The notes under the pieces: generated by a model
Seen by the model: the letters and a program-made list of their open reading frames with translations, nothing else
What the model was told of the DNA's origin: nothing
The model's database searches: none
Shown: positions 1 through 49,507 of the stretch, piece after piece
Position numbering within the stretch: position 1 is the stretch's first letter
Layout: each line of letters begins with the position of its first letter
Position numbers and translations under genes: made by a program
DNA from: Candidatus Oleimmundimicrobium sp.
Lineage (GTDB): Bacteria > Actinomycetota > Aquicultoria > UBA3085 > Oleimmundimicrobiaceae
Direction of reading: 5' to 3'
DNA: 49,507 bases
NCBI RefSeq assembly: GCF_030651595.1
Contig: NZ_JAUSCH010000007.1
Span: forward strand, 1-49,507

Positions 1-590
1 TGGTTGTTGGAATAAATGGAAGTCCCAATAAAAATGGAAATGTTTCATATCTTCTTGAGGTTGCTTTAGATGCCGCAAAAAGGAAAGGGGCAAGTGTTTG
101 CATGGAACATGTTTCTGATGCTCTTAAGGGACAAAGAAAGCCATATTGTGATGCATGTTCGAGCCCGTGTAATAAAAGTTGTTTTAAGAATACATCTTTG
201 GAAAAATCGTTTGAATATTTAAAAAAAGCCGATGCGATTATTCTTGCAAGCCCGGTTTATTTTGGGAATGTCTCATCACAAATTAAGGCTTATTGGGATA
301 AAACGAGATGGCTAAGGACAGAAAAAAATCTTTTAGGTAAACCAGGCGGAGCTATAGCTGTTGGGGCTTCAAAGTTTGGTGGGCAAGAGACCACAATAAG
401 AGCGCTTCACGATATGATGTTAATCCAAGGAATGAGTATAGTAGGAGATGGGGCAAAGGAATTTGATGTCGGTCACCAAGGTGTTTGTGGAGTAAAACCG
501 ACAAAAGATGATTTATATGCGATTAAACGAGCAAAGATATTAGGGGCAAGAATTTTTGAAGAAGCAAGTAAAGTGGTAGATGGCAGATAG
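1..590 (+). CDS. Flavodoxin-fold NAD(P)H-dependent FMN reductase, 5' truncated by window edge
   Basis: The frame is open from base 3 to a TAG at 588-590. It begins with VVGINGSPNKNGN, the phosphate-binding loop of NADPH-dependent FMN reductases and iron-sulfur flavoproteins, so only a few N-terminal residues are missing and the first in-window ATG (102) is not the real start. A cysteine group spaced C-x2-C-x3-C-x3-C (CDACSSPCNKSC) follows, at the place where this family has either a cluster-binding or a structural cysteine motif. The later segment ILASPVYFGNVSSQIKAYWDKT is the usual FMN-contacting loop. Such proteins pass electrons from NAD(P)H to flavin or quinone-like acceptors in the cytoplasm. 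The substrate cannot be told. The gene stands alone here, with a repeat-rich spacer behind it. Confidence 0.85.
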   Translation, partial: VVGINGSPNKNGNVSYLLEVALDAAKRKGASVCMEHVSDALKGQRKPYCDACSSPCNKSCFKNTSLEKSFEYLKKADAIILASPVYFGNVSSQIKAYWDKTRWLRTEKNLLGKPGGAIAVGASKFGGQETTIRALHDMMLIQGMSIVGDGAKEFDVGHQGVCGVKPTKDDLYAIKRAKILGARIFEEASKVVDGR

Positions 591-981
591 CAGATGGCTA
601 AAAGCATAGAGCAGAGAAAATATAGAGCATGGAGTATAGGGTGTGGAGTATAGAGATTAGAGCGGAGAGCTTAGAGCAGAGAGAAAAACCAGCAAGCCAA
701 CCAGAAAACTCCCAACTGCCAGCTGCCAACTAATAACTCCCGACTGATGGCTGATGCTTGCCCGTCGCTGGTGGGACTAATGGAATATAGAACATAGAGT
801 ATAGAAGAAATAAAAAACGAAGAATGAAAAATCATAATTAAAAATTAAAAATGTTTTAATAACATTTTAAGAATTTTATCTTTTAGGATTCGGTTTTCAA
901 TTTTAAATTTTTATATATCATTTTTCTTTTTTCACTTTTATTTAATCGACTGGCGACTGGAAGCTGGTTTTGGGGTAAATA
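591..981. repeat. Non-coding spacer with purine-rich iterated repeats
   Basis: No gene is seen. From about 600 to 690 the sequence repeats variants of GAGCATAGAG and GGAGTATAG. Around 735-750 lies ACTCCCGACTGATGG, which recurs at 19665-19680. Related TAGAGTATAGAG text appears again near 785-805. An 8-bp inverted repeat (AAAATGTT 848-855 with AACATTTT 861-868) could form a weak hairpin. The spacer resembles those at 19318-19695 and 36705-36879, so this is a dispersed intergenic repeat family rather than a local feature. Confidence 0.6.
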
Positions 982-2010
982 ATGAATATTCGTGAGGTAT
1001 TAGAAAAAAAAGAAAAAGAGTTTCTTTCTCCTCGTGCCCAACTTAGTGAAAACTCTAAAGGTCGCAAGATTTTTGTTAAACAATGCCCTATCAGAACGGA
1101 GTTTCAACGAGATAAGGATAGAATAATTCATTGCAAATCATTTAGACGTCTTTCTCACAAAACTCAGGTTTTTTTGGCTCCTAAGGGTGATCATTACCGC
1201 ACTCGTTTAACTCATACTTTAGAAGTTACTCAAATATCTCGTACGGTTGCCAGAGCGTTAAAGTTAAATGAAGATTTAACAGAAGCTATTGCTTTGGGGC
1301 ATGATTTAGGGCATACACCTTTTGGTCATACCGGCGAAGGTGCGTTGACTAAATGTTTGCAAGAGATAAAAGATGATTATAAAGGTGTTCCTGAATTGTT
1401 TGAGCATAATAAGCAGAGTCTTCGTGTTGTTGATTATTTGGAATATGAAGGCAAGGGGTTAAATCTTACGTGGGAAGTTAGAGATGGCATATTAAACCAC
1501 ACGGGGAATAATTTACCCTCAACCCTTGAAGGACAAATTGTAAGGATTGCTGATAGGGTAGCTTATATTAATCACGATATTGATGATGCTATACGGGCAA
1601 AAATGGTCAAAGAAAAGGATTTGCCGGACAAATCCGTAAAGATTCTTGGCAAACATCACGGGGTAAGGATAAATAATATGGTTTTCAATATGATTGAGGC
1701 GAGCAAGGACAGCAAGCAAATAAAATTAAGTAATGAGTTTACAAAAGCGATGGATGAGTTGCGCAATTTTCTCTTTGAAAAAGTGTATATTAACTCTGCT
1801 GCAAAAACCGAGGAACCCAAAGCTAAAAAGGTTATTGAGATGCTCTTTTTCTATTATTTAAATAATTTAGACGAGATGCCTCAGGAATTTCAAACGGATA
1901 AAAGAGCTGAACTTCCTATAAAGATTTGTGACTATGTGGCCGGAATGACTGATAGATATGCGCTTAACAAATTTAAAGATTTTTTTATGCCCAGGGTATG
2001 GATGGCATAG
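982..2010 (+). CDS. dgt: dGTPase-like HD-domain triphosphohydrolase
   Basis: Hydrolyses dNTPs, classically dGTP, to the deoxynucleoside and tripolyphosphate in the cytoplasm, so it affects the dNTP pool. The 342-residue protein has the family opening FRRLSHKTQVF near residue 54 and the HD metal site: H78 in RLTHTLE, H107-D108 in GHDLGH, and D191 in IADRVAYINHD. Length matches the short dGTPase family (about 330-345 residues) rather than the 500-residue E. coli Dgt. The ATG at 982 follows a weak GGGGT ribosome site. It lies upstream of hppA, dnaG and rpoD. In many Gram-positive genomes dgt neighbours dnaG, and here hppA sits between them. Substrate preference among dNTPs is not decidable from sequence. 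Confidence 0.93.
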   Translation: MNIREVLEKKEKEFLSPRAQLSENSKGRKIFVKQCPIRTEFQRDKDRIIHCKSFRRLSHKTQVFLAPKGDHYRTRLTHTLEVTQISRTVARALKLNEDLTEAIALGHDLGHTPFGHTGEGALTKCLQEIKDDYKGVPELFEHNKQSLRVVDYLEYEGKGLNLTWEVRDGILNHTGNNLPSTLEGQIVRIADRVAYINHDIDDAIRAKMVKEKDLPDKSVKILGKHHGVRINNMVFNMIEASKDSKQIKLSNEFTKAMDELRNFLFEKVYINSAAKTEEPKAKKVIEMLFFYYLNNLDEMPQEFQTDKRAELPIKICDYVAGMTDRYALNKFKDFFMPRVWMA

Positions 2011-2099
2011 AACGTGGCTTTTTCCCAAAAAATTGTTTTAATATATTAATGCTATGTGCTAATATTATTAAATTATTTTAAATGAAAGGAGATTGTTAA

Positions 2100-4133
2100 A
2101 TGGTTGAAAATTTAGGTTTTCTCGCTCCTCTTGCCGGGGTAATAGCTCTAATTTTTGCCGGTTGTTTTGCTAGTTCGGTTATGAAGCATTCCCCGGGAAA
2201 TGAGAAAATGCAAGAAATTTCAAAGGCAATTCAAGAGGGAGCTATAGCTTTCTTGACTCGCGAGTATAAGGTTTTGAGTTTCTTTGTCTTAATTATGGCT
2301 ATTTTGCTCTTTGTTTTCATCAATCCCTTTACAGCCGTGGCCTTTGTGGCTGGGGCCGTCTTATCGGCTACTGCTGGATTCATTGGTTTAAGCATTGCCA
2401 CCAGGGCAAATGCTAGAACCACGAACGCTGCAAAGGAAGGTGTGGCTCAAGCACTAAGCGTTGCCTTTAAAGGCGGAGCTGTAATGGGAATGTCCGTTGT
2501 CGGTCTTGGGCTTTTGGGTTTAGGTATATTTTTCATGATATTTAAAGATTATACTAACGGGTATGAAATTATTAACGGTTTTGCTTTAGGCGCCAGCTCA
2601 ATCGCTCTCTTTGCTCGTGTCGGCGGAGGTATTTACACCAAGGCAGCCGACGTTGGAGCTGACTTAGTGGGTAAAGTTGAGGCCGGTATTCCTGAAGATG
2701 ACCCGAGGAACCCCGCTGTTATAGCTGACAACGTAGGGGACAATGTCGGTGATGTAGCTGGTATGGGAGCTGATTTATTTGAGTCATACGTGGGTTCAAT
2801 AATTGCCGCAATGACTTTAGGGTGTATTGTTTTGAAACCAGTTGGTATGGCCGCAAACGGGATGTTGCTACCATTTTTAATTGCAGCAGCCGGGATTATA
2901 TGTTCGATTATAGGAGTTTACTTCGTCCGAGTTGGCAAAGATGATACTCATCTACATAAAGTTTTAACCAGAGGGACTTATGCTGCCGCGGTTCTTGTAG
3001 TTATTGTCTCTTTTGGTTTGGTTTACTGGGTTTTAGGAGCTGATAAAATATCTTTCTTTTGGGCAATTGTAGCGGGACTTATGGCTGGAGTAGCAATAGG
3101 ATTTGTAACGGAGGTTTATACCTCTGCTGCATACAAACCTGTAAAAGATATAGCTAATTCAGCTAAGACCGGACCGGCGACAACCATTTTGACCGGATAC
3201 TCTATTGGATTAAAGAGTACGGTTTGGCCGGTTATTTTAGTTTGTTTAGCTATTTTTGTAGCCTATGTATCTGGTGAGGATGCAATGCAGGGTGGTGGAG
3301 TGTATGGGATATCTCTTGCAGCCCTTGGTATGTTGGCTACAACCGGTATTGTGGTTGGGGTTGATGCTTATGGGCCCATTGCTGATAATGCTGGCGGAAT
3401 TTCCGAGATGGCTGGCTTAGGACCTGAGGTTAGGAAAGTGACCGATAGCTTGGATGCTGTTGGAAATACTACAGCTGCCATAGCGAAAGGGTTTGCTATT
3501 GGTTCAGCGGCCTTAACTTCACTTGCCTTATTTAGTGCTTACTCGATGGCTGTTGGATTAAAAACTATAGATATTTTAAATTATAAAGTAATAATAGGTA
3601 TTTTTATTGGAGCCGCGTGTCCTTATCTTTTTGCTTCTTTAACTATTCAAGCTGTAGGGAAAGCTGCTTTCTCGATGATAGAAGAAGTGCGGAGACAATT
3701 TAGGGAAATTACTGGCTTAATGGAAGGAAAAGCAAAGGCCGATTACGCTAGTTGTGTGGATATTAGTACAACAGCTGCTTTAAGAGAAATGGTTCTTCCA
3801 AGTCTTCTCGCGGTAGGTGCTCCCCTTTTAATGGGTTTGGTTTTTGGAGCTGAAGCCTTAGGCGGGTTACTCGCGGGGGTTCTTACCTCAGGATTTTTAA
3901 TGGCTGTTATGATGTCAAATGCCGGAGGAGCTTGGGATAATGCCAAAAAATATATAGAAGCCGGCAACTTAGGCGGAAAAGGTTCAGATGCTCATAAAGC
4001 AGCTGTTGTGGGTGATACCGTTGGAGATCCATTTAAGGACACAGCGGGGCCATCCATGAATATTTTAATTAAGATTATGAGTATCGTGGCACTTGTTTTC
4101 GCTCCTATCTTTGTGAATTCACTTATTCATTAA
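2100..4133 (+). CDS. hppA: Membrane-bound ion-translocating pyrophosphatase
   Basis: Couples hydrolysis of pyrophosphate to pumping of H+ or Na+ across the cytoplasmic membrane. The 677-residue protein is hydrophobic throughout (about 15-16 membrane segments). It has the catalytic [11 protein letters not shown] motif from D184 followed by the acidic [19 protein letters not shown] loop, and a second acidic loop near the C-terminus ([15 protein letters not shown]). The motif GNTTAA (G455-A460) has alanine where potassium-independent enzymes have lysine, so the enzyme is expected to be K+-dependent. I cannot tell H+ from Na+ transport. AAAGGAG precedes the ATG at 2100, a TG-TAATAT extended -10 sequence lies near 2056-2065, and a strong terminator follows, so it is probably a single-gene transcript. 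Confidence 0.96.
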
Positions 4134-4154
4134 GAGAGGGAGTTTGATATGAAT

Positions 4155-4184
4155 AAAAAGAGAGCGCGGTCGCGCTCTCTTTTT
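4155..4184 (+). terminator. Intrinsic terminator after hppA
   Basis: Perfect 14-bp inverted repeat, AAAAAGAGAGCGCG at 4155-4168 and its complement at 4171-4184, with a GC-rich core and a U-run at the 3' side. Lies 21 bases after the hppA stop. The A/T symmetry means it could also stop minus-strand transcription. Confidence 0.9.
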
Positions 4185-4348
4185 GTATTCTAAACCAGCG
4201 ATCCTGTGGCCGGTGGTAATTTACTTTCAAGGATTATTAATTTTCATGTCGAATAATAATAAAACTGAATGAATTATATTGATGGCTATGTTTTGTATCT
4301 GCGAAAATTTCAAAATTTTATAGAACATATTGCGGAGTGGGTAAAAGT

Positions 4349-6130
4349 ATGTTTGGGCACATAAAAGAAGAAGACATAAATGAAATTAGAGAAAGAAACG
4401 ACTTGGTTGAAGTTGTGTCAGGGTATGTTAATTTAAAAAAAACGGGAAGGCTTTTTAAGGGTCTTTGTCCTTTTCATAAAGAAAAAACTCCCTCATTTAT
4501 AGTTGATCCCATAAAACAGCTTTACCATTGCTTTGGTTGTGGAGAAGGGGGAAATGTTTATAATTTTTTAATGAAAATTGAAAATATTGATTTTCCCGAA
4601 GCTGTTCAAATGCTTGCTGAAAAAGCAAATTATTCTATACATTACGAGCAGACTAGTGATTTTAAAGCTGTTTCGCACAAAGAGAAAATGTATAGCATAA
4701 ACGAGCTGGCTCAAAAACTTTATAACTACGATTTATTCAAGACCACAGAGGGAGAAAGAGCAAGAGATTATTTAAAAAAACGAGGATTTCAAGAAAAGAC
4801 ATTTAATGATTTTAAATTGGGTTTTGCTTCAACAGACGGAAAAAGAATCCTAAAATTTTTAATGGAAAAAGGATATGATTTGCAAGAGCTGGTCGATGTT
4901 GGCCTGGTGGTCAAAGGGGAGAGAGGCCCTCACGACTTATTTAGAAACAGGATTATATTTCCAATACTTAATTTAAGAGGTAAACCTATTGCTTTTGGGG
5001 GAAGAGTGGTGGGTCAAGGGCTTCCGAAATATATAAATTCGCCCGAGACGACAATTTTTCACAAGAGCTCAACGTTGTATAATCAATCTCTTGCAAAAAG
5101 TGAAATAGTAAAATTAAACTATGCCCTGGTTGTAGAGGGGTATACTGATGTTATTTTACTATATCAGGCTGGAATAAAAAATGTTGTTGCTACGCTAGGA
5201 ACGGCCTTTACCTCGGATCATTTACATCTGCTGTCCAGGTTTACAAACAAAGTTGTTCTTCTGTTTGATGCGGACAAGGCCGGGATGGCAGCTGCCGAGA
5301 GAGGATTAAACTTGTTTGGACAGTCAAAAGTAGATATATTCGTTGTTTCTTTGCCAACCGGCAAGGATCCTGCGGATTTTATCATTAGCGAAGGGAAGGA
5401 TGCTTTTAAGGAGCGATTAGATAGCGCCATCCCTTTAATTGAATTTTGTATAAATCAGGTACTTCAAAAATATAATTTAAAAAAGCCTTTAGAAAAAGCA
5501 AGGGCAGCGGACGAAGCTGTGGGCATAATTGCTCGCTTAGAAAACTTTGTTTTAAAAGAAGATTATTTAAAAGAATTGGGCGATAAATTAAACATCTCAT
5601 ACGATTCACTTTTAGCTCAACTAAAAAAAATAAAAAGGAAAGGGTTTGAGAGCAAGGAATCTATTGTAAATGTATCGTTAGATGTTCAAACTAAGTGCGA
5701 GAAGGAAGCCCTGAAATTTATCTTGCAATATCCGGATGAGGTAAGTCGATATTTATCTAAAATCTCGGAAAAGTATTTTATTTTCCCTCCATATAGAGAT
5801 TTGCTTAATTTTTTAAAAGGGTTGCCCAAAGAGAGTATAAATTATGCTAATTTAATTAATTTAATTTCTGAAGAAAAACTTATTAATTTAGTTACGGCTC
5901 TTGCTCTTGAGCCAATTAACATTGATGCCGATAATTGTAATAAATATTTTTTAGATATTTTAATTAGACTCAAGGATTTTCATATCGAACGTCAAATTAA
6001 TAAATTGAGGGAAAAATTAAAAGAATCTGAAAAAGAAAAATTAACAAGTAACACAGAGACAATCGATTTGATTTTCAATGAATTAAATGAATTAGAAAAA
6101 GTGAGAAGAAAGTTAAAACAACAAATTTAA
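4349..6130 (+). CDS. dnaG: DNA primase
   Basis: Synthesises RNA primers at the replication fork. The CHC2 zinc-binding domain is at the N-terminus (C40, H43, C61, C64 in CPFH and CFGC). The catalytic core has the Toprim motif VVEGYTDVILLYQAG with the acidic partners in LLFDADKAG. A long, variable C-terminal part would bind the helicase. The ATG at 4349 is chosen over the in-frame GTG at 4337 because that GTG overlaps the GGAG ribosome site. The protein is then 593 residues, normal for the family. It is followed after 42 bases by rpoD, the macromolecular-synthesis pair, without rpsU. No clear promoter was found in the 164 bases between the hppA terminator and the start. Confidence 0.96.
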   Translation: MFGHIKEEDINEIRERNDLVEVVSGYVNLKKTGRLFKGLCPFHKEKTPSFIVDPIKQLYHCFGCGEGGNVYNFLMKIENIDFPEAVQMLAEKANYSIHYEQTSDFKAVSHKEKMYSINELAQKLYNYDLFKTTEGERARDYLKKRGFQEKTFNDFKLGFASTDGKRILKFLMEKGYDLQELVDVGLVVKGERGPHDLFRNRIIFPILNLRGKPIAFGGRVVGQGLPKYINSPETTIFHKSSTLYNQSLAKSEIVKLNYALVVEGYTDVILLYQAGIKNVVATLGTAFTSDHLHLLSRFTNKVVLLFDADKAGMAAAERGLNLFGQSKVDIFVVSLPTGKDPADFIISEGKDAFKERLDSAIPLIEFCINQVLQKYNLKKPLEKARAADEAVGIIARLENFVLKEDYLKELGDKLNISYDSLLAQLKKIKRKGFESKESIVNVSLDVQTKCEKEALKFILQYPDEVSRYLSKISEKYFIFPPYRDLLNFLKGLPKESINYANLINLISEEKLINLVTALALEPINIDADNCNKYFLDILIRLKDFHIERQINKLREKLKESEKEKLTSNTETIDLIFNELNELEKVRRKLKQQI

Positions 6131-6172
6131 GTACTTATTTAAGACAACAATTGTTTGGAGGATTGAATAAGA

Positions 6173-7369
6173 TTGAAAAAGAGTGAGAACGAGCTTGAGT
6201 TAAAAAAAGTAAAGCAGCTTATTTCGGAAGGGAAAAAAAATGGGAGCATCACGACCGATGAGATTGTGGAGGCTCTCCAAGACGTTGATCTTACACCAGA
6301 GCAAATAGAAAACATCTATTCTAAGCTGGCAAGCATGAATATCGATATTGTCGATTCAACGGATTCATTAGACCTAAAAGATACCGAAGAAGAGCCGGAG
6401 GATAATAAAAGCAAGACGAAAAAGGTTAAAAGAAACTTTGAAGCTTCAATAAAAACCGCAACCAATGATCCGGTGCGGATGTATTTAAAGGAAATAGGAA
6501 AAGTATCTCTTCTTACTGCAAAAAAAGAAGTTGAGCTGGCAAAAAAGATTGAAGAGGGTGAAAATGCGGAGAAAAAGTTAGAAGAAGAAGAGGAAGTATT
6601 GACAACCCTTGAAAAAAGGCGTTTGAAAAGAGTGGAACGTGAAGGCCAGGCGGCAAAGAGGAAGTTAGCGGAGGCAAACCTAAGGCTCGTGGTCTCAATT
6701 GCAAAGCGGTATGTAGGAAGGGGAATGCTTTTTCTTGACTTGATTCAAGAAGGAAATTTGGGTCTAATTAGAGCAGTTGAGAAGTTCGATTATCGTAAGG
6801 GTTATAAATTTTCAACCTATGCTACATGGTGGATTAGACAAGCCATAACAAGGGCTATAGCGGATCAAGCGAGAACAATTAGAATTCCTGTTCATATGGT
6901 TGAAACAATCAATAAACTTATTAGGGTGCAAAGGCAATTATTACAAGATTTAGGACGAGAGCCAGTGCCCGAAGAGATTGCAGAAAAAATGGATTTTACT
7001 CCCGAAAAAGTTCGGGAAATTTTAAAGATATCTCAAGAGCCTGTATCATTAGAAACTCCAATTGGAGAAGAAGAAGATAGTCAGCTTGGCGATTTCATTG
7101 AAGACAAAGAAGCCCAGGTGCCGGTGGACGCGGCCTCATTTAGACTTCTGCAAGAACAATTAAGAAATGTGTTGTCGGAATTAAACGAAAGAGAGAAAAA
7201 GGTTATTGAGCTTAGATTTGGTCTTTTAAATGGATATCCTCGAACATTAGAGGAAGTAGGTCGCGTTTTTGGAGTAACTCGTGAGCGTATCAGGCAGATA
7301 GAATCAAAAACGTTGGGCAAACTTCGTCATCCTTGCCGAAGCGAAAAGCTTAAGGATTATTTAGAATAA
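6173..7369 (+). CDS. rpoD: Primary sigma factor, sigma-70 family
   Basis: Housekeeping promoter-recognition subunit of RNA polymerase. In order: a short acidic region 1.1-like segment (residues 1-90), region 1.2 ([17 protein letters not shown] from residue 99), region 2 with [19 protein letters not shown] and [17 protein letters not shown], region 3, and region 4.2 with the helix-turn-helix [20 protein letters not shown]. At 398 residues it is a compact RpoD lacking the long non-conserved insert of the E. coli protein. The start is TTG 6173, ten bases after GGAGGA (6157-6162), with no better codon in frame. The consensus -35 and -10 elements found elsewhere in this window agree with a standard sigma-70. 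Confidence 0.96.
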
Positions 7370-7435
7370 ATTTAGATTATTCGTTAACAGATTTCAAAAA
7401 CATTTTGTCTTATTTGTTTTATGCAAATTTTGCAC

Positions 7436-7465
7436 TTGAAATCCCCATTTCTCTTATCGTATAAT
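7436..7465 (+). promoter_or_regulatory. Sigma-70 promoter of tRNA-Asn
   Basis: TTGAAA at 7436-7441, an 18-base spacer and a perfect TATAAT at 7460-7465. Predicted start near 7472, about 28 bases before the tRNA. Confidence 0.75.
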
Positions 7466-7499
7466 TCACTGGTGCTAAAAATAAACCGGTAAAATTTAT

Positions 7500-7575
7500 T
7501 CCTCGGTAGCTCAACAGGTAGAGCGGGTGGCTGTTAACCACTAGGTCGTAGGTTCGAATCCTACCCGAGGAGCCA
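7500..7575 (+). tRNA. tRNA-Asn (anticodon GTT)
   Basis: Complete cloverleaf of 76 nt: acceptor TCCTCGG (7500-7506) pairs with CCGAGGA (7565-7571), D-arm AGCTC/GAGC, anticodon loop CTGTTAA giving GTT, T-arm GTAGG/CCTAC with TTCGAAT loop, discriminator G and an encoded CCA. Own promoter upstream and terminator directly downstream. Confidence 0.97.
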
Positions 7576-7620
7576 AAATAATAAAAAAATGCCTAATAAC
7601 TGGGCATTTTTTTATTATTT
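7576..7620 (+). terminator. Intrinsic terminator after tRNA-Asn
   Basis: Long inverted repeat: the arm 7576-7593, ending AAAATGCC, is complementary to 7603-7620, starting GGCATTTT, with a 9-base loop and a U-rich 3' arm. Begins immediately after the tRNA CCA end. Confidence 0.9.
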
Positions 7621-7785
7621 CAAAAAAAATCAGATTTTAAGTATTACGAGAAAGTTGAAATAAACATAGTTTTTTATTAAATCTTTGTAAGTGTTGATGT
7701 TGAGAAAAAAGAAGAATTAAATTTGTTATCAAGCAATCTTTATTTTAATATAGTTTATGAGAACAATACCCCGGGAGGTAATTTT

Positions 7786-8211
7786 GTGCAGGTAAAAAAA
7801 GGTGATAAGGTAAGCGTACATTATACAGGTCTTTTTGAAGATGGGCAGGAGTTTGATAGCAGTAAAGGTAGAGATCCTATAACTTTTGAAGTTGGCAGCG
7901 GACAGGTTGTAATTGGATTTGAAGAGGCCGTGTTAGAAATGAAAGAAGGAGAAAAAAAGGAAGTTTCCTTTTCCCTGGAAAAGGGATACGGAGAATATAA
8001 AAAAGAGCTCATAAAAGAATTTTCGCGAAGTGTACTCGGGGATTACCAAACATCGGTTGGCCAGGTTGTTCAACTTAATACTCCTGAAGGTCAAGTTGTT
8101 TCTGCAACGATTAAAGAGATAACCGATGATGCTGTAACTTTTGATTTTAATCATCCTTTAGCTGGAAAAACTCTTTGTTTTAAACTTGAATTGATTAATA
8201 TCGAAAAATAG
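7786..8211 (+). CDS. FKBP-type (SlyD-like) peptidyl-prolyl isomerase
   Basis: Catalyses cis-trans isomerisation of prolyl bonds and likely acts as a cytoplasmic folding helper, since no signal peptide is present. The N-terminal half has FKBP signatures VKKGDKVSVHYTGLFEDGQEFDSS, and GQVVIGFEEAVLEMKEGEKK followed by the flap (IF-domain-like) segment and HPLAGKTLCFKLEL, the closing strand of SlyD-type proteins. The GTG at 7786 is chosen because GGGAGGT (7773-7779) lies 6 bases upstream; earlier in-frame codons lack a ribosome site. The resulting 141 residues match the short SlyD family. The histidine-rich metal-binding tail of E. coli SlyD is absent. It is a single gene between the tRNA-Asn terminator and a long inverted repeat. 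Confidence 0.9.
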   Translation: MQVKKGDKVSVHYTGLFEDGQEFDSSKGRDPITFEVGSGQVVIGFEEAVLEMKEGEKKEVSFSLEKGYGEYKKELIKEFSRSVLGDYQTSVGQVVQLNTPEGQVVSATIKEITDDAVTFDFNHPLAGKTLCFKLELINIEK

Positions 8212-8263
8212 TTTATAACAAATAAAGTAAGCATCGTTAGATACTTTTAAATATTTAAGGAGA

Positions 8264-8382
8264 TTAGTTTTACCATAAAAATTTTTTTAATTTAATACTT
8301 ACTAAAAAGGTGTAAATATAGGAAAATTTGCTTAATTAAACAAAGCCTTGCTTTTCTATTATTATAAAAATGGTAAAACTAA
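8264..8382. repeat. 119-bp element bounded by 13-bp inverted repeats
   Basis: TTAGTTTTACCAT at 8264-8276 is exactly complementary to ATGGTAAAACTAA at 8370-8382. The 93 bases between are very AT-rich and non-coding. It resembles a miniature inverted-repeat element, but no target-site duplication is visible. It could instead be a long-range RNA stem upstream of the following gene. Confidence 0.5.
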
Positions 8383-8414
8383 GTTTAAAATCCACATAGA
8401 AATGAGGAATCAGG

Positions 8415-9350
8415 ATGATAGCAACGGTGACTTTAAATCCTGCGTTAGATAAGGTTTTTATTCTTCCAACTCGCTCAATAGAGAGATTGAATTATGTTGA
8501 AAGGGGAATAAGCATTCCGGGTGGTGATGGTATAAATTCAGCATATGCGATTCAAGCGTTGGGAACAGAAGCTATTGTTATGGGATTTATTGGAGGAATA
8601 GCTGGTAAATTTATAGAAGAAGAGCTCGGAAAAACCCAAATTAGCACCAATTTTACATATATAGAGAAACAAACTAGAACAGATCATATTATTTTAAATA
8701 AGCGGAACAGAGTTTTAACTCAGATAAATGAAAAAGGGCCATGGATTAAACCAAAAGAGATAGAGTCATTTAATGAAAGTTTTAAAAGAATGCTTTCTCG
8801 CTGTGAAATGGTTTTGTTTTCCGGCAGTGTTCCTCAGGGGGTTGGTGCAGATATTTATGCTCGTTTAATATCTATTACTCAAGAAAAAAAAGTTCGTACT
8901 GTTTTGAATGCCACAAAAGAAGCATTGCTACACGGAATTGAAACCGGCCCCTATATGGTCTTTGCCGATCTGAAGGGCATAGATGTTTTAATGGGAGTAA
9001 AAATTAATACTATTAAAAAATTATTAGAGGCAGCACAGAAAATTTTAGATAAAGGGACAAAAATTGTAGTTTTTAATTTCAATGATAATAAACTGGTGGT
9101 AACTTCCGAAAAAGTTTGGAAAATTAATTTACCGGATATCAAAGTAGTAAATTCTGTTGGTATGGAAGATGCGTTAATTGGAGGCATGATGCATATTCTT
9201 AAAGATAGCGAAGATTTATTTGAAGCTATCAGATGTGGGGCTGCTGCATCTATTGCTAGCGCGTTACAGGTTGAAGCAAAAGTAAAAAGCAAAGAGCAGG
9301 TAGAGCAGTTTCTCGACAAGGTTGAGATAAAGGAGCTGAACTTATCTTGA
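8415..9350 (+). CDS. PfkB-family sugar kinase homologue with altered motifs
   Basis: The 311-residue protein follows the 1-phosphofructokinase / tagatose-6-phosphate kinase (FruK/LacC) pattern from end to end: MIATVTLNPALDKVF, a GG-x-GIN loop, VLFSGSVPQGVG and a C-terminal GAAASIASALQ. Two signature sites differ. GGKGIN is GGDGIN (residues 36-41), and the anion-hole GAGD is G249-M-E-D252, keeping the catalytic aspartate but replacing the small glycines. The usual VKPN-E segment reads VFADLKG. This suggests a changed substrate, weak activity or a regulatory pseudokinase. The ATG at 8415 follows TGAGGAATCAGG. The stop overlaps the start of the CBS gene, so the two are translationally coupled and perhaps act together. 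Confidence 0.82.
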   Translation: MIATVTLNPALDKVFILPTRSIERLNYVERGISIPGGDGINSAYAIQALGTEAIVMGFIGGIAGKFIEEELGKTQISTNFTYIEKQTRTDHIILNKRNRVLTQINEKGPWIKPKEIESFNESFKRMLSRCEMVLFSGSVPQGVGADIYARLISITQEKKVRTVLNATKEALLHGIETGPYMVFADLKGIDVLMGVKINTIKKLLEAAQKILDKGTKIVVFNFNDNKLVVTSEKVWKINLPDIKVVNSVGMEDALIGGMMHILKDSEDLFEAIRCGAAASIASALQVEAKVKSKEQVEQFLDKVEIKELNLS

Positions 9351-9793
9351 AAGCAAAAGACATAATGACCAAAGATTTAACTTCTGTTACAGAAACAGCT
9401 ACATTAAAAAAGGTTGAAGAACTACTTTCCAGAAGCAGGTTAAGCGGAATCCCCGTTGTGGATGATGAGGGGAAAATTATAGGCTATATTTCTGAAAAAG
9501 ACATAATAGAGTCGGCATTTCCCGCATTAGGTATGGGGACCGATATGCTTTTTGTACGTAACTGGGCCAAAAATTTTCTTCGTCTTAGTCAGGTTGGGGA
9601 AAGCTTAGTTAGAGATTATATGACCAGGGAGCCGGTTTGTGTAACGGAAGAGGCAAGTGATTTTGAGATTGTTGAAAAAATGATAACTAATCATAGAAAA
9701 GTTCTTCCTGTTATAAGAGATGGTAAACTTGTCGGTATAATTACTCGCTCGAATTTAACGAGGGCTCTAATGGAGAAAAAAGAAGAGCAATAA
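9347..9793 (+). CDS. Two-CBS-domain protein
   Basis: A stand-alone pair of CBS domains (148 residues), with repeat starts at MKAKDIMTKDLTSVTETATL and at YMTREPVCVTEEASDFEIV. Each has the typical G-x-PVVD-x-x-G-K-x-x-GYIS or KVLPVI-x-DGKLVGIIT strand. CBS pairs bind adenine nucleotides or related ligands and sense energy state. The TTG start at 9347 overlaps the preceding stop (TTGA), with AGGAG at 9331-9335. Coupling to a PfkB-like protein with damaged ATP-site motifs raises the possibility that nucleotide binding is provided or sensed here; this is inference. No membrane segment or extra domain is present. Confidence 0.9.
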   Translation: MKAKDIMTKDLTSVTETATLKKVEELLSRSRLSGIPVVDDEGKIIGYISEKDIIESAFPALGMGTDMLFVRNWAKNFLRLSQVGESLVRDYMTREPVCVTEEASDFEIVEKMITNHRKVLPVIRDGKLVGIITRSNLTRALMEKKEEQ

Positions 9794-10128
9794 AACAAGA
9801 GTTGTTTTCTAAGAGACCGCTAATTAAATTATTCCCTCGTAAGTACAGCATATTTCCTTATGTGTAGGTAATCAATTGCATAAGAGGTTTAATTAAAATT
9901 AAAGATGTTTTAAATCCCCGGTTTTAAAAAAACGAATTTTATCCACTTTAGCAATAAAAAACACCCGGATTTTATAATAATAAAGAGATTGTGGCTAAGA
10001 ATTTTTTTGTGATGCTCATCTATCGAGAGTATTATTGGTTAAAAATAAACAAAATGTTGATGTGGGAGAGTATTTGTTAATCGATAACGAAAGCTGTAAT
10101 ACAAAAAATCTTATGGGAAGCAGAAAAA
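9794..10128. other. Non-coding spacer, no feature resolved
   Basis: 335 AT-rich bases between the CBS gene and the MBL-fold gene. I see only short open frames (for example 10012-10080) without ribosome sites, and no convincing hairpin with a U-run. A promoter for the next gene is probably inside, but no element is clear enough to name. Confidence 0.4.
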
Positions 10129-10797
10129 TTGAAAGTCACAATAGTTTACGATAATGAAGTTTATTTAAAAAACATGAGGTTGAAACCATCATGGGGATTT
10201 TCGTGTCTGATAGAGACAGAGGACAAGAAGATACTTTTTGATTCAGGTTGGAATGGGGGAATATTAACTTCAAATCTGGAGGAGCTTGGTTTTTATCCAA
10301 AGGACTTAGATTTTATTATTATTTCTCATCAGCATTGGGACCATATAGGTGGCTTAAACCATATATTGGATGCAAGTTCGAATATCGAAGTTTATGTCCC
10401 AAAAAGTTTTTCCCGACATCTAAAAAACGAAATAAAATCCCGGGCTAAACTCATTGAAGTTTCAGGTGGCAGGGAGATTTATCAAGATGTTTATACAACT
10501 GGTGAGCTTGGCGCAACCATAATCGAACAGTCCTTAATTTTAAATACTCCGAAAGGTTTAATGATAATTACGGGCTGCGCTCATCCTGGTGTAGAATCTA
10601 TACTTCAGGCGGCGAGCAAGAAAGGTAAGATATATGGCTTGCTTGGCGGATTGCATAATTTCAACAATTTAGAATTGCTGAAAAATTTAAATTTAATCGT
10701 CCCTTCGCACTGCACCAAATATAAAGACGAGATTTCAAAGGCTTTCCCGGACAGTTTTAAGAAGGGTGGAGTTGGTAGGAGCATAACTATTGATTGA
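10129..10797 (+). CDS. MBL-fold metallohydrolase, ribofuranosyl-aminobenzene-phosphate synthase-like subfamily
   Basis: The 222-residue metallo-beta-lactamase fold has the metal motif SHQHWDHIGG (H67, H69, D71, H72), an upstream LFDSGW strand, a GCAHPGVE motif and a C-terminal PSHCTKY. This set, including GCAHPG and LGGLHNF, is typical of the subfamily annotated as 7,8-dihydropterin-6-methyl-4-(beta-D-ribofuranosyl)-aminobenzene-5'-phosphate synthase in archaea, whose bacterial members have no assured function. The protein is soluble and cytoplasmic. The TTG start at 10129 is preceded by GGGAAG at a normal distance. It is a single gene, and behind it lies a decayed transporter fragment on the opposite strand. 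Confidence 0.87.
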   Translation: MKVTIVYDNEVYLKNMRLKPSWGFSCLIETEDKKILFDSGWNGGILTSNLEELGFYPKDLDFIIISHQHWDHIGGLNHILDASSNIEVYVPKSFSRHLKNEIKSRAKLIEVSGGREIYQDVYTTGELGATIIEQSLILNTPKGLMIITGCAHPGVESILQAASKKGKIYGLLGGLHNFNNLELLKNLNLIVPSHCTKYKDEISKAFPDSFKKGGVGRSITID

Positions 10798-10811
10798 AAA
10801 TTTTTATCAAG

Positions 10812-11009
10812 TTAAAGTTCTTGCCTGTTAAATATAAAAATTCCCAGAGTCAAGAGAGAAACAATTAGGATAAAAGATGCAATAATTGGCCAGGTTGCCT
10901 CGGAAAAAGATGCCTCACCATAGATAATTTTATTTCCAATACCCAATAAACCCGCAGGAGATATTTTATTTAAGTATTTGGTCTTTTGTGCCGATATTAT
11001 ACGTTGATA
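10812..11009 (-). pseudogene. Relic of an ABC-2 type transporter permease (C-terminal end only)
   Basis: The minus strand is open from 11009 down to a TAA at 10812-10814, preceded by an in-frame stop and with no start codon. It reads KYLNKISPAGLLGIGNKIIYGE, then a hydrophobic helix (PIIASFILIVSLLTLGIFIF), and ends NRQEL. This layout, a lipid-facing final helix followed by a short basic tail of the N-R/K-x-E-L type, is the usual end of ABC-2 family permeases. Only the last roughly 65 codons remain, so this is a decayed fragment. The rest of the gene and its ATPase are not nearby. Confidence 0.6.
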
Positions 11010-11034
11010 TTATAGTTTTCTAAAAGAGGGTTAC

Positions 11035-12624
11035 ATGAAAACAAAAAGCAATTTTTTTTCTGATAAAAAGAAAGAAATATACATAGGGTTAATTTTATTG
11101 TGTGTCATCATCGAGGCAATTTGCCATTTTGTTTTGAAAACTGAAGTTGTTTATACTCACATTTTTTATATTCCAATTATTTTGGCTGCTTACTGGTGGG
11201 GCTTAAGGGGTGGATTGTTAGCAAGCTGTTTTCTTTCTTTATTGCATATAATTCCAAATTTATTGGGATTGTCCAATATTTCGAATCTTCAAATTATAGA
11301 GACGTTGACAAGGGGGACTTTTTTTATTTTAGTCGGTTTTTTTGTGGGACGTATAAGCGAAAACAAACTTAATATAGACAAAGAGTTGATTCAGTCAAAA
11401 GAAGATCTTAAATTATGGGGAGAGACTCTTGAAAAAAAAGTTGATGAGAAAACGAAGGATTTATCGCTATTATTTAAAGTTAACAGCATTGCTTCCTCTA
11501 CGATGAACTTGGATAGTCTTATAAAGAAAATTTTAAATATTTTTGTGAAAATAACTGATGCAAAAAGCGGAATTATCTCGCTTATTGATTCAAGCACCAT
11601 CCATCATTGTTGGGAAATTAAAAGATGTTTTAATTTTGAATGCCCGGCCTTTGAGATAACTAAAAGTAGATGCTGGGAAATACCGGGAACGCCGTGTTAT
11701 GAAAATTATTTCAAAAAGGCTAAAGATAACCAAACCATGTGTATTGGTTGCGAGGTTTTTCAAGAAGCCGAAATTGTTCCTTATGCAAATAAAGGTTTAA
11801 AAAAAGAGATGCTGAACGAGTTTAAAGGGAAAGTTGAGGATTCTATTTGTGGCAAAATAATTGCAAAAGAGAAACCTTCAATTTTACTTTTTAAGTCGAA
11901 GAACAAAAATTGTAACTTAGATTTTAATAACGAAAACTTTTTAGGGGTTCCCCTTGTCACAAGAGAAGGCGTAATTGGGGTTATGTGTCTCTTTGGAGTT
12001 GATGACGAAAAATTCAACAAAGAAAAGATGGATTTAATATCGACTGCCTCTATGCAGATAGCAGTAGCTATCAAAAATGTTCAACTGTATGCTGCTGCGG
12101 AAACCTTGGCTTTAACTGACGATCTTACAGGGCTTCATAATTACCGGTCTTTTCAAAACAAATTACTGGAGGAAGTGGAGAGGGCGAAACGAGGCAATTG
12201 TCCTTTGACGATGGCTATCGTAGATGTTGATGGTTTTAAGATTTATAATGATAACTTGGGTCACATGGCGGGAAATAAAACTTTAAAGAAACTTGCTTTT
12301 TTACTCGAAAATGAAGTGCGTGTTTACGATATAGTTGCTCGATACGGAGGAGATGAATTTTGCATTATTTTCCCAGGGACCGATAAAGAAGAAGCCCTTG
12401 AAATTGCCGACAGAGTGAGAGCCTCTGTCGAGAAGCATAAATTTTCTATGGAAGATGCAGTCCCCGGGGGAATAACCTTAAGTACCGGTCTAGCGACTTA
12501 CCCGTCAGATGCAAAATACATAGAAGACCTCATTGGATGCGCGGATAAAGCTCTTTATGAGGCAAAAAATGCTGGGAGAAATTTAATACGAGTTGCAAAA
12601 TCTCTTGATAAAAGAGCCATGTAA
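11035..12624 (+). CDS. Membrane GAF-GGDEF diguanylate cyclase with a cysteine-rich (two-CW type) insert
   Basis: Likely makes cyclic di-GMP from GTP. Four predicted membrane helices (about residues 15-105) are followed by a coiled coil, then a GAF-like domain, and a C-terminal GGDEF domain with an intact GGDEF (438-442) and the inhibitory I-site RVYD (429-432), so it should be active and product-inhibited. Inside the GAF-like domain sits a cysteine cluster: C192-W193, C198, C203, C213-W214, C221, C236, C239. The same order of cysteines appears in the small protein at 24514, which suggests a metal or redox sensor. The ATG at 11035 follows AGAGGG. It is flanked on both sides by decayed minus-strand genes. 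Confidence 0.92.
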   Translation: MKTKSNFFSDKKKEIYIGLILLCVIIEAICHFVLKTEVVYTHIFYIPIILAAYWWGLRGGLLASCFLSLLHIIPNLLGLSNISNLQIIETLTRGTFFILVGFFVGRISENKLNIDKELIQSKEDLKLWGETLEKKVDEKTKDLSLLFKVNSIASSTMNLDSLIKKILNIFVKITDAKSGIISLIDSSTIHHCWEIKRCFNFECPAFEITKSRCWEIPGTPCYENYFKKAKDNQTMCIGCEVFQEAEIVPYANKGLKKEMLNEFKGKVEDSICGKIIAKEKPSILLFKSKNKNCNLDFNNENFLGVPLVTREGVIGVMCLFGVDDEKFNKEKMDLISTASMQIAVAIKNVQLYAAAETLALTDDLTGLHNYRSFQNKLLEEVERAKRGNCPLTMAIVDVDGFKIYNDNLGHMAGNKTLKKLAFLLENEVRVYDIVARYGGDEFCIIFPGTDKEEALEIADRVRASVEKHKFSMEDAVPGGITLSTGLATYPSDAKYIEDLIGCADKALYEAKNAGRNLIRVAKSLDKRAM

Positions 12625-12652
12625 TAATCTGAGCAATTTCTTAGGATTTTTG

Positions 12653-12907
12653 TTAAAGATTAAATTTGCGTTTGTGCCGAGTAATTTTTTGAATATATTC
12701 ACGTTTTTCTTTGCGGTCTCTAAAAGGGAAGTCTTTTTCAAATAAGACTTTATTTATATCGATTTTATCAATCAACCTTAAGATGAGTTTATCTTCAATG
12801 TTCCCCAGAAGGTAAGCTGTGTCGAAATAAACATTCTCGTATCTCAAAAGTGTTTCCAAATTGTCCCAAGCAAGGTAACCTCCCAGATGAGCAAGGACTA
12901 TCTTCAC
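12653..12907 (-). pseudogene. C-terminal fragment of an amidohydrolase-family protein
   Basis: 84 codons reading VLAHLGGYLAWDNLETLL, NVYFDTAYLLGNIED and DKIDINKVLFEKDFPFRD. This is the last third of the amidohydrolase (TIM-barrel, Amidohydrolase_2) family, including the HLGG metal strand and the strand that normally ends in a catalytic aspartate (usually FGSD or FATD, here FEKD). The N-terminal two thirds with the HxH motif are missing: a stop directly precedes the GTG at 12907, and no ribosome site is seen. I read it as a relic, though translation of a short protein is not excluded. Confidence 0.6.
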
Positions 12908-12976
12908 TTACAATTTTTATGTATAAATGATTGGGAAACATTTTTAAACTCAATTTTTTAAATCGGAGGCATTGTT

Positions 12977-13288
12977 TTGGAATGGGACACATTAGCTTTA
13001 AAAAGATTACACTCAATTAAGGCGAAAGCTTTGAGCATTGTACCCGAAAAGCTTAAAAAGACAGCGAAGTCTAAAATGTCTGAAACTGAAACTCAAGTTC
13101 GCGAACAAGCTGAACTGCTTGCCGGGAAGGCGGGCAAAGAAAAAGTGGTCGAAGAAGATTTAATCGAGGCCTTAAAGTGGATGGTTCCATTCGATAAGCG
13201 TCCATATCTTATTAAGATTCTTTTGATGGCAAACGTCGATGTTTCAAAATATTTTGATAAATATGACTTATATGATTTAGATAAGTAA
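12977..13288 (+). CDS. Conserved small helical protein of unknown function
   Basis: 103 residues, charged and helical, with no membrane segment. The N-terminal 70 residues (RLHSIKAKALSIVPEKLKK, then a short spacer and GKEKVVEEDLIEAL) loosely resemble the PCP_red-type helical domain, in which a small basic bundle ends in a V-x-x-E-x-x-x-x-A helix. The similarity is weak and I do not assign a function. The TTG start at 12977 lies 7 bases after CGGAGG (12964-12969), a good ribosome site. The tail (DKYDLYDLDK) is acidic. Convergent with the amidohydrolase relic; followed by the accessory tRNA islet. Confidence 0.7.
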   Translation: MEWDTLALKRLHSIKAKALSIVPEKLKKTAKSKMSETETQVREQAELLAGKAGKEKVVEEDLIEALKWMVPFDKRPYLIKILLMANVDVSKYFDKYDLYDLDK

Positions 13289-13303
13289 ATAGAGCATATA
13301 TTC

Positions 13304-13331
13304 TTGCTAATTGTTCTTTGGATGATATAAT
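13304..13331 (+). promoter_or_regulatory. Sigma-70 promoter reading into the tRNA islet
   Basis: TTGCTA at 13304-13309, a 16-base spacer and a perfect TATAAT at 13326-13331. It lies about 75 bases before the 5' tRNA fragment, so it probably served the tRNA before the islet formed and now reads into the GIY-YIG gene. Confidence 0.55.
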
Positions 13332-13405
13332 TTTTATTGCATTTAATAGTAGTATTTTTTCACTATTCACTATGAACTATCAACCATAAACTATAATCTG
13401 TTTTT

Positions 13406-13483
13406 GGGCCCATAGCTCAGTTGGTTACCTGCCCGCCAATGCCTAGCGGCATAATAGGCGTAGGCAGGCGGGGAGCAGCGGAC
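13406..13483 (+). pseudogene. 5' part of a tRNA(CAU) gene, interrupted by a palindromic insert
   Basis: Bases 13406-13427 equal the first 22 bases of the intact tRNA at 13727, and 13473-13483 equal its next 11 bases. The fragment therefore covers tRNA positions 1 to the first base of the anticodon loop, where identity stops. Between the two pieces, in the D-loop, lies a 45-base palindromic insert. It cannot make a working tRNA. Confidence 0.88.
13428..13472. repeat. 45-bp palindromic GC-rich repeat inserted in the tRNA fragment
   Basis: Starts CCTGCCCGCC and ends GGCAGGCGGG, so its ends are nearly complementary, with an imperfect centre containing GCCTAGCGGC. Far richer in G+C than its surroundings. 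The same CCTGCCCGCC and CAGGCAGG words recur at 49321-49430, which marks a dispersed REP-like family. Confidence 0.75.
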
Positions 13484-13492
13484 CCAGGTTAG

Positions 13493-13803
<311 letters not shown>

Positions 13804-14023
13804 TCATATTTTGAAGAAAAACTCCTGTTCAGGATACATTCCAATTATCTAACTAACAAAGGATTCGAGTTTTTAATTCAATTATAAGTTCACCAACCTA
13901 CCTCTAAAAAATGCTTAAAAAGCCTCTCATTAATCCGTTTACCTGGGATTTTATATTCAGCTTTAAAAAAGGAAATTGTGCATTTATTGCGCTCCATTTG
14001 CAGCGTTATCTTAAAAATTAATC

Positions 14024-14053
14024 TTGCAATAAGTTAACAAATATGTTAACTTA
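14024..14053 (+). promoter_or_regulatory. higBA promoter with overlapping palindromic operator
   Basis: TTGCAA at 14024-14029 and TAACTT at 14047-14052 are spaced by 17 bases. Overlapping them is a 9-bp inverted repeat, TAAGTTAAC (14030-14038) and GTTAACTTA (14045-14053), with a 6-base centre. This is the expected place for autorepression by a HigA-type antitoxin. The predicted start falls at about 14059, on the toxin start codon. Confidence 0.62.
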
Positions 14054-14058
14054 CATTT

Positions 14059-14412
14059 GTGAAAGAGATTATCTTCTACAAGACAAGAGCAGAAAAATCT
14101 CCTGTTGAAGATTTTTTAGATACTTTGTCCGGCAAACAGGCTCAAAAAGTTACCTGGGTACTCAGTCTTATCGAAGAACTAGGCAGTATTCCAAGTACTT
14201 ATATGAAACACCTTGTTAATACAAATGAAATTATTGAAATTCGCGTTCAATTGGGAAGAGATGTTTTTAGGTTATTAGGATTTTTATATAATAAACATTA
14301 TGTTGTACTTATAAATGGATTTCAGAAAAAGACGCAAAAAACTCCAAAACAGGAGATTGTGCTTGCGGAACAAAGAAAATGTGAATATCTAAGAAGGAGA
14401 AAAAGCAAATGA
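14059..14412 (+). CDS. higB: HigB-like toxin (phage-derived Gp49-like / RelE superfamily)
   Basis: 117 residues with the family pattern KEIIFYKTRAEKSPVEDFLDTL, then VLSLIEELGSIPSTYMKHL and EIRVQLGRDVFRLLGFLY, and a GFQKKTQKTPKQEI ending. These are the helices and the RVF-R-L strand of HigB/Gp49 ribosome-dependent mRNA interferases, where the basic K-K-x-x-x-TP-x-x-E-I tail carries active residues. The GTG at 14059 has no ribosome site and coincides with the predicted transcription start, so the message may be leaderless. It overlaps the antitoxin by 4 bases (ATGA). It lies between tRNA-derived repeats, so it probably arrived horizontally. Confidence 0.88.
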   Translation: MKEIIFYKTRAEKSPVEDFLDTLSGKQAQKVTWVLSLIEELGSIPSTYMKHLVNTNEIIEIRVQLGRDVFRLLGFLYNKHYVVLINGFQKKTQKTPKQEIVLAEQRKCEYLRRRKSK

Positions 14413-14684
14413 GTGATCTAAAGAAATACATTAACAAAAGAAAAAAGAGAGATTTAGAATTTGTGGAAAACCATGATTCTGGATATAAGGAATTTAAAAT
14501 TGGAGTCATGTTAAAACAGGCAAGAGAAAAAGCTGGATTGACTCAAGAAGATATAGCTAAAAGATTGCATACTAAAAAATCTGCAATTTCAAGAATTGAA
14601 AATCATGCAGAGGATATCCGTCTTTCAACATTGGAAAAGTTTGTTCAGGCTGTTGGTAAAGAACTTAAAGTAAGTGTTCGATAA
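14409..14684 (+). CDS. higA: HigA-like antitoxin, XRE-family HTH
   Basis: 91 residues. A basic N-terminus (KKYINKRKKRDLEF) that can hold the toxin is followed by an XRE helix-turn-helix: GVMLKQAREKAGLTQEDIAKRL, then TKKSAISRIENH, where SAISRIE is the recognition helix, ending LEKFVQAVGKELKVSV. It neutralises the toxin encoded just upstream and probably represses the pair through the palindrome at 14030-14053. The toxin-first order is the HigBA arrangement. The start codon overlaps the toxin stop, giving translational coupling. No sign of truncation. Confidence 0.9.
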   Translation: MSDLKKYINKRKKRDLEFVENHDSGYKEFKIGVMLKQAREKAGLTQEDIAKRLHTKKSAISRIENHAEDIRLSTLEKFVQAVGKELKVSVR

Positions 14685-14755
14685 ATAATAAGATAACCAC
14701 TTAATCAACCTAACCCAAAATTGCGCAGTGATTTTAGTCTCATTAATTTAAATTG

Positions 14756-14890
14756 TTACGCCACTTCAAGCAAAAAATCTAACACTTTCTCATCTACCGG
14801 ATTTTTGGTAATATATTCTCGGATGGGTCCGAAGATAGTCCTACTGGTTCCACCATTCTTCGCCCTATGGGCTTCGAATGGCAAGCTGTT
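14756..14890 (-). pseudogene. Protein-like minus-strand fragment without start codon
   Basis: The minus strand is open for about 43 codons, from a stop near 14891 down to a TAA at 14756-14758. The last part reads TIFGPIREYITKNPVDEKV followed by LDFLLEVA, which looks like a helical protein end. No start codon or ribosome site is seen, and its first half crosses the tRNA 3' remnant and hairpin. It may be what is left of a gene carried by the islet. I do not recognise the family, and a chance frame is possible. Confidence 0.25.
14837..14856 (+). repeat. tRNA 3'-end remnant, right copy (att-like)
   Basis: AGTCCTACTGGTTCCACCAT repeats the T-loop, acceptor and CCA end of the tRNA at 13785-13804 with two changes. 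No matching tRNA 5' part precedes it. It is followed by CTTCGCCC and a small GCCC/GGGC hairpin, then by the direct repeat at 14883. Confidence 0.6.
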
Positions 14891-14939
14891 TTAAAAAGTG
14901 AGGGAAATTTATTTACCGAGTCGAAGGACCTATTTATTG
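14883..14939 (+). repeat. Direct repeat upstream of tRNA-Val, copy 1
   Basis: Begins AAGCTGTTTTAAAAAGTGAG and is identical for 39 bases to copy 2 at 15106, then similar through ATTTATTG. Both copies follow a tRNA CCACCATTC end plus a small hairpin, so the unit looks like a duplicated post-tRNA spacer. Confidence 0.85.
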
Positions 14940-14999
14940 TTTTTAAGTTATTTATTGTTGGGTTGCATTTAGCTAATAACTAACAACCCACAGACAGCA

Positions 15000-15074
15000 G
15001 GGCGATTGGCTCAGCGGGAGAGCGCTGTCCTCACACGGCAGAGGTCACAGGTTCAAACCCTGTATCGCCCACCA
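15000..15074 (+). tRNA. tRNA-Val (anticodon CAC)
   Basis: 75-nt cloverleaf: acceptor GGGCGAT (15000-15006) pairs with ATCGCCC (15064-15070), D-arm GCTC/GAGC, anticodon arm CTGTC/GGCAG with loop CTCACAC, T-arm ACAGG/CCTGT with TTCAAAC loop, discriminator A and encoded CCA. Flanked by the direct repeats at 14883 and 15106. Confidence 0.95.
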
Positions 15075-15105
15075 TTCGACCTCGAGCTCAGGGTCGAGAG
15101 GTGAT

Positions 15106-15160
15106 AAGCTGTTTTAAAAAGTGAGGGAAATTTATTTACCGAGTTGAAGCATATTTATTG
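15106..15160 (+). repeat. Direct repeat downstream of tRNA-Val, copy 2
   Basis: Second copy of the AAGCTGTTTTAAAAAGTGAG unit. It is preceded by the CCACCATTC end of tRNA-Val and a TCGACC/GGTCGA hairpin, in the same order as copy 1. Confidence 0.85.
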
Positions 15161-15232
15161 ATTTAAACTATCAGTTATTGAAATTGGTCTTCAAATTAAA
15201 AAAATAGGAATTTTTTATAGCATGTTAGCCTT

Positions 15233-15266
15233 AAATGGCACCCAGCTATCGGGTGCCATTTTTTTT
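15233..15266 (+). terminator. Intrinsic terminator in front of pabB
   Basis: AAATGGCACCC (15233-15243) pairs with GGGTGCCATTT (15251-15261) around a 7-base loop and runs into eight T. It would stop transcripts from the tRNA-Val side. Its 3' end touches the pabB ribosome site, so a role as an attenuator is possible, but no leader peptide or alternative stem was found. Confidence 0.8.
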
Positions 15267-15276
15267 GGAGGAAAAT

Positions 15277-16722
15277 TTGATTTATCCAAGTTTTGAAGAA
15301 TTTAATAAGCTGGCTGAAGATGGAAAGCGTATTCCCGTTTGCAAAATAATACCTTTCGAGGGTGATTTTTTTGACTTAGCTTCAAAAGCCGGGATAAGTG
15401 ATTCGGGAATTCTGTTTGAAAGTCTCAAAGGTTCTGCCAAGATATCGCGGTATTCAATCTTTGCTGTTGCCCCCTTTTTAACGATTGAAAGCAAAGATGG
15501 TGTTGTAAAATTGACCAAAAATGGAATCAGCAAGGAATTTAACGGTAGCCCCATTGATGAAATACGAAAAGTTTTAGCGGAATACAGAACAATTTCGCTT
15601 CCAAAAATACCTTCTTTTTGTGGAGGGGCGGTAGGTTATTTTAGTTATGATGCGGGTAGATGGTTTGAAAAGATTCCTGACGAAACAGTAGATGACACCA
15701 AGATGCCAGATTGCCAATTTCATTTTTTTGAAGTTGCTTTTGTTTTTGATCATTTTAATAAAACTCTTTTTGTTACTACGACCACACCGGTTGACGGAAA
15801 TTTAAAACTTGACTATTTTGAGGCGGTTAAGAAGGTTGAGGAATCGTTCGCCAAACTTGAGAAAAAAAGAGTCCAAAAATCATTTATACGCGTTGGTAAA
15901 GTCAGTCCAAATTTAACTCAGAAGCAATTTGAAGCGATTGTTAAGCGGACAAGAGAATACATTTTTGCCGGCGATATCTTTCAAGCCAATCTGTCTTTGC
16001 GGTTAGATACACCGTTTGTCGGGGATTCGTTTGAGCTTTATAAGATTTTAAGGAGAGTTAATCCATCTCCATTTGCGGCATACTTAAATTTTAAAGATAT
16101 AGATATCGTTAGCTCTTCCCCGGAACGGTTGGTAAAGATCGAAGACGGGGTTGTGGAGACCAGGCCCATCGCGGGCACGAGAAGACGCGGTATCAATTGT
16201 TTGGAAGACGAGAAGCTATCTGTAGAGCTTATACTTAATCAGAAGGAGAGGGCGGAGCACGTAATGCTTGTCGACTTAGAGAGAAACGATTTGGGGCGTA
16301 TATGCGATTATGGAAGTGTCTGCGTCGATGAGTTGATGGTGATTGAACAGTATTCTCATGTTATTCATATAGTTTCAAACGTTAAAGGCAAAATTTTGCC
16401 CGATAAGGATCTACTGGATGTTATGAGAGCTTGTTTTCCCGGTGGGACTATTACGGGTTGTCCAAAGATAAGAGCAATGGAGATTATAGACGAGTTAGAG
16501 CCAACTAGAAGAGGTATTTATACCGGCTCAATCGGTTACTTGAGTTTTTCGGGTCACATGGATTTAAATATTGCCATCAGGACCATTGTAATTAAAGATA
16601 ATGTCGCTTATGCTCAAGCCGGAGCGGGAGTCGTAGCCGACTCTGAGCCCAAAAAGGAGTATTTCGAAAGTTTGCAAAAAGCTAAGGCGTTGTTGAAAGC
16701 GCTGGAAGAATACAGGAAATAA
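15277..16722 (+). CDS. pabB: Aminodeoxychorismate synthase component I (PabB/TrpE family)
   Basis: Converts chorismate with ammonia to 4-amino-4-deoxychorismate for folate. Alternatively it could be anthranilate synthase. The C-terminal chorismate-binding domain is complete: GDIFQANLSLR, SSSPERLVKIEDG, RPIAGTRRRG, LVDLERNDLGRI, and PGGTITGCPKIRAMEII with AQAGAGVVADSEP. PIAGT is shared by TrpE and many Gram-positive PabB proteins (E. coli PabB has PIKGT), so the motif does not decide. The pabC-like gene 34 bases downstream favours PabB. No amidotransferase subunit lies nearby. The start is TTG 15277 with GGAGG at 15267-15271; an upstream ATG at 15235 lies inside the terminator hairpin and is rejected. 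481 residues. Confidence 0.88.
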   Translation: MIYPSFEEFNKLAEDGKRIPVCKIIPFEGDFFDLASKAGISDSGILFESLKGSAKISRYSIFAVAPFLTIESKDGVVKLTKNGISKEFNGSPIDEIRKVLAEYRTISLPKIPSFCGGAVGYFSYDAGRWFEKIPDETVDDTKMPDCQFHFFEVAFVFDHFNKTLFVTTTTPVDGNLKLDYFEAVKKVEESFAKLEKKRVQKSFIRVGKVSPNLTQKQFEAIVKRTREYIFAGDIFQANLSLRLDTPFVGDSFELYKILRRVNPSPFAAYLNFKDIDIVSSSPERLVKIEDGVVETRPIAGTRRRGINCLEDEKLSVELILNQKERAEHVMLVDLERNDLGRICDYGSVCVDELMVIEQYSHVIHIVSNVKGKILPDKDLLDVMRACFPGGTITGCPKIRAMEIIDELEPTRRGIYTGSIGYLSFSGHMDLNIAIRTIVIKDNVAYAQAGAGVVADSEPKKEYFESLQKAKALLKALEEYRK

Positions 16723-16756
16723 AACTGAACATATATTGAAGCGCGCGGAGAAAATT

Positions 16757-17641
16757 ATGAATGAAGACATAGTTTTTTTAAATGGAGAATTTATACCAGG
16801 CCATTTAGCAAAAATATCCATCTTCGACAGGGGATTTTTATTTGGGGATGGTTTATTTGAGACGATGAGAGCCTACAACGGCAAAATATTCAGACTTGAC
16901 GCTCATCTTAAGCGTTTATTGAAATCCCTCGATATCATTCAGATAAAGCATCCTTACAGTCAATCTTACCTTGAACAAGCTCTTTATGAGACCATTGGAA
17001 AAAACAAGCTATCCGATGCTTATGTGAAGCTCATTGTTACCAGAGGAACAGATACGGGTAGTTTAATCCCGAGCCCCGATTCCAAGTCCACAATTTTAAT
17101 CATTGCGAAGAAATTTGATATGTATTCTCCGGAACAATATGAAGAGGGGTTTAAGGTGATGATGTCAGATTTCCGTCAAAACCAATTTTCTTCTATTATT
17201 AATTTAAAGTCGCTGAATTTTTTAGAGAATATAATTGGTAAGCTGGAGGCAAAGCAGAGCGGGGCGGATGAAATCATCTTTATAAATCAATCCGGCTTTG
17301 TAACGGAGGGCTCTGTTAGCAATATCTTTATCGTTTGTAATGACGTAATAATGACACCGCCATGTGAAGTGGGAATTTTACCGGGGATTGCTCGTGAAAC
17401 TATTTTTGAGTTGGCTGAAAGCTTAAATTTAAAGATAATTGAAAAAAATTTCTATCTTGAGGAGTTACTTTCTTGCTCCGAGTGTTTTTTGACAAATTCT
17501 TTAATGCGGATTATGCCGGTTACTCAAATTGAAGATAAGATTATCGAAAATTTTTCTGATTCACGAGGAGACAGATGGGGGAAATTAACCCGTTTATTAA
17601 TGAAGGCCTATCAGGATTTGGTTGATAATGAAACATTGTAA
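16757..17641 (+). CDS. pabC: Class IV aminotransferase-fold protein, probable aminodeoxychorismate lyase
   Basis: PLP enzyme of fold type IV, 294 residues. It has FLNGEFIPGHLAKISIFDRGFLFGDGLFETMRAYNG at the N-terminus, then LKSLNFLENIIGK, in which the lysine of LKSLN is the expected PLP Schiff-base residue, then ADEIIFINQSGFVTEGSVSNIF and the TPPCEVGILPGIARE loop. Next to pabB, the best reading is 4-amino-4-deoxychorismate lyase, which releases pyruvate to give p-aminobenzoate. Branched-chain or D-amino-acid transaminase are alternatives in this fold. The ATG at 16757, 6 bases after GGAG (16747-16750), is preferred to the TTG at 16736, which has no ribosome site. Confidence 0.85.
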   Translation: MNEDIVFLNGEFIPGHLAKISIFDRGFLFGDGLFETMRAYNGKIFRLDAHLKRLLKSLDIIQIKHPYSQSYLEQALYETIGKNKLSDAYVKLIVTRGTDTGSLIPSPDSKSTILIIAKKFDMYSPEQYEEGFKVMMSDFRQNQFSSIINLKSLNFLENIIGKLEAKQSGADEIIFINQSGFVTEGSVSNIFIVCNDVIMTPPCEVGILPGIARETIFELAESLNLKIIEKNFYLEELLSCSECFLTNSLMRIMPVTQIEDKIIENFSDSRGDRWGKLTRLLMKAYQDLVDNETL

Positions 17642-17693
17642 CATAGCTATCTTAAAGGTATTATAGGATTATTCGAATCATGGAGACTTGAAA

Positions 17694-18404
17694 ATGAACA
17701 AAGAAATAATTTTACTTAAAGAAATTCAAGATGTCGATTTTAAAAGAGATGGGCTGCTTTCGAAGAAGGAGTCTCTCTACCAAGTTAAGAAAATGGATGA
17801 ATTAAAAAAAGAGTTTGCAAAGTTAAGACGGAGTTACGACTTAAAGAAAGCTGAGTTAAACGGCGAAACAAAAAAGCGAAAAAAATTAGAGGGACAATTG
17901 GAAGTATTGACCGAGAAAATAAACAAGGAAGACAAAAAACTTTATGGCGGCTTAATTAAAAGCCCAAAAGAATTAGTAGATATTCAAAATGAAATTAAGT
18001 CCTTGAATGAAAATAAAGATGAACTCGAATCAGACTTGCTCGAAAAGCTGGAAAATATTGAAAAGCTGGAAAAAGAGTTGAAAGTGCTGGTGGAATCTTT
18101 AAGAAAGATAAAGAACGAAAACGATGTTTTAATGGCCGAATACAAACTGGCAATTTCTGAAATTGATGAAGCGTTTCAAGCTGAGAGCGTGAAAAAAAAC
18201 AAATTAACAGCCCGCTTGAATAAAAAATCCCTCTTTTTATATGAGACACTTCGCAAAAAAGATAATTTGGTGGTTGCTGATTTAAAAGACGGAATTTGCC
18301 AAGGATGCCACGTCAAGCTTCCTTCAGAAGAGCTAGATAAAATTTTGAGCGCAGATAAATTATGGAGATGTCCCAATTGCGAAAGGATATTGAATTCTAA
18401 ATGA
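17694..18404 (+). CDS. Coiled-coil protein with C-terminal C4 zinc ribbon
   Basis: 236 residues: about 185 of almost continuous charged coiled coil (from LLKEIQDVDFKRDGLLSKKE), then a zinc ribbon, CQGCHVKLPSEELDKI with WRCPNC, four cysteines in two C-x2-C knuckles. This is the widespread C4-type zinc-ribbon family (DUF164/CT398-like), with no settled biochemical role. Its gene usually sits beside RNase HI and a Nif3-like gene, and here RNase HI follows with a 4-base overlap (ATGA), which suggests a nucleic-acid-related job. The ATG at 17694 is taken because GGAG (17682-17685) is 8 bases upstream; TTG 17688 would be too close. Confidence 0.88.
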   Translation: MNKEIILLKEIQDVDFKRDGLLSKKESLYQVKKMDELKKEFAKLRRSYDLKKAELNGETKKRKKLEGQLEVLTEKINKEDKKLYGGLIKSPKELVDIQNEIKSLNENKDELESDLLEKLENIEKLEKELKVLVESLRKIKNENDVLMAEYKLAISEIDEAFQAESVKKNKLTARLNKKSLFLYETLRKKDNLVVADLKDGICQGCHVKLPSEELDKILSADKLWRCPNCERILNSK

Positions 18405-18889
18405 AGGAAAATAAACCTATTTGTCAGGAAGCACGATTGATATTAAGAGTTGATGGGGCGGCCCGAGGAAATCCGGGGCATGCTGGCATAGGAGGAGTTA
18501 TTCTAAATGAATCCGGCTCTCAACTTTTTTCTTTTAGCGAGTACATAGGAGAAGCGACAAATAATGTCGCGGAGTATTCGGCATTGATTTTTGGATTGGG
18601 AGAGGCCGCAAACTTTAAATCCAATTCGGTTGTAATTTATTCCGATAGTGAACTTTTGGTGCAACAGCTAAATGGTTTTTATAAAGTAAAAAATGCGGGT
18701 TTGAAGCCACTTTTTGAAGAAGCCAAAAAATTGCTATCCTCTTATACGGGAGTGACAATAAAACATGTTCCCCGGGAAGAAAACAAAGAAGCCGATGAAT
18801 TGGCCAATCAAGCAATTGATGATTATTTATCTGGGAAAAAACAGATGATAAAATTGAGATTAACATCTAAACAAGAAAGCTTATTTTAA
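18401..18889 (+). CDS. rnhA: Ribonuclease HI family protein
   Basis: Cuts the RNA strand of RNA-DNA hybrids. 162 residues with the four acidic active-site residues in order: D18 (VDGAARGNPG), E58 (NNVAEYSAL), D82 (YSDSELLVQQL) and D132 (EENKEADELANQA). The sequence is the compact 'bacterial/archaeal RNase HI-like' type, lacking the basic handle of E. coli RNase HI, and has a short tail (SGKKQMIKLRLTSKQ) after the domain. Start codon overlaps the stop of the zinc-ribbon gene, so the two are coupled. Confidence 0.92.
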   Translation: MKENKPICQEARLILRVDGAARGNPGHAGIGGVILNESGSQLFSFSEYIGEATNNVAEYSALIFGLGEAANFKSNSVVIYSDSELLVQQLNGFYKVKNAGLKPLFEEAKKLLSSYTGVTIKHVPREENKEADELANQAIDDYLSGKKQMIKLRLTSKQESLF

Positions 18890-18948
18890 ATATTGACAAA
18901 TTTATGGAAATTAAGTTTAACAAAAATTTAAATGAGGTGAATTTTGTT

Positions 18949-19317
18949 ATGTATGAACTTATGATTAAAACCCACTTTGACGCGGCCCATAGTTTGCGAG
19001 GTTACCCCGGTCCTTGTCGCAATCTTCATGGACATACGTGGAACGTAGAGGTCGTTGTCGCGGGGAACGAACTGGATGAAATAGATTTAATATATGATTT
19101 CAAAGAGTTAAAAGATGAAGCAAACGATATTATTTCAAAATTTGATCATAAGCATCTCAATGAAATTCCTCCCTTTGATATTCTTTCTCCAACAGGTGAA
19201 AATTTAGCAAAATATTTTTTTGATGAGATAAAAAAAACATTGCCTAATCGTGTTTTCCTTAAAAAAATAAATGTTTGGGAATCGCCAAATGCGTGCATAT
19301 CTTATTATGAGGATTGA
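18949..19317 (+). CDS. queD: 6-carboxytetrahydropterin synthase / 6-pyruvoyl-tetrahydropterin synthase family
   Basis: Converts dihydroneopterin triphosphate to 6-carboxytetrahydropterin on the route to queuosine. From the ATG at 18949 the protein has 122 residues, the QueD length, with zinc ligands H14 (FDAAHSL), H27 and H29 (NLHGHTW) and the catalytic C23 (PCRNLHGH), followed by IYDFKELK, FDHKHLNEI and WESPNACISYY. GAGGTGA (18934-18940) is 8 bases before this ATG; the earlier in-frame ATG at 18904 has no ribosome site. No other queuosine genes are in the window, so the queuosine role rests on family alone. Confidence 0.9.
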   Translation: MYELMIKTHFDAAHSLRGYPGPCRNLHGHTWNVEVVVAGNELDEIDLIYDFKELKDEANDIISKFDHKHLNEIPPFDILSPTGENLAKYFFDEIKKTLPNRVFLKKINVWESPNACISYYED

Positions 19318-19695
19318 AAAGTCTGCCACCAGCCTCCAGGGAAAAATATGAATAAAGAAAAAGAAGGGTAAAGGGTGGTAGGGGAAAGTTAAAAGATATA
19401 AGCAGAGAGCATAGAGCAGAAAGAGTATGGAGTATGGAAAATAAAAGGGTAAGGTTTAAGGAGAAGTTAGGTGGTAATTAAGTTGTAATTAAGTGGAGAT
19501 TAAGTGGTAATTACAACAAATTACTATAAATTACAATGAATTACTATTAGTCTCAATAAATTACAATGAATTTCAATATCAGCACTCAGCAGAAAGAGTA
19601 TGGAGTATGGAGTATGGGAACCAAGTTGCTATGTAACCAACAAACTCCCGACTCCTTGCTAAGAGACTCCCGACTGATGGGTAAGAGGTGAAGCG
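19318..19695. repeat. Repeat-filled spacer with a helically phased AT array
   Basis: No gene. 19318-19440 and 19580-19680 carry the dispersed GAGCATAGAG/GGAGTATGG family, including ACTCCCGACTGATGG at 19666-19680, also present at 736-750. Bases 19473-19576 form a separate array: four 11-bp units (GGTAATTAAGT type) followed by six 10-bp units (TAAATTACAA type). The second set is close to the reverse complement of the first. A period of 10-11 bp of AT tracts predicts curved DNA. A ribosome site for the next gene (AGAGGTGA) ends the spacer. Confidence 0.65.
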
Positions 19696-20220
19696 TTGAG
19701 GTTAAAAAAAGGGCTGGTTCAAGTTTATACGGGCGAAGGCAAGGGGAAAACCACAGCGGCTCTCGGTTTGGCTATGCGAGCAGTTGGGCATGACTTAAAA
19801 GTTTATATGTTTCAATTTTTAAAAAACCGAGAAAGTGGCGAGATAAATGTGGCCAATATTCTTGGTCCTAATTTTATTATTGAGCAAGGTGGTGGGCAAT
19901 TTTGCCGACAAGGGAAACCTTCTGGTGAAAATATTAAACTTGCGCAAAGTCTATTTGCAAAAGTACGAAATACGGTCCTTGAAGGCCTTTACGATGTGGT
20001 GATTTTAGATGAGATAAATGTAGCAATTCATTTTGGACTGATAAATATCGAGCAAGTCTTAACTCTCATTAAAGAAAAACCTCAACATGTGGAGTTAATT
20101 TTAACAGGAAGATATGCACCATCGAAGATTATTGAAGCTGCTCAGCTGGTAACTGAAATGGTCAAAATTAAACATCCATATGACCAAAAAATTAAAGCAC
20201 GAAAGGGTATTGAAGAATAA
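19696..20220 (+). CDS. cobO: Cob(I)alamin adenosyltransferase, CobO/BtuR type
   Basis: Transfers the adenosyl group of ATP to reduced cobalamin, giving adenosylcobalamin. 174 residues with the characteristic P-loop GEGKGKTT (13-20), FQFLKNRESGEINV, DVVILDEINVAIHFGLI (Walker B-like) and VELILTGRYAPSKIIEAAQLVTEM, ending KHPYDQKIKARKGIE, the standard CobA/CobO C-terminus. The start is TTG 19696, 4 bases after AGAGGTGA, with no ATG in frame nearby. No other cobalamin genes are present, so it may serve salvage. It converges with the minus-strand RNA at 20222. Confidence 0.93.
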   Translation: MRLKKGLVQVYTGEGKGKTTAALGLAMRAVGHDLKVYMFQFLKNRESGEINVANILGPNFIIEQGGGQFCRQGKPSGENIKLAQSLFAKVRNTVLEGLYDVVILDEINVAIHFGLINIEQVLTLIKEKPQHVELILTGRYAPSKIIEAAQLVTEMVKIKHPYDQKIKARKGIEE

Positions 20221-20221
20221 C

Positions 20222-20452
20222 AAACCCCCCCAGTGGGTTCTCGAGACCCGTGCCTCTATTAACCATGGGGGGAAATTTAAAGCCCCAAGAAATCTTCATT
20301 AAGTTACCTTTTACTTGTAAGTTTCCCTTTTCGTACCCGCTAATAGTCTCTTACTGGACCTCTTCTCGCGAATTAGTTTTTCAGTTTCTATCTTAAGGCC
20401 GCTACTGGTACGTTTACTTTCAAAGTTCACCTTGTAGGACTTCTTGGGACCT
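20222..20452 (-). ncRNA. Candidate structured non-coding RNA of unknown family
   Basis: On the minus strand a strong promoter (see 20459-20486) predicts a transcript starting near 20452. The RNA is non-coding in all frames. Its ends approach through a 9-bp stem, 20441-20449 with 20283-20291 (UCCCAAGAA with UUCUUGGGG), then a large internal bubble of about 28 and 45 nt, then a 6-bp stem 20407-20412 with 20332-20337 (CGUACC with GGUACG). A GC-rich hairpin at 20226-20272 (CCCCCCA with UGGGGGG, containing an inner GGGU hairpin) and a following UUUGUU form a likely terminator. The closing stem, bubble and apical stem order recalls 6S RNA, but I do not recognise conserved 6S, tmRNA, SRP or raiA sequence. 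Low G+C surroundings make the GC blocks stand out. Confidence 0.55.
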
Positions 20453-20458
20453 ATAATT

Positions 20459-20486
20459 ATTTTAGCACAACCAACTTTTATGTCAA
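20459..20486 (-). promoter_or_regulatory. Strong extended -10 promoter for the minus-strand RNA
   Basis: Read on the minus strand: consensus TTGACA (20486-20481), 16 bases, then TGC-TAAAAT with -10 at 20464-20459. This is among the best promoters in the window and faces the structured region, with no open reading frame behind it. Confidence 0.72.
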
Positions 20487-20706
20487 CATAATTTAAAAAA
20501 AATTTTAAAAGTTTTTTTAAATAAAGTACCTCCTAAAACACCTCTCGATCTTTTTGTTTGTTTTTTTAAATTGTGATGAAGAAAATGCCGGTTAGTTTTT
20601 GCTCTGGTTTTCATGTTCCTTTCGTTTTATTTCAATTTACAATTCAATTTTACTCAACATTTTGAATTAGTTGTCAGACATCTATAATTTAACCACTAGT
20701 TTCTGT

Positions 20707-20712
20707 TATAAT
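20707..20712 (+). promoter_or_regulatory. -10 element of rnpB
   Basis: Perfect TATAAT 7 bases before the mature 5' end of RNase P RNA at 20719. No good -35 hexamer at the normal distance, so only the -10 is claimed. Confidence 0.6.
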
Positions 20713-20718
20713 AACAAT

Positions 20719-21086
20719 GGAAGTGGGCCGGGTAATCGCCTTGCAGAAATACTGCGGGGAGGAAAGTCCGGACTCCATAGGGCAGGGTGCCTCGTAACAC
20801 GAGGGCGGAGTGATCCGACGGAAAGTGCCACAGAAAAGAAAACCCCTTGTTTATTCGGGGAAAGCTGAAACGGTGAGGTAAGAGCGTCACCAGCACCGCT
20901 GTAAAGCGGTGGCTTGGCAAACCCCACCCGGAGCAAGACCAAATAGGGGAGGAATCGTGGCAGCTCGCTGCGTCATAACTCCCGGGTTGGTCGCATGACT
21001 TTAATGGCGACATTAAGGCAAGATGAATGATTACCTAATCCCGTCTTTGGCGGGACGGACAGAATCCGGCTTACAGGCCCACTTCC
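20719..21086 (+). ncRNA. rnpB: RNase P RNA, bacterial class A
   Basis: Catalytic RNA that trims tRNA 5' leaders. The terminal P1 helix is closed by GGAAGTGGGCC (20719-20729) with GGCCCACTTCC (21076-21086). Conserved core words are present: GAGGAAAGTCCGGACTCC near 20758, CAGGGTGCC, ACGGAAAGTGCCACAGAAA, GGTAAGAGCGTCACCAGC, CCCACCCGGAGCAAGACCAAAT, and near the 3' end GACAGAATCCGGCTTACAGGCC. Length about 368 nt, normal for type A. Open frames on either strand inside it are incidental. Confidence 0.96.
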
Positions 21087-21214
21087 AAAAATAAAATAAA
21101 TAACTTTTTGTTAATATTTTTTTAAAAATTGACGATAATTATGTTATCTGGCTTAAGTTTTATGTGGCTTAATTTGTTAAAAGATACTTTAAATAAAAAA
21201 GATTCCAATTAGAC

Positions 21215-21237
21215 TTAACTTAAAACAATTAAGTTAA
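21215..21237. promoter_or_regulatory. Palindromic operator candidate upstream of the two-component operon
   Basis: Perfect 9-bp inverted repeat, TTAACTTAA (21215-21223) and TTAAGTTAA (21229-21237), separated by 5 bases, about 80 bases before the kinase start. No U-run follows, so a protein-binding site is likelier than a terminator. The LuxR-type regulator encoded in the operon is a natural candidate. Confidence 0.45.
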
Positions 21238-21318
21238 TACTTAATTTTACAGGTAATAATAAAACCGGTTTCAACTTTTATTTAATTGACTAAGGATGTT
21301 TTTCTGCGGGGAGCAAAG

Positions 21319-23076
21319 ATGGAATCTAAGAAAAGAGATTTACTTTTTTTGCAATCCCTTAAAGCTTCTGGAGGAGAAAAGCTCTCCTTTTTTTTAATTT
21401 TTTATCGTTGGGCAAATTGGTTATTGGCACTAATCTTTCTTATTTTAAGGTTTAGCCCGGAGATTTCGCCTGTAAGAGCTTGGTTTCTTATTTTTTTTGT
21501 ATTTTTATATAATTTCTTCCTCACAATTTTTCACCCATTTATTTACAAGAAAATTAAAAAACAGCCGCTTCTTTTGGGTGTAGATTATTTAATGTGTTTT
21601 AGCTTCGTAGTTTTAAGTGGTGGCTGGCGAAGCCCTTATTATCTTTATTCGTTTAGCCCAACATTGTTGGCTGCTATTTTAGGAAAAATGAAAGGGGGAT
21701 TTATAGGGGCCACTATTTCAGCTTCCCTTAATCTTTTAGCGCTGTCGTTAAATGGGTATAATCCTCAAAAATTAATTGGCATAGGATATAAAGACGATCT
21801 TATAGCGGACCAGCTTAGTTTTTTCTTAATCAGCATATTTTTTGCTTATCCGGTCATATTAACGGAACGACTGGATAAAAGTAAGGCTATTCTTGAAGAA
21901 ACGAAGAGAAACTTAGAATCTCAGGTTGAGGGCTTAAAATCAATTTATTCGATAGCGACAACATTTACTTCAAAATACTCTTTGCAAGAAGTGATGAAGG
22001 AAATCGTTGTTAGCATAAAAAAAGTTACGAAAGCGAGAAGAGTTGGGCTTTGTCTTTTTGTTGAAGGAGCTAAGGAATTATGTCTTGATTTATCGACTTT
22101 AACGATAGAAATTGCTTCTTCTGTTTCTTCCACCGAAAAGGGTTTTAAGTCTAAGAAGAAACGCGAGCATTACGCGACGCTGTTGGTAAGTGAAATGTTA
22201 AGCAACATGGAAAAATGTGCTGAGAGCGACAGCCCCTGCCCCGGGCTTTCGAAAAAGGGAGAAGGGAGAGAGGAGTGGTTGGCGTGCTTTCCGTTAAAAG
22301 TTCAAGATAAGAAAATAGGCATTTTAATCGTTGTTACCCCAAAGCTTTTTGACGATAAAAACAAGATAGTCGCAGGTATTTTAGCTAACCTTGGCGCCAT
22401 GGCCATCAAAAATGCAAGGCTTATTGAGGAGAGAAAGAAGCTTGTCTTGATTGATGAGAGGAATCGTATTGCAAGCGAGATACATGATGGCGTAATTCAA
22501 TCTCTCTTCGGTGTTAACATCGGTCTTGAAACTTATCGCAGTCTTCTTCTTAAAAGACCGGAGGAAGCAGACGGGTTGCTTAAAGAGCTGGAGGGGGAAG
22601 TTTCTCTGGCCATACAAGAGCTAAGAAATTATATATTTGATTTGCAAAAGAGTCATTTGATAGAAGAAGTTGGGTTAACCAAAGCCCTAAAAATGTATGT
22701 GAATCAGTTTAGTGGATTTTACGAGACAACTATTAACTTTACCGTAGAGGGAACTGAACAAGATTTATCACATGATGTTCAAAAGAAAATTTGCCATATT
22801 ATGCAAGAGGCCTTAAATAATGTGGTTAGGCACGCGGAGGCAGATTGTGTGGATGTGAAGTTGGTTTTTGGGAAAGGCATTGTCAAACTAGTTGTTTGCG
22901 ATGACGGGAAGGGATTTGATGTAAGGAAAGCATTTTTAGATGTGGCGGAGCGAGGCAATTTGGGTTTATTTGGAATGAAAGACAAAGTGGAGAGTCTGAA
23001 TGGTTCGTTAAATATTGTTAGCAATATTGGGGCTGGGACTAAAGTCGAAGCCATTATTCCAACTAAGGAGAATTAG
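21319..23076 (+). CDS. NarL-type sensor histidine kinase, membrane-bound with GAF-like domain
   Basis: 585 residues. N-terminal membrane domain of about six helices (residues 20-190), a coiled segment, a GAF-like domain (SIYSIATTFTSKYSLQEVM onwards), a HisKA_3 dimerisation domain with phospho-acceptor H389 (ASEIHDGVIQSLFGVNIGLE), and a C-terminal HATPase with N-box asparagines at 500-501 (QEALNNVVRHAEA) and VVCDDGKGFD. Signal unknown; the membrane and GAF domains are both possible sensors. The start is ATG 21319 after GGGGAG (21308-21313), preferred to the TTG at 21286. The regulator gene begins directly after its stop, so they form a pair. Confidence 0.92.
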   Translation: MESKKRDLLFLQSLKASGGEKLSFFLIFYRWANWLLALIFLILRFSPEISPVRAWFLIFFVFLYNFFLTIFHPFIYKKIKKQPLLLGVDYLMCFSFVVLSGGWRSPYYLYSFSPTLLAAILGKMKGGFIGATISASLNLLALSLNGYNPQKLIGIGYKDDLIADQLSFFLISIFFAYPVILTERLDKSKAILEETKRNLESQVEGLKSIYSIATTFTSKYSLQEVMKEIVVSIKKVTKARRVGLCLFVEGAKELCLDLSTLTIEIASSVSSTEKGFKSKKKREHYATLLVSEMLSNMEKCAESDSPCPGLSKKGEGREEWLACFPLKVQDKKIGILIVVTPKLFDDKNKIVAGILANLGAMAIKNARLIEERKKLVLIDERNRIASEIHDGVIQSLFGVNIGLETYRSLLLKRPEEADGLLKELEGEVSLAIQELRNYIFDLQKSHLIEEVGLTKALKMYVNQFSGFYETTINFTVEGTEQDLSHDVQKKICHIMQEALNNVVRHAEADCVDVKLVFGKGIVKLVVCDDGKGFDVRKAFLDVAERGNLGLFGMKDKVESLNGSLNIVSNIGAGTKVEAIIPTKEN

Positions 23077-23718
23077 ATGGAAAAAATTAGACTGTTTATT
23101 GCCGAGGACAACGATTTAGTTCGCAATAAACTAATTACGATGCTTAAAATCCAGGGGCTGGAAGTCGTGGGAGAAGCAGCTAATGGCCAAGAGGCATTAG
23201 TTAAAGTTGAAGAGCTAAAGCCCGACATTGTGTTGATGGATTTAAAAATGCCGAAAATGAATGGAAGTTCCGCTTGCAGAGAAATAAAAAAGTTGTTGCC
23301 GGAAACCAAAGTGATGGTTCTCACCTCTTTTTCAAATGATGAGCTGATACAGCAAGCCATTGAGGCGGGAGCAGACGGATATTTGCTTAAAGACATTCAG
23401 CCAAAAGAGCTATTAAAAGCCCTAAAAGAAACCAATGAGGGGAAATATCCTTTAAATTCGGAAGTTGCCAGAAAAATAGTGGAAAAAATTAAGTTGGGAA
23501 AAAAGCCGGTTGTGGAGCTTGACTTAACTGAACGAGAGATGGAAGTGCTGGAACTTGTTGCTGCGAGTCACACAAATAAGGAAATAGCCCTTGAACTCGA
23601 AATTTCTTCTAATACTGTGAAATATCATGTTAATAGAATTATAAAAAAGGTGGGGAAAAACGATCGCATTCAGACAGCAATTTATGCTATCGAGCACGGA
23701 ATTGTAAAAAAAACTTAA
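23077..23718 (+). CDS. LuxR/NarL-family response regulator
   Basis: Partner of the kinase upstream; the ATG follows its TAG with no gap and AAGGAG at 23065-23070. Receiver domain residues 1-120 with acidic pocket E10/D11, phospho-acceptor D55 (IVLMDLKMP), the switch serine in VLTS, and lysine in YLLKD. A linker leads to a C-terminal LuxR helix-turn-helix (LTEREMEVLELVAASHTNKE, then IALELEISSNTVKYHVNRI). 213 residues, normal. Targets are unknown. The palindromes at 21215 and 23781, before the kinase and before the next gene, are possible binding sites, though they do not share sequence. Confidence 0.93.
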   Translation: MEKIRLFIAEDNDLVRNKLITMLKIQGLEVVGEAANGQEALVKVEELKPDIVLMDLKMPKMNGSSACREIKKLLPETKVMVLTSFSNDELIQQAIEAGADGYLLKDIQPKELLKALKETNEGKYPLNSEVARKIVEKIKLGKKPVVELDLTEREMEVLELVAASHTNKEIALELEISSNTVKYHVNRIIKKVGKNDRIQTAIYAIEHGIVKKT

Positions 23719-23764
23719 ATTAAAAATATTTAATTTTTTTTACAATTCAATACCAATGGGTAGG

Positions 23765-23809
23765 TTACAAACTTTATTTATGAGTTTATAATAAACGCTT
23801 ATAAACTCA
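23765..23809 (+). promoter_or_regulatory. Promoter overlapped by an 11-bp palindrome
   Basis: TTACAA at 23765-23770 and a perfect TATAAT at 23787-23792 are spaced by 16 bases. The -10 lies inside a perfect inverted repeat, TGAGTTTATAA (23781-23791) and TTATAAACTCA (23799-23809), with a 7-base centre. No U-run follows. This looks like a regulated promoter for the small gene at 23826; a terminator is less likely. Confidence 0.5.
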
Positions 23810-23825
23810 GAAAGGAAGTAAAACA

Positions 23826-23981
23826 ATGCAAATGATGGTGTGTCCAAAGTGTGGAGCTAAAAATTACACTTCATCAAGAACGAACGTGCCTCCTTGTCAT
23901 AATTGTGGATATGATTTTAAGTCTTGCACCAAGGAAGCCGAGGATATAGACCCAAAAGACTCTACAGAAAAACCACAATAA
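23826..23981 (+). CDS. Small zinc-ribbon protein
   Basis: 51 residues, MQMMVCPKCGAKNYTSSR, then PPCHNCGYDFKSC and an acidic tail. Two C-x2-C knuckles (CPKC and CHNC) form a zinc ribbon of rubredoxin-knuckle type, as in many small bacterial adaptor proteins. The ATG has AGGAAG upstream at a normal distance and its own promoter with a palindrome. It lies after the response-regulator gene and before two other small cysteine-containing genes. Function unknown. Confidence 0.72.
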   Translation: MQMMVCPKCGAKNYTSSRTNVPPCHNCGYDFKSCTKEAEDIDPKDSTEKPQ

Positions 23982-24178
23982 TCAATAGTTGAAAATTTCA
24001 ATTAAGGGCTTTAAGCAAAAAAAACAACAAGCAACAAGTGTTCTTATATTTATTTAGATGATATATATCGTTTGGTGTTAAGCGAAGAAAAGAAATAATA
24101 TTTAATTTTTAAATTCTCTCCTTTATAAAAAAATCCTTTAATTAAATCTTTCTAAACCTTGCATAGGTTTTGCTTGCA

Positions 24179-24298
24179 ATGGATATTGAAGAGTGGAAAA
24201 ATGAGAAAAAGAAGACTGTGTTCAAGGGCAAAGGAGGAATTTATGCAACAAGCCCAATTGTCCAGAAAAAAAACTTAAGGTGGAAGTATACACTTTAA
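24179..24298 (+). CDS. Short upstream frame that would join the next gene by a -1 shift
   Basis: ATG 24179 opens a 39-codon frame, MDIEEWKNEKKKTVFKGKGG and on to VQKKN, ending in TAA at 24296-24298. It overlaps the start of the gene at 24280 by 19 bases. At 24268-24274 the heptamer A-AAA-AAC is in the frame required for -1 slippage, and a slip there would continue directly into LKVEVYTLNLRI of the next frame. This could be a programmed frameshift, a 1-base error in the run of eight A, or an early stage of decay. No strong ribosome site is seen. Confidence 0.35.
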   Translation: MDIEEWKNEKKKTVFKGKGGIYATSPIVQKKNLRWKYTL

Positions 24299-24477
24299 AT
24301 TTGAGAATTTTGGGCAATTGTTATTTTCCTGTTAATGTCCATAAAGGTAGGCTTACTGATTTATTGAATGAGATGGGATGTGAATTTATTCCGATTACGG
24401 ATGCACAAATTTATGATCGAAATTCCAATAAGCTAGTTAAAGACAAGGAATGTGTTGTGATAGGGGAAGCTCTTTAA
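24280..24477 (+). CDS. Small conserved protein with RLTDLLN motif
   Basis: 65 residues, VEVYTLNLRILGNCYFPVN, then GRLTDLLNEMGCEFIPITDAQIYD and a final strand ending KECVVIGEAL. The R-L-T/S-D-L-L-N plus F-I-P-I-T-D-A pattern occurs in a family of small bacterial proteins of unknown function (resembling DUF6812). I recognise the pattern, not a role. The only in-frame start is GTG 24280, whose AAGG is too close, so the true N-terminus probably comes from the upstream frame by a -1 shift at 24268-24274, giving about 98 residues. Followed 36 bases later by the cysteine-rich gene. Confidence 0.6.
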   Translation: MEVYTLNLRILGNCYFPVNVHKGRLTDLLNEMGCEFIPITDAQIYDRNSNKLVKDKECVVIGEAL

Positions 24478-24513
24478 TTAATTGCTATAAAAATTGGCAC
24501 GTGAGGTTTAAAA

Positions 24514-24762
24514 ATGAATGAATGTAGAGATTTATTAGGTTGTCCCGCCAGTATGTATTTTAATTGCCCGGCTTATTTAATGGATAAAAATTGCTGGGAA
24601 GTTTCTGATGTTCAATGCTGTCGTCGGAATGATAAGACTCGATGTCAAGCGTGCTCAGTATATTTAATGCATTTAAGCGGGAAGAAGGAACAGGTATATC
24701 CCATGACCGTTGTAAAAGATGAGAGCGAAAAAAACCTAGTTAACGAACATAAACATCTGTAA
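24514..24762 (+). CDS. Small cysteine-rich (two-CW type) protein
   Basis: 82 residues with nine cysteines, eight of them near the core: C4, C10, C18, C27-W28, C35, C36, C44, C47. The order C-x5-C-x7-C-x8-CW-x7-C-x8-C-x2-C closely follows the insert in the GGDEF protein at 11035 (C-x5-C-x4-C-x9-CW-x7-C-x14-C-x2-C). A shared metal-binding or redox module is likely, here as a free-standing protein. The ATG follows GTGAGG. Possibly in one transcript with the preceding small gene. No signal peptide, so cytoplasmic. Confidence 0.72.
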   Translation: MNECRDLLGCPASMYFNCPAYLMDKNCWEVSDVQCCRRNDKTRCQACSVYLMHLSGKKEQVYPMTVVKDESEKNLVNEHKHL

Positions 24763-24853
24763 TTAACAACCGATAGCGATATTGAAGCGACAGATGCCAG
24801 TAGTTAAGTATTATTTGCTTTTGATAAAATTTAATAAATACTCTAGAAGCTTT

Positions 24854-24896
24854 AAATATACGAGAGTCGATAATTTTGACCCTCGTATATTTTTTT
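24854..24896 (+). terminator. Intrinsic terminator after the small cysteine-rich genes
   Basis: AAATATACGAG (24854-24864) pairs with CTCGTATATTT (24882-24892), with inner GTC/GAC pairing and a run of T to 24896. Confidence 0.85.
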
Positions 24897-25230
24897 GTAA
24901 AGAAACCGGGACGTTAGATTGAACAACCGGATGCTTAGATAAGACATAAACAATTCTTTTAAACCTTCAATTTCTTACGAACTTATTTTTATCTTATTTC
25001 ATCTCTTTCTATGATTTTACCTTTATCAGAAGATAACACTCTTTATTTATCAAATTCCTTCAATTGATTTACCTAGTCCTCTATCTGGTCTGTTACCCAA
25101 CCATATTTGTAAATATGAGCACTTAAAGAAAAACAACCTGTTTTATCCCGGTCATTAAATTGATATCTGCATTCGTATATCTATTTAAAAAAACGATTAA
25201 ATTAAATTTTTTTGAAAAAACATTAAAGTT

Positions 25231-25260
25231 TTAGCAATTTTTTGCCGAAAATTATATCAT
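25231..25260 (+). promoter_or_regulatory. Probable promoter of the division cluster
   Basis: TTAGCA at 25231-25236 and TATATC at 25253-25258 (16-base spacer) or TATCAT at 25255-25260 (18-base spacer). It lies immediately upstream of the MraZ-box array, so bound MraZ would cover the transcription start. Confidence 0.5.
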
Positions 25261-25295
25261 AGTGTTGCAAAGTGGAACAAAGTGGAATATAGTGG
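25261..25295 (+). promoter_or_regulatory. MraZ-box array: four repeats at exact 10-bp period
   Basis: AGTGT at 25261 and AGTGG at 25271, 25281 and 25291, each starting exactly 10 bases after the last. MraZ is known to bind short G-rich direct repeats (TGGGN with 5-bp spacing in E. coli, AAAGTGG-type in mollicutes) upstream of its own gene. Position, 25 bases before the mraZ start, and spacing fit an autorepressor site. Confidence 0.75.
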
Positions 25296-25320
25296 AAATA
25301 TCTTAAGTTAAGGAGCAAGG

Positions 25321-25743
25321 ATGTTTTTAGGAGAGTTTCAACATTCATTAGATGAAAAGGGAAGGATAATATTGCCATCTAAGTTTAGGGATGGCCTTGC
25401 AGATGGTGTCGTAATAACCGTGGGCATGGAAAAATGTTTATTTATAATTCCTAAAACTGAGTGGCCACGATGGGAAGATAAGATTAGGTCACTTCCTTTA
25501 GCAAAAAAAGATGCAAGAAAATTTTCCCGTTTTTTCTTTGCGGGAGCAAGCGAAGAGGACATTACGAAACAAGGAAGGATATTAATTCCAAGCACTCTAC
25601 GAGATTATGCGGGTTTAGATAAAGACATTGTGATTATTGGAGTATCGGATAGATTGGAAGTTTGGGATAAGAAGAACTGGGAAGCCTATCAAAAAGAGGC
25701 AGAGGGTTCTTATTCTGATATAGCAGAAGAGCTTCTAATTTAA
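25321..25743 (+). CDS. mraZ: Transcriptional regulator MraZ
   Basis: First gene of the division cluster and its DNA-binding regulator. 140 residues with two AbrB-like halves, each with the family signature: DEKGRIILPSKFRD near residue 11 and TKQGRILIPSTLRDYAGL near residue 80. The conserved FLGEFQHSLD start is complete. The ATG at 25321 has AGGAG 5 bases upstream. The direct-repeat array just before it is its likely operator. Forms ring-shaped oligomers in known cases, suiting binding to phased repeats. Confidence 0.96.
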   Translation: MFLGEFQHSLDEKGRIILPSKFRDGLADGVVITVGMEKCLFIIPKTEWPRWEDKIRSLPLAKKDARKFSRFFFAGASEEDITKQGRILIPSTLRDYAGLDKDIVIIGVSDRLEVWDKKNWEAYQKEAEGSYSDIAEELLI

Positions 25744-25913
25744 CCAATTGACAACTAAATATTGTAAAGAAATTTTGCCGGCTGGAGTTATTTGATTGGA
25801 AGACTGTCATACACCTTGGGCGGGGTAAGGCGAAGTTCCATCAAAAATTGCACTTTAATCTCAACAAATATTGAAGCAAATACTTTAGCCGGCGAATAAA
25901 AGTAGGGATTTAA

Positions 25914-26852
25914 ATGAAATATAAACATATTCCGGTTTTGCCGGTTGAGGTTCTAAAATATCTGAAATTAAAAAATGGCAGCATCGTAGTTGATTGCACC
26001 TTGGGCGGGGCAGGACACGCGAAAGCAATTTTAGAAGCAATAGTGCCAGACGGTTTTTTGCTAGGAATCGACAAAGATGAAGCGGCAATTAATAAGGCAA
26101 AAGACGAACTGTCAAGCTTCAGCCGGCAAATTAAGTTAATTAAAGGGGATTTTGCTAATTTAGATGATATTTTGCAAGAAGCCGGTTTTTCAAAAGTGGA
26201 TGGTATTTTGTTTGACTTAGGAGTGTCTTCGTATCAGTTTGACTTCCCTGAAAGGGGATTTAGTTACAGGTATGATGCTCCTCTTGATATGAGGATGGAT
26301 TTAAATCAAAAGTTAACAGCGTATGAAGTTATAAACGAATATCCGGAAGCCAAATTAACGAAGTTGATGAAGGAATACGGTGAGGAAAGATGGGCAAGTC
26401 GGATTGCGCGTTTTATTGTAGAAGCGAGAAAAAGAAGTCCAATAAGGACAACTTTTGAACTTGTTGAGCTCATTAAGAACGCTATTCCGGCAAGCGCAAG
26501 ACGAAAAGGTGGTCATCCCGCAAAAAGGACTTTTCAGGCTTTAAGGATTGAAGTAAACGAGGAGCTGACTTCTTTAGAGAAGGGGTTAAGGGGCGCTATA
26601 AAGCATCTTAAACCGGGGGGGAGAATAATGATAATTTCATACCATTCTTTAGAAGACAGAATCGTGAAAAATATTTTTAAAGAGCACGCGAGGGGCTGTG
26701 TTTGCCCGCCAGAATTATTAGTTTGTGTGTGCGGAAAAAGTCCCACACTAAAGGTATTAACAAGAAAACCAATCGTACCGACCGAGAAAGAAATGGGGTT
26801 TAATCCTCGATCTAAAAGCGCGAAATTGAGAGTTGCAGAGAAGGCTTCTTAA
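25914..26852 (+). CDS. rsmH: 16S rRNA (cytosine-1402 N4)-methyltransferase
   Basis: Methylates C1402 of 16S rRNA in the decoding centre using SAM. 312 residues: the opening HIPVLPVEVLKYL, SAM motif VDCTLGGAGHAKAIL, LGIDKDEAAI, DGILFDLGVSSYQFDFPERGFSY, RMD, RTFQALRIEVNEEL and the C-terminal CPP-x-x-x-VC cysteine segment with NPRSKSAKLR. All are standard. The ATG at 25914 follows a weak TAGGGA. The 170-base gap behind mraZ repeats 14 bases of this gene's SAM-motif codons (CACCTTGGGCGGGG at 25812 and 25997), a small partial duplication. Confidence 0.96.
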   Translation: MKYKHIPVLPVEVLKYLKLKNGSIVVDCTLGGAGHAKAILEAIVPDGFLLGIDKDEAAINKAKDELSSFSRQIKLIKGDFANLDDILQEAGFSKVDGILFDLGVSSYQFDFPERGFSYRYDAPLDMRMDLNQKLTAYEVINEYPEAKLTKLMKEYGEERWASRIARFIVEARKRSPIRTTFELVELIKNAIPASARRKGGHPAKRTFQALRIEVNEELTSLEKGLRGAIKHLKPGGRIMIISYHSLEDRIVKNIFKEHARGCVCPPELLVCVCGKSPTLKVLTRKPIVPTEKEMGFNPRSKSAKLRVAEKAS

Positions 26853-26885
26853 GATCTTTCATTGGGAATATGGAGCGTGATACAG

Positions 26886-27296
26886 ATGCAAACAGCAAAG
26901 AAATTAGCACATAAACCGGTAAAAAAACAGGCCAATAAGGAACTAAGGTTAATAACTAATAAGCGGAAACAAAGCATTTCATTAGGATTTGTCGTCGTAA
27001 TTCTTACTATCTTATCGGTAGCCATTTTGTTTAATGCGGTTCAGCAAACTTTAGTTACTCAAAATGCTATTGAGATTGAAAATTTGCAAGAAATTTTAAG
27101 TGAAGAACAAGCTTATAATCAAAAACTGGGAATTGAAGCAGCGCAACTTAAATCGCTTGACCGAATTCAAGAGATTGCGCTTGGTAAACTTGGCATGGTT
27201 GTTCCAAATAAAGTAAGATATGTGAAAATATCGGACGATAATATTAAAAACAAGTTGGCAATGAGGAACAACCCCCATGAAAAATTCGATAATTAA
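26886..27296 (+). CDS. ftsL: Cell division protein FtsL (septum formation initiator type)
   Basis: Small bitopic division protein. 136 residues from the ATG at 26886 (GGAG at 26872-26875): a basic cytoplasmic tail (KKLAHKPVKKQANKELR), one membrane helix (SLGFVVVILTILSVAILFNAV), then a leucine-zipper-like external coil and LDRIQEIALGKLGMVVPNKVRYV, the conserved end of FtsL proteins. The TTG at 26862 and GTG at 26877 were rejected for lack of a correctly spaced ribosome site. Assignment relies on both the layout and the position between rsmH and ftsI. Partner of FtsQ and FtsI. Confidence 0.88.
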   Translation: MQTAKKLAHKPVKKQANKELRLITNKRKQSISLGFVVVILTILSVAILFNAVQQTLVTQNAIEIENLQEILSEEQAYNQKLGIEAAQLKSLDRIQEIALGKLGMVVPNKVRYVKISDDNIKNKLAMRNNPHEKFDN

Positions 27297-27361
27297 ATCT
27301 CATTTACTTTTATCTAACCTCGGGAACGTCTGTCATATTCTTTGTATGAGGAGGAAGTTTA

Positions 27362-29062
27362 GTGTCTGCTAAGTCTCGTGAGCGAGGCAATGCAAGATTT
27401 TTTTTTATAATTGGGATTTTCTTCTTAGGTTTTCTGGCAATTGCAATACGATTAGTAAACGTCCAGGCCGTGGAAAGAGAAAAATATGAAAACTTAGCAA
27501 AAAACCAAAGATTAAAATCTATTGAAATTCCAGCTAAACGAGGTGATATCGTTGACCGAAATGGTAATTTATTAGCTACAAGCATGGACGCAATAACTAT
27601 TTACGCAAATCCTTATTTTATTAAAGACCCCGAGAACGTCGCCTCTCAACTTTCTTCTATACTGGGAATCAATAAAAAAACTATTTTGGAAAAAATTGAT
27701 AAAGACAGTGGTTTTGTGTATATTGCGCGGAAGGTTGACCAATCTGTAGTCAAACGCGTAAAAGCTCTCAAAATTGAGGGGATTGGTTTTTTAAACGAAA
27801 GCAAAAGATGTTATCCATATAACGAATTAGCGTCACATGTTGTTGGTTTTGTGGGAATAGACAATGATGGATTAGTAGGTCTTGAAATGTTTTATGACGA
27901 TGTTTTAAGAGGGTTGCCCGGGCACCTTTTGGTTGAAAAAGACCCAATTGGTAGATCCATATCTACCGGTATTTTCGAATTGTCGCCATCTGTTGATGGG
28001 AAAGATATAGTTTTGACCATAGATAGGGCTATACAATTTAAAGCTGAGGAAGAGCTAAATTCATGTATAGATAAATTTAACGCAAAAGCAGGCAATATCG
28101 TTGTGATGAGGCCTGACACCGGCGAAATATTGGCAATTGCCAACTATCCTTCATTTGACCTAAACAATTACACTCAGACGGATTCAGAGTGTTTTAGAAA
28201 TCGAGCTATAACAGATCTATTCGAACCCGGTTCTACCATTAAAGCAATTATAGGAGCGGCGGCATTAGAAGAACGAGTTGCTAAACCAATGGATTTTTTT
28301 AGATTGCCTGATAGCATTGAGGTAGCCGATAAAGTGATTAAGGAGTCTCATAAAAGGCCGACGGAAGATTTTACTTTTACCAAAATAATTACCGAATCAA
28401 GCAACGTGGGAGCGGTTGTGGTTGGGCAAAAGCTTGGAAAGAAGAGGATATATGATTACCTTACGGCTTTCGGCTTTAATAAAAAAACAGGGATTGATTT
28501 TCCCGGAGAAGGGCAGGGTTATGTTCCGCCTCCTGAAAAATGGTCCGGTTCCACTATTGGGAATATTCCATTTGGGCAAGGAATGTCCGTAACCAGTCTG
28601 CAAATGCTTCAATCCTTTTCAACAATTGCAAATGATGGATTGCTGGTAAAACCTTACTTCCTAAGCAAGATTATTGATTCTGACGGGAAGATAATTAAAG
28701 AGGTTGCCCCACAGCAAGGGGAAAAAGTGTTGTCATCTAAGTCGGCCGAACAGATGAAATTGATTTTAGAGAAGGTGGTAACTGAAGGGACCGGTGAAAA
28801 CGCACAAATAAGCGGCTATAGAGTGGCAGGTAAGACAGGAACCGCTCAAAAAGCGAAAGAGAATGGGAATGGTTACGAAGCAGGCAAATATGTATCTTCA
28901 TTTATTGGATTTGCGCCAGTCGAGGAACCACGGCTGGCAATTATAGTGGTTATCGATGAACCAAAAACAACATTTTACGGAGCCACTGTGGCTGCGCCTG
29001 TTTTTAAAAATTTAGCCGAGTTTAGTTTGAGGTACTTAAAAATTCCGCCCGGGGAAGAATAA
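27362..29062 (+). CDS. ftsI: Septal penicillin-binding protein FtsI / PBP2-like transpeptidase
   Basis: Class B PBP that cross-links septal peptidoglycan. 566 residues: a membrane anchor (FFFIIGIFFLGFLAIAIRLVNVQ), a dimerisation domain with RGDIVDRNGNLLA, and the transpeptidase with the active-site S291-x-x-K294 (EPGSTIK), S346-S-N348 and K491-T-G (AGKTGTAQ). There are no PASTA repeats at the C-terminus, unlike SpoVD- and PBP2x-type proteins, so the plain FtsI form is likely. The start is GTG 27362 with AGGAGG 7 bases upstream. Confidence 0.95.
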   Translation: MSAKSRERGNARFFFIIGIFFLGFLAIAIRLVNVQAVEREKYENLAKNQRLKSIEIPAKRGDIVDRNGNLLATSMDAITIYANPYFIKDPENVASQLSSILGINKKTILEKIDKDSGFVYIARKVDQSVVKRVKALKIEGIGFLNESKRCYPYNELASHVVGFVGIDNDGLVGLEMFYDDVLRGLPGHLLVEKDPIGRSISTGIFELSPSVDGKDIVLTIDRAIQFKAEEELNSCIDKFNAKAGNIVVMRPDTGEILAIANYPSFDLNNYTQTDSECFRNRAITDLFEPGSTIKAIIGAAALEERVAKPMDFFRLPDSIEVADKVIKESHKRPTEDFTFTKIITESSNVGAVVVGQKLGKKRIYDYLTAFGFNKKTGIDFPGEGQGYVPPPEKWSGSTIGNIPFGQGMSVTSLQMLQSFSTIANDGLLVKPYFLSKIIDSDGKIIKEVAPQQGEKVLSSKSAEQMKLILEKVVTEGTGENAQISGYRVAGKTGTAQKAKENGNGYEAGKYVSSFIGFAPVEEPRLAIIVVIDEPKTTFYGATVAAPVFKNLAEFSLRYLKIPPGEE

Positions 29063-29114
29063 ACCATATTCCTGGTTAGATTGTTTAACTTAGCTATGAT
29101 AAAATTTATCAAAC

Positions 29115-30590
29115 ATGGTGAGAGAATTGTTTAAACTTAATGAAATTTTACCCTCTATAAAAGCAAAAAGAACAGAGGGAGAGTTAAATCTAAATATTGA
29201 AGATATTGCATACGACTCACGGAAAGCAATACCGGGGAGTCTTTTTGTATGCGTAAAAGGGCTTAAAACTAATGGCCACCTCTATATCGACCAAGCAATT
29301 AAATTAGGAGCAGTTGCGGTTGTAACTGAGCATTGGCAAGATATTCCGGACTCGATAACTCAAATACAAGTTCAAAATTCCAGAGAAACGCTGGCACTTT
29401 TATCAAAAGTTTTATTTGATGACCCCTCATTTAAATTAAAGCTGGTTGGGATTACCGGTACTAATGGGAAAACCACCACAAGTTATTTGGTTGAAAGCAT
29501 TTTTAAGAAGGCTGGTAAAAAAACGGGCCTAATAGGTACGATTGAATATAAAATTGGCGACAACGCGCTCCCGGTAAAAAGAACGACGCCTGAATCATAT
29601 GATTTGCAAAAAATTTTAAAGAAGATGCTTGATGAGGGGGTTACTCATGTAGTTATGGAGGTTTCTTCTCACGCAATTGACTTGCATCGCGTTGACGGGT
29701 GTCATTTTGATGTCTTGGTGTTTACTAATTTAAGTCAAGACCACTTAGATTACCATAACAGCATGAGTGAATATTTTAAGGTAAAGCAAAGGTTGTTTGA
29801 AAACCATAATGATGCTGTGAAAGTTATAAATATAGACGATCCATATGGGAAAATAATAGCTTCTAATGGCCAAAAAATAGTTAGTTACGGGTTAACGGAG
29901 TCTGCCGAAATTAAAGGGGATAAAGTTAGCGTTCGATGGAGCGGCTCAAAATTTAAGTTATTAACCTCAACCTTAACTTTAGACTTATCAATAAAACTAA
30001 AAGGCCTGTTTAACGTGTATAATTCCTTAGCGGCAATCGGGGTCGGGCTTTCTATGAAAATATTACCTGAAACAATAAAGGCTGGAGTTGAAGATATTTC
30101 AAGTGTACCGGGAAGGTTTGAAGCTATAGATTGCGGACAGAAATTCGGTGTTTTTGTTGATTATGCTCATACTCCCGACGGTATGGAGCAGTTGATTAAA
30201 GCAGCCGGGGAGATAGCTAAAGGACGTATTATTACTGTTTTTGGTTGTGGTGGTGACAGGGATAGAAAAAAAAGGCCCTTAATGGGAGAAATAGCGGGTA
30301 GATTAAGTGATTTTGTTATTATAACATCCGATAACCCAAGAAGTGAAAAACCTATGAAAATAATTAAAGAAATTGAAGATGGTTTACTGAACATGAATTA
30401 TTCAGATTATCTGGTGATTGAAGATAGAAAAGAGGCAATTTGTCGTGCAATTTCTTTGGCAAAAACAGATGATGTTGTTTTAATTACAGGAAAAGGGCAC
30501 GAAACAGGTCAAATTTTTGACAATAAGACTATTCCCTTCGATGATCGTGAAGTTGCCATGAGCATATTGCGAAAGTTGATGTCATGTTAA
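29115..30590 (+). CDS. murE: UDP-MurNAc-tripeptide synthetase, meso-diaminopimelate type
   Basis: Adds meso-diaminopimelate to UDP-MurNAc-L-Ala-D-Glu. 491 residues, the three-domain Mur ligase layout: AYDSRKAIPGSLFVCVKG at the N-terminus, P-loop GITGTNGKTTTS, VMEVSSHAIDLHRVDG, and the C-terminal binding loop with D406-N-P-R409, the marker of diaminopimelate enzymes (lysine ligases differ there). The ATG at 29115 has no clear ribosome site. A TAAAAT at 29100-29105 lies just upstream, so an internal promoter or a leaderless start is possible. Overlaps murF by 7 bases. Confidence 0.95.
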   Translation: MVRELFKLNEILPSIKAKRTEGELNLNIEDIAYDSRKAIPGSLFVCVKGLKTNGHLYIDQAIKLGAVAVVTEHWQDIPDSITQIQVQNSRETLALLSKVLFDDPSFKLKLVGITGTNGKTTTSYLVESIFKKAGKKTGLIGTIEYKIGDNALPVKRTTPESYDLQKILKKMLDEGVTHVVMEVSSHAIDLHRVDGCHFDVLVFTNLSQDHLDYHNSMSEYFKVKQRLFENHNDAVKVINIDDPYGKIIASNGQKIVSYGLTESAEIKGDKVSVRWSGSKFKLLTSTLTLDLSIKLKGLFNVYNSLAAIGVGLSMKILPETIKAGVEDISSVPGRFEAIDCGQKFGVFVDYAHTPDGMEQLIKAAGEIAKGRIITVFGCGGDRDRKKRPLMGEIAGRLSDFVIITSDNPRSEKPMKIIKEIEDGLLNMNYSDYLVIEDRKEAICRAISLAKTDDVVLITGKGHETGQIFDNKTIPFDDREVAMSILRKLMSC

Positions 30591-31990
30591 AAATAGGTGT
30601 ATCAGAGTTAATTTCCATACTGCCATCTGCTGAACTCATTTTTGGTTCCAGCGATTGTATTATTTCATCAATATGCACGGACACTCGCTTCTTAAAGGAG
30701 GGCGATTTCTTTATTCCCCTCAAGGGAGAGCGCTTTGATGGTCACAAGTTTATTGAGGATGCTGTAAAAAAAGGTGCTTCCGGTTTTTTTACTGAACACT
30801 GGAACGAGCAGATGGAAGCGAAAATTAAAGCAATCTGTCTACCCTCGGATTTTGTGATTATAAAAGTTCAAGACAGTTTAAAAGCCCTTCAATTAACAGC
30901 GAGTTTGGTTCGCAAAAAACTTAATTGCCAGGTTATAGGTATAACCGGAAGCACCGGAAAGACAATAACTAAAGATATGATAGGAAGTATTTTAAAGAAA
31001 AAGTTTTCTACGGTTTATAGTGAAAAAAATTATAATAATGAAATAGGTGTTCCGTTAACTATTATAAAAGCGGATTCAAATACGGATGTTTTGATATTGG
31101 AACTGGGCATGAGAGGAAAGGGGCAAATTGCAGAACTTTGTGAAATTGCGCTTCCCACCATCGGGCTCATCACAAACATAGGGAAAGCCCATTTTGAGTT
31201 ACTGCGTTCAGAAGAGGCCATTGCGAGAACAAAGGCCGAACTCGTTAAAAGTATTCCTTCTAACGGAGTTGTGGTATTAAATTGCGATGACGGCTGGACA
31301 AGTATTTTGGAGAAGATGACATCAGCCAAGATAATTAAGTATGGTCTTTCGCGTAAAGCGGATATAAGAGCTGAGGGAATAAGTGTTGATGCAAGCGGCT
31401 GTCCTTCTTTTAAAATTATTTACGAGAACAATTCAGCCTTTTTAAAACTTTCTTTTCCCGGTAGACACAACATTTACAACGCATTGGCGGCAGCATCAGT
31501 GGCAATTGTTATGGGTTTATCGCTTGAAGACATAAAAGATGGTCTTGAAAAATGTGAGATCACAGAGATGCGTATGCAAGTCTTTAAGAATTCTAAAGGG
31601 GTTACAATTATTAACGATGCTTATAATGCCAATCCTGATTCAATGAGAGCATCGCTTGAATCGTTAAAAGAAATTGAATGCAAAGAGAGAAGGGTGGCAA
31701 TCTTAGGAGACATGGCTGAGCTTGGGGAAATTTCTTTAAGCTCACACAAAGATGTTGGGGCTTTGGTTAAGAAAAAGGGTGTTGATTTATTATTCACGGT
31801 TGGAGAAAAGGCAAAGCAAATTGCGCGCGGGGCGATAGAGATAGGCATGGATGCAAAAAATGTTTTTATCTGCAATAATCTTAAAGATGCTGAACTAAAG
31901 GTTAAAAAAGTTATTAAATCGGGTGACGTTGTTTTAGTTAAAGGCTCAAGAATTATGGAGCTGGAAAAATTGATTCATTCTATTAGTTAA
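30584..31990 (+). CDS. murF: UDP-MurNAc-tripeptide D-alanyl-D-alanine ligase
   Basis: Adds D-Ala-D-Ala to complete UDP-MurNAc-pentapeptide. 468 residues: an N-terminal domain with SICTDTRFLKEGDFFIPLKGERFDGH, P-loop GITGSTGKTITKDMI, the family motifs NYNNEIGVPLTI, ELGMRGKGQI and LITNIGKAHFE, and the MRMQ-x-x-x-NSKGVTIINDAYNANPDSM segment in the C-terminal part. The start overlaps the murE stop, showing coupling. No ddl gene is in the window to supply D-Ala-D-Ala. Confidence 0.95.
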   Translation: MLKIGVSELISILPSAELIFGSSDCIISSICTDTRFLKEGDFFIPLKGERFDGHKFIEDAVKKGASGFFTEHWNEQMEAKIKAICLPSDFVIIKVQDSLKALQLTASLVRKKLNCQVIGITGSTGKTITKDMIGSILKKKFSTVYSEKNYNNEIGVPLTIIKADSNTDVLILELGMRGKGQIAELCEIALPTIGLITNIGKAHFELLRSEEAIARTKAELVKSIPSNGVVVLNCDDGWTSILEKMTSAKIIKYGLSRKADIRAEGISVDASGCPSFKIIYENNSAFLKLSFPGRHNIYNALAAASVAIVMGLSLEDIKDGLEKCEITEMRMQVFKNSKGVTIINDAYNANPDSMRASLESLKEIECKERRVAILGDMAELGEISLSSHKDVGALVKKKGVDLLFTVGEKAKQIARGAIEIGMDAKNVFICNNLKDAELKVKKVIKSGDVVLVKGSRIMELEKLIHSIS

Positions 31991-31998
31991 GGTGAAAA

Positions 31999-33063
31999 AT
32001 GTTAGTACATATGTTTTCAAACATTTTTAATATTGAAAGATTTCCAACTTTTCAAGTTTTTATCACAATTGTTTTATCTTTAATTGTTAGCGGGCTCCTT
32101 ACCCCTTTATGGATAAAACTTTCCAGGTCCAAAAATATTGGGCAAGTGATTCGTGCAGATGGCCTGCAAGGGCACTTAGTTAAATATGGAACACCTACTA
32201 TGGGTGGATTAATTATATTAATCTCAGTTCTTTTTTCAACTTTAGTTGTATCTGGTTGGGGGAGCCTAACCACAGTAGCATTTTTTTTGATGATTTCATG
32301 TAGCTTAATTGGATTTTTTGATGATTATCTCAAGTTAATCAAGGCGAGATCTCTTGGGGTTAAGGCAAGGACAAAACTCATTTGGGAAGTTGTAATTACT
32401 CTTATATTTGGATTATTTGTGGTGAATTGGGTAGGAATTTCAACTGATGTGAGCTTGCCTCTTACGGGTGTGAATCTTCCCTTTGGCTGCATTGCCTCTG
32501 TTATAACGCTTGGTAGCAAAACAATTATTATTCCCTGGCTTTACCTCGTATTTTTATATTTAATTATTGCCGGCACGTCAAATACGGTTAATTTAACCGA
32601 TGGATTAGATGGTCTTGCGGCTGGCACGATAACTATAATTATGCTTACGTATGCGGGAATTGTTTTTCGACAAAATCATCTGGATTTGGCAATTTTTTGC
32701 GCGGCAATTGCTGGGGCTTGTATTGGGTTTTTATGGTACAATTCTTATCCTGCCGACATCTTCATGGGTGATACCGGTTCTCTTGGCTTGGGCGGAGCCA
32801 TTGCCGCAATGGCAATTTTAACCAAGACTGAATTGTTGCTGATTTTAATAGGTGGGATTTATGTTATTGAAGGTCTTTCGGTCATAGCTCAGGTGGTATG
32901 TTATCGCCGTTTTGGTAAACGAATATTAAAAATGGCACCTATTCATCATCATTTTGAAATGTTGGGATGGTCTGAAACAAAAATTATGATTAGGTTTTGG
33001 ATAATAACCGGAATTCTAGCCGGCGCTGGTTTCTCTTTATATTTTATGTCGGCAATGCACTAA
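31999..33063 (+). CDS. mraY: Phospho-MurNAc-pentapeptide transferase
   Basis: Integral membrane enzyme that moves phospho-MurNAc-pentapeptide onto undecaprenyl phosphate, making lipid I. 354 residues with about ten membrane helices. Signature motifs are intact: GTPTMGGLIIL, FFDDYLKL, NTVNLTDGLDGLAAG with the catalytic aspartates, FMGDTGSLGLGG, and PIHHHFEMLGWSE with the histidine cluster. AAGGTGA lies just before the ATG, 8 bases after the murF stop. Confidence 0.96.
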   Translation: MLVHMFSNIFNIERFPTFQVFITIVLSLIVSGLLTPLWIKLSRSKNIGQVIRADGLQGHLVKYGTPTMGGLIILISVLFSTLVVSGWGSLTTVAFFLMISCSLIGFFDDYLKLIKARSLGVKARTKLIWEVVITLIFGLFVVNWVGISTDVSLPLTGVNLPFGCIASVITLGSKTIIIPWLYLVFLYLIIAGTSNTVNLTDGLDGLAAGTITIIMLTYAGIVFRQNHLDLAIFCAAIAGACIGFLWYNSYPADIFMGDTGSLGLGGAIAAMAILTKTELLLILIGGIYVIEGLSVIAQVVCYRRFGKRILKMAPIHHHFEMLGWSETKIMIRFWIITGILAGAGFSLYFMSAMH

Positions 33064-33102
33064 ATTATTGAACAAAAAACTTTTATATTAGGATTGAGCG
33101 TT

Positions 33103-34491
33103 GTGGAATTTAAAGGAAAAAAAATTTTAGTTTTAGGAATGGCCCGAAGCGGTATAGCTGCAGCTAAAAAATTAAAATCTATGGGAGCAGAAGTTTTAGT
33201 CGTAGATAAGGGGGATAACTCCTCTTTGCGTAAAACGGCCAACATTCTCAAAAAAGAAGGCATTTCTGTTCACATCGGGTCACAACCGCCACATATTTTA
33301 AAAGGGCAAGAGATTATTATTATTAGTCCGGGGATTCCAAACAGCATCTCCTTAGTGGAAAAAGCGATGAAGGATGGAGTGTCCATATGGAGTGAGATAG
33401 AGCTTGCTTATCGCCTTGCCGGCCCGTCGCCTTTTATTATCGGAATTACGGGAACAAACGGGAAAACAACAACTACTATGTTGATTGGCGAGATGTATAA
33501 AAAAATGTTTCCCACAGTGGTCGCGGGGAATATTGGGCAACCGCTAATAGAAAGTATTGGCAATACTTTACTGAATACCAAATTTATTGTGGAATTGAGC
33601 AGTTTTCAGCTTGAAAATATCATAAAATTTCAACCTCGGATAAGTGTTCTTTTAAACATAACGGATGACCATCTTGACCGGTACACAGGTATCGATGATT
33701 ACGCAAAAGCAAAGGCAAGAATATTTTCCAGTCAAACCGAAGAAGATTATGCAATTTTAAATTATGATGATCCTCTGGTTTGGAGTTTTGCTCCCTCCAT
33801 AAAAGGAAAAATCTTCCCTTTTAGCAAGTTCAACCAATTTAAAGTGGGGATTTTTGTTAAATCCGGCAAAATTTTCTTTAAAAACGGTAAAGTTAGTAAG
33901 GAAATTTGCGCAGTTGATGAGTTGAAAATTAAAGGTGAACATAATTTAGATAATGTTATGGCCGCCGCAGCGGCTGCTTTAATCGGTGGTGTTCCGTTGA
34001 AATTAGTGAGAGAAGCGCTTTTGAGTTTCAAGGGACTGGAACATAGAGTTGAACACGTGGCTACCATCAAGGGGGTTGATTTTTATAATGATTCTAAAGC
34101 AACCAATCCGGATGCCGTGATTAAAGCGTTAACCTCTTTTGAAGATAGGCCAATAATTTTGCTTGCCGGAGGCCGTAATAAAGGGAACACTTTTCGAGGT
34201 GTTGCCGAGGCCGCTAAGGGCAAAGTGAAAACGGCAATTTTGTTTGGCGAAGCAGCAGATGAAATAAGAACCGCTTTCCATGCATCAGGCATAACGACGA
34301 AAAAGAGCCCTTCTTTAGTTGATGCGGTTCATGCAGCCGTCGATGTTTCTGAAGCCAATGACGTTATCCTTCTTTCCCCAGCTTGTGCAAGTTTTGATAT
34401 GTTTGCTAGTTATAAGGAGAGGGGAGAAGTTTTTAAAGAGGCCATAATATTACAGAAAAAGGAAAATTTTTATGGCTCGAAAAAAGCTTAA
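33103..34491 (+). CDS. murD: UDP-MurNAc-L-alanine D-glutamate ligase
   Basis: Adds D-glutamate to UDP-MurNAc-L-Ala. 462 residues: an N-terminal Rossmann-like domain (KILVLGMARSGIAAAKKL), P-loop GITGTNGKTTTTMLI, ELSSFQLENI, NITDDHLDRY, and a C-terminal domain with HRVEHVATIKGVDFYNDSKATNPD and LLSPACASFDMFASYKERG. All conserved motifs are there. The GTG at 33103 is taken because AGGA (33090-33093) then has a 9-base spacing; the TTG at 33094 would follow it with none. Its end overlaps ftsW by 20 bases. Confidence 0.94.
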   Translation: MEFKGKKILVLGMARSGIAAAKKLKSMGAEVLVVDKGDNSSLRKTANILKKEGISVHIGSQPPHILKGQEIIIISPGIPNSISLVEKAMKDGVSIWSEIELAYRLAGPSPFIIGITGTNGKTTTTMLIGEMYKKMFPTVVAGNIGQPLIESIGNTLLNTKFIVELSSFQLENIIKFQPRISVLLNITDDHLDRYTGIDDYAKAKARIFSSQTEEDYAILNYDDPLVWSFAPSIKGKIFPFSKFNQFKVGIFVKSGKIFFKNGKVSKEICAVDELKIKGEHNLDNVMAAAAAALIGGVPLKLVREALLSFKGLEHRVEHVATIKGVDFYNDSKATNPDAVIKALTSFEDRPIILLAGGRNKGNTFRGVAEAAKGKVKTAILFGEAADEIRTAFHASGITTKKSPSLVDAVHAAVDVSEANDVILLSPACASFDMFASYKERGEVFKEAIILQKKENFYGSKKA

Positions 34492-35599
34492 AACGAGATT
34501 ATCTTGGATTTTACTGGGAACAACTTCAATTTTACTTTTTATTGGAGCTGTTATGGTTTTAAACGCGAGCTCAGTTATGGCTTTTTCAAATAAAGGGGAT
34601 AGTTGTTATTATCTTAAACGGCAAGTTATATCTATTTTAATTGGTTTGTTAGGAATGGTTGTATTTGCTTGTTTGGATTATCGTTTTTTAAGAAAGTTTT
34701 CATCGGCATTTATTTGTCTATCTGTAATTCTTCTTATTTTAATTTTTGTTCCAGGGATTGGGCAGGAAGTTGGAGGGGCGCGCAGGTGGATTTCGGTTGG
34801 AGGTTACTCATTTCAGCCTTCGGAATTTGTAAAGTTTGCAGTAGTTTTATATGCTGCTGATATTTTAGCCAAAAGATGTGGTAAATTAAAAAAAATTAAA
34901 GACTTATTCGTTCCTTTTTTAGGAGTTATGGGATTAATCGTTGCATTACTGTTTATGCAGCCCCACTTAGGCGCAATTTTAATTATTTGTTTTTCTGTTT
35001 TTTTTCTTATGTTTTTAAATGAAGTTAAATTGCGTCATTTGGCGAGTTTAGGGTTAGTTGGTTTGTTTTTGGTCGGTGTGTCTATTATGTTTGAGCCGTA
35101 TCGGTTAAGGAGGTTTTTTGCTTTTTTAAATCCCTGGGGAGATCCGAAAGATACGGGATTTCATATAATTCAGTCGTTACTTGCGTTTGGCTCCGGCGGT
35201 TTAACCGGAACAGGGCTTGGCATGAGTCGACAAAAATTTTTATATCTTCCCGAAGCGCATACGGATTTTATATTTGCGATAATCGGCGAGGAGTTTGGTC
35301 TACTTGGCACGCTTACCGTGGTTTTTTTATTTCTTGTTTTGATTTTTACCGGTTTAACTATATCATTCAAATCTAACAATAATTTTGGAAAATTGTTGGG
35401 CTGCGGAATGGTTTGCTTGATTGCCACCCAAGCTTTAATTAATATGGGTGGAGTTACGGGGATTTTACCAATTACCGGGATAACACTCCCTTTTTTGAGT
35501 TACGGGGGTTCATCGCTTTTAGTTAATCTCTGCGGTATTGGTGTTTTATTAAATATTGCGAATTCATCAAAGAAAAAAAGATCTATTTTACGGAGTTAA
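34472..35599 (+). CDS. ftsW: Septal peptidoglycan glycosyltransferase FtsW (SEDS family)
   Basis: Polymerises lipid II at the septum with FtsI. 375 residues, about ten membrane helices. SEDS motifs: GGARRWISVGGYSFQPSEFVK, MQPHLGAILIICF, and GFHIIQSLLAFGSGGLTGTGLG with LPEAHTDFIFAIIGEEFG, then GITLPFLSYGGSSLLVN. The acidic residue in the PEAHTDFIF loop is in the usual place. The start lies inside the 3' end of murD, a coupling arrangement common in this cluster. RodA is an alternative by sequence; position selects FtsW. Confidence 0.94.
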   Translation: MARKKLKTRLSWILLGTTSILLFIGAVMVLNASSVMAFSNKGDSCYYLKRQVISILIGLLGMVVFACLDYRFLRKFSSAFICLSVILLILIFVPGIGQEVGGARRWISVGGYSFQPSEFVKFAVVLYAADILAKRCGKLKKIKDLFVPFLGVMGLIVALLFMQPHLGAILIICFSVFFLMFLNEVKLRHLASLGLVGLFLVGVSIMFEPYRLRRFFAFLNPWGDPKDTGFHIIQSLLAFGSGGLTGTGLGMSRQKFLYLPEAHTDFIFAIIGEEFGLLGTLTVVFLFLVLIFTGLTISFKSNNNFGKLLGCGMVCLIATQALINMGGVTGILPITGITLPFLSYGGSSLLVNLCGIGVLLNIANSSKKKRSILRS

Positions 35600-35600
35600 T

Positions 35601-36704
35601 ATGCGAGTTATTATTACCGGCGGAGGAACAGCCGGACACATTTACCCAGGATTAGCGATAGCCGATGAGATTAAAAATCATATATCTGAGGCTAATATTT
35701 TATTTGTGGGAACAAAAAAGGGTTTAGAGGCAACGGTTGTTCCTAAGGCGGGTTATGATTTTAAAACAATAAATATTTATGGGCTTAAAAGGAAAATTTC
35801 CCTTCATATTTTTGTGACTCTTCTCTCTTTTTTTGCCAGCTCTTTAAAATCGCTAAAAATATTGCGTGATTTTCGACCTCAGGTTGTTGTGGGCACGGGT
35901 GGTTACGTGAGCGCTCCATTAATTGGGATGGCAATTTTGCTTAGAATTCCGACTATTATTCACGAACAGAATTCAGTGCCCGGATTGGTCAACAAGGTGA
36001 TGGGGAAGTGGGTGGATGTAGTGACTGCATCTTTCCCCGACACAAAGAGCTTTTTTAAGGGAAATTGTATAGTAACCGGGAATCCAGTTCGAAAAGAAAT
36101 TTTAAAAACTGGGCGAAAAGAGGCCTTAAGCTATTTTCCCATTGACTCAAAAAGAAAAACTTTGCTGGTTTTTGGGGGGAGTCAAGGTTCAAAACGAATT
36201 AATGAATCATTAATAGAAGCATATGATAAATTTCGTTACTGTGGTAATTTACAGATAATTCATGTTACGGGTAGGATTGCTTTTGACGGAATTTCGGATA
36301 AAATAGAAAAACAGAAAAGACGGGAAGACAAGGTGTTGTACAACTGCTATTCTTATTTAGATTCTATCGGTAAAGCATATGCCGCGTCGGATTTAGTTCT
36401 TAGCCGAGCAGGGGCAACCACAATAGCGGAGATTACAGCCATAGGTATTCCCTCAATTTTGGTTCCTTACCCTTATGCTACGGGTAATCATCAAGAGAAA
36501 AATGCTCTTATTTTGGAACATAAAGGAGCTTCTCGGATGATTTTAGATAAGGAATTAAACGGCATAGCGGTTTTTAATTTAGTAAATGAGCTAATTTTTA
36601 ATGATGAGTCTCTTGGCAAGATGAGGAAGAATGCGGCTATGATTGGGAAACCCAAGGCGGCTTTTGAGATAGTGAAATTAGTGAAGATGCTTGGAGAAAG
36701 GTAA
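35601..36704 (+). CDS. murG: Lipid II synthase, UDP-GlcNAc transferase MurG
   Basis: Adds GlcNAc to lipid I on the inner face of the membrane. 367 residues, GT-B fold: N-terminal loop MRVIITGGGTAGHIYPGLAIADE, GTGGYVSAPLIGMA, IHEQNSVPGLVNK, C-terminal GGSQGSKRINESLIEA, and SRAGATTIAEITAIGIPSILVPYPYATGNHQEKNA, the sugar-nucleotide site. The ATG at 35601 has GGAG 5 bases upstream and abuts the ftsW stop. A longer frame from 35556 is rejected. A repeat-bearing spacer follows. Confidence 0.95.
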   Translation: MRVIITGGGTAGHIYPGLAIADEIKNHISEANILFVGTKKGLEATVVPKAGYDFKTINIYGLKRKISLHIFVTLLSFFASSLKSLKILRDFRPQVVVGTGGYVSAPLIGMAILLRIPTIIHEQNSVPGLVNKVMGKWVDVVTASFPDTKSFFKGNCIVTGNPVRKEILKTGRKEALSYFPIDSKRKTLLVFGGSQGSKRINESLIEAYDKFRYCGNLQIIHVTGRIAFDGISDKIEKQKRREDKVLYNCYSYLDSIGKAYAASDLVLSRAGATTIAEITAIGIPSILVPYPYATGNHQEKNALILEHKGASRMILDKELNGIAVFNLVNELIFNDESLGKMRKNAAMIGKPKAAFEIVKLVKMLGER

Positions 36705-36879
36705 AAAACAGCCATCAGTCTCCAGACTCCATGGAAAAATATAAATATAGAATATAGCGTATAGAGTATAGAGTAGAGAGCAGTTCATTCTTATCATTAT
36801 GAGGGTTTAGTCCGCTTTGCTTAATGACAAGTAAACTAACAAACTAACAACTTTAAAGAAGGCTAAGAAAAGGAAAGTT
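36705..36879. repeat. Repeat-bearing spacer inside the division cluster
   Basis: Contains TATAGCGTATAGAGTATAGAG (about 36752-36772) followed by TAGAGAGCAG, members of the same purine-rich family as 591-981 and 19318-19695. The opening CAGTCTCCAGACTCCATGG resembles the start of the spacer at 19318. Only the ribosome site of murC is otherwise recognisable. Confidence 0.55.
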
Positions 36880-38265
36880 ATGGATTACAAAAAGATACAT
36901 TTTATTGGGATTGGTGGAGCAGGAATGAGTGGCATCGCCAAAGTGCTTTTAAGTATGGGTTATAACGTTTCCGGCTCCGACTTGAAGGAATCGCGCAACA
37001 CTTTAGCCCTAAAAGAGCAAGGCGCAAAGATAGTAATTGGTCATAATCCCAAAAACATAAACTTTGCAGATGTAGTTGTTGTTTCATCTGCGATTAAAGA
37101 AAACAATTCAGAATTAAAGTTTGCCAGAGAAAAGAAAGTGCCAGTGCTCAAACGTGCGGAAATGCTATCAAAAATGAGCGAGGGGAAAATTGGCATAGCA
37201 GTTGCGGGAACCCATGGGAAAACGACGACCACATCTATTATATCGTCTGTATTTGAGCAAAATAATTTAGACCCCACTTTTTTAATTGGAGGAGAATTAA
37301 ACGATATTGGGAGTAACGCAAAATATGGAAAAGGTGAGTTTTTTATTGCAGAGGCCGATGAAAGTGATGGCTCTCTACTTTTTTTGAAGCCAAAGATGAT
37401 AGTAATTACAAATATTGAAAAAGATCACTTAGATTATTTCAAATCAATAGAGGACATTGAGTCAACTTTTCTTAAGTTTGTTGAATCGCTTCCCCCGGAT
37501 GGGCATCTTATTATAAATGGTGACCACCCAACAAATAAAAAGTTTATAAAAAAGATTAAAAGTAAATATATTACCTATGGTTTTGAGGAATCAAATGATT
37601 ATCAGGCTAAAAATTTAAAACTTGGTGCGCTTGACAGTTCCTTTGATCTTTTCGTAAAGAATAAAAAAAGAGAAAGTGTGCATTTAAATCTTCCGGGCAG
37701 ACATAACATCTGTAATTCACTTGCCGCGTTTGCGATTGGAAACTTGGCCGGAATTAAATTTTCAGATGTGGCGAATGTATTAGCTGAATTTAACGGAGTT
37801 AAAAGAAGATTCCAGGTAGTTGGAGATTCTTTGGGAATAACGGTCGTAGATGACTATGCGCATCATCCGTCGGAAGTTAAGGTCACTTTAGATGCCGCAA
37901 AGCAAGGTGACTGGGGCAGGATTGTCTGTGTTTTTCAACCGCACAGGTATTCTAGAACCAAATTTTTAGCTCGAGATTTTGGAAACTCTTTTAACCAAGC
38001 TGACGTTGTAATTGTTACAGATATTTATGGTGCGGGAGAAATGCCTGAGCCGGGAATAGACGGAAAACTTATTTTAAACTTTATTATAGAAGAAAACCCT
38101 CGCTCAAACGCAGTATATTTGCCTAAAAAAGTTGACGTGAAGGACTTCCTTTCCATATATGCAGAAAAGGGAGATTTAATTTTAACAATGGGAGCGGGCG
38201 ATATTCACCTGGTAGGCGAAGATTTTCTTTTATCCCTAAAGGAAAAAGAGGCGATATCGGGGTGA
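36880..38265 (+). CDS. murC: UDP-MurNAc L-alanine ligase
   Basis: First amino-acid ligase of the pathway, adding L-alanine to UDP-MurNAc. 461 residues: HFIGIGGAGMSGIAKVLLSMG, P-loop AGTHGKTTTTSII, EADESDGSLLFLKP, NIEKDHLDYF, and the C-terminal FNGVKRRFQVVGD, DDYAHHPSEVKVTLDAAK and VFQPHRYSRTKFL. A single complete MurC, not fused to MurB. The ATG at 36880 follows AGGAAAG. TGA at 38263-38265 forms part of the next gene's ribosome site. Confidence 0.96.
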   Translation: MDYKKIHFIGIGGAGMSGIAKVLLSMGYNVSGSDLKESRNTLALKEQGAKIVIGHNPKNINFADVVVVSSAIKENNSELKFAREKKVPVLKRAEMLSKMSEGKIGIAVAGTHGKTTTTSIISSVFEQNNLDPTFLIGGELNDIGSNAKYGKGEFFIAEADESDGSLLFLKPKMIVITNIEKDHLDYFKSIEDIESTFLKFVESLPPDGHLIINGDHPTNKKFIKKIKSKYITYGFEESNDYQAKNLKLGALDSSFDLFVKNKKRESVHLNLPGRHNICNSLAAFAIGNLAGIKFSDVANVLAEFNGVKRRFQVVGDSLGITVVDDYAHHPSEVKVTLDAAKQGDWGRIVCVFQPHRYSRTKFLARDFGNSFNQADVVIVTDIYGAGEMPEPGIDGKLILNFIIEENPRSNAVYLPKKVDVKDFLSIYAEKGDLILTMGAGDIHLVGEDFLLSLKEKEAISG

Positions 38266-38269
38266 GCAA

Positions 38270-39199
38270 TTGAACGAGGCGCGTGCTCTGGAAAAAGCAT
38301 ATTTAAGATTAAATAGAGAAATGTCAGGAAGGATTTATCGCAATGTTTCCATGGCTAAACAGGTAACGGTTAGAACGGGTGGCCCGGTAGCTATTTTAGC
38401 TGTTGCGAATACAATAAGTGATTTGAGGTTATTACTTCAAACGGCTGACAGATATCGAATTCCTTACTTTGTGTTGGGTAAGGGGTCAAATCTTTTAGTT
38501 TCCGATAAGGGGTATAAAGGAATAGCTATTGAGTTGGGCTCTGATTTTAAGAAAATTTCTTTGGATCGACATTGCATCCAGGCAGGAGCGGCAACCTCTC
38601 TTTCAACATTGGCACAGGTAGCATGGAAAAACTCCTTAAATAATTTGACTTTTTCTGTTGGAATTCCAGGTACCCTGGGCGGTGCTTTGGTTATGAACGC
38701 GGGGGCTCACGATGGATGTATGTCAAACATTGTCAGCACTGTTACAATTTATACACATAATTGTGAGCTTCAGATTTTAAATAAAACAGAGCTAGGATTC
38801 GGTTATCGCACCAGTTCTATTCCATCGTATGGAATTATAGTGGAAGCAATGTTAAAGTTAGAGCCGGGAAATCAAAATAGAATTAGATTTTTAATGGAAA
38901 GATATTTTAGAAAAAGAAAAGAAACCCAGCCTTTTGAGCATCCCAGCGCTGGCTGTGTTTTTAAGAATACTTCAGGGATATCGGCAGGTAAACTTATAGA
39001 TGGGGTTGGTTGTAAAGGATGGCGCATTGGAGACGCGGAAGTGTCCACAAAACATGCCAATTTTATAGTTAATTTGGGTGGGGCAACCGCCACTGATATT
39101 TATAAATTAATTAAAGAAGTACAACTCAAAGTTTATCGGGAAAAGGGTGTTTTACTGGAACCAGAAATTAATATCTTAGGTGAATTTAAAGATGAATAA
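38270..39199 (+). CDS. murB: UDP-N-acetylenolpyruvylglucosamine reductase
   Basis: FAD enzyme that reduces enolpyruvyl-UDP-GlcNAc to UDP-MurNAc with NADPH. 309 residues: FAD-binding domain with VTVRTGGPVAIL, VLGKGSNLLVSDKGYKGIAIEL, and VGIPGTLGGALVMNAGAHDG, and the C-terminal catalytic part with FGYRTSSI, KRKETQPFEHPSAGCVFKN (serine of the PSAGC loop) and KHANFIVNLGGATATDI. Type II length. The TTG at 38270 is preceded by GGGGTGA. MurA is not present in the window. Confidence 0.95.
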   Translation: MNEARALEKAYLRLNREMSGRIYRNVSMAKQVTVRTGGPVAILAVANTISDLRLLLQTADRYRIPYFVLGKGSNLLVSDKGYKGIAIELGSDFKKISLDRHCIQAGAATSLSTLAQVAWKNSLNNLTFSVGIPGTLGGALVMNAGAHDGCMSNIVSTVTIYTHNCELQILNKTELGFGYRTSSIPSYGIIVEAMLKLEPGNQNRIRFLMERYFRKRKETQPFEHPSAGCVFKNTSGISAGKLIDGVGCKGWRIGDAEVSTKHANFIVNLGGATATDIYKLIKEVQLKVYREKGVLLEPEINILGEFKDE

Positions 39200-40004
39200 A
39201 AAAATTGTTCAAGACAAAGCTACTCAACGAATGAGGAACATTAAAAAAATCAAGAAAAAGAGGCGTTTAGTTACATTGTCCCTTTTTCTCTTAATAGTCA
39301 TTGGGATTGTTGGGCTCGTCTTTCTTTGTAATTCAGATTTTTTTAACATTAAAAAAATAATAGTTGTTGGGAATAAACATGTTTCTGAAGATAAAATTAT
39401 TAAGCAGAGCAGCATAGGCACAAACACAAGTTTGTTTGGCCTGCCATCTAATGAAATAAGAACAAGAATTCTTAAGGAAGCATGGATTGAGGATGTGGAA
39501 GTAGTTCGTCATTTTCCAAACTCAGTAGAGCTCAAGGTAGTTGAGAGAGAAGCAATTGCCATTGTTCCCTTTCAAGACATCTACTTGATAGTAGATAAAA
39601 ACCTTGTTGTATTGGAGTCACGAGAATCGATTGATGATTTGGCCCTTCCGGTAATATTGGACTTAAAATTAACTAAGGCAAAAATTGGTGAAAAAATTAA
39701 TTTGCCTAGTTTGGAAAATGCCGTTAATTGCCTTGTATCTTTCGATAAAGATTTCAGAAAGACCATAATTATGGCTAACGCTCCTTCGATAGAAAAATTA
39801 ACTCTTATGATTTCGGTGAAAAATGGTGATGGAGAGTTACATGATGTCGAGGTTTTATACGGGGAAGCCGATGATGAAGATGTTGCTTTAAGGAAGAATG
39901 CCATTATTAAGAAGATACTTACAGAGAGCAAAAAGCATGTAATCTATATCGATGTGAGGGTTGTCACAAATCCGGCTGTTAAGTTTCTTGACGACGTTTA
40001 TTAA
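39192..40004 (+). CDS. ftsQ: Cell division protein FtsQ/DivIB
   Basis: Bitopic division protein that links FtsL and other parts. 270 residues from ATG 39192: a very basic cytoplasmic tail (RMRNIKKIKKKRRLVT), one membrane helix (LSLFLLIVIGIVGLVFLC), a POTRA domain (FFNIKKIIVVGNKHVSEDKIIKQSSIGTNTSLFGL), then ILKEAWIEDVEVVRHFPNSVELKVVEREAIAIV, the FtsQ core. The GTG at 39180 lies within the AGGTGA ribosome site, so the ATG 8 bases later is taken. Overlaps the end of murB by 8 bases. Confidence 0.92.
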   Translation: MNKKIVQDKATQRMRNIKKIKKKRRLVTLSLFLLIVIGIVGLVFLCNSDFFNIKKIIVVGNKHVSEDKIIKQSSIGTNTSLFGLPSNEIRTRILKEAWIEDVEVVRHFPNSVELKVVEREAIAIVPFQDIYLIVDKNLVVLESRESIDDLALPVILDLKLTKAKIGEKINLPSLENAVNCLVSFDKDFRKTIIMANAPSIEKLTLMISVKNGDGELHDVEVLYGEADDEDVALRKNAIIKKILTESKKHVIYIDVRVVTNPAVKFLDDVY

Positions 40005-40071
40005 TTTTTAAAAATTGGTTGCATTTTTAAAATAGATAATATAAGGTTTATGTTAAGGTTTACCAGCAAAT

Positions 40072-40101
40072 ACTCTCAAGTACAACTTGAGAGTTTGGTT
40101 T
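40072..40101 (+). terminator. Hairpin in the ftsZ leader, possible attenuator
   Basis: Perfect 10-bp inverted repeat ACTCTCAAGT (40072-40081) and ACTTGAGAGT (40085-40094) with a 3-base loop, followed by TTGGTTT. The T-run is imperfect, so termination may be partial. It would separate ftsZ expression from upstream genes or protect the ftsZ message. Weak -35/-10 candidates (TTGGTT 40015, TAATAT 40037) lie upstream of it. Confidence 0.5.
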
Positions 40102-40127
40102 AAAAAGGTTTTTAAAGGAGGAAATAA

Positions 40128-41180
40128 ATGTCAAATAACATAGCAAAAAACTACTTAGCTTTAATTAAAGTTGTTGGTGTCGGTGGTGGAGGGACTAATG
40201 CCGTTAACAGAATGATTGAGGCTAATTTAAAGGGTTGTGAATTTATTGCGATTAATACTGATTCGCAAGCACTTTTAATGTCTGACGCTGATTTTAAAGT
40301 TCATATCGGTGAAAAACTTACAAAAGGTTTGGGAGCCGGGGCAAATCCAGAAATTGGTTTTCAGGCGGCGCAAGAAAGCAGAGAGCAAATAAAAGAGGCA
40401 CTTCAAGGTGCTGATATGGTATTTATTACGGCCGGCAAGGGTGGCGGTACCGGAACGGGGGCCGCACCTGTTGTAGCTGAGGTGGCAAAAGAATTAGGTG
40501 CTTTAACTGTAGGAGTTGTCACAAGGCCATTCGGGTTTGAAGGAAGAAAACGTGCCATGCAAGCTGATGAGGGTATTGAAAACTTAAGGGAAAAAGTTGA
40601 TACGTTAATAATAATTCCAAACGACAAACTCCTTAATGTAGTAGAAAAAAAGACTTCAATTTTAGACGCATTTCGCGTTGCCGATGATGTTTTAAGGCAG
40701 GGCGTTCAAGGGATAACTGATTTAATAACAATGCCTGGATTGATTAATTTGGATTTTGCTGATGTTAGAACCATTATGGCAGACGCGGGATCATCGTTAA
40801 TGGGAATCGGAGAAGCTTCAGGAGAAAATCGAGCAGCAGAAGCTGCAAAAGCGGCAATTTCCAGCCCATTACTTGATTCATCAATTGAGGGGGCAAGAAG
40901 AGTTTTACTTAATATATCTGGCGGAAGAGATCTTGGACTGTTTGAAGTTAATGAGGCGGCTGAAGTTATTGCTACGGCTGCTCATCCTGATTCGAATATA
41001 ATATTTGGTGCTGTAATTGACGATAGCTTGGAGGATATGGTTAGAGTGACGGTTATTGCCACAGGGTTTGACAGGAAGAGGCAACAAGAAAAACTAGAAT
41101 TTGCTCTGGGCAAGGACGCATCACCCTCTTTTGAAACAAATGATCTTGATATTCCGGATTTTCTTAAAAAAACAGAATAA
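40128..41180 (+). CDS. ftsZ: Cell division GTPase FtsZ
   Basis: Tubulin-like protein that builds the division ring. 350 residues: [24 protein letters not shown], the GTP signature GGGTGTG at 105-111, [17 protein letters not shown], and [11 protein letters not shown] with the catalytic T7-loop aspartate. The linker is short, and the conserved C-terminal peptide [10 protein letters not shown] is intact. In this window no ftsA is found, so the peptide is expected to bind SepF, encoded four genes downstream. AAAGGAGG gives a strong ribosome site, in keeping with high expression. Confidence 0.98.
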
Positions 41181-41207
41181 AATCAACAAAAGGTGTTTGA
41201 ACGAACA

Positions 41208-42017
41208 ATGCCTTCTTTAAACCTTGAGCGGGTTGAAAAGGGAAAATTTGTATTTTTTACCTCAAAGGAGTTATTTCAAAAAAGCGATATTCTCATTGCT
41301 TTTACCACCAGGCTAAAGGGGGCCAGTAGTCCTCCTTATAAATCATTAAATCTAGCGTTTCATGTGGGCGACAAGAAAGAAAGAGTAATCCAAAATAGAA
41401 AAATTCTTTGTTCTGTCCTTAATTTAGATTTTCCTCGCCTTACTGCTTGTGAGCAGGTGCATGGTAATAATCTTGTAGTTGTTGACAAGAGCTTAATTGG
41501 GCGCGGTGCTTTTTCACATCATAATGCAATCTCAAATACAGACGCGCTTATTACTAATCAAACAAAAGTTCCGTTAGCTATTTTTTGCGCGGATTGTGTT
41601 CCAATAATCATTGTTGATCCAACGAAGCGAATTGTAAGCGTAGTTCATGCTGGCTGGAGAGGTTCTTACGCAGAAATTGCAAAAAAAACCGTACAGATGT
41701 TTGTCGATAAATTTCACTCTCTTCCTCAAAGCCTGTTTTCGTTTATCGGCCCATGTATAGGAGATTGTTGTTATAGAGTAGATTCTACTCTTGCTCAGGA
41801 ATTTGAAGAAAAATTTGCCCTTCACCTTGACACTCGGCAAGGTGAAAGTTACCTTAATCTTGTAGAAATAAATATTAATCAACTTTTAAAAAGTGGAATA
41901 AAGTCAGGAAATATTTACTGCAGTAATATTTGCACAAGTTGTGATTCCGATTTTTTTTCACACAGAAGGGAGAACGGTGTAACCGGCCGCCAAAGTGCCT
42001 TAGTAGCCGTTTTTTGA
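41208..42017 (+). CDS. pgeF: Peptidoglycan-editing factor, multicopper polyphenol oxidoreductase family
   Basis: 269 residues of the PgeF/YfiH (DUF152) family, thought to be a purine nucleoside phosphorylase or an editing hydrolase that removes miscoded cell-wall precursors. Metal-site residues are in place: EQVHGNNL (H), FCADCVPIII (C) and VHAGWRGSY (H), with FTTRLKGASS near the start and SFIGPCIGDCCYRVD. The ATG at 41208 follows AAAGGTG at some distance; a GTG at 41193 overlaps that site. Its stop overlaps the start of yggS. Neighbourhood next to ftsZ is usual in Gram-positives. Confidence 0.9.
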   Translation: MPSLNLERVEKGKFVFFTSKELFQKSDILIAFTTRLKGASSPPYKSLNLAFHVGDKKERVIQNRKILCSVLNLDFPRLTACEQVHGNNLVVVDKSLIGRGAFSHHNAISNTDALITNQTKVPLAIFCADCVPIIIVDPTKRIVSVVHAGWRGSYAEIAKKTVQMFVDKFHSLPQSLFSFIGPCIGDCCYRVDSTLAQEFEEKFALHLDTRQGESYLNLVEININQLLKSGIKSGNIYCSNICTSCDSDFFSHRRENGVTGRQSALVAVF

Positions 42018-42718
42018 TGGTTGAAAATGTTGCAGAAAATATTTTAAAAATACGTGAAAGAATATCGAAAGCGGCGTTGAAATCGGGTCATAAGCCCGAA
42101 GAGATAAGATTGGTTGCAGCTATAAAGAAAGTGCCGGCTAAAAAAGTTATTGAAGCAATAAATGCTGGTGTTGTTGATTTGGGTGAGAACCGGGTTCAGG
42201 ACGCTGTCGCTAAGTTTAACGAGGTAGGAGATTGTGTTAATTGGCATTTTATTGGCCACTTGCAACGCAATAAAGTTAAATATATTGTTCCGTTTGTTGA
42301 GTTAATTCATTCTGTTGATAGTATTAGGTTGGCGCGAGAGATTGATAAACAGGCAAGAAAAATAGGCAAGGTGCAGAAGGTTCTTTTAGAGGTGAATATT
42401 TCACACGAGAAGAGCAAATTTGGTTTTTTTTCAGATGAAATTAGTGCAAAATTAAAAGAGATAGCAAAACTTAAAAATGTGAAAGTTAAAGGATTGATGG
42501 GAATACCTCCTTTAACAGATAAACCGGAAAATTCACGAAGATTTTTTAAAGAACTTAAAGAAATTTTTGATAATATAATAAAAGAAAATGTTCTTTGCGT
42601 TGAATTTTCATATCTTTCTATGGGCATGACAAATGATTTTGAAGTGGCTATCGAAGAGGGGGCAAATATGGTTAGAATAGGAACAGGAATTTTTGGATTT
42701 AGGGAGGTTGTTAAATGA
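42017..42718 (+). CDS. yggS: PLP-homeostasis protein YggS/PROSC
   Basis: Single-domain PLP-binding protein of alanine-racemase fold III, 233 residues, that buffers pyridoxal phosphate rather than acting as an enzyme. Motifs: LVAAIKKVPAKKVIEAINAG (PLP lysine in AAIKK, where most relatives have V-S-K), GENRVQDA, WHFIGHLQRNKVKY, HSVDSIRLA, VKGLMGIPPLTD, and the phosphate loop LSMGMTNDFEVAIEEGANMVRIGTGIFG. The ATG at 42017 shares one base with the pgeF stop (TGATG). The next gene starts at ATGA overlapping its end, so pgeF-yggS-sepF are coupled. Confidence 0.93.
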   Translation: MVENVAENILKIRERISKAALKSGHKPEEIRLVAAIKKVPAKKVIEAINAGVVDLGENRVQDAVAKFNEVGDCVNWHFIGHLQRNKVKYIVPFVELIHSVDSIRLAREIDKQARKIGKVQKVLLEVNISHEKSKFGFFSDEISAKLKEIAKLKNVKVKGLMGIPPLTDKPENSRRFFKELKEIFDNIIKENVLCVEFSYLSMGMTNDFEVAIEEGANMVRIGTGIFGFREVVK

Positions 42719-43218
42719 GGAATATATGGAAGAAGACTTTGGCTTATTTTGGTTTTATGGATGACGATGAAATGTATGAGGAGTTTGATGATATGGCCGA
42801 AGACGAAGGATTTGATTATGATGATATTTACTCCAAACGGTCTATAAAGAAGATAAAACGAGTGCCAGATAGGTCTGCTTTTGAACCTTCCGAGGAAGTG
42901 ATGTCGCCTCAATTAAAATCAATTTCAACCCCGAAATCTCGAGTTCATGTAATTGAGCCTAAATCTTTTAACGACGCGCAAAATATTGCTGATAAGTTCA
43001 AGGCTAGCATTCCTGTAATTATGAACCTTCAAATGGTCGATCAAGACCTTTCAAAACGTCTAGTAGATTTTGCTAGTGGTCTATCCTATGCTTTAAATGG
43101 CGGCATGCAAAAAGTTGCCGAAAAAGTTTTTCTCTTAACTCCTGCTAATGTACAGGTCTCAGCGGAAGAGAAGAGAGTGCTAAGAGAAAAGGGGTTTTTC
43201 AATCAACTTGGCAAATAA
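42715..43218 (+). CDS. sepF: Cell division protein SepF, FtsZ membrane anchor
   Basis: 167 residues: an N-terminal amphipathic segment (RNIWKKTLAYFGFM) that inserts into the membrane, an acidic linker (DDDEMYEEFDDMAEDEGFDYDD), then the conserved SepF domain: VHVIEPKSFNDAQNIADKFK, SIPVIMNLQMVDQDLSKRLVDFASGLSYALNGGMQKVAEKVFLLTP. In this cluster FtsA is absent, so SepF is expected to tether FtsZ. Overlaps yggS by 4 bases and proC follows. Confidence 0.95.
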   Translation: MRNIWKKTLAYFGFMDDDEMYEEFDDMAEDEGFDYDDIYSKRSIKKIKRVPDRSAFEPSEEVMSPQLKSISTPKSRVHVIEPKSFNDAQNIADKFKASIPVIMNLQMVDQDLSKRLVDFASGLSYALNGGMQKVAEKVFLLTPANVQVSAEEKRVLREKGFFNQLGK

Positions 43219-43237
43219 TGAAAGAATTGGAGACAAA

Positions 43238-44050
43238 TTGATAGTTTCCTTTATTGGTGCAGGTAAGATGGGCGAAGCTCTTATAAGTGGAGGAATAGCG
43301 TCTGGAAGCTTGCAACCTGAAAATATTTATTTATCAGATGTTCGAAAAGAATCATTAGGGTGCTTAAGAAGCAAATATAATGTAAAAATTTCTGATAACA
43401 ATATTGATGCAGTTAAGGTAGCGGATTTTATTATATTAGCGGTTAAGCCTCAAAATATAGATGAGGTTTTAGATGAGATAGCTGGTTATGTTGACGGAAG
43501 CAAGACAATTGTTTCGATTGCGGCCGGTATAAACATAGAAAGAATTACCCAAAAACTTCACAAAGAATCTCAAATAATTAGAGTGATGCCAAACAATCCG
43601 GCTCTTTTAAGAGCAGGAATTTCGGTAATAAGTGCTTCATCTGGCGTATCAAAATCGGCTCTTGAATTTGTGACAAAGATTTTTTTAGGGGTTGGGGAAG
43701 TAGTTTTTTTGGATGAAAAATATCAAAATTTAGCGACTGCCTTAAGCGGATCCGGCCCAGCTTATTTTTACTTATTGGTTAAATTATTAATAGAAGCGGG
43801 CATTAAGTTGGGGCTAAAACCCGACATTTCAGAGAAACTTGTAAAACAAACCCTTTTTGGTTCAGCGAAGATGATTAAGGAGATTAAAAAAAGCCCCGAA
43901 GAACTAATAAAAATGGTGGCTTCTCCTGGAGGAACAACCGAAGCAGCATTGAAGGTTTTTGAAAAATTTAATTTGAAGAAAGGGGTTGTTGAGGCGGTCA
44001 GAAAAGCAGAAAGTAGGGCGATTGAACTTGGAGAAAGGAAGATTAACTAA
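43238..44050 (+). CDS. proC: Pyrroline-5-carboxylate reductase
   Basis: Last step of proline synthesis. 270 residues from TTG 43238: NADPH-binding Rossmann motif SFIGAGKMGEALISGG, ILAVKPQNIDEVL, SIAAGINIERI, VMPNNPALLRAGIS, and the dimer domain ALSGSGPAYFYLLVKLL with VASPGGTTEAALKVFE. The TTG follows GGAG (43229-43232) by 5 bases; the upstream TTG at 43208 has no ribosome site and lies in sepF. Its place between sepF and yggT is common in Gram-positives. A proline role in division is not implied. Confidence 0.94.
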   Translation: MIVSFIGAGKMGEALISGGIASGSLQPENIYLSDVRKESLGCLRSKYNVKISDNNIDAVKVADFIILAVKPQNIDEVLDEIAGYVDGSKTIVSIAAGINIERITQKLHKESQIIRVMPNNPALLRAGISVISASSGVSKSALEFVTKIFLGVGEVVFLDEKYQNLATALSGSGPAYFYLLVKLLIEAGIKLGLKPDISEKLVKQTLFGSAKMIKEIKKSPEELIKMVASPGGTTEAALKVFEKFNLKKGVVEAVRKAESRAIELGERKIN

Positions 44051-44052
44051 TT

Positions 44053-44349
44053 GTGGCAAGAAGTGCGATGCAGTTTGTAAATTTAGTTTTTACAGTATAT
44101 ATTTGGTTAATAATTATAAGAGTAATTCTTTCGTGGTGTCCTGTTTTATCGGGAGAGTTTTTTAAATTATTTTGCCGTTTTGTTTATGATGCAACTGAAC
44201 CAACTCTGGCTTTTTTTAGAAAAATACTGCCGTCAATGGTTGTTGGTTCAATGGGGCTTGATCTTTCTCCGATAATTGTCATATTTGTTCTCCAATTTTT
44301 ACGTTGGCTTATTTTAACAATTATCGGGCAATTTTTTATATATATTTAA
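44053..44349 (+). CDS. yggT: YggT family membrane protein
   Basis: 98 residues with two membrane helices (FVNLVFTVYIWLIIIRVILSW and LSPIIVIFVLQFLRWLILTII) around a loop with the family motif VYDATEPTLAFFRKILPS. The family is common next to sepF and divIVA, and suggested roles include osmotic tolerance and septal membrane organisation; none is firm. The GTG at 44053 follows the proC stop by two bases, with AAGGAAG upstream. Confidence 0.92.
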   Translation: MARSAMQFVNLVFTVYIWLIIIRVILSWCPVLSGEFFKLFCRFVYDATEPTLAFFRKILPSMVVGSMGLDLSPIIVIFVLQFLRWLILTIIGQFFIYI

Positions 44350-44376
44350 TCAATCAACATAAAGGAGGAGACGGGA

Positions 44377-45252
44377 ATGAGACTTACCCCTTTAGACATC
44401 CACAATAAAGAATTTAGAAGAGCCATTAGAGGTTACAATGAAGAGGATGTAGACGTTTTTCTTGATAAGATAGCCGAAGAGCTCGAATTACTTTACAAAG
44501 AGAATAATGATATGAAGGAAGAGTTGGAAAAGATAAATGAGAAGATTAAACAATATGAAAACATTGAGCAAACTCTTCAAAATACATTGTTAACGGCTCA
44601 AAAATCTGCAGAGGAAGTACAGGCAAATTCAAAAAAAGAAGCTGAGTTGGTAATTAAAGATGCGGTGCTGAAAGCTCGGGAGATAATTCAGGATGCTGTA
44701 AACGAGAAACGGGAAAGTGAAACTAATTTAAAAATATTAAAGCAAGCTGAAGAAGAATTCAGGATGAGATTTAAGTCCGTTCTCGAATCTTATCTAAACG
44801 TTTTAAACGAAACTGAAGGAATTGAAGAAATAGAGAAAAAAGTTAAAGAATTAGAAGAATTTAAAAAAGAAAATTTAGTTGAAGAATCAAGTGAGTTGGC
44901 GACTGAAGAGTTTGCAGAAGAAAACGATGAATTGCTTGATCAGCCAAGTGAAGAAAAGGTTGTAATTAACGAAGAGCCGGAAGAGGCTTTTGAGTCACTT
45001 ACAAAGAAAGAGGGAGAAGAAGACAAAATCGAAGAAGAAACTCAAAAAACAGAAGCTGACGAAGAAGCAGAAGAAGAGACTCAAAAAGAAGCCGAAGAAG
45101 AGAGCAAAACCAAAAAAAAATCTTCAAAAAAAACTGAAGACGAAGACGAATCAAATGAAATTAAAACCGTAGAGATTCCCTCCTTTTTAAAAGAAGGGCC
45201 AAGAGAAGATTTTTTAAATAATAAGAATAATGATATTGAGGAGATTTCATAA
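44377..45252 (+). CDS. divIVA: DivIVA domain protein with long acidic tail
   Basis: Curvature-seeking coiled-coil protein that marks poles and septa. The N-terminal lipid-binding domain is complete (MRLTPLDIHNKEFRRAIRGYNEEDVDVFLDKIAEELELL), followed by a coiled coil to about residue 170. The last 120 residues are unusual: an almost uninterrupted Glu/Lys-rich, low-complexity stretch (EEETQKTEADEEAEEETQ, then KKKSSKK), ending in IKTVEIPSFLKEGPREDFL, which looks like a binding peptide. 291 residues. AAAGGAGGAG is a strong ribosome site. Possible alternative name: Wag31-like. Confidence 0.93.
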   Translation: MRLTPLDIHNKEFRRAIRGYNEEDVDVFLDKIAEELELLYKENNDMKEELEKINEKIKQYENIEQTLQNTLLTAQKSAEEVQANSKKEAELVIKDAVLKAREIIQDAVNEKRESETNLKILKQAEEEFRMRFKSVLESYLNVLNETEGIEEIEKKVKELEEFKKENLVEESSELATEEFAEENDELLDQPSEEKVVINEEPEEAFESLTKKEGEEDKIEEETQKTEADEEAEEETQKEAEEESKTKKKSSKKTEDEDESNEIKTVEIPSFLKEGPREDFLNNKNNDIEEIS

Positions 45253-45257
45253 GATTA

Positions 45258-45548
45258 ATGCCGGAAATTAATGAACGAGAAGAAGGTGTCGTTTTAACCG
45301 TTTGGGTTCAGCCTCGTTCTTCTCGGGCTGGAATAGTTGGCATTCAAAGAGACGCATTAAAGATTAAAGTTTGTTCGCCATCTCAAGAAAATAGAGCAAA
45401 TAAAGAAACTATAGAGATTTTAGCTGACTTTTTTAAAATACCAAAATCAAAAATATCAATATTATCTGGAAAAACTTTCCGTCGTAAAAAAGTTCTGCTT
45501 TATGGAAAAAAATGTGATGATATATTGAAAACTATCGAACAGTTTTAA
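45258..45548 (+). CDS. yggU: DUF167 (YggU) family protein
   Basis: 96 residues of the YggU family, function unknown: LTVWVQPRSSRAGIVGIQRDALKIKVCSPSQENRANKETIEILADFFKIPKSKISILSG, with V-x-P-x-S-x-x-x-x-x-G, the A/V-P/S-P-x-x-x-x-AN-x-E/A motif and the basic final segment RRKKVL. Starts 5 bases after the divIVA stop; the usual neighbour of yggT and divIVA. Complete and unremarkable. Confidence 0.9.
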   Translation: MPEINEREEGVVLTVWVQPRSSRAGIVGIQRDALKIKVCSPSQENRANKETIEILADFFKIPKSKISILSGKTFRRKKVLLYGKKCDDILKTIEQF

Positions 45549-45589
45549 TTTAATTATTTGCTATTAGGTAAACAGGGCCCCGACATTGT

Positions 45590-45618
45590 TTGACATCCCA
45601 TTTAACCTATGTTAATTT
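45590..45618 (+). promoter_or_regulatory. Probable ileS promoter
   Basis: Consensus TTGACA at 45590-45595, 17 bases, TAATTT at 45613-45618. Lies in the 227-base gap before ileS, giving a leader of about 150 bases. No T-box sequence (AGGGTGG-type) or ribosome-masking hairpin is recognisable in that leader. Confidence 0.6.
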
Positions 45619-45775
45619 TGGTAAAATCAAAGCTAAATGATGTATTTTGTTTTAATTAAAAGATAGATTTGATAAATTTTAGAATCTGTTTTAATAAAAG
45701 TCATTTTAGCCGACAATTGGGGCAGGGTTATTAAGATGTATTTGATTACGAAAATATCGATAATGAGGTTTATGA

Positions 45776-48574
45776 ATGGATTATAAAAAAACGTTAAATC
45801 TTCCTAAAACTAAATTTTCAATGAAGGCAAATTTAGTCCAGAAAGAGCCCGAGATTTTAAAATTATGGGACGAAATTGATATTTATAAACTGGTAAATAA
45901 AAAAACATCCGGTAGACCTTCGTTTGTTCTGCATGACGGGCCTCCTTATGCAAATGGTGATATTCATTTAGGGCACACCATTAATAAAGTTTTGAAGGAT
46001 ATCATCGTTAAATACAAATCTATGAAAAATTTTTATAGTCCCTTTGTCCCTGGTTGGGATTGTCATGGTCAACCCATTGAGCATAATGTTGAGAAGAGTT
46101 TGGGTTCCAAAAAAAGTGAAATAAATCAGGTCCAACTAAGAAAACTTTGTAAAGAATATGCTTTAAAATTTGTTAAACGGCAAGCTGAACAGTTTAAAAG
46201 ATTAGGCATACGGGGAGATTTCGAAAATCCATATTTAACTTTAAGACCACTTTATGAAGCAACAAATATTGAGGTTTTTGGAAAGCTTTATGAAGAAGGA
46301 TATATTTATAAAGGGAAAAAACCAATTCACTGGTGCTATCATTGTGAGACGGCTTTGGCAGAAGCTGAAATTGAATATGATGACGAAAAATCACCATCAA
46401 TTTATGTTAAATTTCCCTTTAAGAGCGATTTTGCTAAACTTTCTGATTATCGTTTACCGAAATATTTTTTAATCTGGACTACAACTCCCTGGACATTGCC
46501 TGCAAATGTGGCGATAGCTGTTAATCCTAAACTTGAATATGCTGCGGTAGAAGTTGGTGGCGAGATTTATATTTTAGCCAATGACCTAATTAAAGGGGTT
46601 CTTTCCAAAGCTGGAATTTCACATTTTAAGGTATTAAAAACTTTTACGGGTTGTGAGTTAGAAAATTTAGTATGTTTACATCCTTTCCAGCCGTGGGATT
46701 CGAAAGTTATCTTGGCTGATTTTGTAGCTTTGGATACTGGAAGCGGTTGTGTTCATATTGCACCCGGTCATGGGCAGGAAGATTACCAGGTTGGTCTTGC
46801 TTATAAATTACCGATTCTTATGCCTGTGGACGACAAAGGGTTTTTTACTAAACAGGCAGGAAAATATGCGGGTCAACATGTAGAAAAGGCAAATGAAACG
46901 ATAGTAGCCGACTTAAAAAAAGAGAATTTTTTATTTTATGCCTCATCAATTGTTCATTCTTATCCTCATTGTTGGCGATGTAAAAAACCGGTTATATTCC
47001 GGGCAACGGAACAGTGGTTTGTTTCAATGGATAATAAAAACTTTCGAGAAAATGTTCTCAACGAAATTAAAAAAGTTAAATGGATGCCGGAATGGAGCGA
47101 GAAAAGGATAACCGGCATGGTAAAAGATAGACCCGATTGGTGTATATCTCGACAGAGATCTTGGGGAGTGCCAATACCTGTATTTTATTGCAGTAATTGC
47201 CGGAAAGAAATTGTAACCAAAGAGACCATAAACGCTATAATTGAGCTTTTTAAAGAAGAAGGAGCTGATGCTTGGTTTATTAAATCAGCCGATGAAATTT
47301 TACCAAAAGGAACTATCTGCCCGGACTGCAAAGGGACGGAATTTATTAAGGAGAACGATATTTTGGATGTTTGGTTTGAGTCCGGGGTGAGTCATTTTGC
47401 GGTTTTAAGAAACAGGCCGGAGTTAATTTGGCCGGCTCAAATGTATCTTGAGGGAACAGACCAACATCGGGGCTGGTTTCAATCTTCGTTGTTAACTTCG
47501 GTTGGTTGTACGGGTAGAGCGCCATACGACTCAGTCCTTACACACGGATTTTTAGTGGATGGTAATGGACGAAAGATGTCGAAGTCTCTTGGTAATGTAG
47601 TAGATCCACTTGAAGTCATAAAAAAATCAGGTGCCGATATTCTACGTTTGTGGGTAGCTTCTGCAGATTATTCAACTGATGTAGCTGTTTCTGGTGAAAT
47701 TCTTGAACGGATTGCAGAAGCATATCGCAGGATTCGCAATACTTTGCGTTTTATTATGGGGAATCTTTGCGATTTTAATCCTCAAAAAGATAAAATTCAT
47801 TACGAGGATATGGAAGAAATTGATAGATGGGCAATCAGTAGACTGCAAAAGCTAATTGAGGATGTAACTCAAGCGTTTGATAAATATAAATTTTATTTTG
47901 CATATCATGCAATTTATAATTTTTGTGTTACGGATTTAAGCTCATTCTATTTAGATGTTTTAAAAGATAGACTTTACACATCTTCGCCTACATCAAAAGA
48001 ACGCAGGTCGTCTCAGACCGCTTTCCATGAGATATTAATGTCTTTGATAGGATTGCTTGCTCCAGTTCTTGCCTTTACTGCGGAGGATGCTTGGATGAAT
48101 TTAGACGATTGTTATAAAACCGAAGTCAGTGTTCATCTTACGAATTGGCCCAGCGTAAATAGAGAATTTATTGATGATAATCTCGAAAAAAAATGGGGCA
48201 TGCTTTTAAGAGTAAGAGCCGAAATTTTAAAAGCTTTAGAAATAGCAAGAAGCGAAAAGTTGATAGGCAATCCTCTTGAAGCTATGGTTACAATATATTG
48301 TGATCCTGACCTCTTTGAGTTTTTGAGTTTAAACCAAGATGTTTTATCGTCTATTTTTATAGTTTCTCAGGTTGAGCTTGCGAGTTCAGATAGCAAAAAA
48401 GATAACGTTATTTTTCTTAGTGAAGAAATCCCAAATTTTGCAATTTTGATATCTAAGGCAAAAGGCAAAAAGTGTGAGCGTTGTTGGAATTATAGCAAAA
48501 GCGTGGGCGCGAATAGTGAACACCCGACGATTTGTTCCAAGTGCTTGGATGTTATAAAAAACATGACAGAATAA
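45776..48574 (+). CDS. ileS: Isoleucyl-tRNA synthetase
   Basis: Charges tRNA-Ile, class Ia. 932 residues: active-site H64-L-G-H67 in YANGDIHLGHT, editing domain with TWTTTPWTLPANVAIAV-like ILTTPWTLPAN and GSGCVHIAPGHGQEDY, second signature K600-M-S-K-S604, anticodon-binding domain, and a C-terminal zinc finger C900, C903, C920, C923 (CERCWNY and CSKC). The length and C-terminal zinc finger match the ordinary bacterial IleS1 type, sensitive to mupirocin as a class, rather than the longer IleS2. Encoded after divIVA/yggU, as in Gram-positives. The window also holds the likely tRNA-Ile2. Confidence 0.97.
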   Translation: MDYKKTLNLPKTKFSMKANLVQKEPEILKLWDEIDIYKLVNKKTSGRPSFVLHDGPPYANGDIHLGHTINKVLKDIIVKYKSMKNFYSPFVPGWDCHGQPIEHNVEKSLGSKKSEINQVQLRKLCKEYALKFVKRQAEQFKRLGIRGDFENPYLTLRPLYEATNIEVFGKLYEEGYIYKGKKPIHWCYHCETALAEAEIEYDDEKSPSIYVKFPFKSDFAKLSDYRLPKYFLIWTTTPWTLPANVAIAVNPKLEYAAVEVGGEIYILANDLIKGVLSKAGISHFKVLKTFTGCELENLVCLHPFQPWDSKVILADFVALDTGSGCVHIAPGHGQEDYQVGLAYKLPILMPVDDKGFFTKQAGKYAGQHVEKANETIVADLKKENFLFYASSIVHSYPHCWRCKKPVIFRATEQWFVSMDNKNFRENVLNEIKKVKWMPEWSEKRITGMVKDRPDWCISRQRSWGVPIPVFYCSNCRKEIVTKETINAIIELFKEEGADAWFIKSADEILPKGTICPDCKGTEFIKENDILDVWFESGVSHFAVLRNRPELIWPAQMYLEGTDQHRGWFQSSLLTSVGCTGRAPYDSVLTHGFLVDGNGRKMSKSLGNVVDPLEVIKKSGADILRLWVASADYSTDVAVSGEILERIAEAYRRIRNTLRFIMGNLCDFNPQKDKIHYEDMEEIDRWAISRLQKLIEDVTQAFDKYKFYFAYHAIYNFCVTDLSSFYLDVLKDRLYTSSPTSKERRSSQTAFHEILMSLIGLLAPVLAFTAEDAWMNLDDCYKTEVSVHLTNWPSVNREFIDDNLEKKWGMLLRVRAEILKALEIARSEKLIGNPLEAMVTIYCDPDLFEFLSLNQDVLSSIFIVSQVELASSDSKKDNVIFLSEEIPNFAILISKAKGKKCERCWNYSKSVGANSEHPTICSKCLDVIKNMTE

Positions 48575-48700
48575 ATTGAAATAAAACTTTAAAAAAACAT
48601 AGTAGTAGTTTGATAAATTGTATATAATTCATTTGAAATTTAGATGGCACTAAAGAAATCTTGAAATAGGAGGGCGATTGCAATAGACGACAAGAGATTA

Positions 48701-49054
48701 GTGATTTTAAAAGAAAAGTTAGAAAGTGAAAAAAGACGATTAGAGGAAGAGCTAAAAGAAATTGAAGAGGGAAATTTAAAAGAAACGCAAAATGAAACTA
48801 CTGGCGAAAATTCTTTTGAGGACAATTTTGCAGACAGTGGAACGGCAACATTTGAGCGTGAAAAAGATCTTTCGTTAGAAATAAACATAAAAGACTTACT
48901 CTCACGGGTTAATGGTGCTCTCGAGCGTTTTAAAAAAGGAACATATGGAAAATGTTTTATGTGTGGTGGTGATATAGATCCGGCAAGATTAAAGTCTTTA
49001 CCCTATGCGGATCTATGTATTGAATGCAAAAAGAAAGAAGAAAGTAGCTGGTAG
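48701..49054 (+). CDS. DksA/TraR-type zinc-finger protein
   Basis: A coiled-coil hairpin (ILKEKLESEKRRLEEELKEIEE) followed by the DksA-like segment NSFEDNFADSGTATFEREKD and the four-cysteine zinc finger YGKCFMCGGDIDPARLKSLPYADLCIECKK. Such proteins bind the RNA polymerase secondary channel or related sites; Gram-positive relatives are annotated YteA/TraR-like. The given start is GTG 48701. A strong AGGAGGG (48668-48674) instead fits an in-frame ATA at 48683, or ATT at 48677, giving MDDKRLV- or longer N-termini, so the real start is probably upstream and non-standard. lspA normally follows this gene in such clusters; it is not intact here. Confidence 0.88.
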   Translation: MILKEKLESEKRRLEEELKEIEEGNLKETQNETTGENSFEDNFADSGTATFEREKDLSLEINIKDLLSRVNGALERFKKGTYGKCFMCGGDIDPARLKSLPYADLCIECKKKEESSW

Positions 49055-49507
49055 TTTAGTGCTATAAACTACCGGTTTATCTGGCCTGCCTGTACCAAGC
49101 TGGTCTGACGATATGTTTTAAAACGAAGCAATTTAAAAAAGTTTTTATCCAAAGGATAATTGTACACTGGACAAAAATGATTGATTGGTTCGTTTTCTTA
49201 TTCGCCTAAGATTTTATTTTTTATGGGTGGGCAACAGATCTGGATTGTCTGTCTGCCGGCAGACGCCGTGCCTATTTAATCGATTCTTTCATTGCGAAAT
49301 TGCTATTTGTCCTAAAGGACACGCAATTCCTGCCTGCCCTGCCTGCCGGTAGGCAGGCAGGCAGGCAGGCACGGTGCCGCAGATGTTTGAATCTTCTTCG
49401 ATTAACGGTGTGCTCATATGCCTGCCCGCCGGAGCATTGTCGGAGGAGGGTCGCTGTTTACCCGACCCACAGGGGTTAAAATAACTAATAAAAAGCTTTT
49501 ATTTTTG
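49055..49507. other. Non-coding end region with GC-rich palindromic repeats
   Basis: No gene is seen in 453 bases to the window end. An ATG at 49177 opens only 10 codons before TAA at 49207. From about 49251 the base composition changes to GC-rich: perfect palindrome GTCTGCCGGCAGAC (49251-49264), CCTGCC runs with matching GGCAGG runs around 49329-49370, GGCACGGTGCC, and CCTGCCCGCC at 49421-49430, shared with 13428-13437. A GGGTCG/CGACCC hairpin lies near 49448-49467. Confidence 0.5.
49251..49430. repeat. REP-like GC-rich palindrome cluster
   Basis: Several overlapping palindromes made of CCTGCC/GGCAGG words within 180 bases of otherwise AT-rich sequence. The CAGG tract at 49350-49370 repeats GGCA units. 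The cluster shares words with the insert at 13428-13472 and belongs to a dispersed repeat family. Confidence 0.7.

Follow-up and report, generated by a model that had tools for sequence, protein, structure and literature searches.

An apparently undescribed family of structured non-coding RNA genes with a conserved end stem and its own promoter in Actinomycetota

What is encoded between the cobalamin gene cobO and the RNase P RNA gene rnpB of Candidatus Oleimmundimicrobium sp.? In the window, by which we mean the whole analysed stretch of 49,507 nucleotides, the minus strand of positions 20226-20451 carries a dedicated non-coding RNA gene of about 170-230 bases between these two genes; all RNA features described below lie on this strand. 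An earlier note on this DNA had proposed some 230 non-coding bases faced by a TTGACA box and an extended -10 box, and both observations held: the minus strand of the RNA region contains no reading frame of note, and the promoter was located where claimed. This promoter, TTGACA-N16-TAAAAT with a TG ahead of the -10, agrees with 11 of 12 consensus positions in addition to the extended -10. The -35 box TTGACA occupies positions 20481-20486, with an A/T-rich tract, possibly UP-element-like, upstream of it (20487-20525). The extended -10 box (TG-C-TAAAAT, 20459-20464) ends 7 nt upstream of where the closing stem starts, and the 5' end of the RNA is predicted at around position 20451. On the opposite side, a T-rich tail (20216-20225) located behind a 3' hairpin is the probable end of the transcript; it overlaps with the end of cobO, a convergent gene whose stop is at 20220.

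Comparison of the 361-base RNA region with the covariance models of Rfam 15 (4227 families) gave no match at E≤10. When the whole window was scanned at Rfam gathering thresholds, only the RNase P RNA and three tRNAs were detected. Likewise, 17 loci of relatives yielded only tRNAs at other places in these loci, plus chance matches below threshold, and a description of the family was not found in searches of the available literature. The locus almost certainly represents a real, uncatalogued RNA gene family. The family, whose carriers are environmental Actinomycetota that have received little study, is apparently undescribed, a newness that rests on the absent family match and would be less if its function were later connected with that of an RNA of known kind.

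The distribution of the RNA was assessed by DNA, covariance model and motif searches. A DNA search of 100 relatives showed homologues in 16 genomes. Some of these genomes carry the 5' core and the 3' hairpin at separate places. Fourteen cores were aligned (MAFFT alignment A1, made without structure), folded, and then built into model R1, which matched 28 of 36 genomes in the window's class and further families in a phylum sample. With model R2, the RNA was found in 29 of these 36 genomes (relatives of Aquicultor), in 15 of 99 genomes of a third, unnamed class, and in 37 of 397 genomes of a phylum sample, the 29 of the window's class included. In the Coriobacteriia class, 64 of the 250 genomes sampled carry it; these are environmental lineages, and many have two or three copies. 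These counts come from samples, the large searches used stricter filters by which weak matches were lost, and the class names were taken from a separate record search. The RNA core of the window (20280-20451) matches the family models over its full length, with 172.8 bits for R1 and 147.1 bits for R2. Seven of the 36 genomes in the window's class gave no match, the fairly complete G004 and G008 among them, and the RNA is therefore not strictly required. A motif pattern scan of the genomes of 84,980 species returned 53 stretches, 51 of which belong to records named Coriobacteriia, Anaerosomatales, Aquicultor, Geothermocultor, Oleimmundimicrobium, other actinobacteria or unnamed uncultured bacteria. 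Two Slackia-named records among the pattern matches are metagenome bins. The two matches in Bacteroidota (L084 and L088) fail the family model and were taken as chance. Neither the core pattern nor the hairpin pattern was present in the viral contigs searched, and no similar DNA was found in plasmids and phages. A mobile or phage element was rejected on these absences and on the conserved housekeeping neighbourhood.

The folding energy of the RNA region has a z-score of -2.5, with 2 of 200 shuffled sequences folding equally well. Both ends of the RNA are joined by a closing stem of 14 bp, formed by a 5' arm (20438-20451) and a 3' arm (20281-20294). It includes the 9-bp stem proposed earlier (20441-20449 with 20283-20291) and is kept in homologues, in which 97.9% of its cells are paired (86 distinct sequences). 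The stem positions CCC-AG and UCU-GGG are nearly invariant, pair 12 is a G-U wobble in 94 of 109 sequences, and this end stem is the part common to every subtype. Short helices and internal loops are stacked in the interior, which is topped by a GNRA tetraloop (GCGA, 20366-20369). The alignment of homologues places a first bulged-G-like internal loop between a GAAA strand (20418-20421) and an AGUA strand (20312-20315); GAAA and AGTA are both present in 56 of 82 cores according to a simple text count. The central element is made of UACCAG (20405-20410) and, opposite to it, GAAANGGNAA (20323-20332), each conserved in 72 of 82 cores. A second, apical loop with GAAA (20379-20382) and AGUA (20352-20355) strands lies near the GNRA apex; it is found in the window's class and is not universal. 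Judging from their GAA/AGUA letters, the two loops may adopt the geometry of bulged-G (loop E, sarcin-ricin) modules, with which protein binding is often associated (PMC7247131). Ribosomal leaders with bulged-G modules (PMC7247131) have comparable internal loops, but the window RNA is an independent convergent gene and does not lie upstream of ribosomal genes.

Two other elements of the earlier note did not survive the comparison with homologues. The complementarity behind the proposed inner stem (20407-20412 with 20332-20337, CGUACC/GGUACG) is due to chance. In homologues UACCAG is retained, but GGUAC is replaced by GGUAA, GGUGU or GGAGG, and the covarying structure assigns the bases concerned to different pairs and to internal loops. 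Where a large bubble of the 6S type had been suggested, the interior instead consists of short helices and internal loops.

Strong covariation argues for this structure. In alignment A1 of the 14 cores, two-sided changes were found in 30 of 44 pairs and the same helices were already visible. Over 90 sequences, 88.2% of structure cells pair, compared with 70.2% after shuffling, and two-sided changes amount to 719, compared with 258 when shuffled and at most 166 when slid. Covariation was further evaluated with a script written in the R-scape manner, using Fitch reconstruction on a FastTree tree, substitutions redistributed among columns, an APC-corrected G statistic and 40 null alignments. Under this phylogeny-aware null, 16 of the 44 pairs reached E<0.05 in relatives, in which the stems are conserved, and the test of all column pairs gave six significant pairs, all six inside the structure model; this test is home-made and was applied to a structure-fitted alignment, and thus leans towards the structure. 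Among Coriobacteriia-class copies, the interior is highly variable.

The promoter keeps its place relative to the end stem. In 98 of 110 homologous loci, the -10 of the best promoter ends 5-9 nt before the stem, and the -35 reads TTGACN or TTGCNN in most of the 110; the mean promoter score is 9.5, against 7.7 for shuffled sequences. T-rich tails directly follow the end stem in many of these loci. Given the promoter position and these tails, the end stem is probably where the RNA starts and, in types lacking the hairpin, also where it stops. In the third-class copies L155-L159, the promoter lies away from the stem start, and the stem seems to be preceded by a 5' extension that carries a CATCTTC/GAAGATG hairpin of its own.

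Behind the core, the window carries a 3' hairpin (CCCCCCA-U-GGUU-AAUA-GAGGC-ACGG-GUCUC-GAG-AACC-CAC-UGGGGGG, 20226-20272) that hardly varies among 13 sequences drawn from seven families of the window's class. This hairpin, previously described as terminator-like, is real. It is conserved more than the core, and is therefore unlikely to be a terminator only. The 13 sequences are near-identical and hence show little covariation. A tRNA-like or pseudoknotted form, judged by eye, was rejected, since the variants better fit a nested hairpin with GGUU/AACC and GAG/CUC. Core and hairpin belong to one gene in the window's family. In genomes G006, G012, G017, G005 and G034, one gene holds a core without hairpin, and the hairpin is found behind a shrunken or divergent core in another. 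Third-class relatives retain mainly the end stem and an apical loop. Genome G009 has three copies of the RNA that differ in size, and a miniature RNA of 86 nt in this genome (L070:3906-3991) consists of the end stem and the first internal loop only.

What could such an RNA do? We favour a stand-alone, trans-acting non-coding RNA gene that founds an apparently undescribed family, with an end stem bound by a protein and an interior and a hairpin serving as effector parts, a reading that we regard as evenly balanced when taken as a whole. Its nature as a trans-acting RNA gene has good support at the sequence level, from a sigma-70-type promoter of its own fixed at the stem start, paired and sequence-conserved ends, covarying helices, a conserved chromosomal place and paralogues. 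We see the scaffold mechanism as having slightly less than an even chance. The transcript would be stable and well expressed. The end stem, present in every subtype and with its conserved G-U wobble, is a putative protein-binding site, and the interior, with the bulged-G-like loops, the UACCAG element and its opposite strand, and the GNRA apex, would be the effector part contacting further partners. The 3' hairpin could be a further effector part in the window's family. Such parts would be separable onto paralogues, in line with the split of core and hairpin in the five genomes mentioned above. Bacterial Y RNAs (YrlA), which act with Ro/Rsr, combine a conserved end stem with a variable effector domain. 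The window RNA also has a conserved, putatively protein-binding end stem and a variable domain, and by analogy it may follow the same general plan, in which a constant protein-binding stem carries an exchangeable effector domain, with a protein other than Ro. A search for the Ro protein (TROVE, PF05731) gave no match in the 36 genomes of the window's class, while the control Deinobacterium chartae matched. Ro is therefore excluded as a partner in this class, and a Y RNA proper was rejected on this absence and that of an Rfam match. Against the preferred reading, constraints on promoter and terminator could account for part of the conservation seen in the end stem sequence. The variable interior of Coriobacteriia-class copies, the restricted occurrence of the second bulged-G-like loop and the seven class genomes with no match also weigh against it.

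The earlier note had hesitated between a divergent 6S RNA and an undescribed family; the absence of an Rfam match at E≤10, the conserved stems, the covariation and the promoter all speak for the latter. In 6S RNA, a large single-stranded bubble at the centre looks like an open promoter, and the RNA binds the sigma-70 holoenzyme and templates pRNA. Like 6S RNA (RF00013), the window RNA is an intergenic rod of about 170-190 nt with paired 5' and 3' ends and its own promoter. However, it did not match the 6S model at E≤10, its covarying consensus has short internal loops only and no central bubble, it contains the conserved central element and GAA/AGUA loops, and a separate, canonical 6S gene (RF00013) is found elsewhere in the same genome (G000:C129:31477-31658, 84.3 bits for a gathering score of 46.4). 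A divergent 6S was rejected on these grounds. A 6S match was obtained in 27 of the 36 genomes of the window's class; none was found in families f5 and f10 of this class. 6S RNA has been described as missing from Actinobacteria (PMC9130861). As the RNA coexists with 6S, it is not simply the missing 6S of Actinomycetota. Canonical 6S (RF00013) was common in this part of the phylum, being detected in the genome of the window and in 47 further genomes.

A regulator that works like 6S or Ms1 and is unrelated to them in sequence, namely a stable rod with paired ends sequestering the polymerase holoenzyme or core, appears unlikely. Ms1 binds the RNA polymerase core without the primary sigma factor. 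The overall rod shape, paired ends and strong promoter of the window RNA would suit such a role, and Ms1 shows that there are actinobacterial polymerase-binding RNAs with little mutual sequence similarity (PMC9130861). Ms1 of Mycobacterium and Streptomyces (PMC4191392, PMC9130861) is also an actinobacterial RNA of 6S-related overall shape, but its sequence is different and it lies next to HAD-IB hydrolase/oxidoreductase genes (PMC9130861), whereas the window RNA has an rnhA-queD neighbourhood. This gene order, the canonical 6S in the same genome and in most genomes of the class, the lack of a large central bubble and the highly conserved letters of the internal loops all count against polymerase binding. 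We consider it improbable that the RNA is a regulatory small RNA base-pairing with mRNAs: its intergenic position, own promoter, T-rich end and several copies per genome would be compatible with this, but the conserved letters are nearly all in helices or structured internal loops, and a long conserved single-stranded seed was not seen.

The gene environment bears on two further alternatives. Recurrent neighbours, named by reading translations without a profile search, are rnhA, queD, zinc-ribbon, dtxR, ubiD and cobO genes. In 39 loci, RNase HI (rnhA)/QueD-type genes recur close to the RNA, in most cases in convergent orientation, and a zinc-ribbon gene accompanies the rnhA-queD neighbourhood in 22. 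A UbiD gene adjoins the RNA in 12 loci; in Coriobacteriia-class loci, a DtxR-family regulator adjoins it in 21 and a FeoB-like gene is near in 8. Linkage to rnpB was restricted to the genome of the window and two close relatives among those checked. In the Coriobacteriia-class contigs L081, L083, L092 and L115, two RNA copies about 1.2 kb apart flank the gene of a DtxR-family regulator. In the window itself, the intergenic stretch from queD to cobO (19396-19682) contains several short direct repeats, with periods of 10 and 11 nt and a 45-nt pair whose copies are 180 nt apart, and histidine kinase and response regulator genes (21286-23718) are located downstream of rnpB. The regulator and FeoB-like neighbours and the copy pairs flanking dtxR would fit an RNA that responds to iron or manganese and is linked to a DtxR-type regulon, but the window's class has rnpB, ubiD or other genes on that side and the shared rnhA-queD cluster is on the other side, and we hold this explanation to be quite improbable. 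Finally, it is very improbable that the structure is a cis-acting leader, a riboswitch or a plain terminator instead of an RNA gene, even with hairpin ends followed by T-rich tails, given that the first downstream gene is most commonly convergent, that no constant same-strand gene lies downstream and that the structure starts at the predicted transcription start.

To return to the preferred reading of a trans-acting RNA gene with a protein-bound end stem, we tentatively propose that the family could constitute a new class of bacterial RNA-protein scaffold, with a constant protein-bound end stem and detachable effector modules. The division of these modules between paralogues in other genomes would then represent subfunctionalisation at the RNA level, or the form found in the window would be a later fusion. 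An RNA family kept in at least three classes of the phylum, often in several copies and without an Rfam match, points to an unrecognised housekeeping or regulatory RNA. The order Anaerosomatales, in which the RNA is found, has cultured members, Anaerosoma tenue and Parvivirga hydrogeniphila (PMC9686372), and the expression and partners of the RNA may thus be directly testable.
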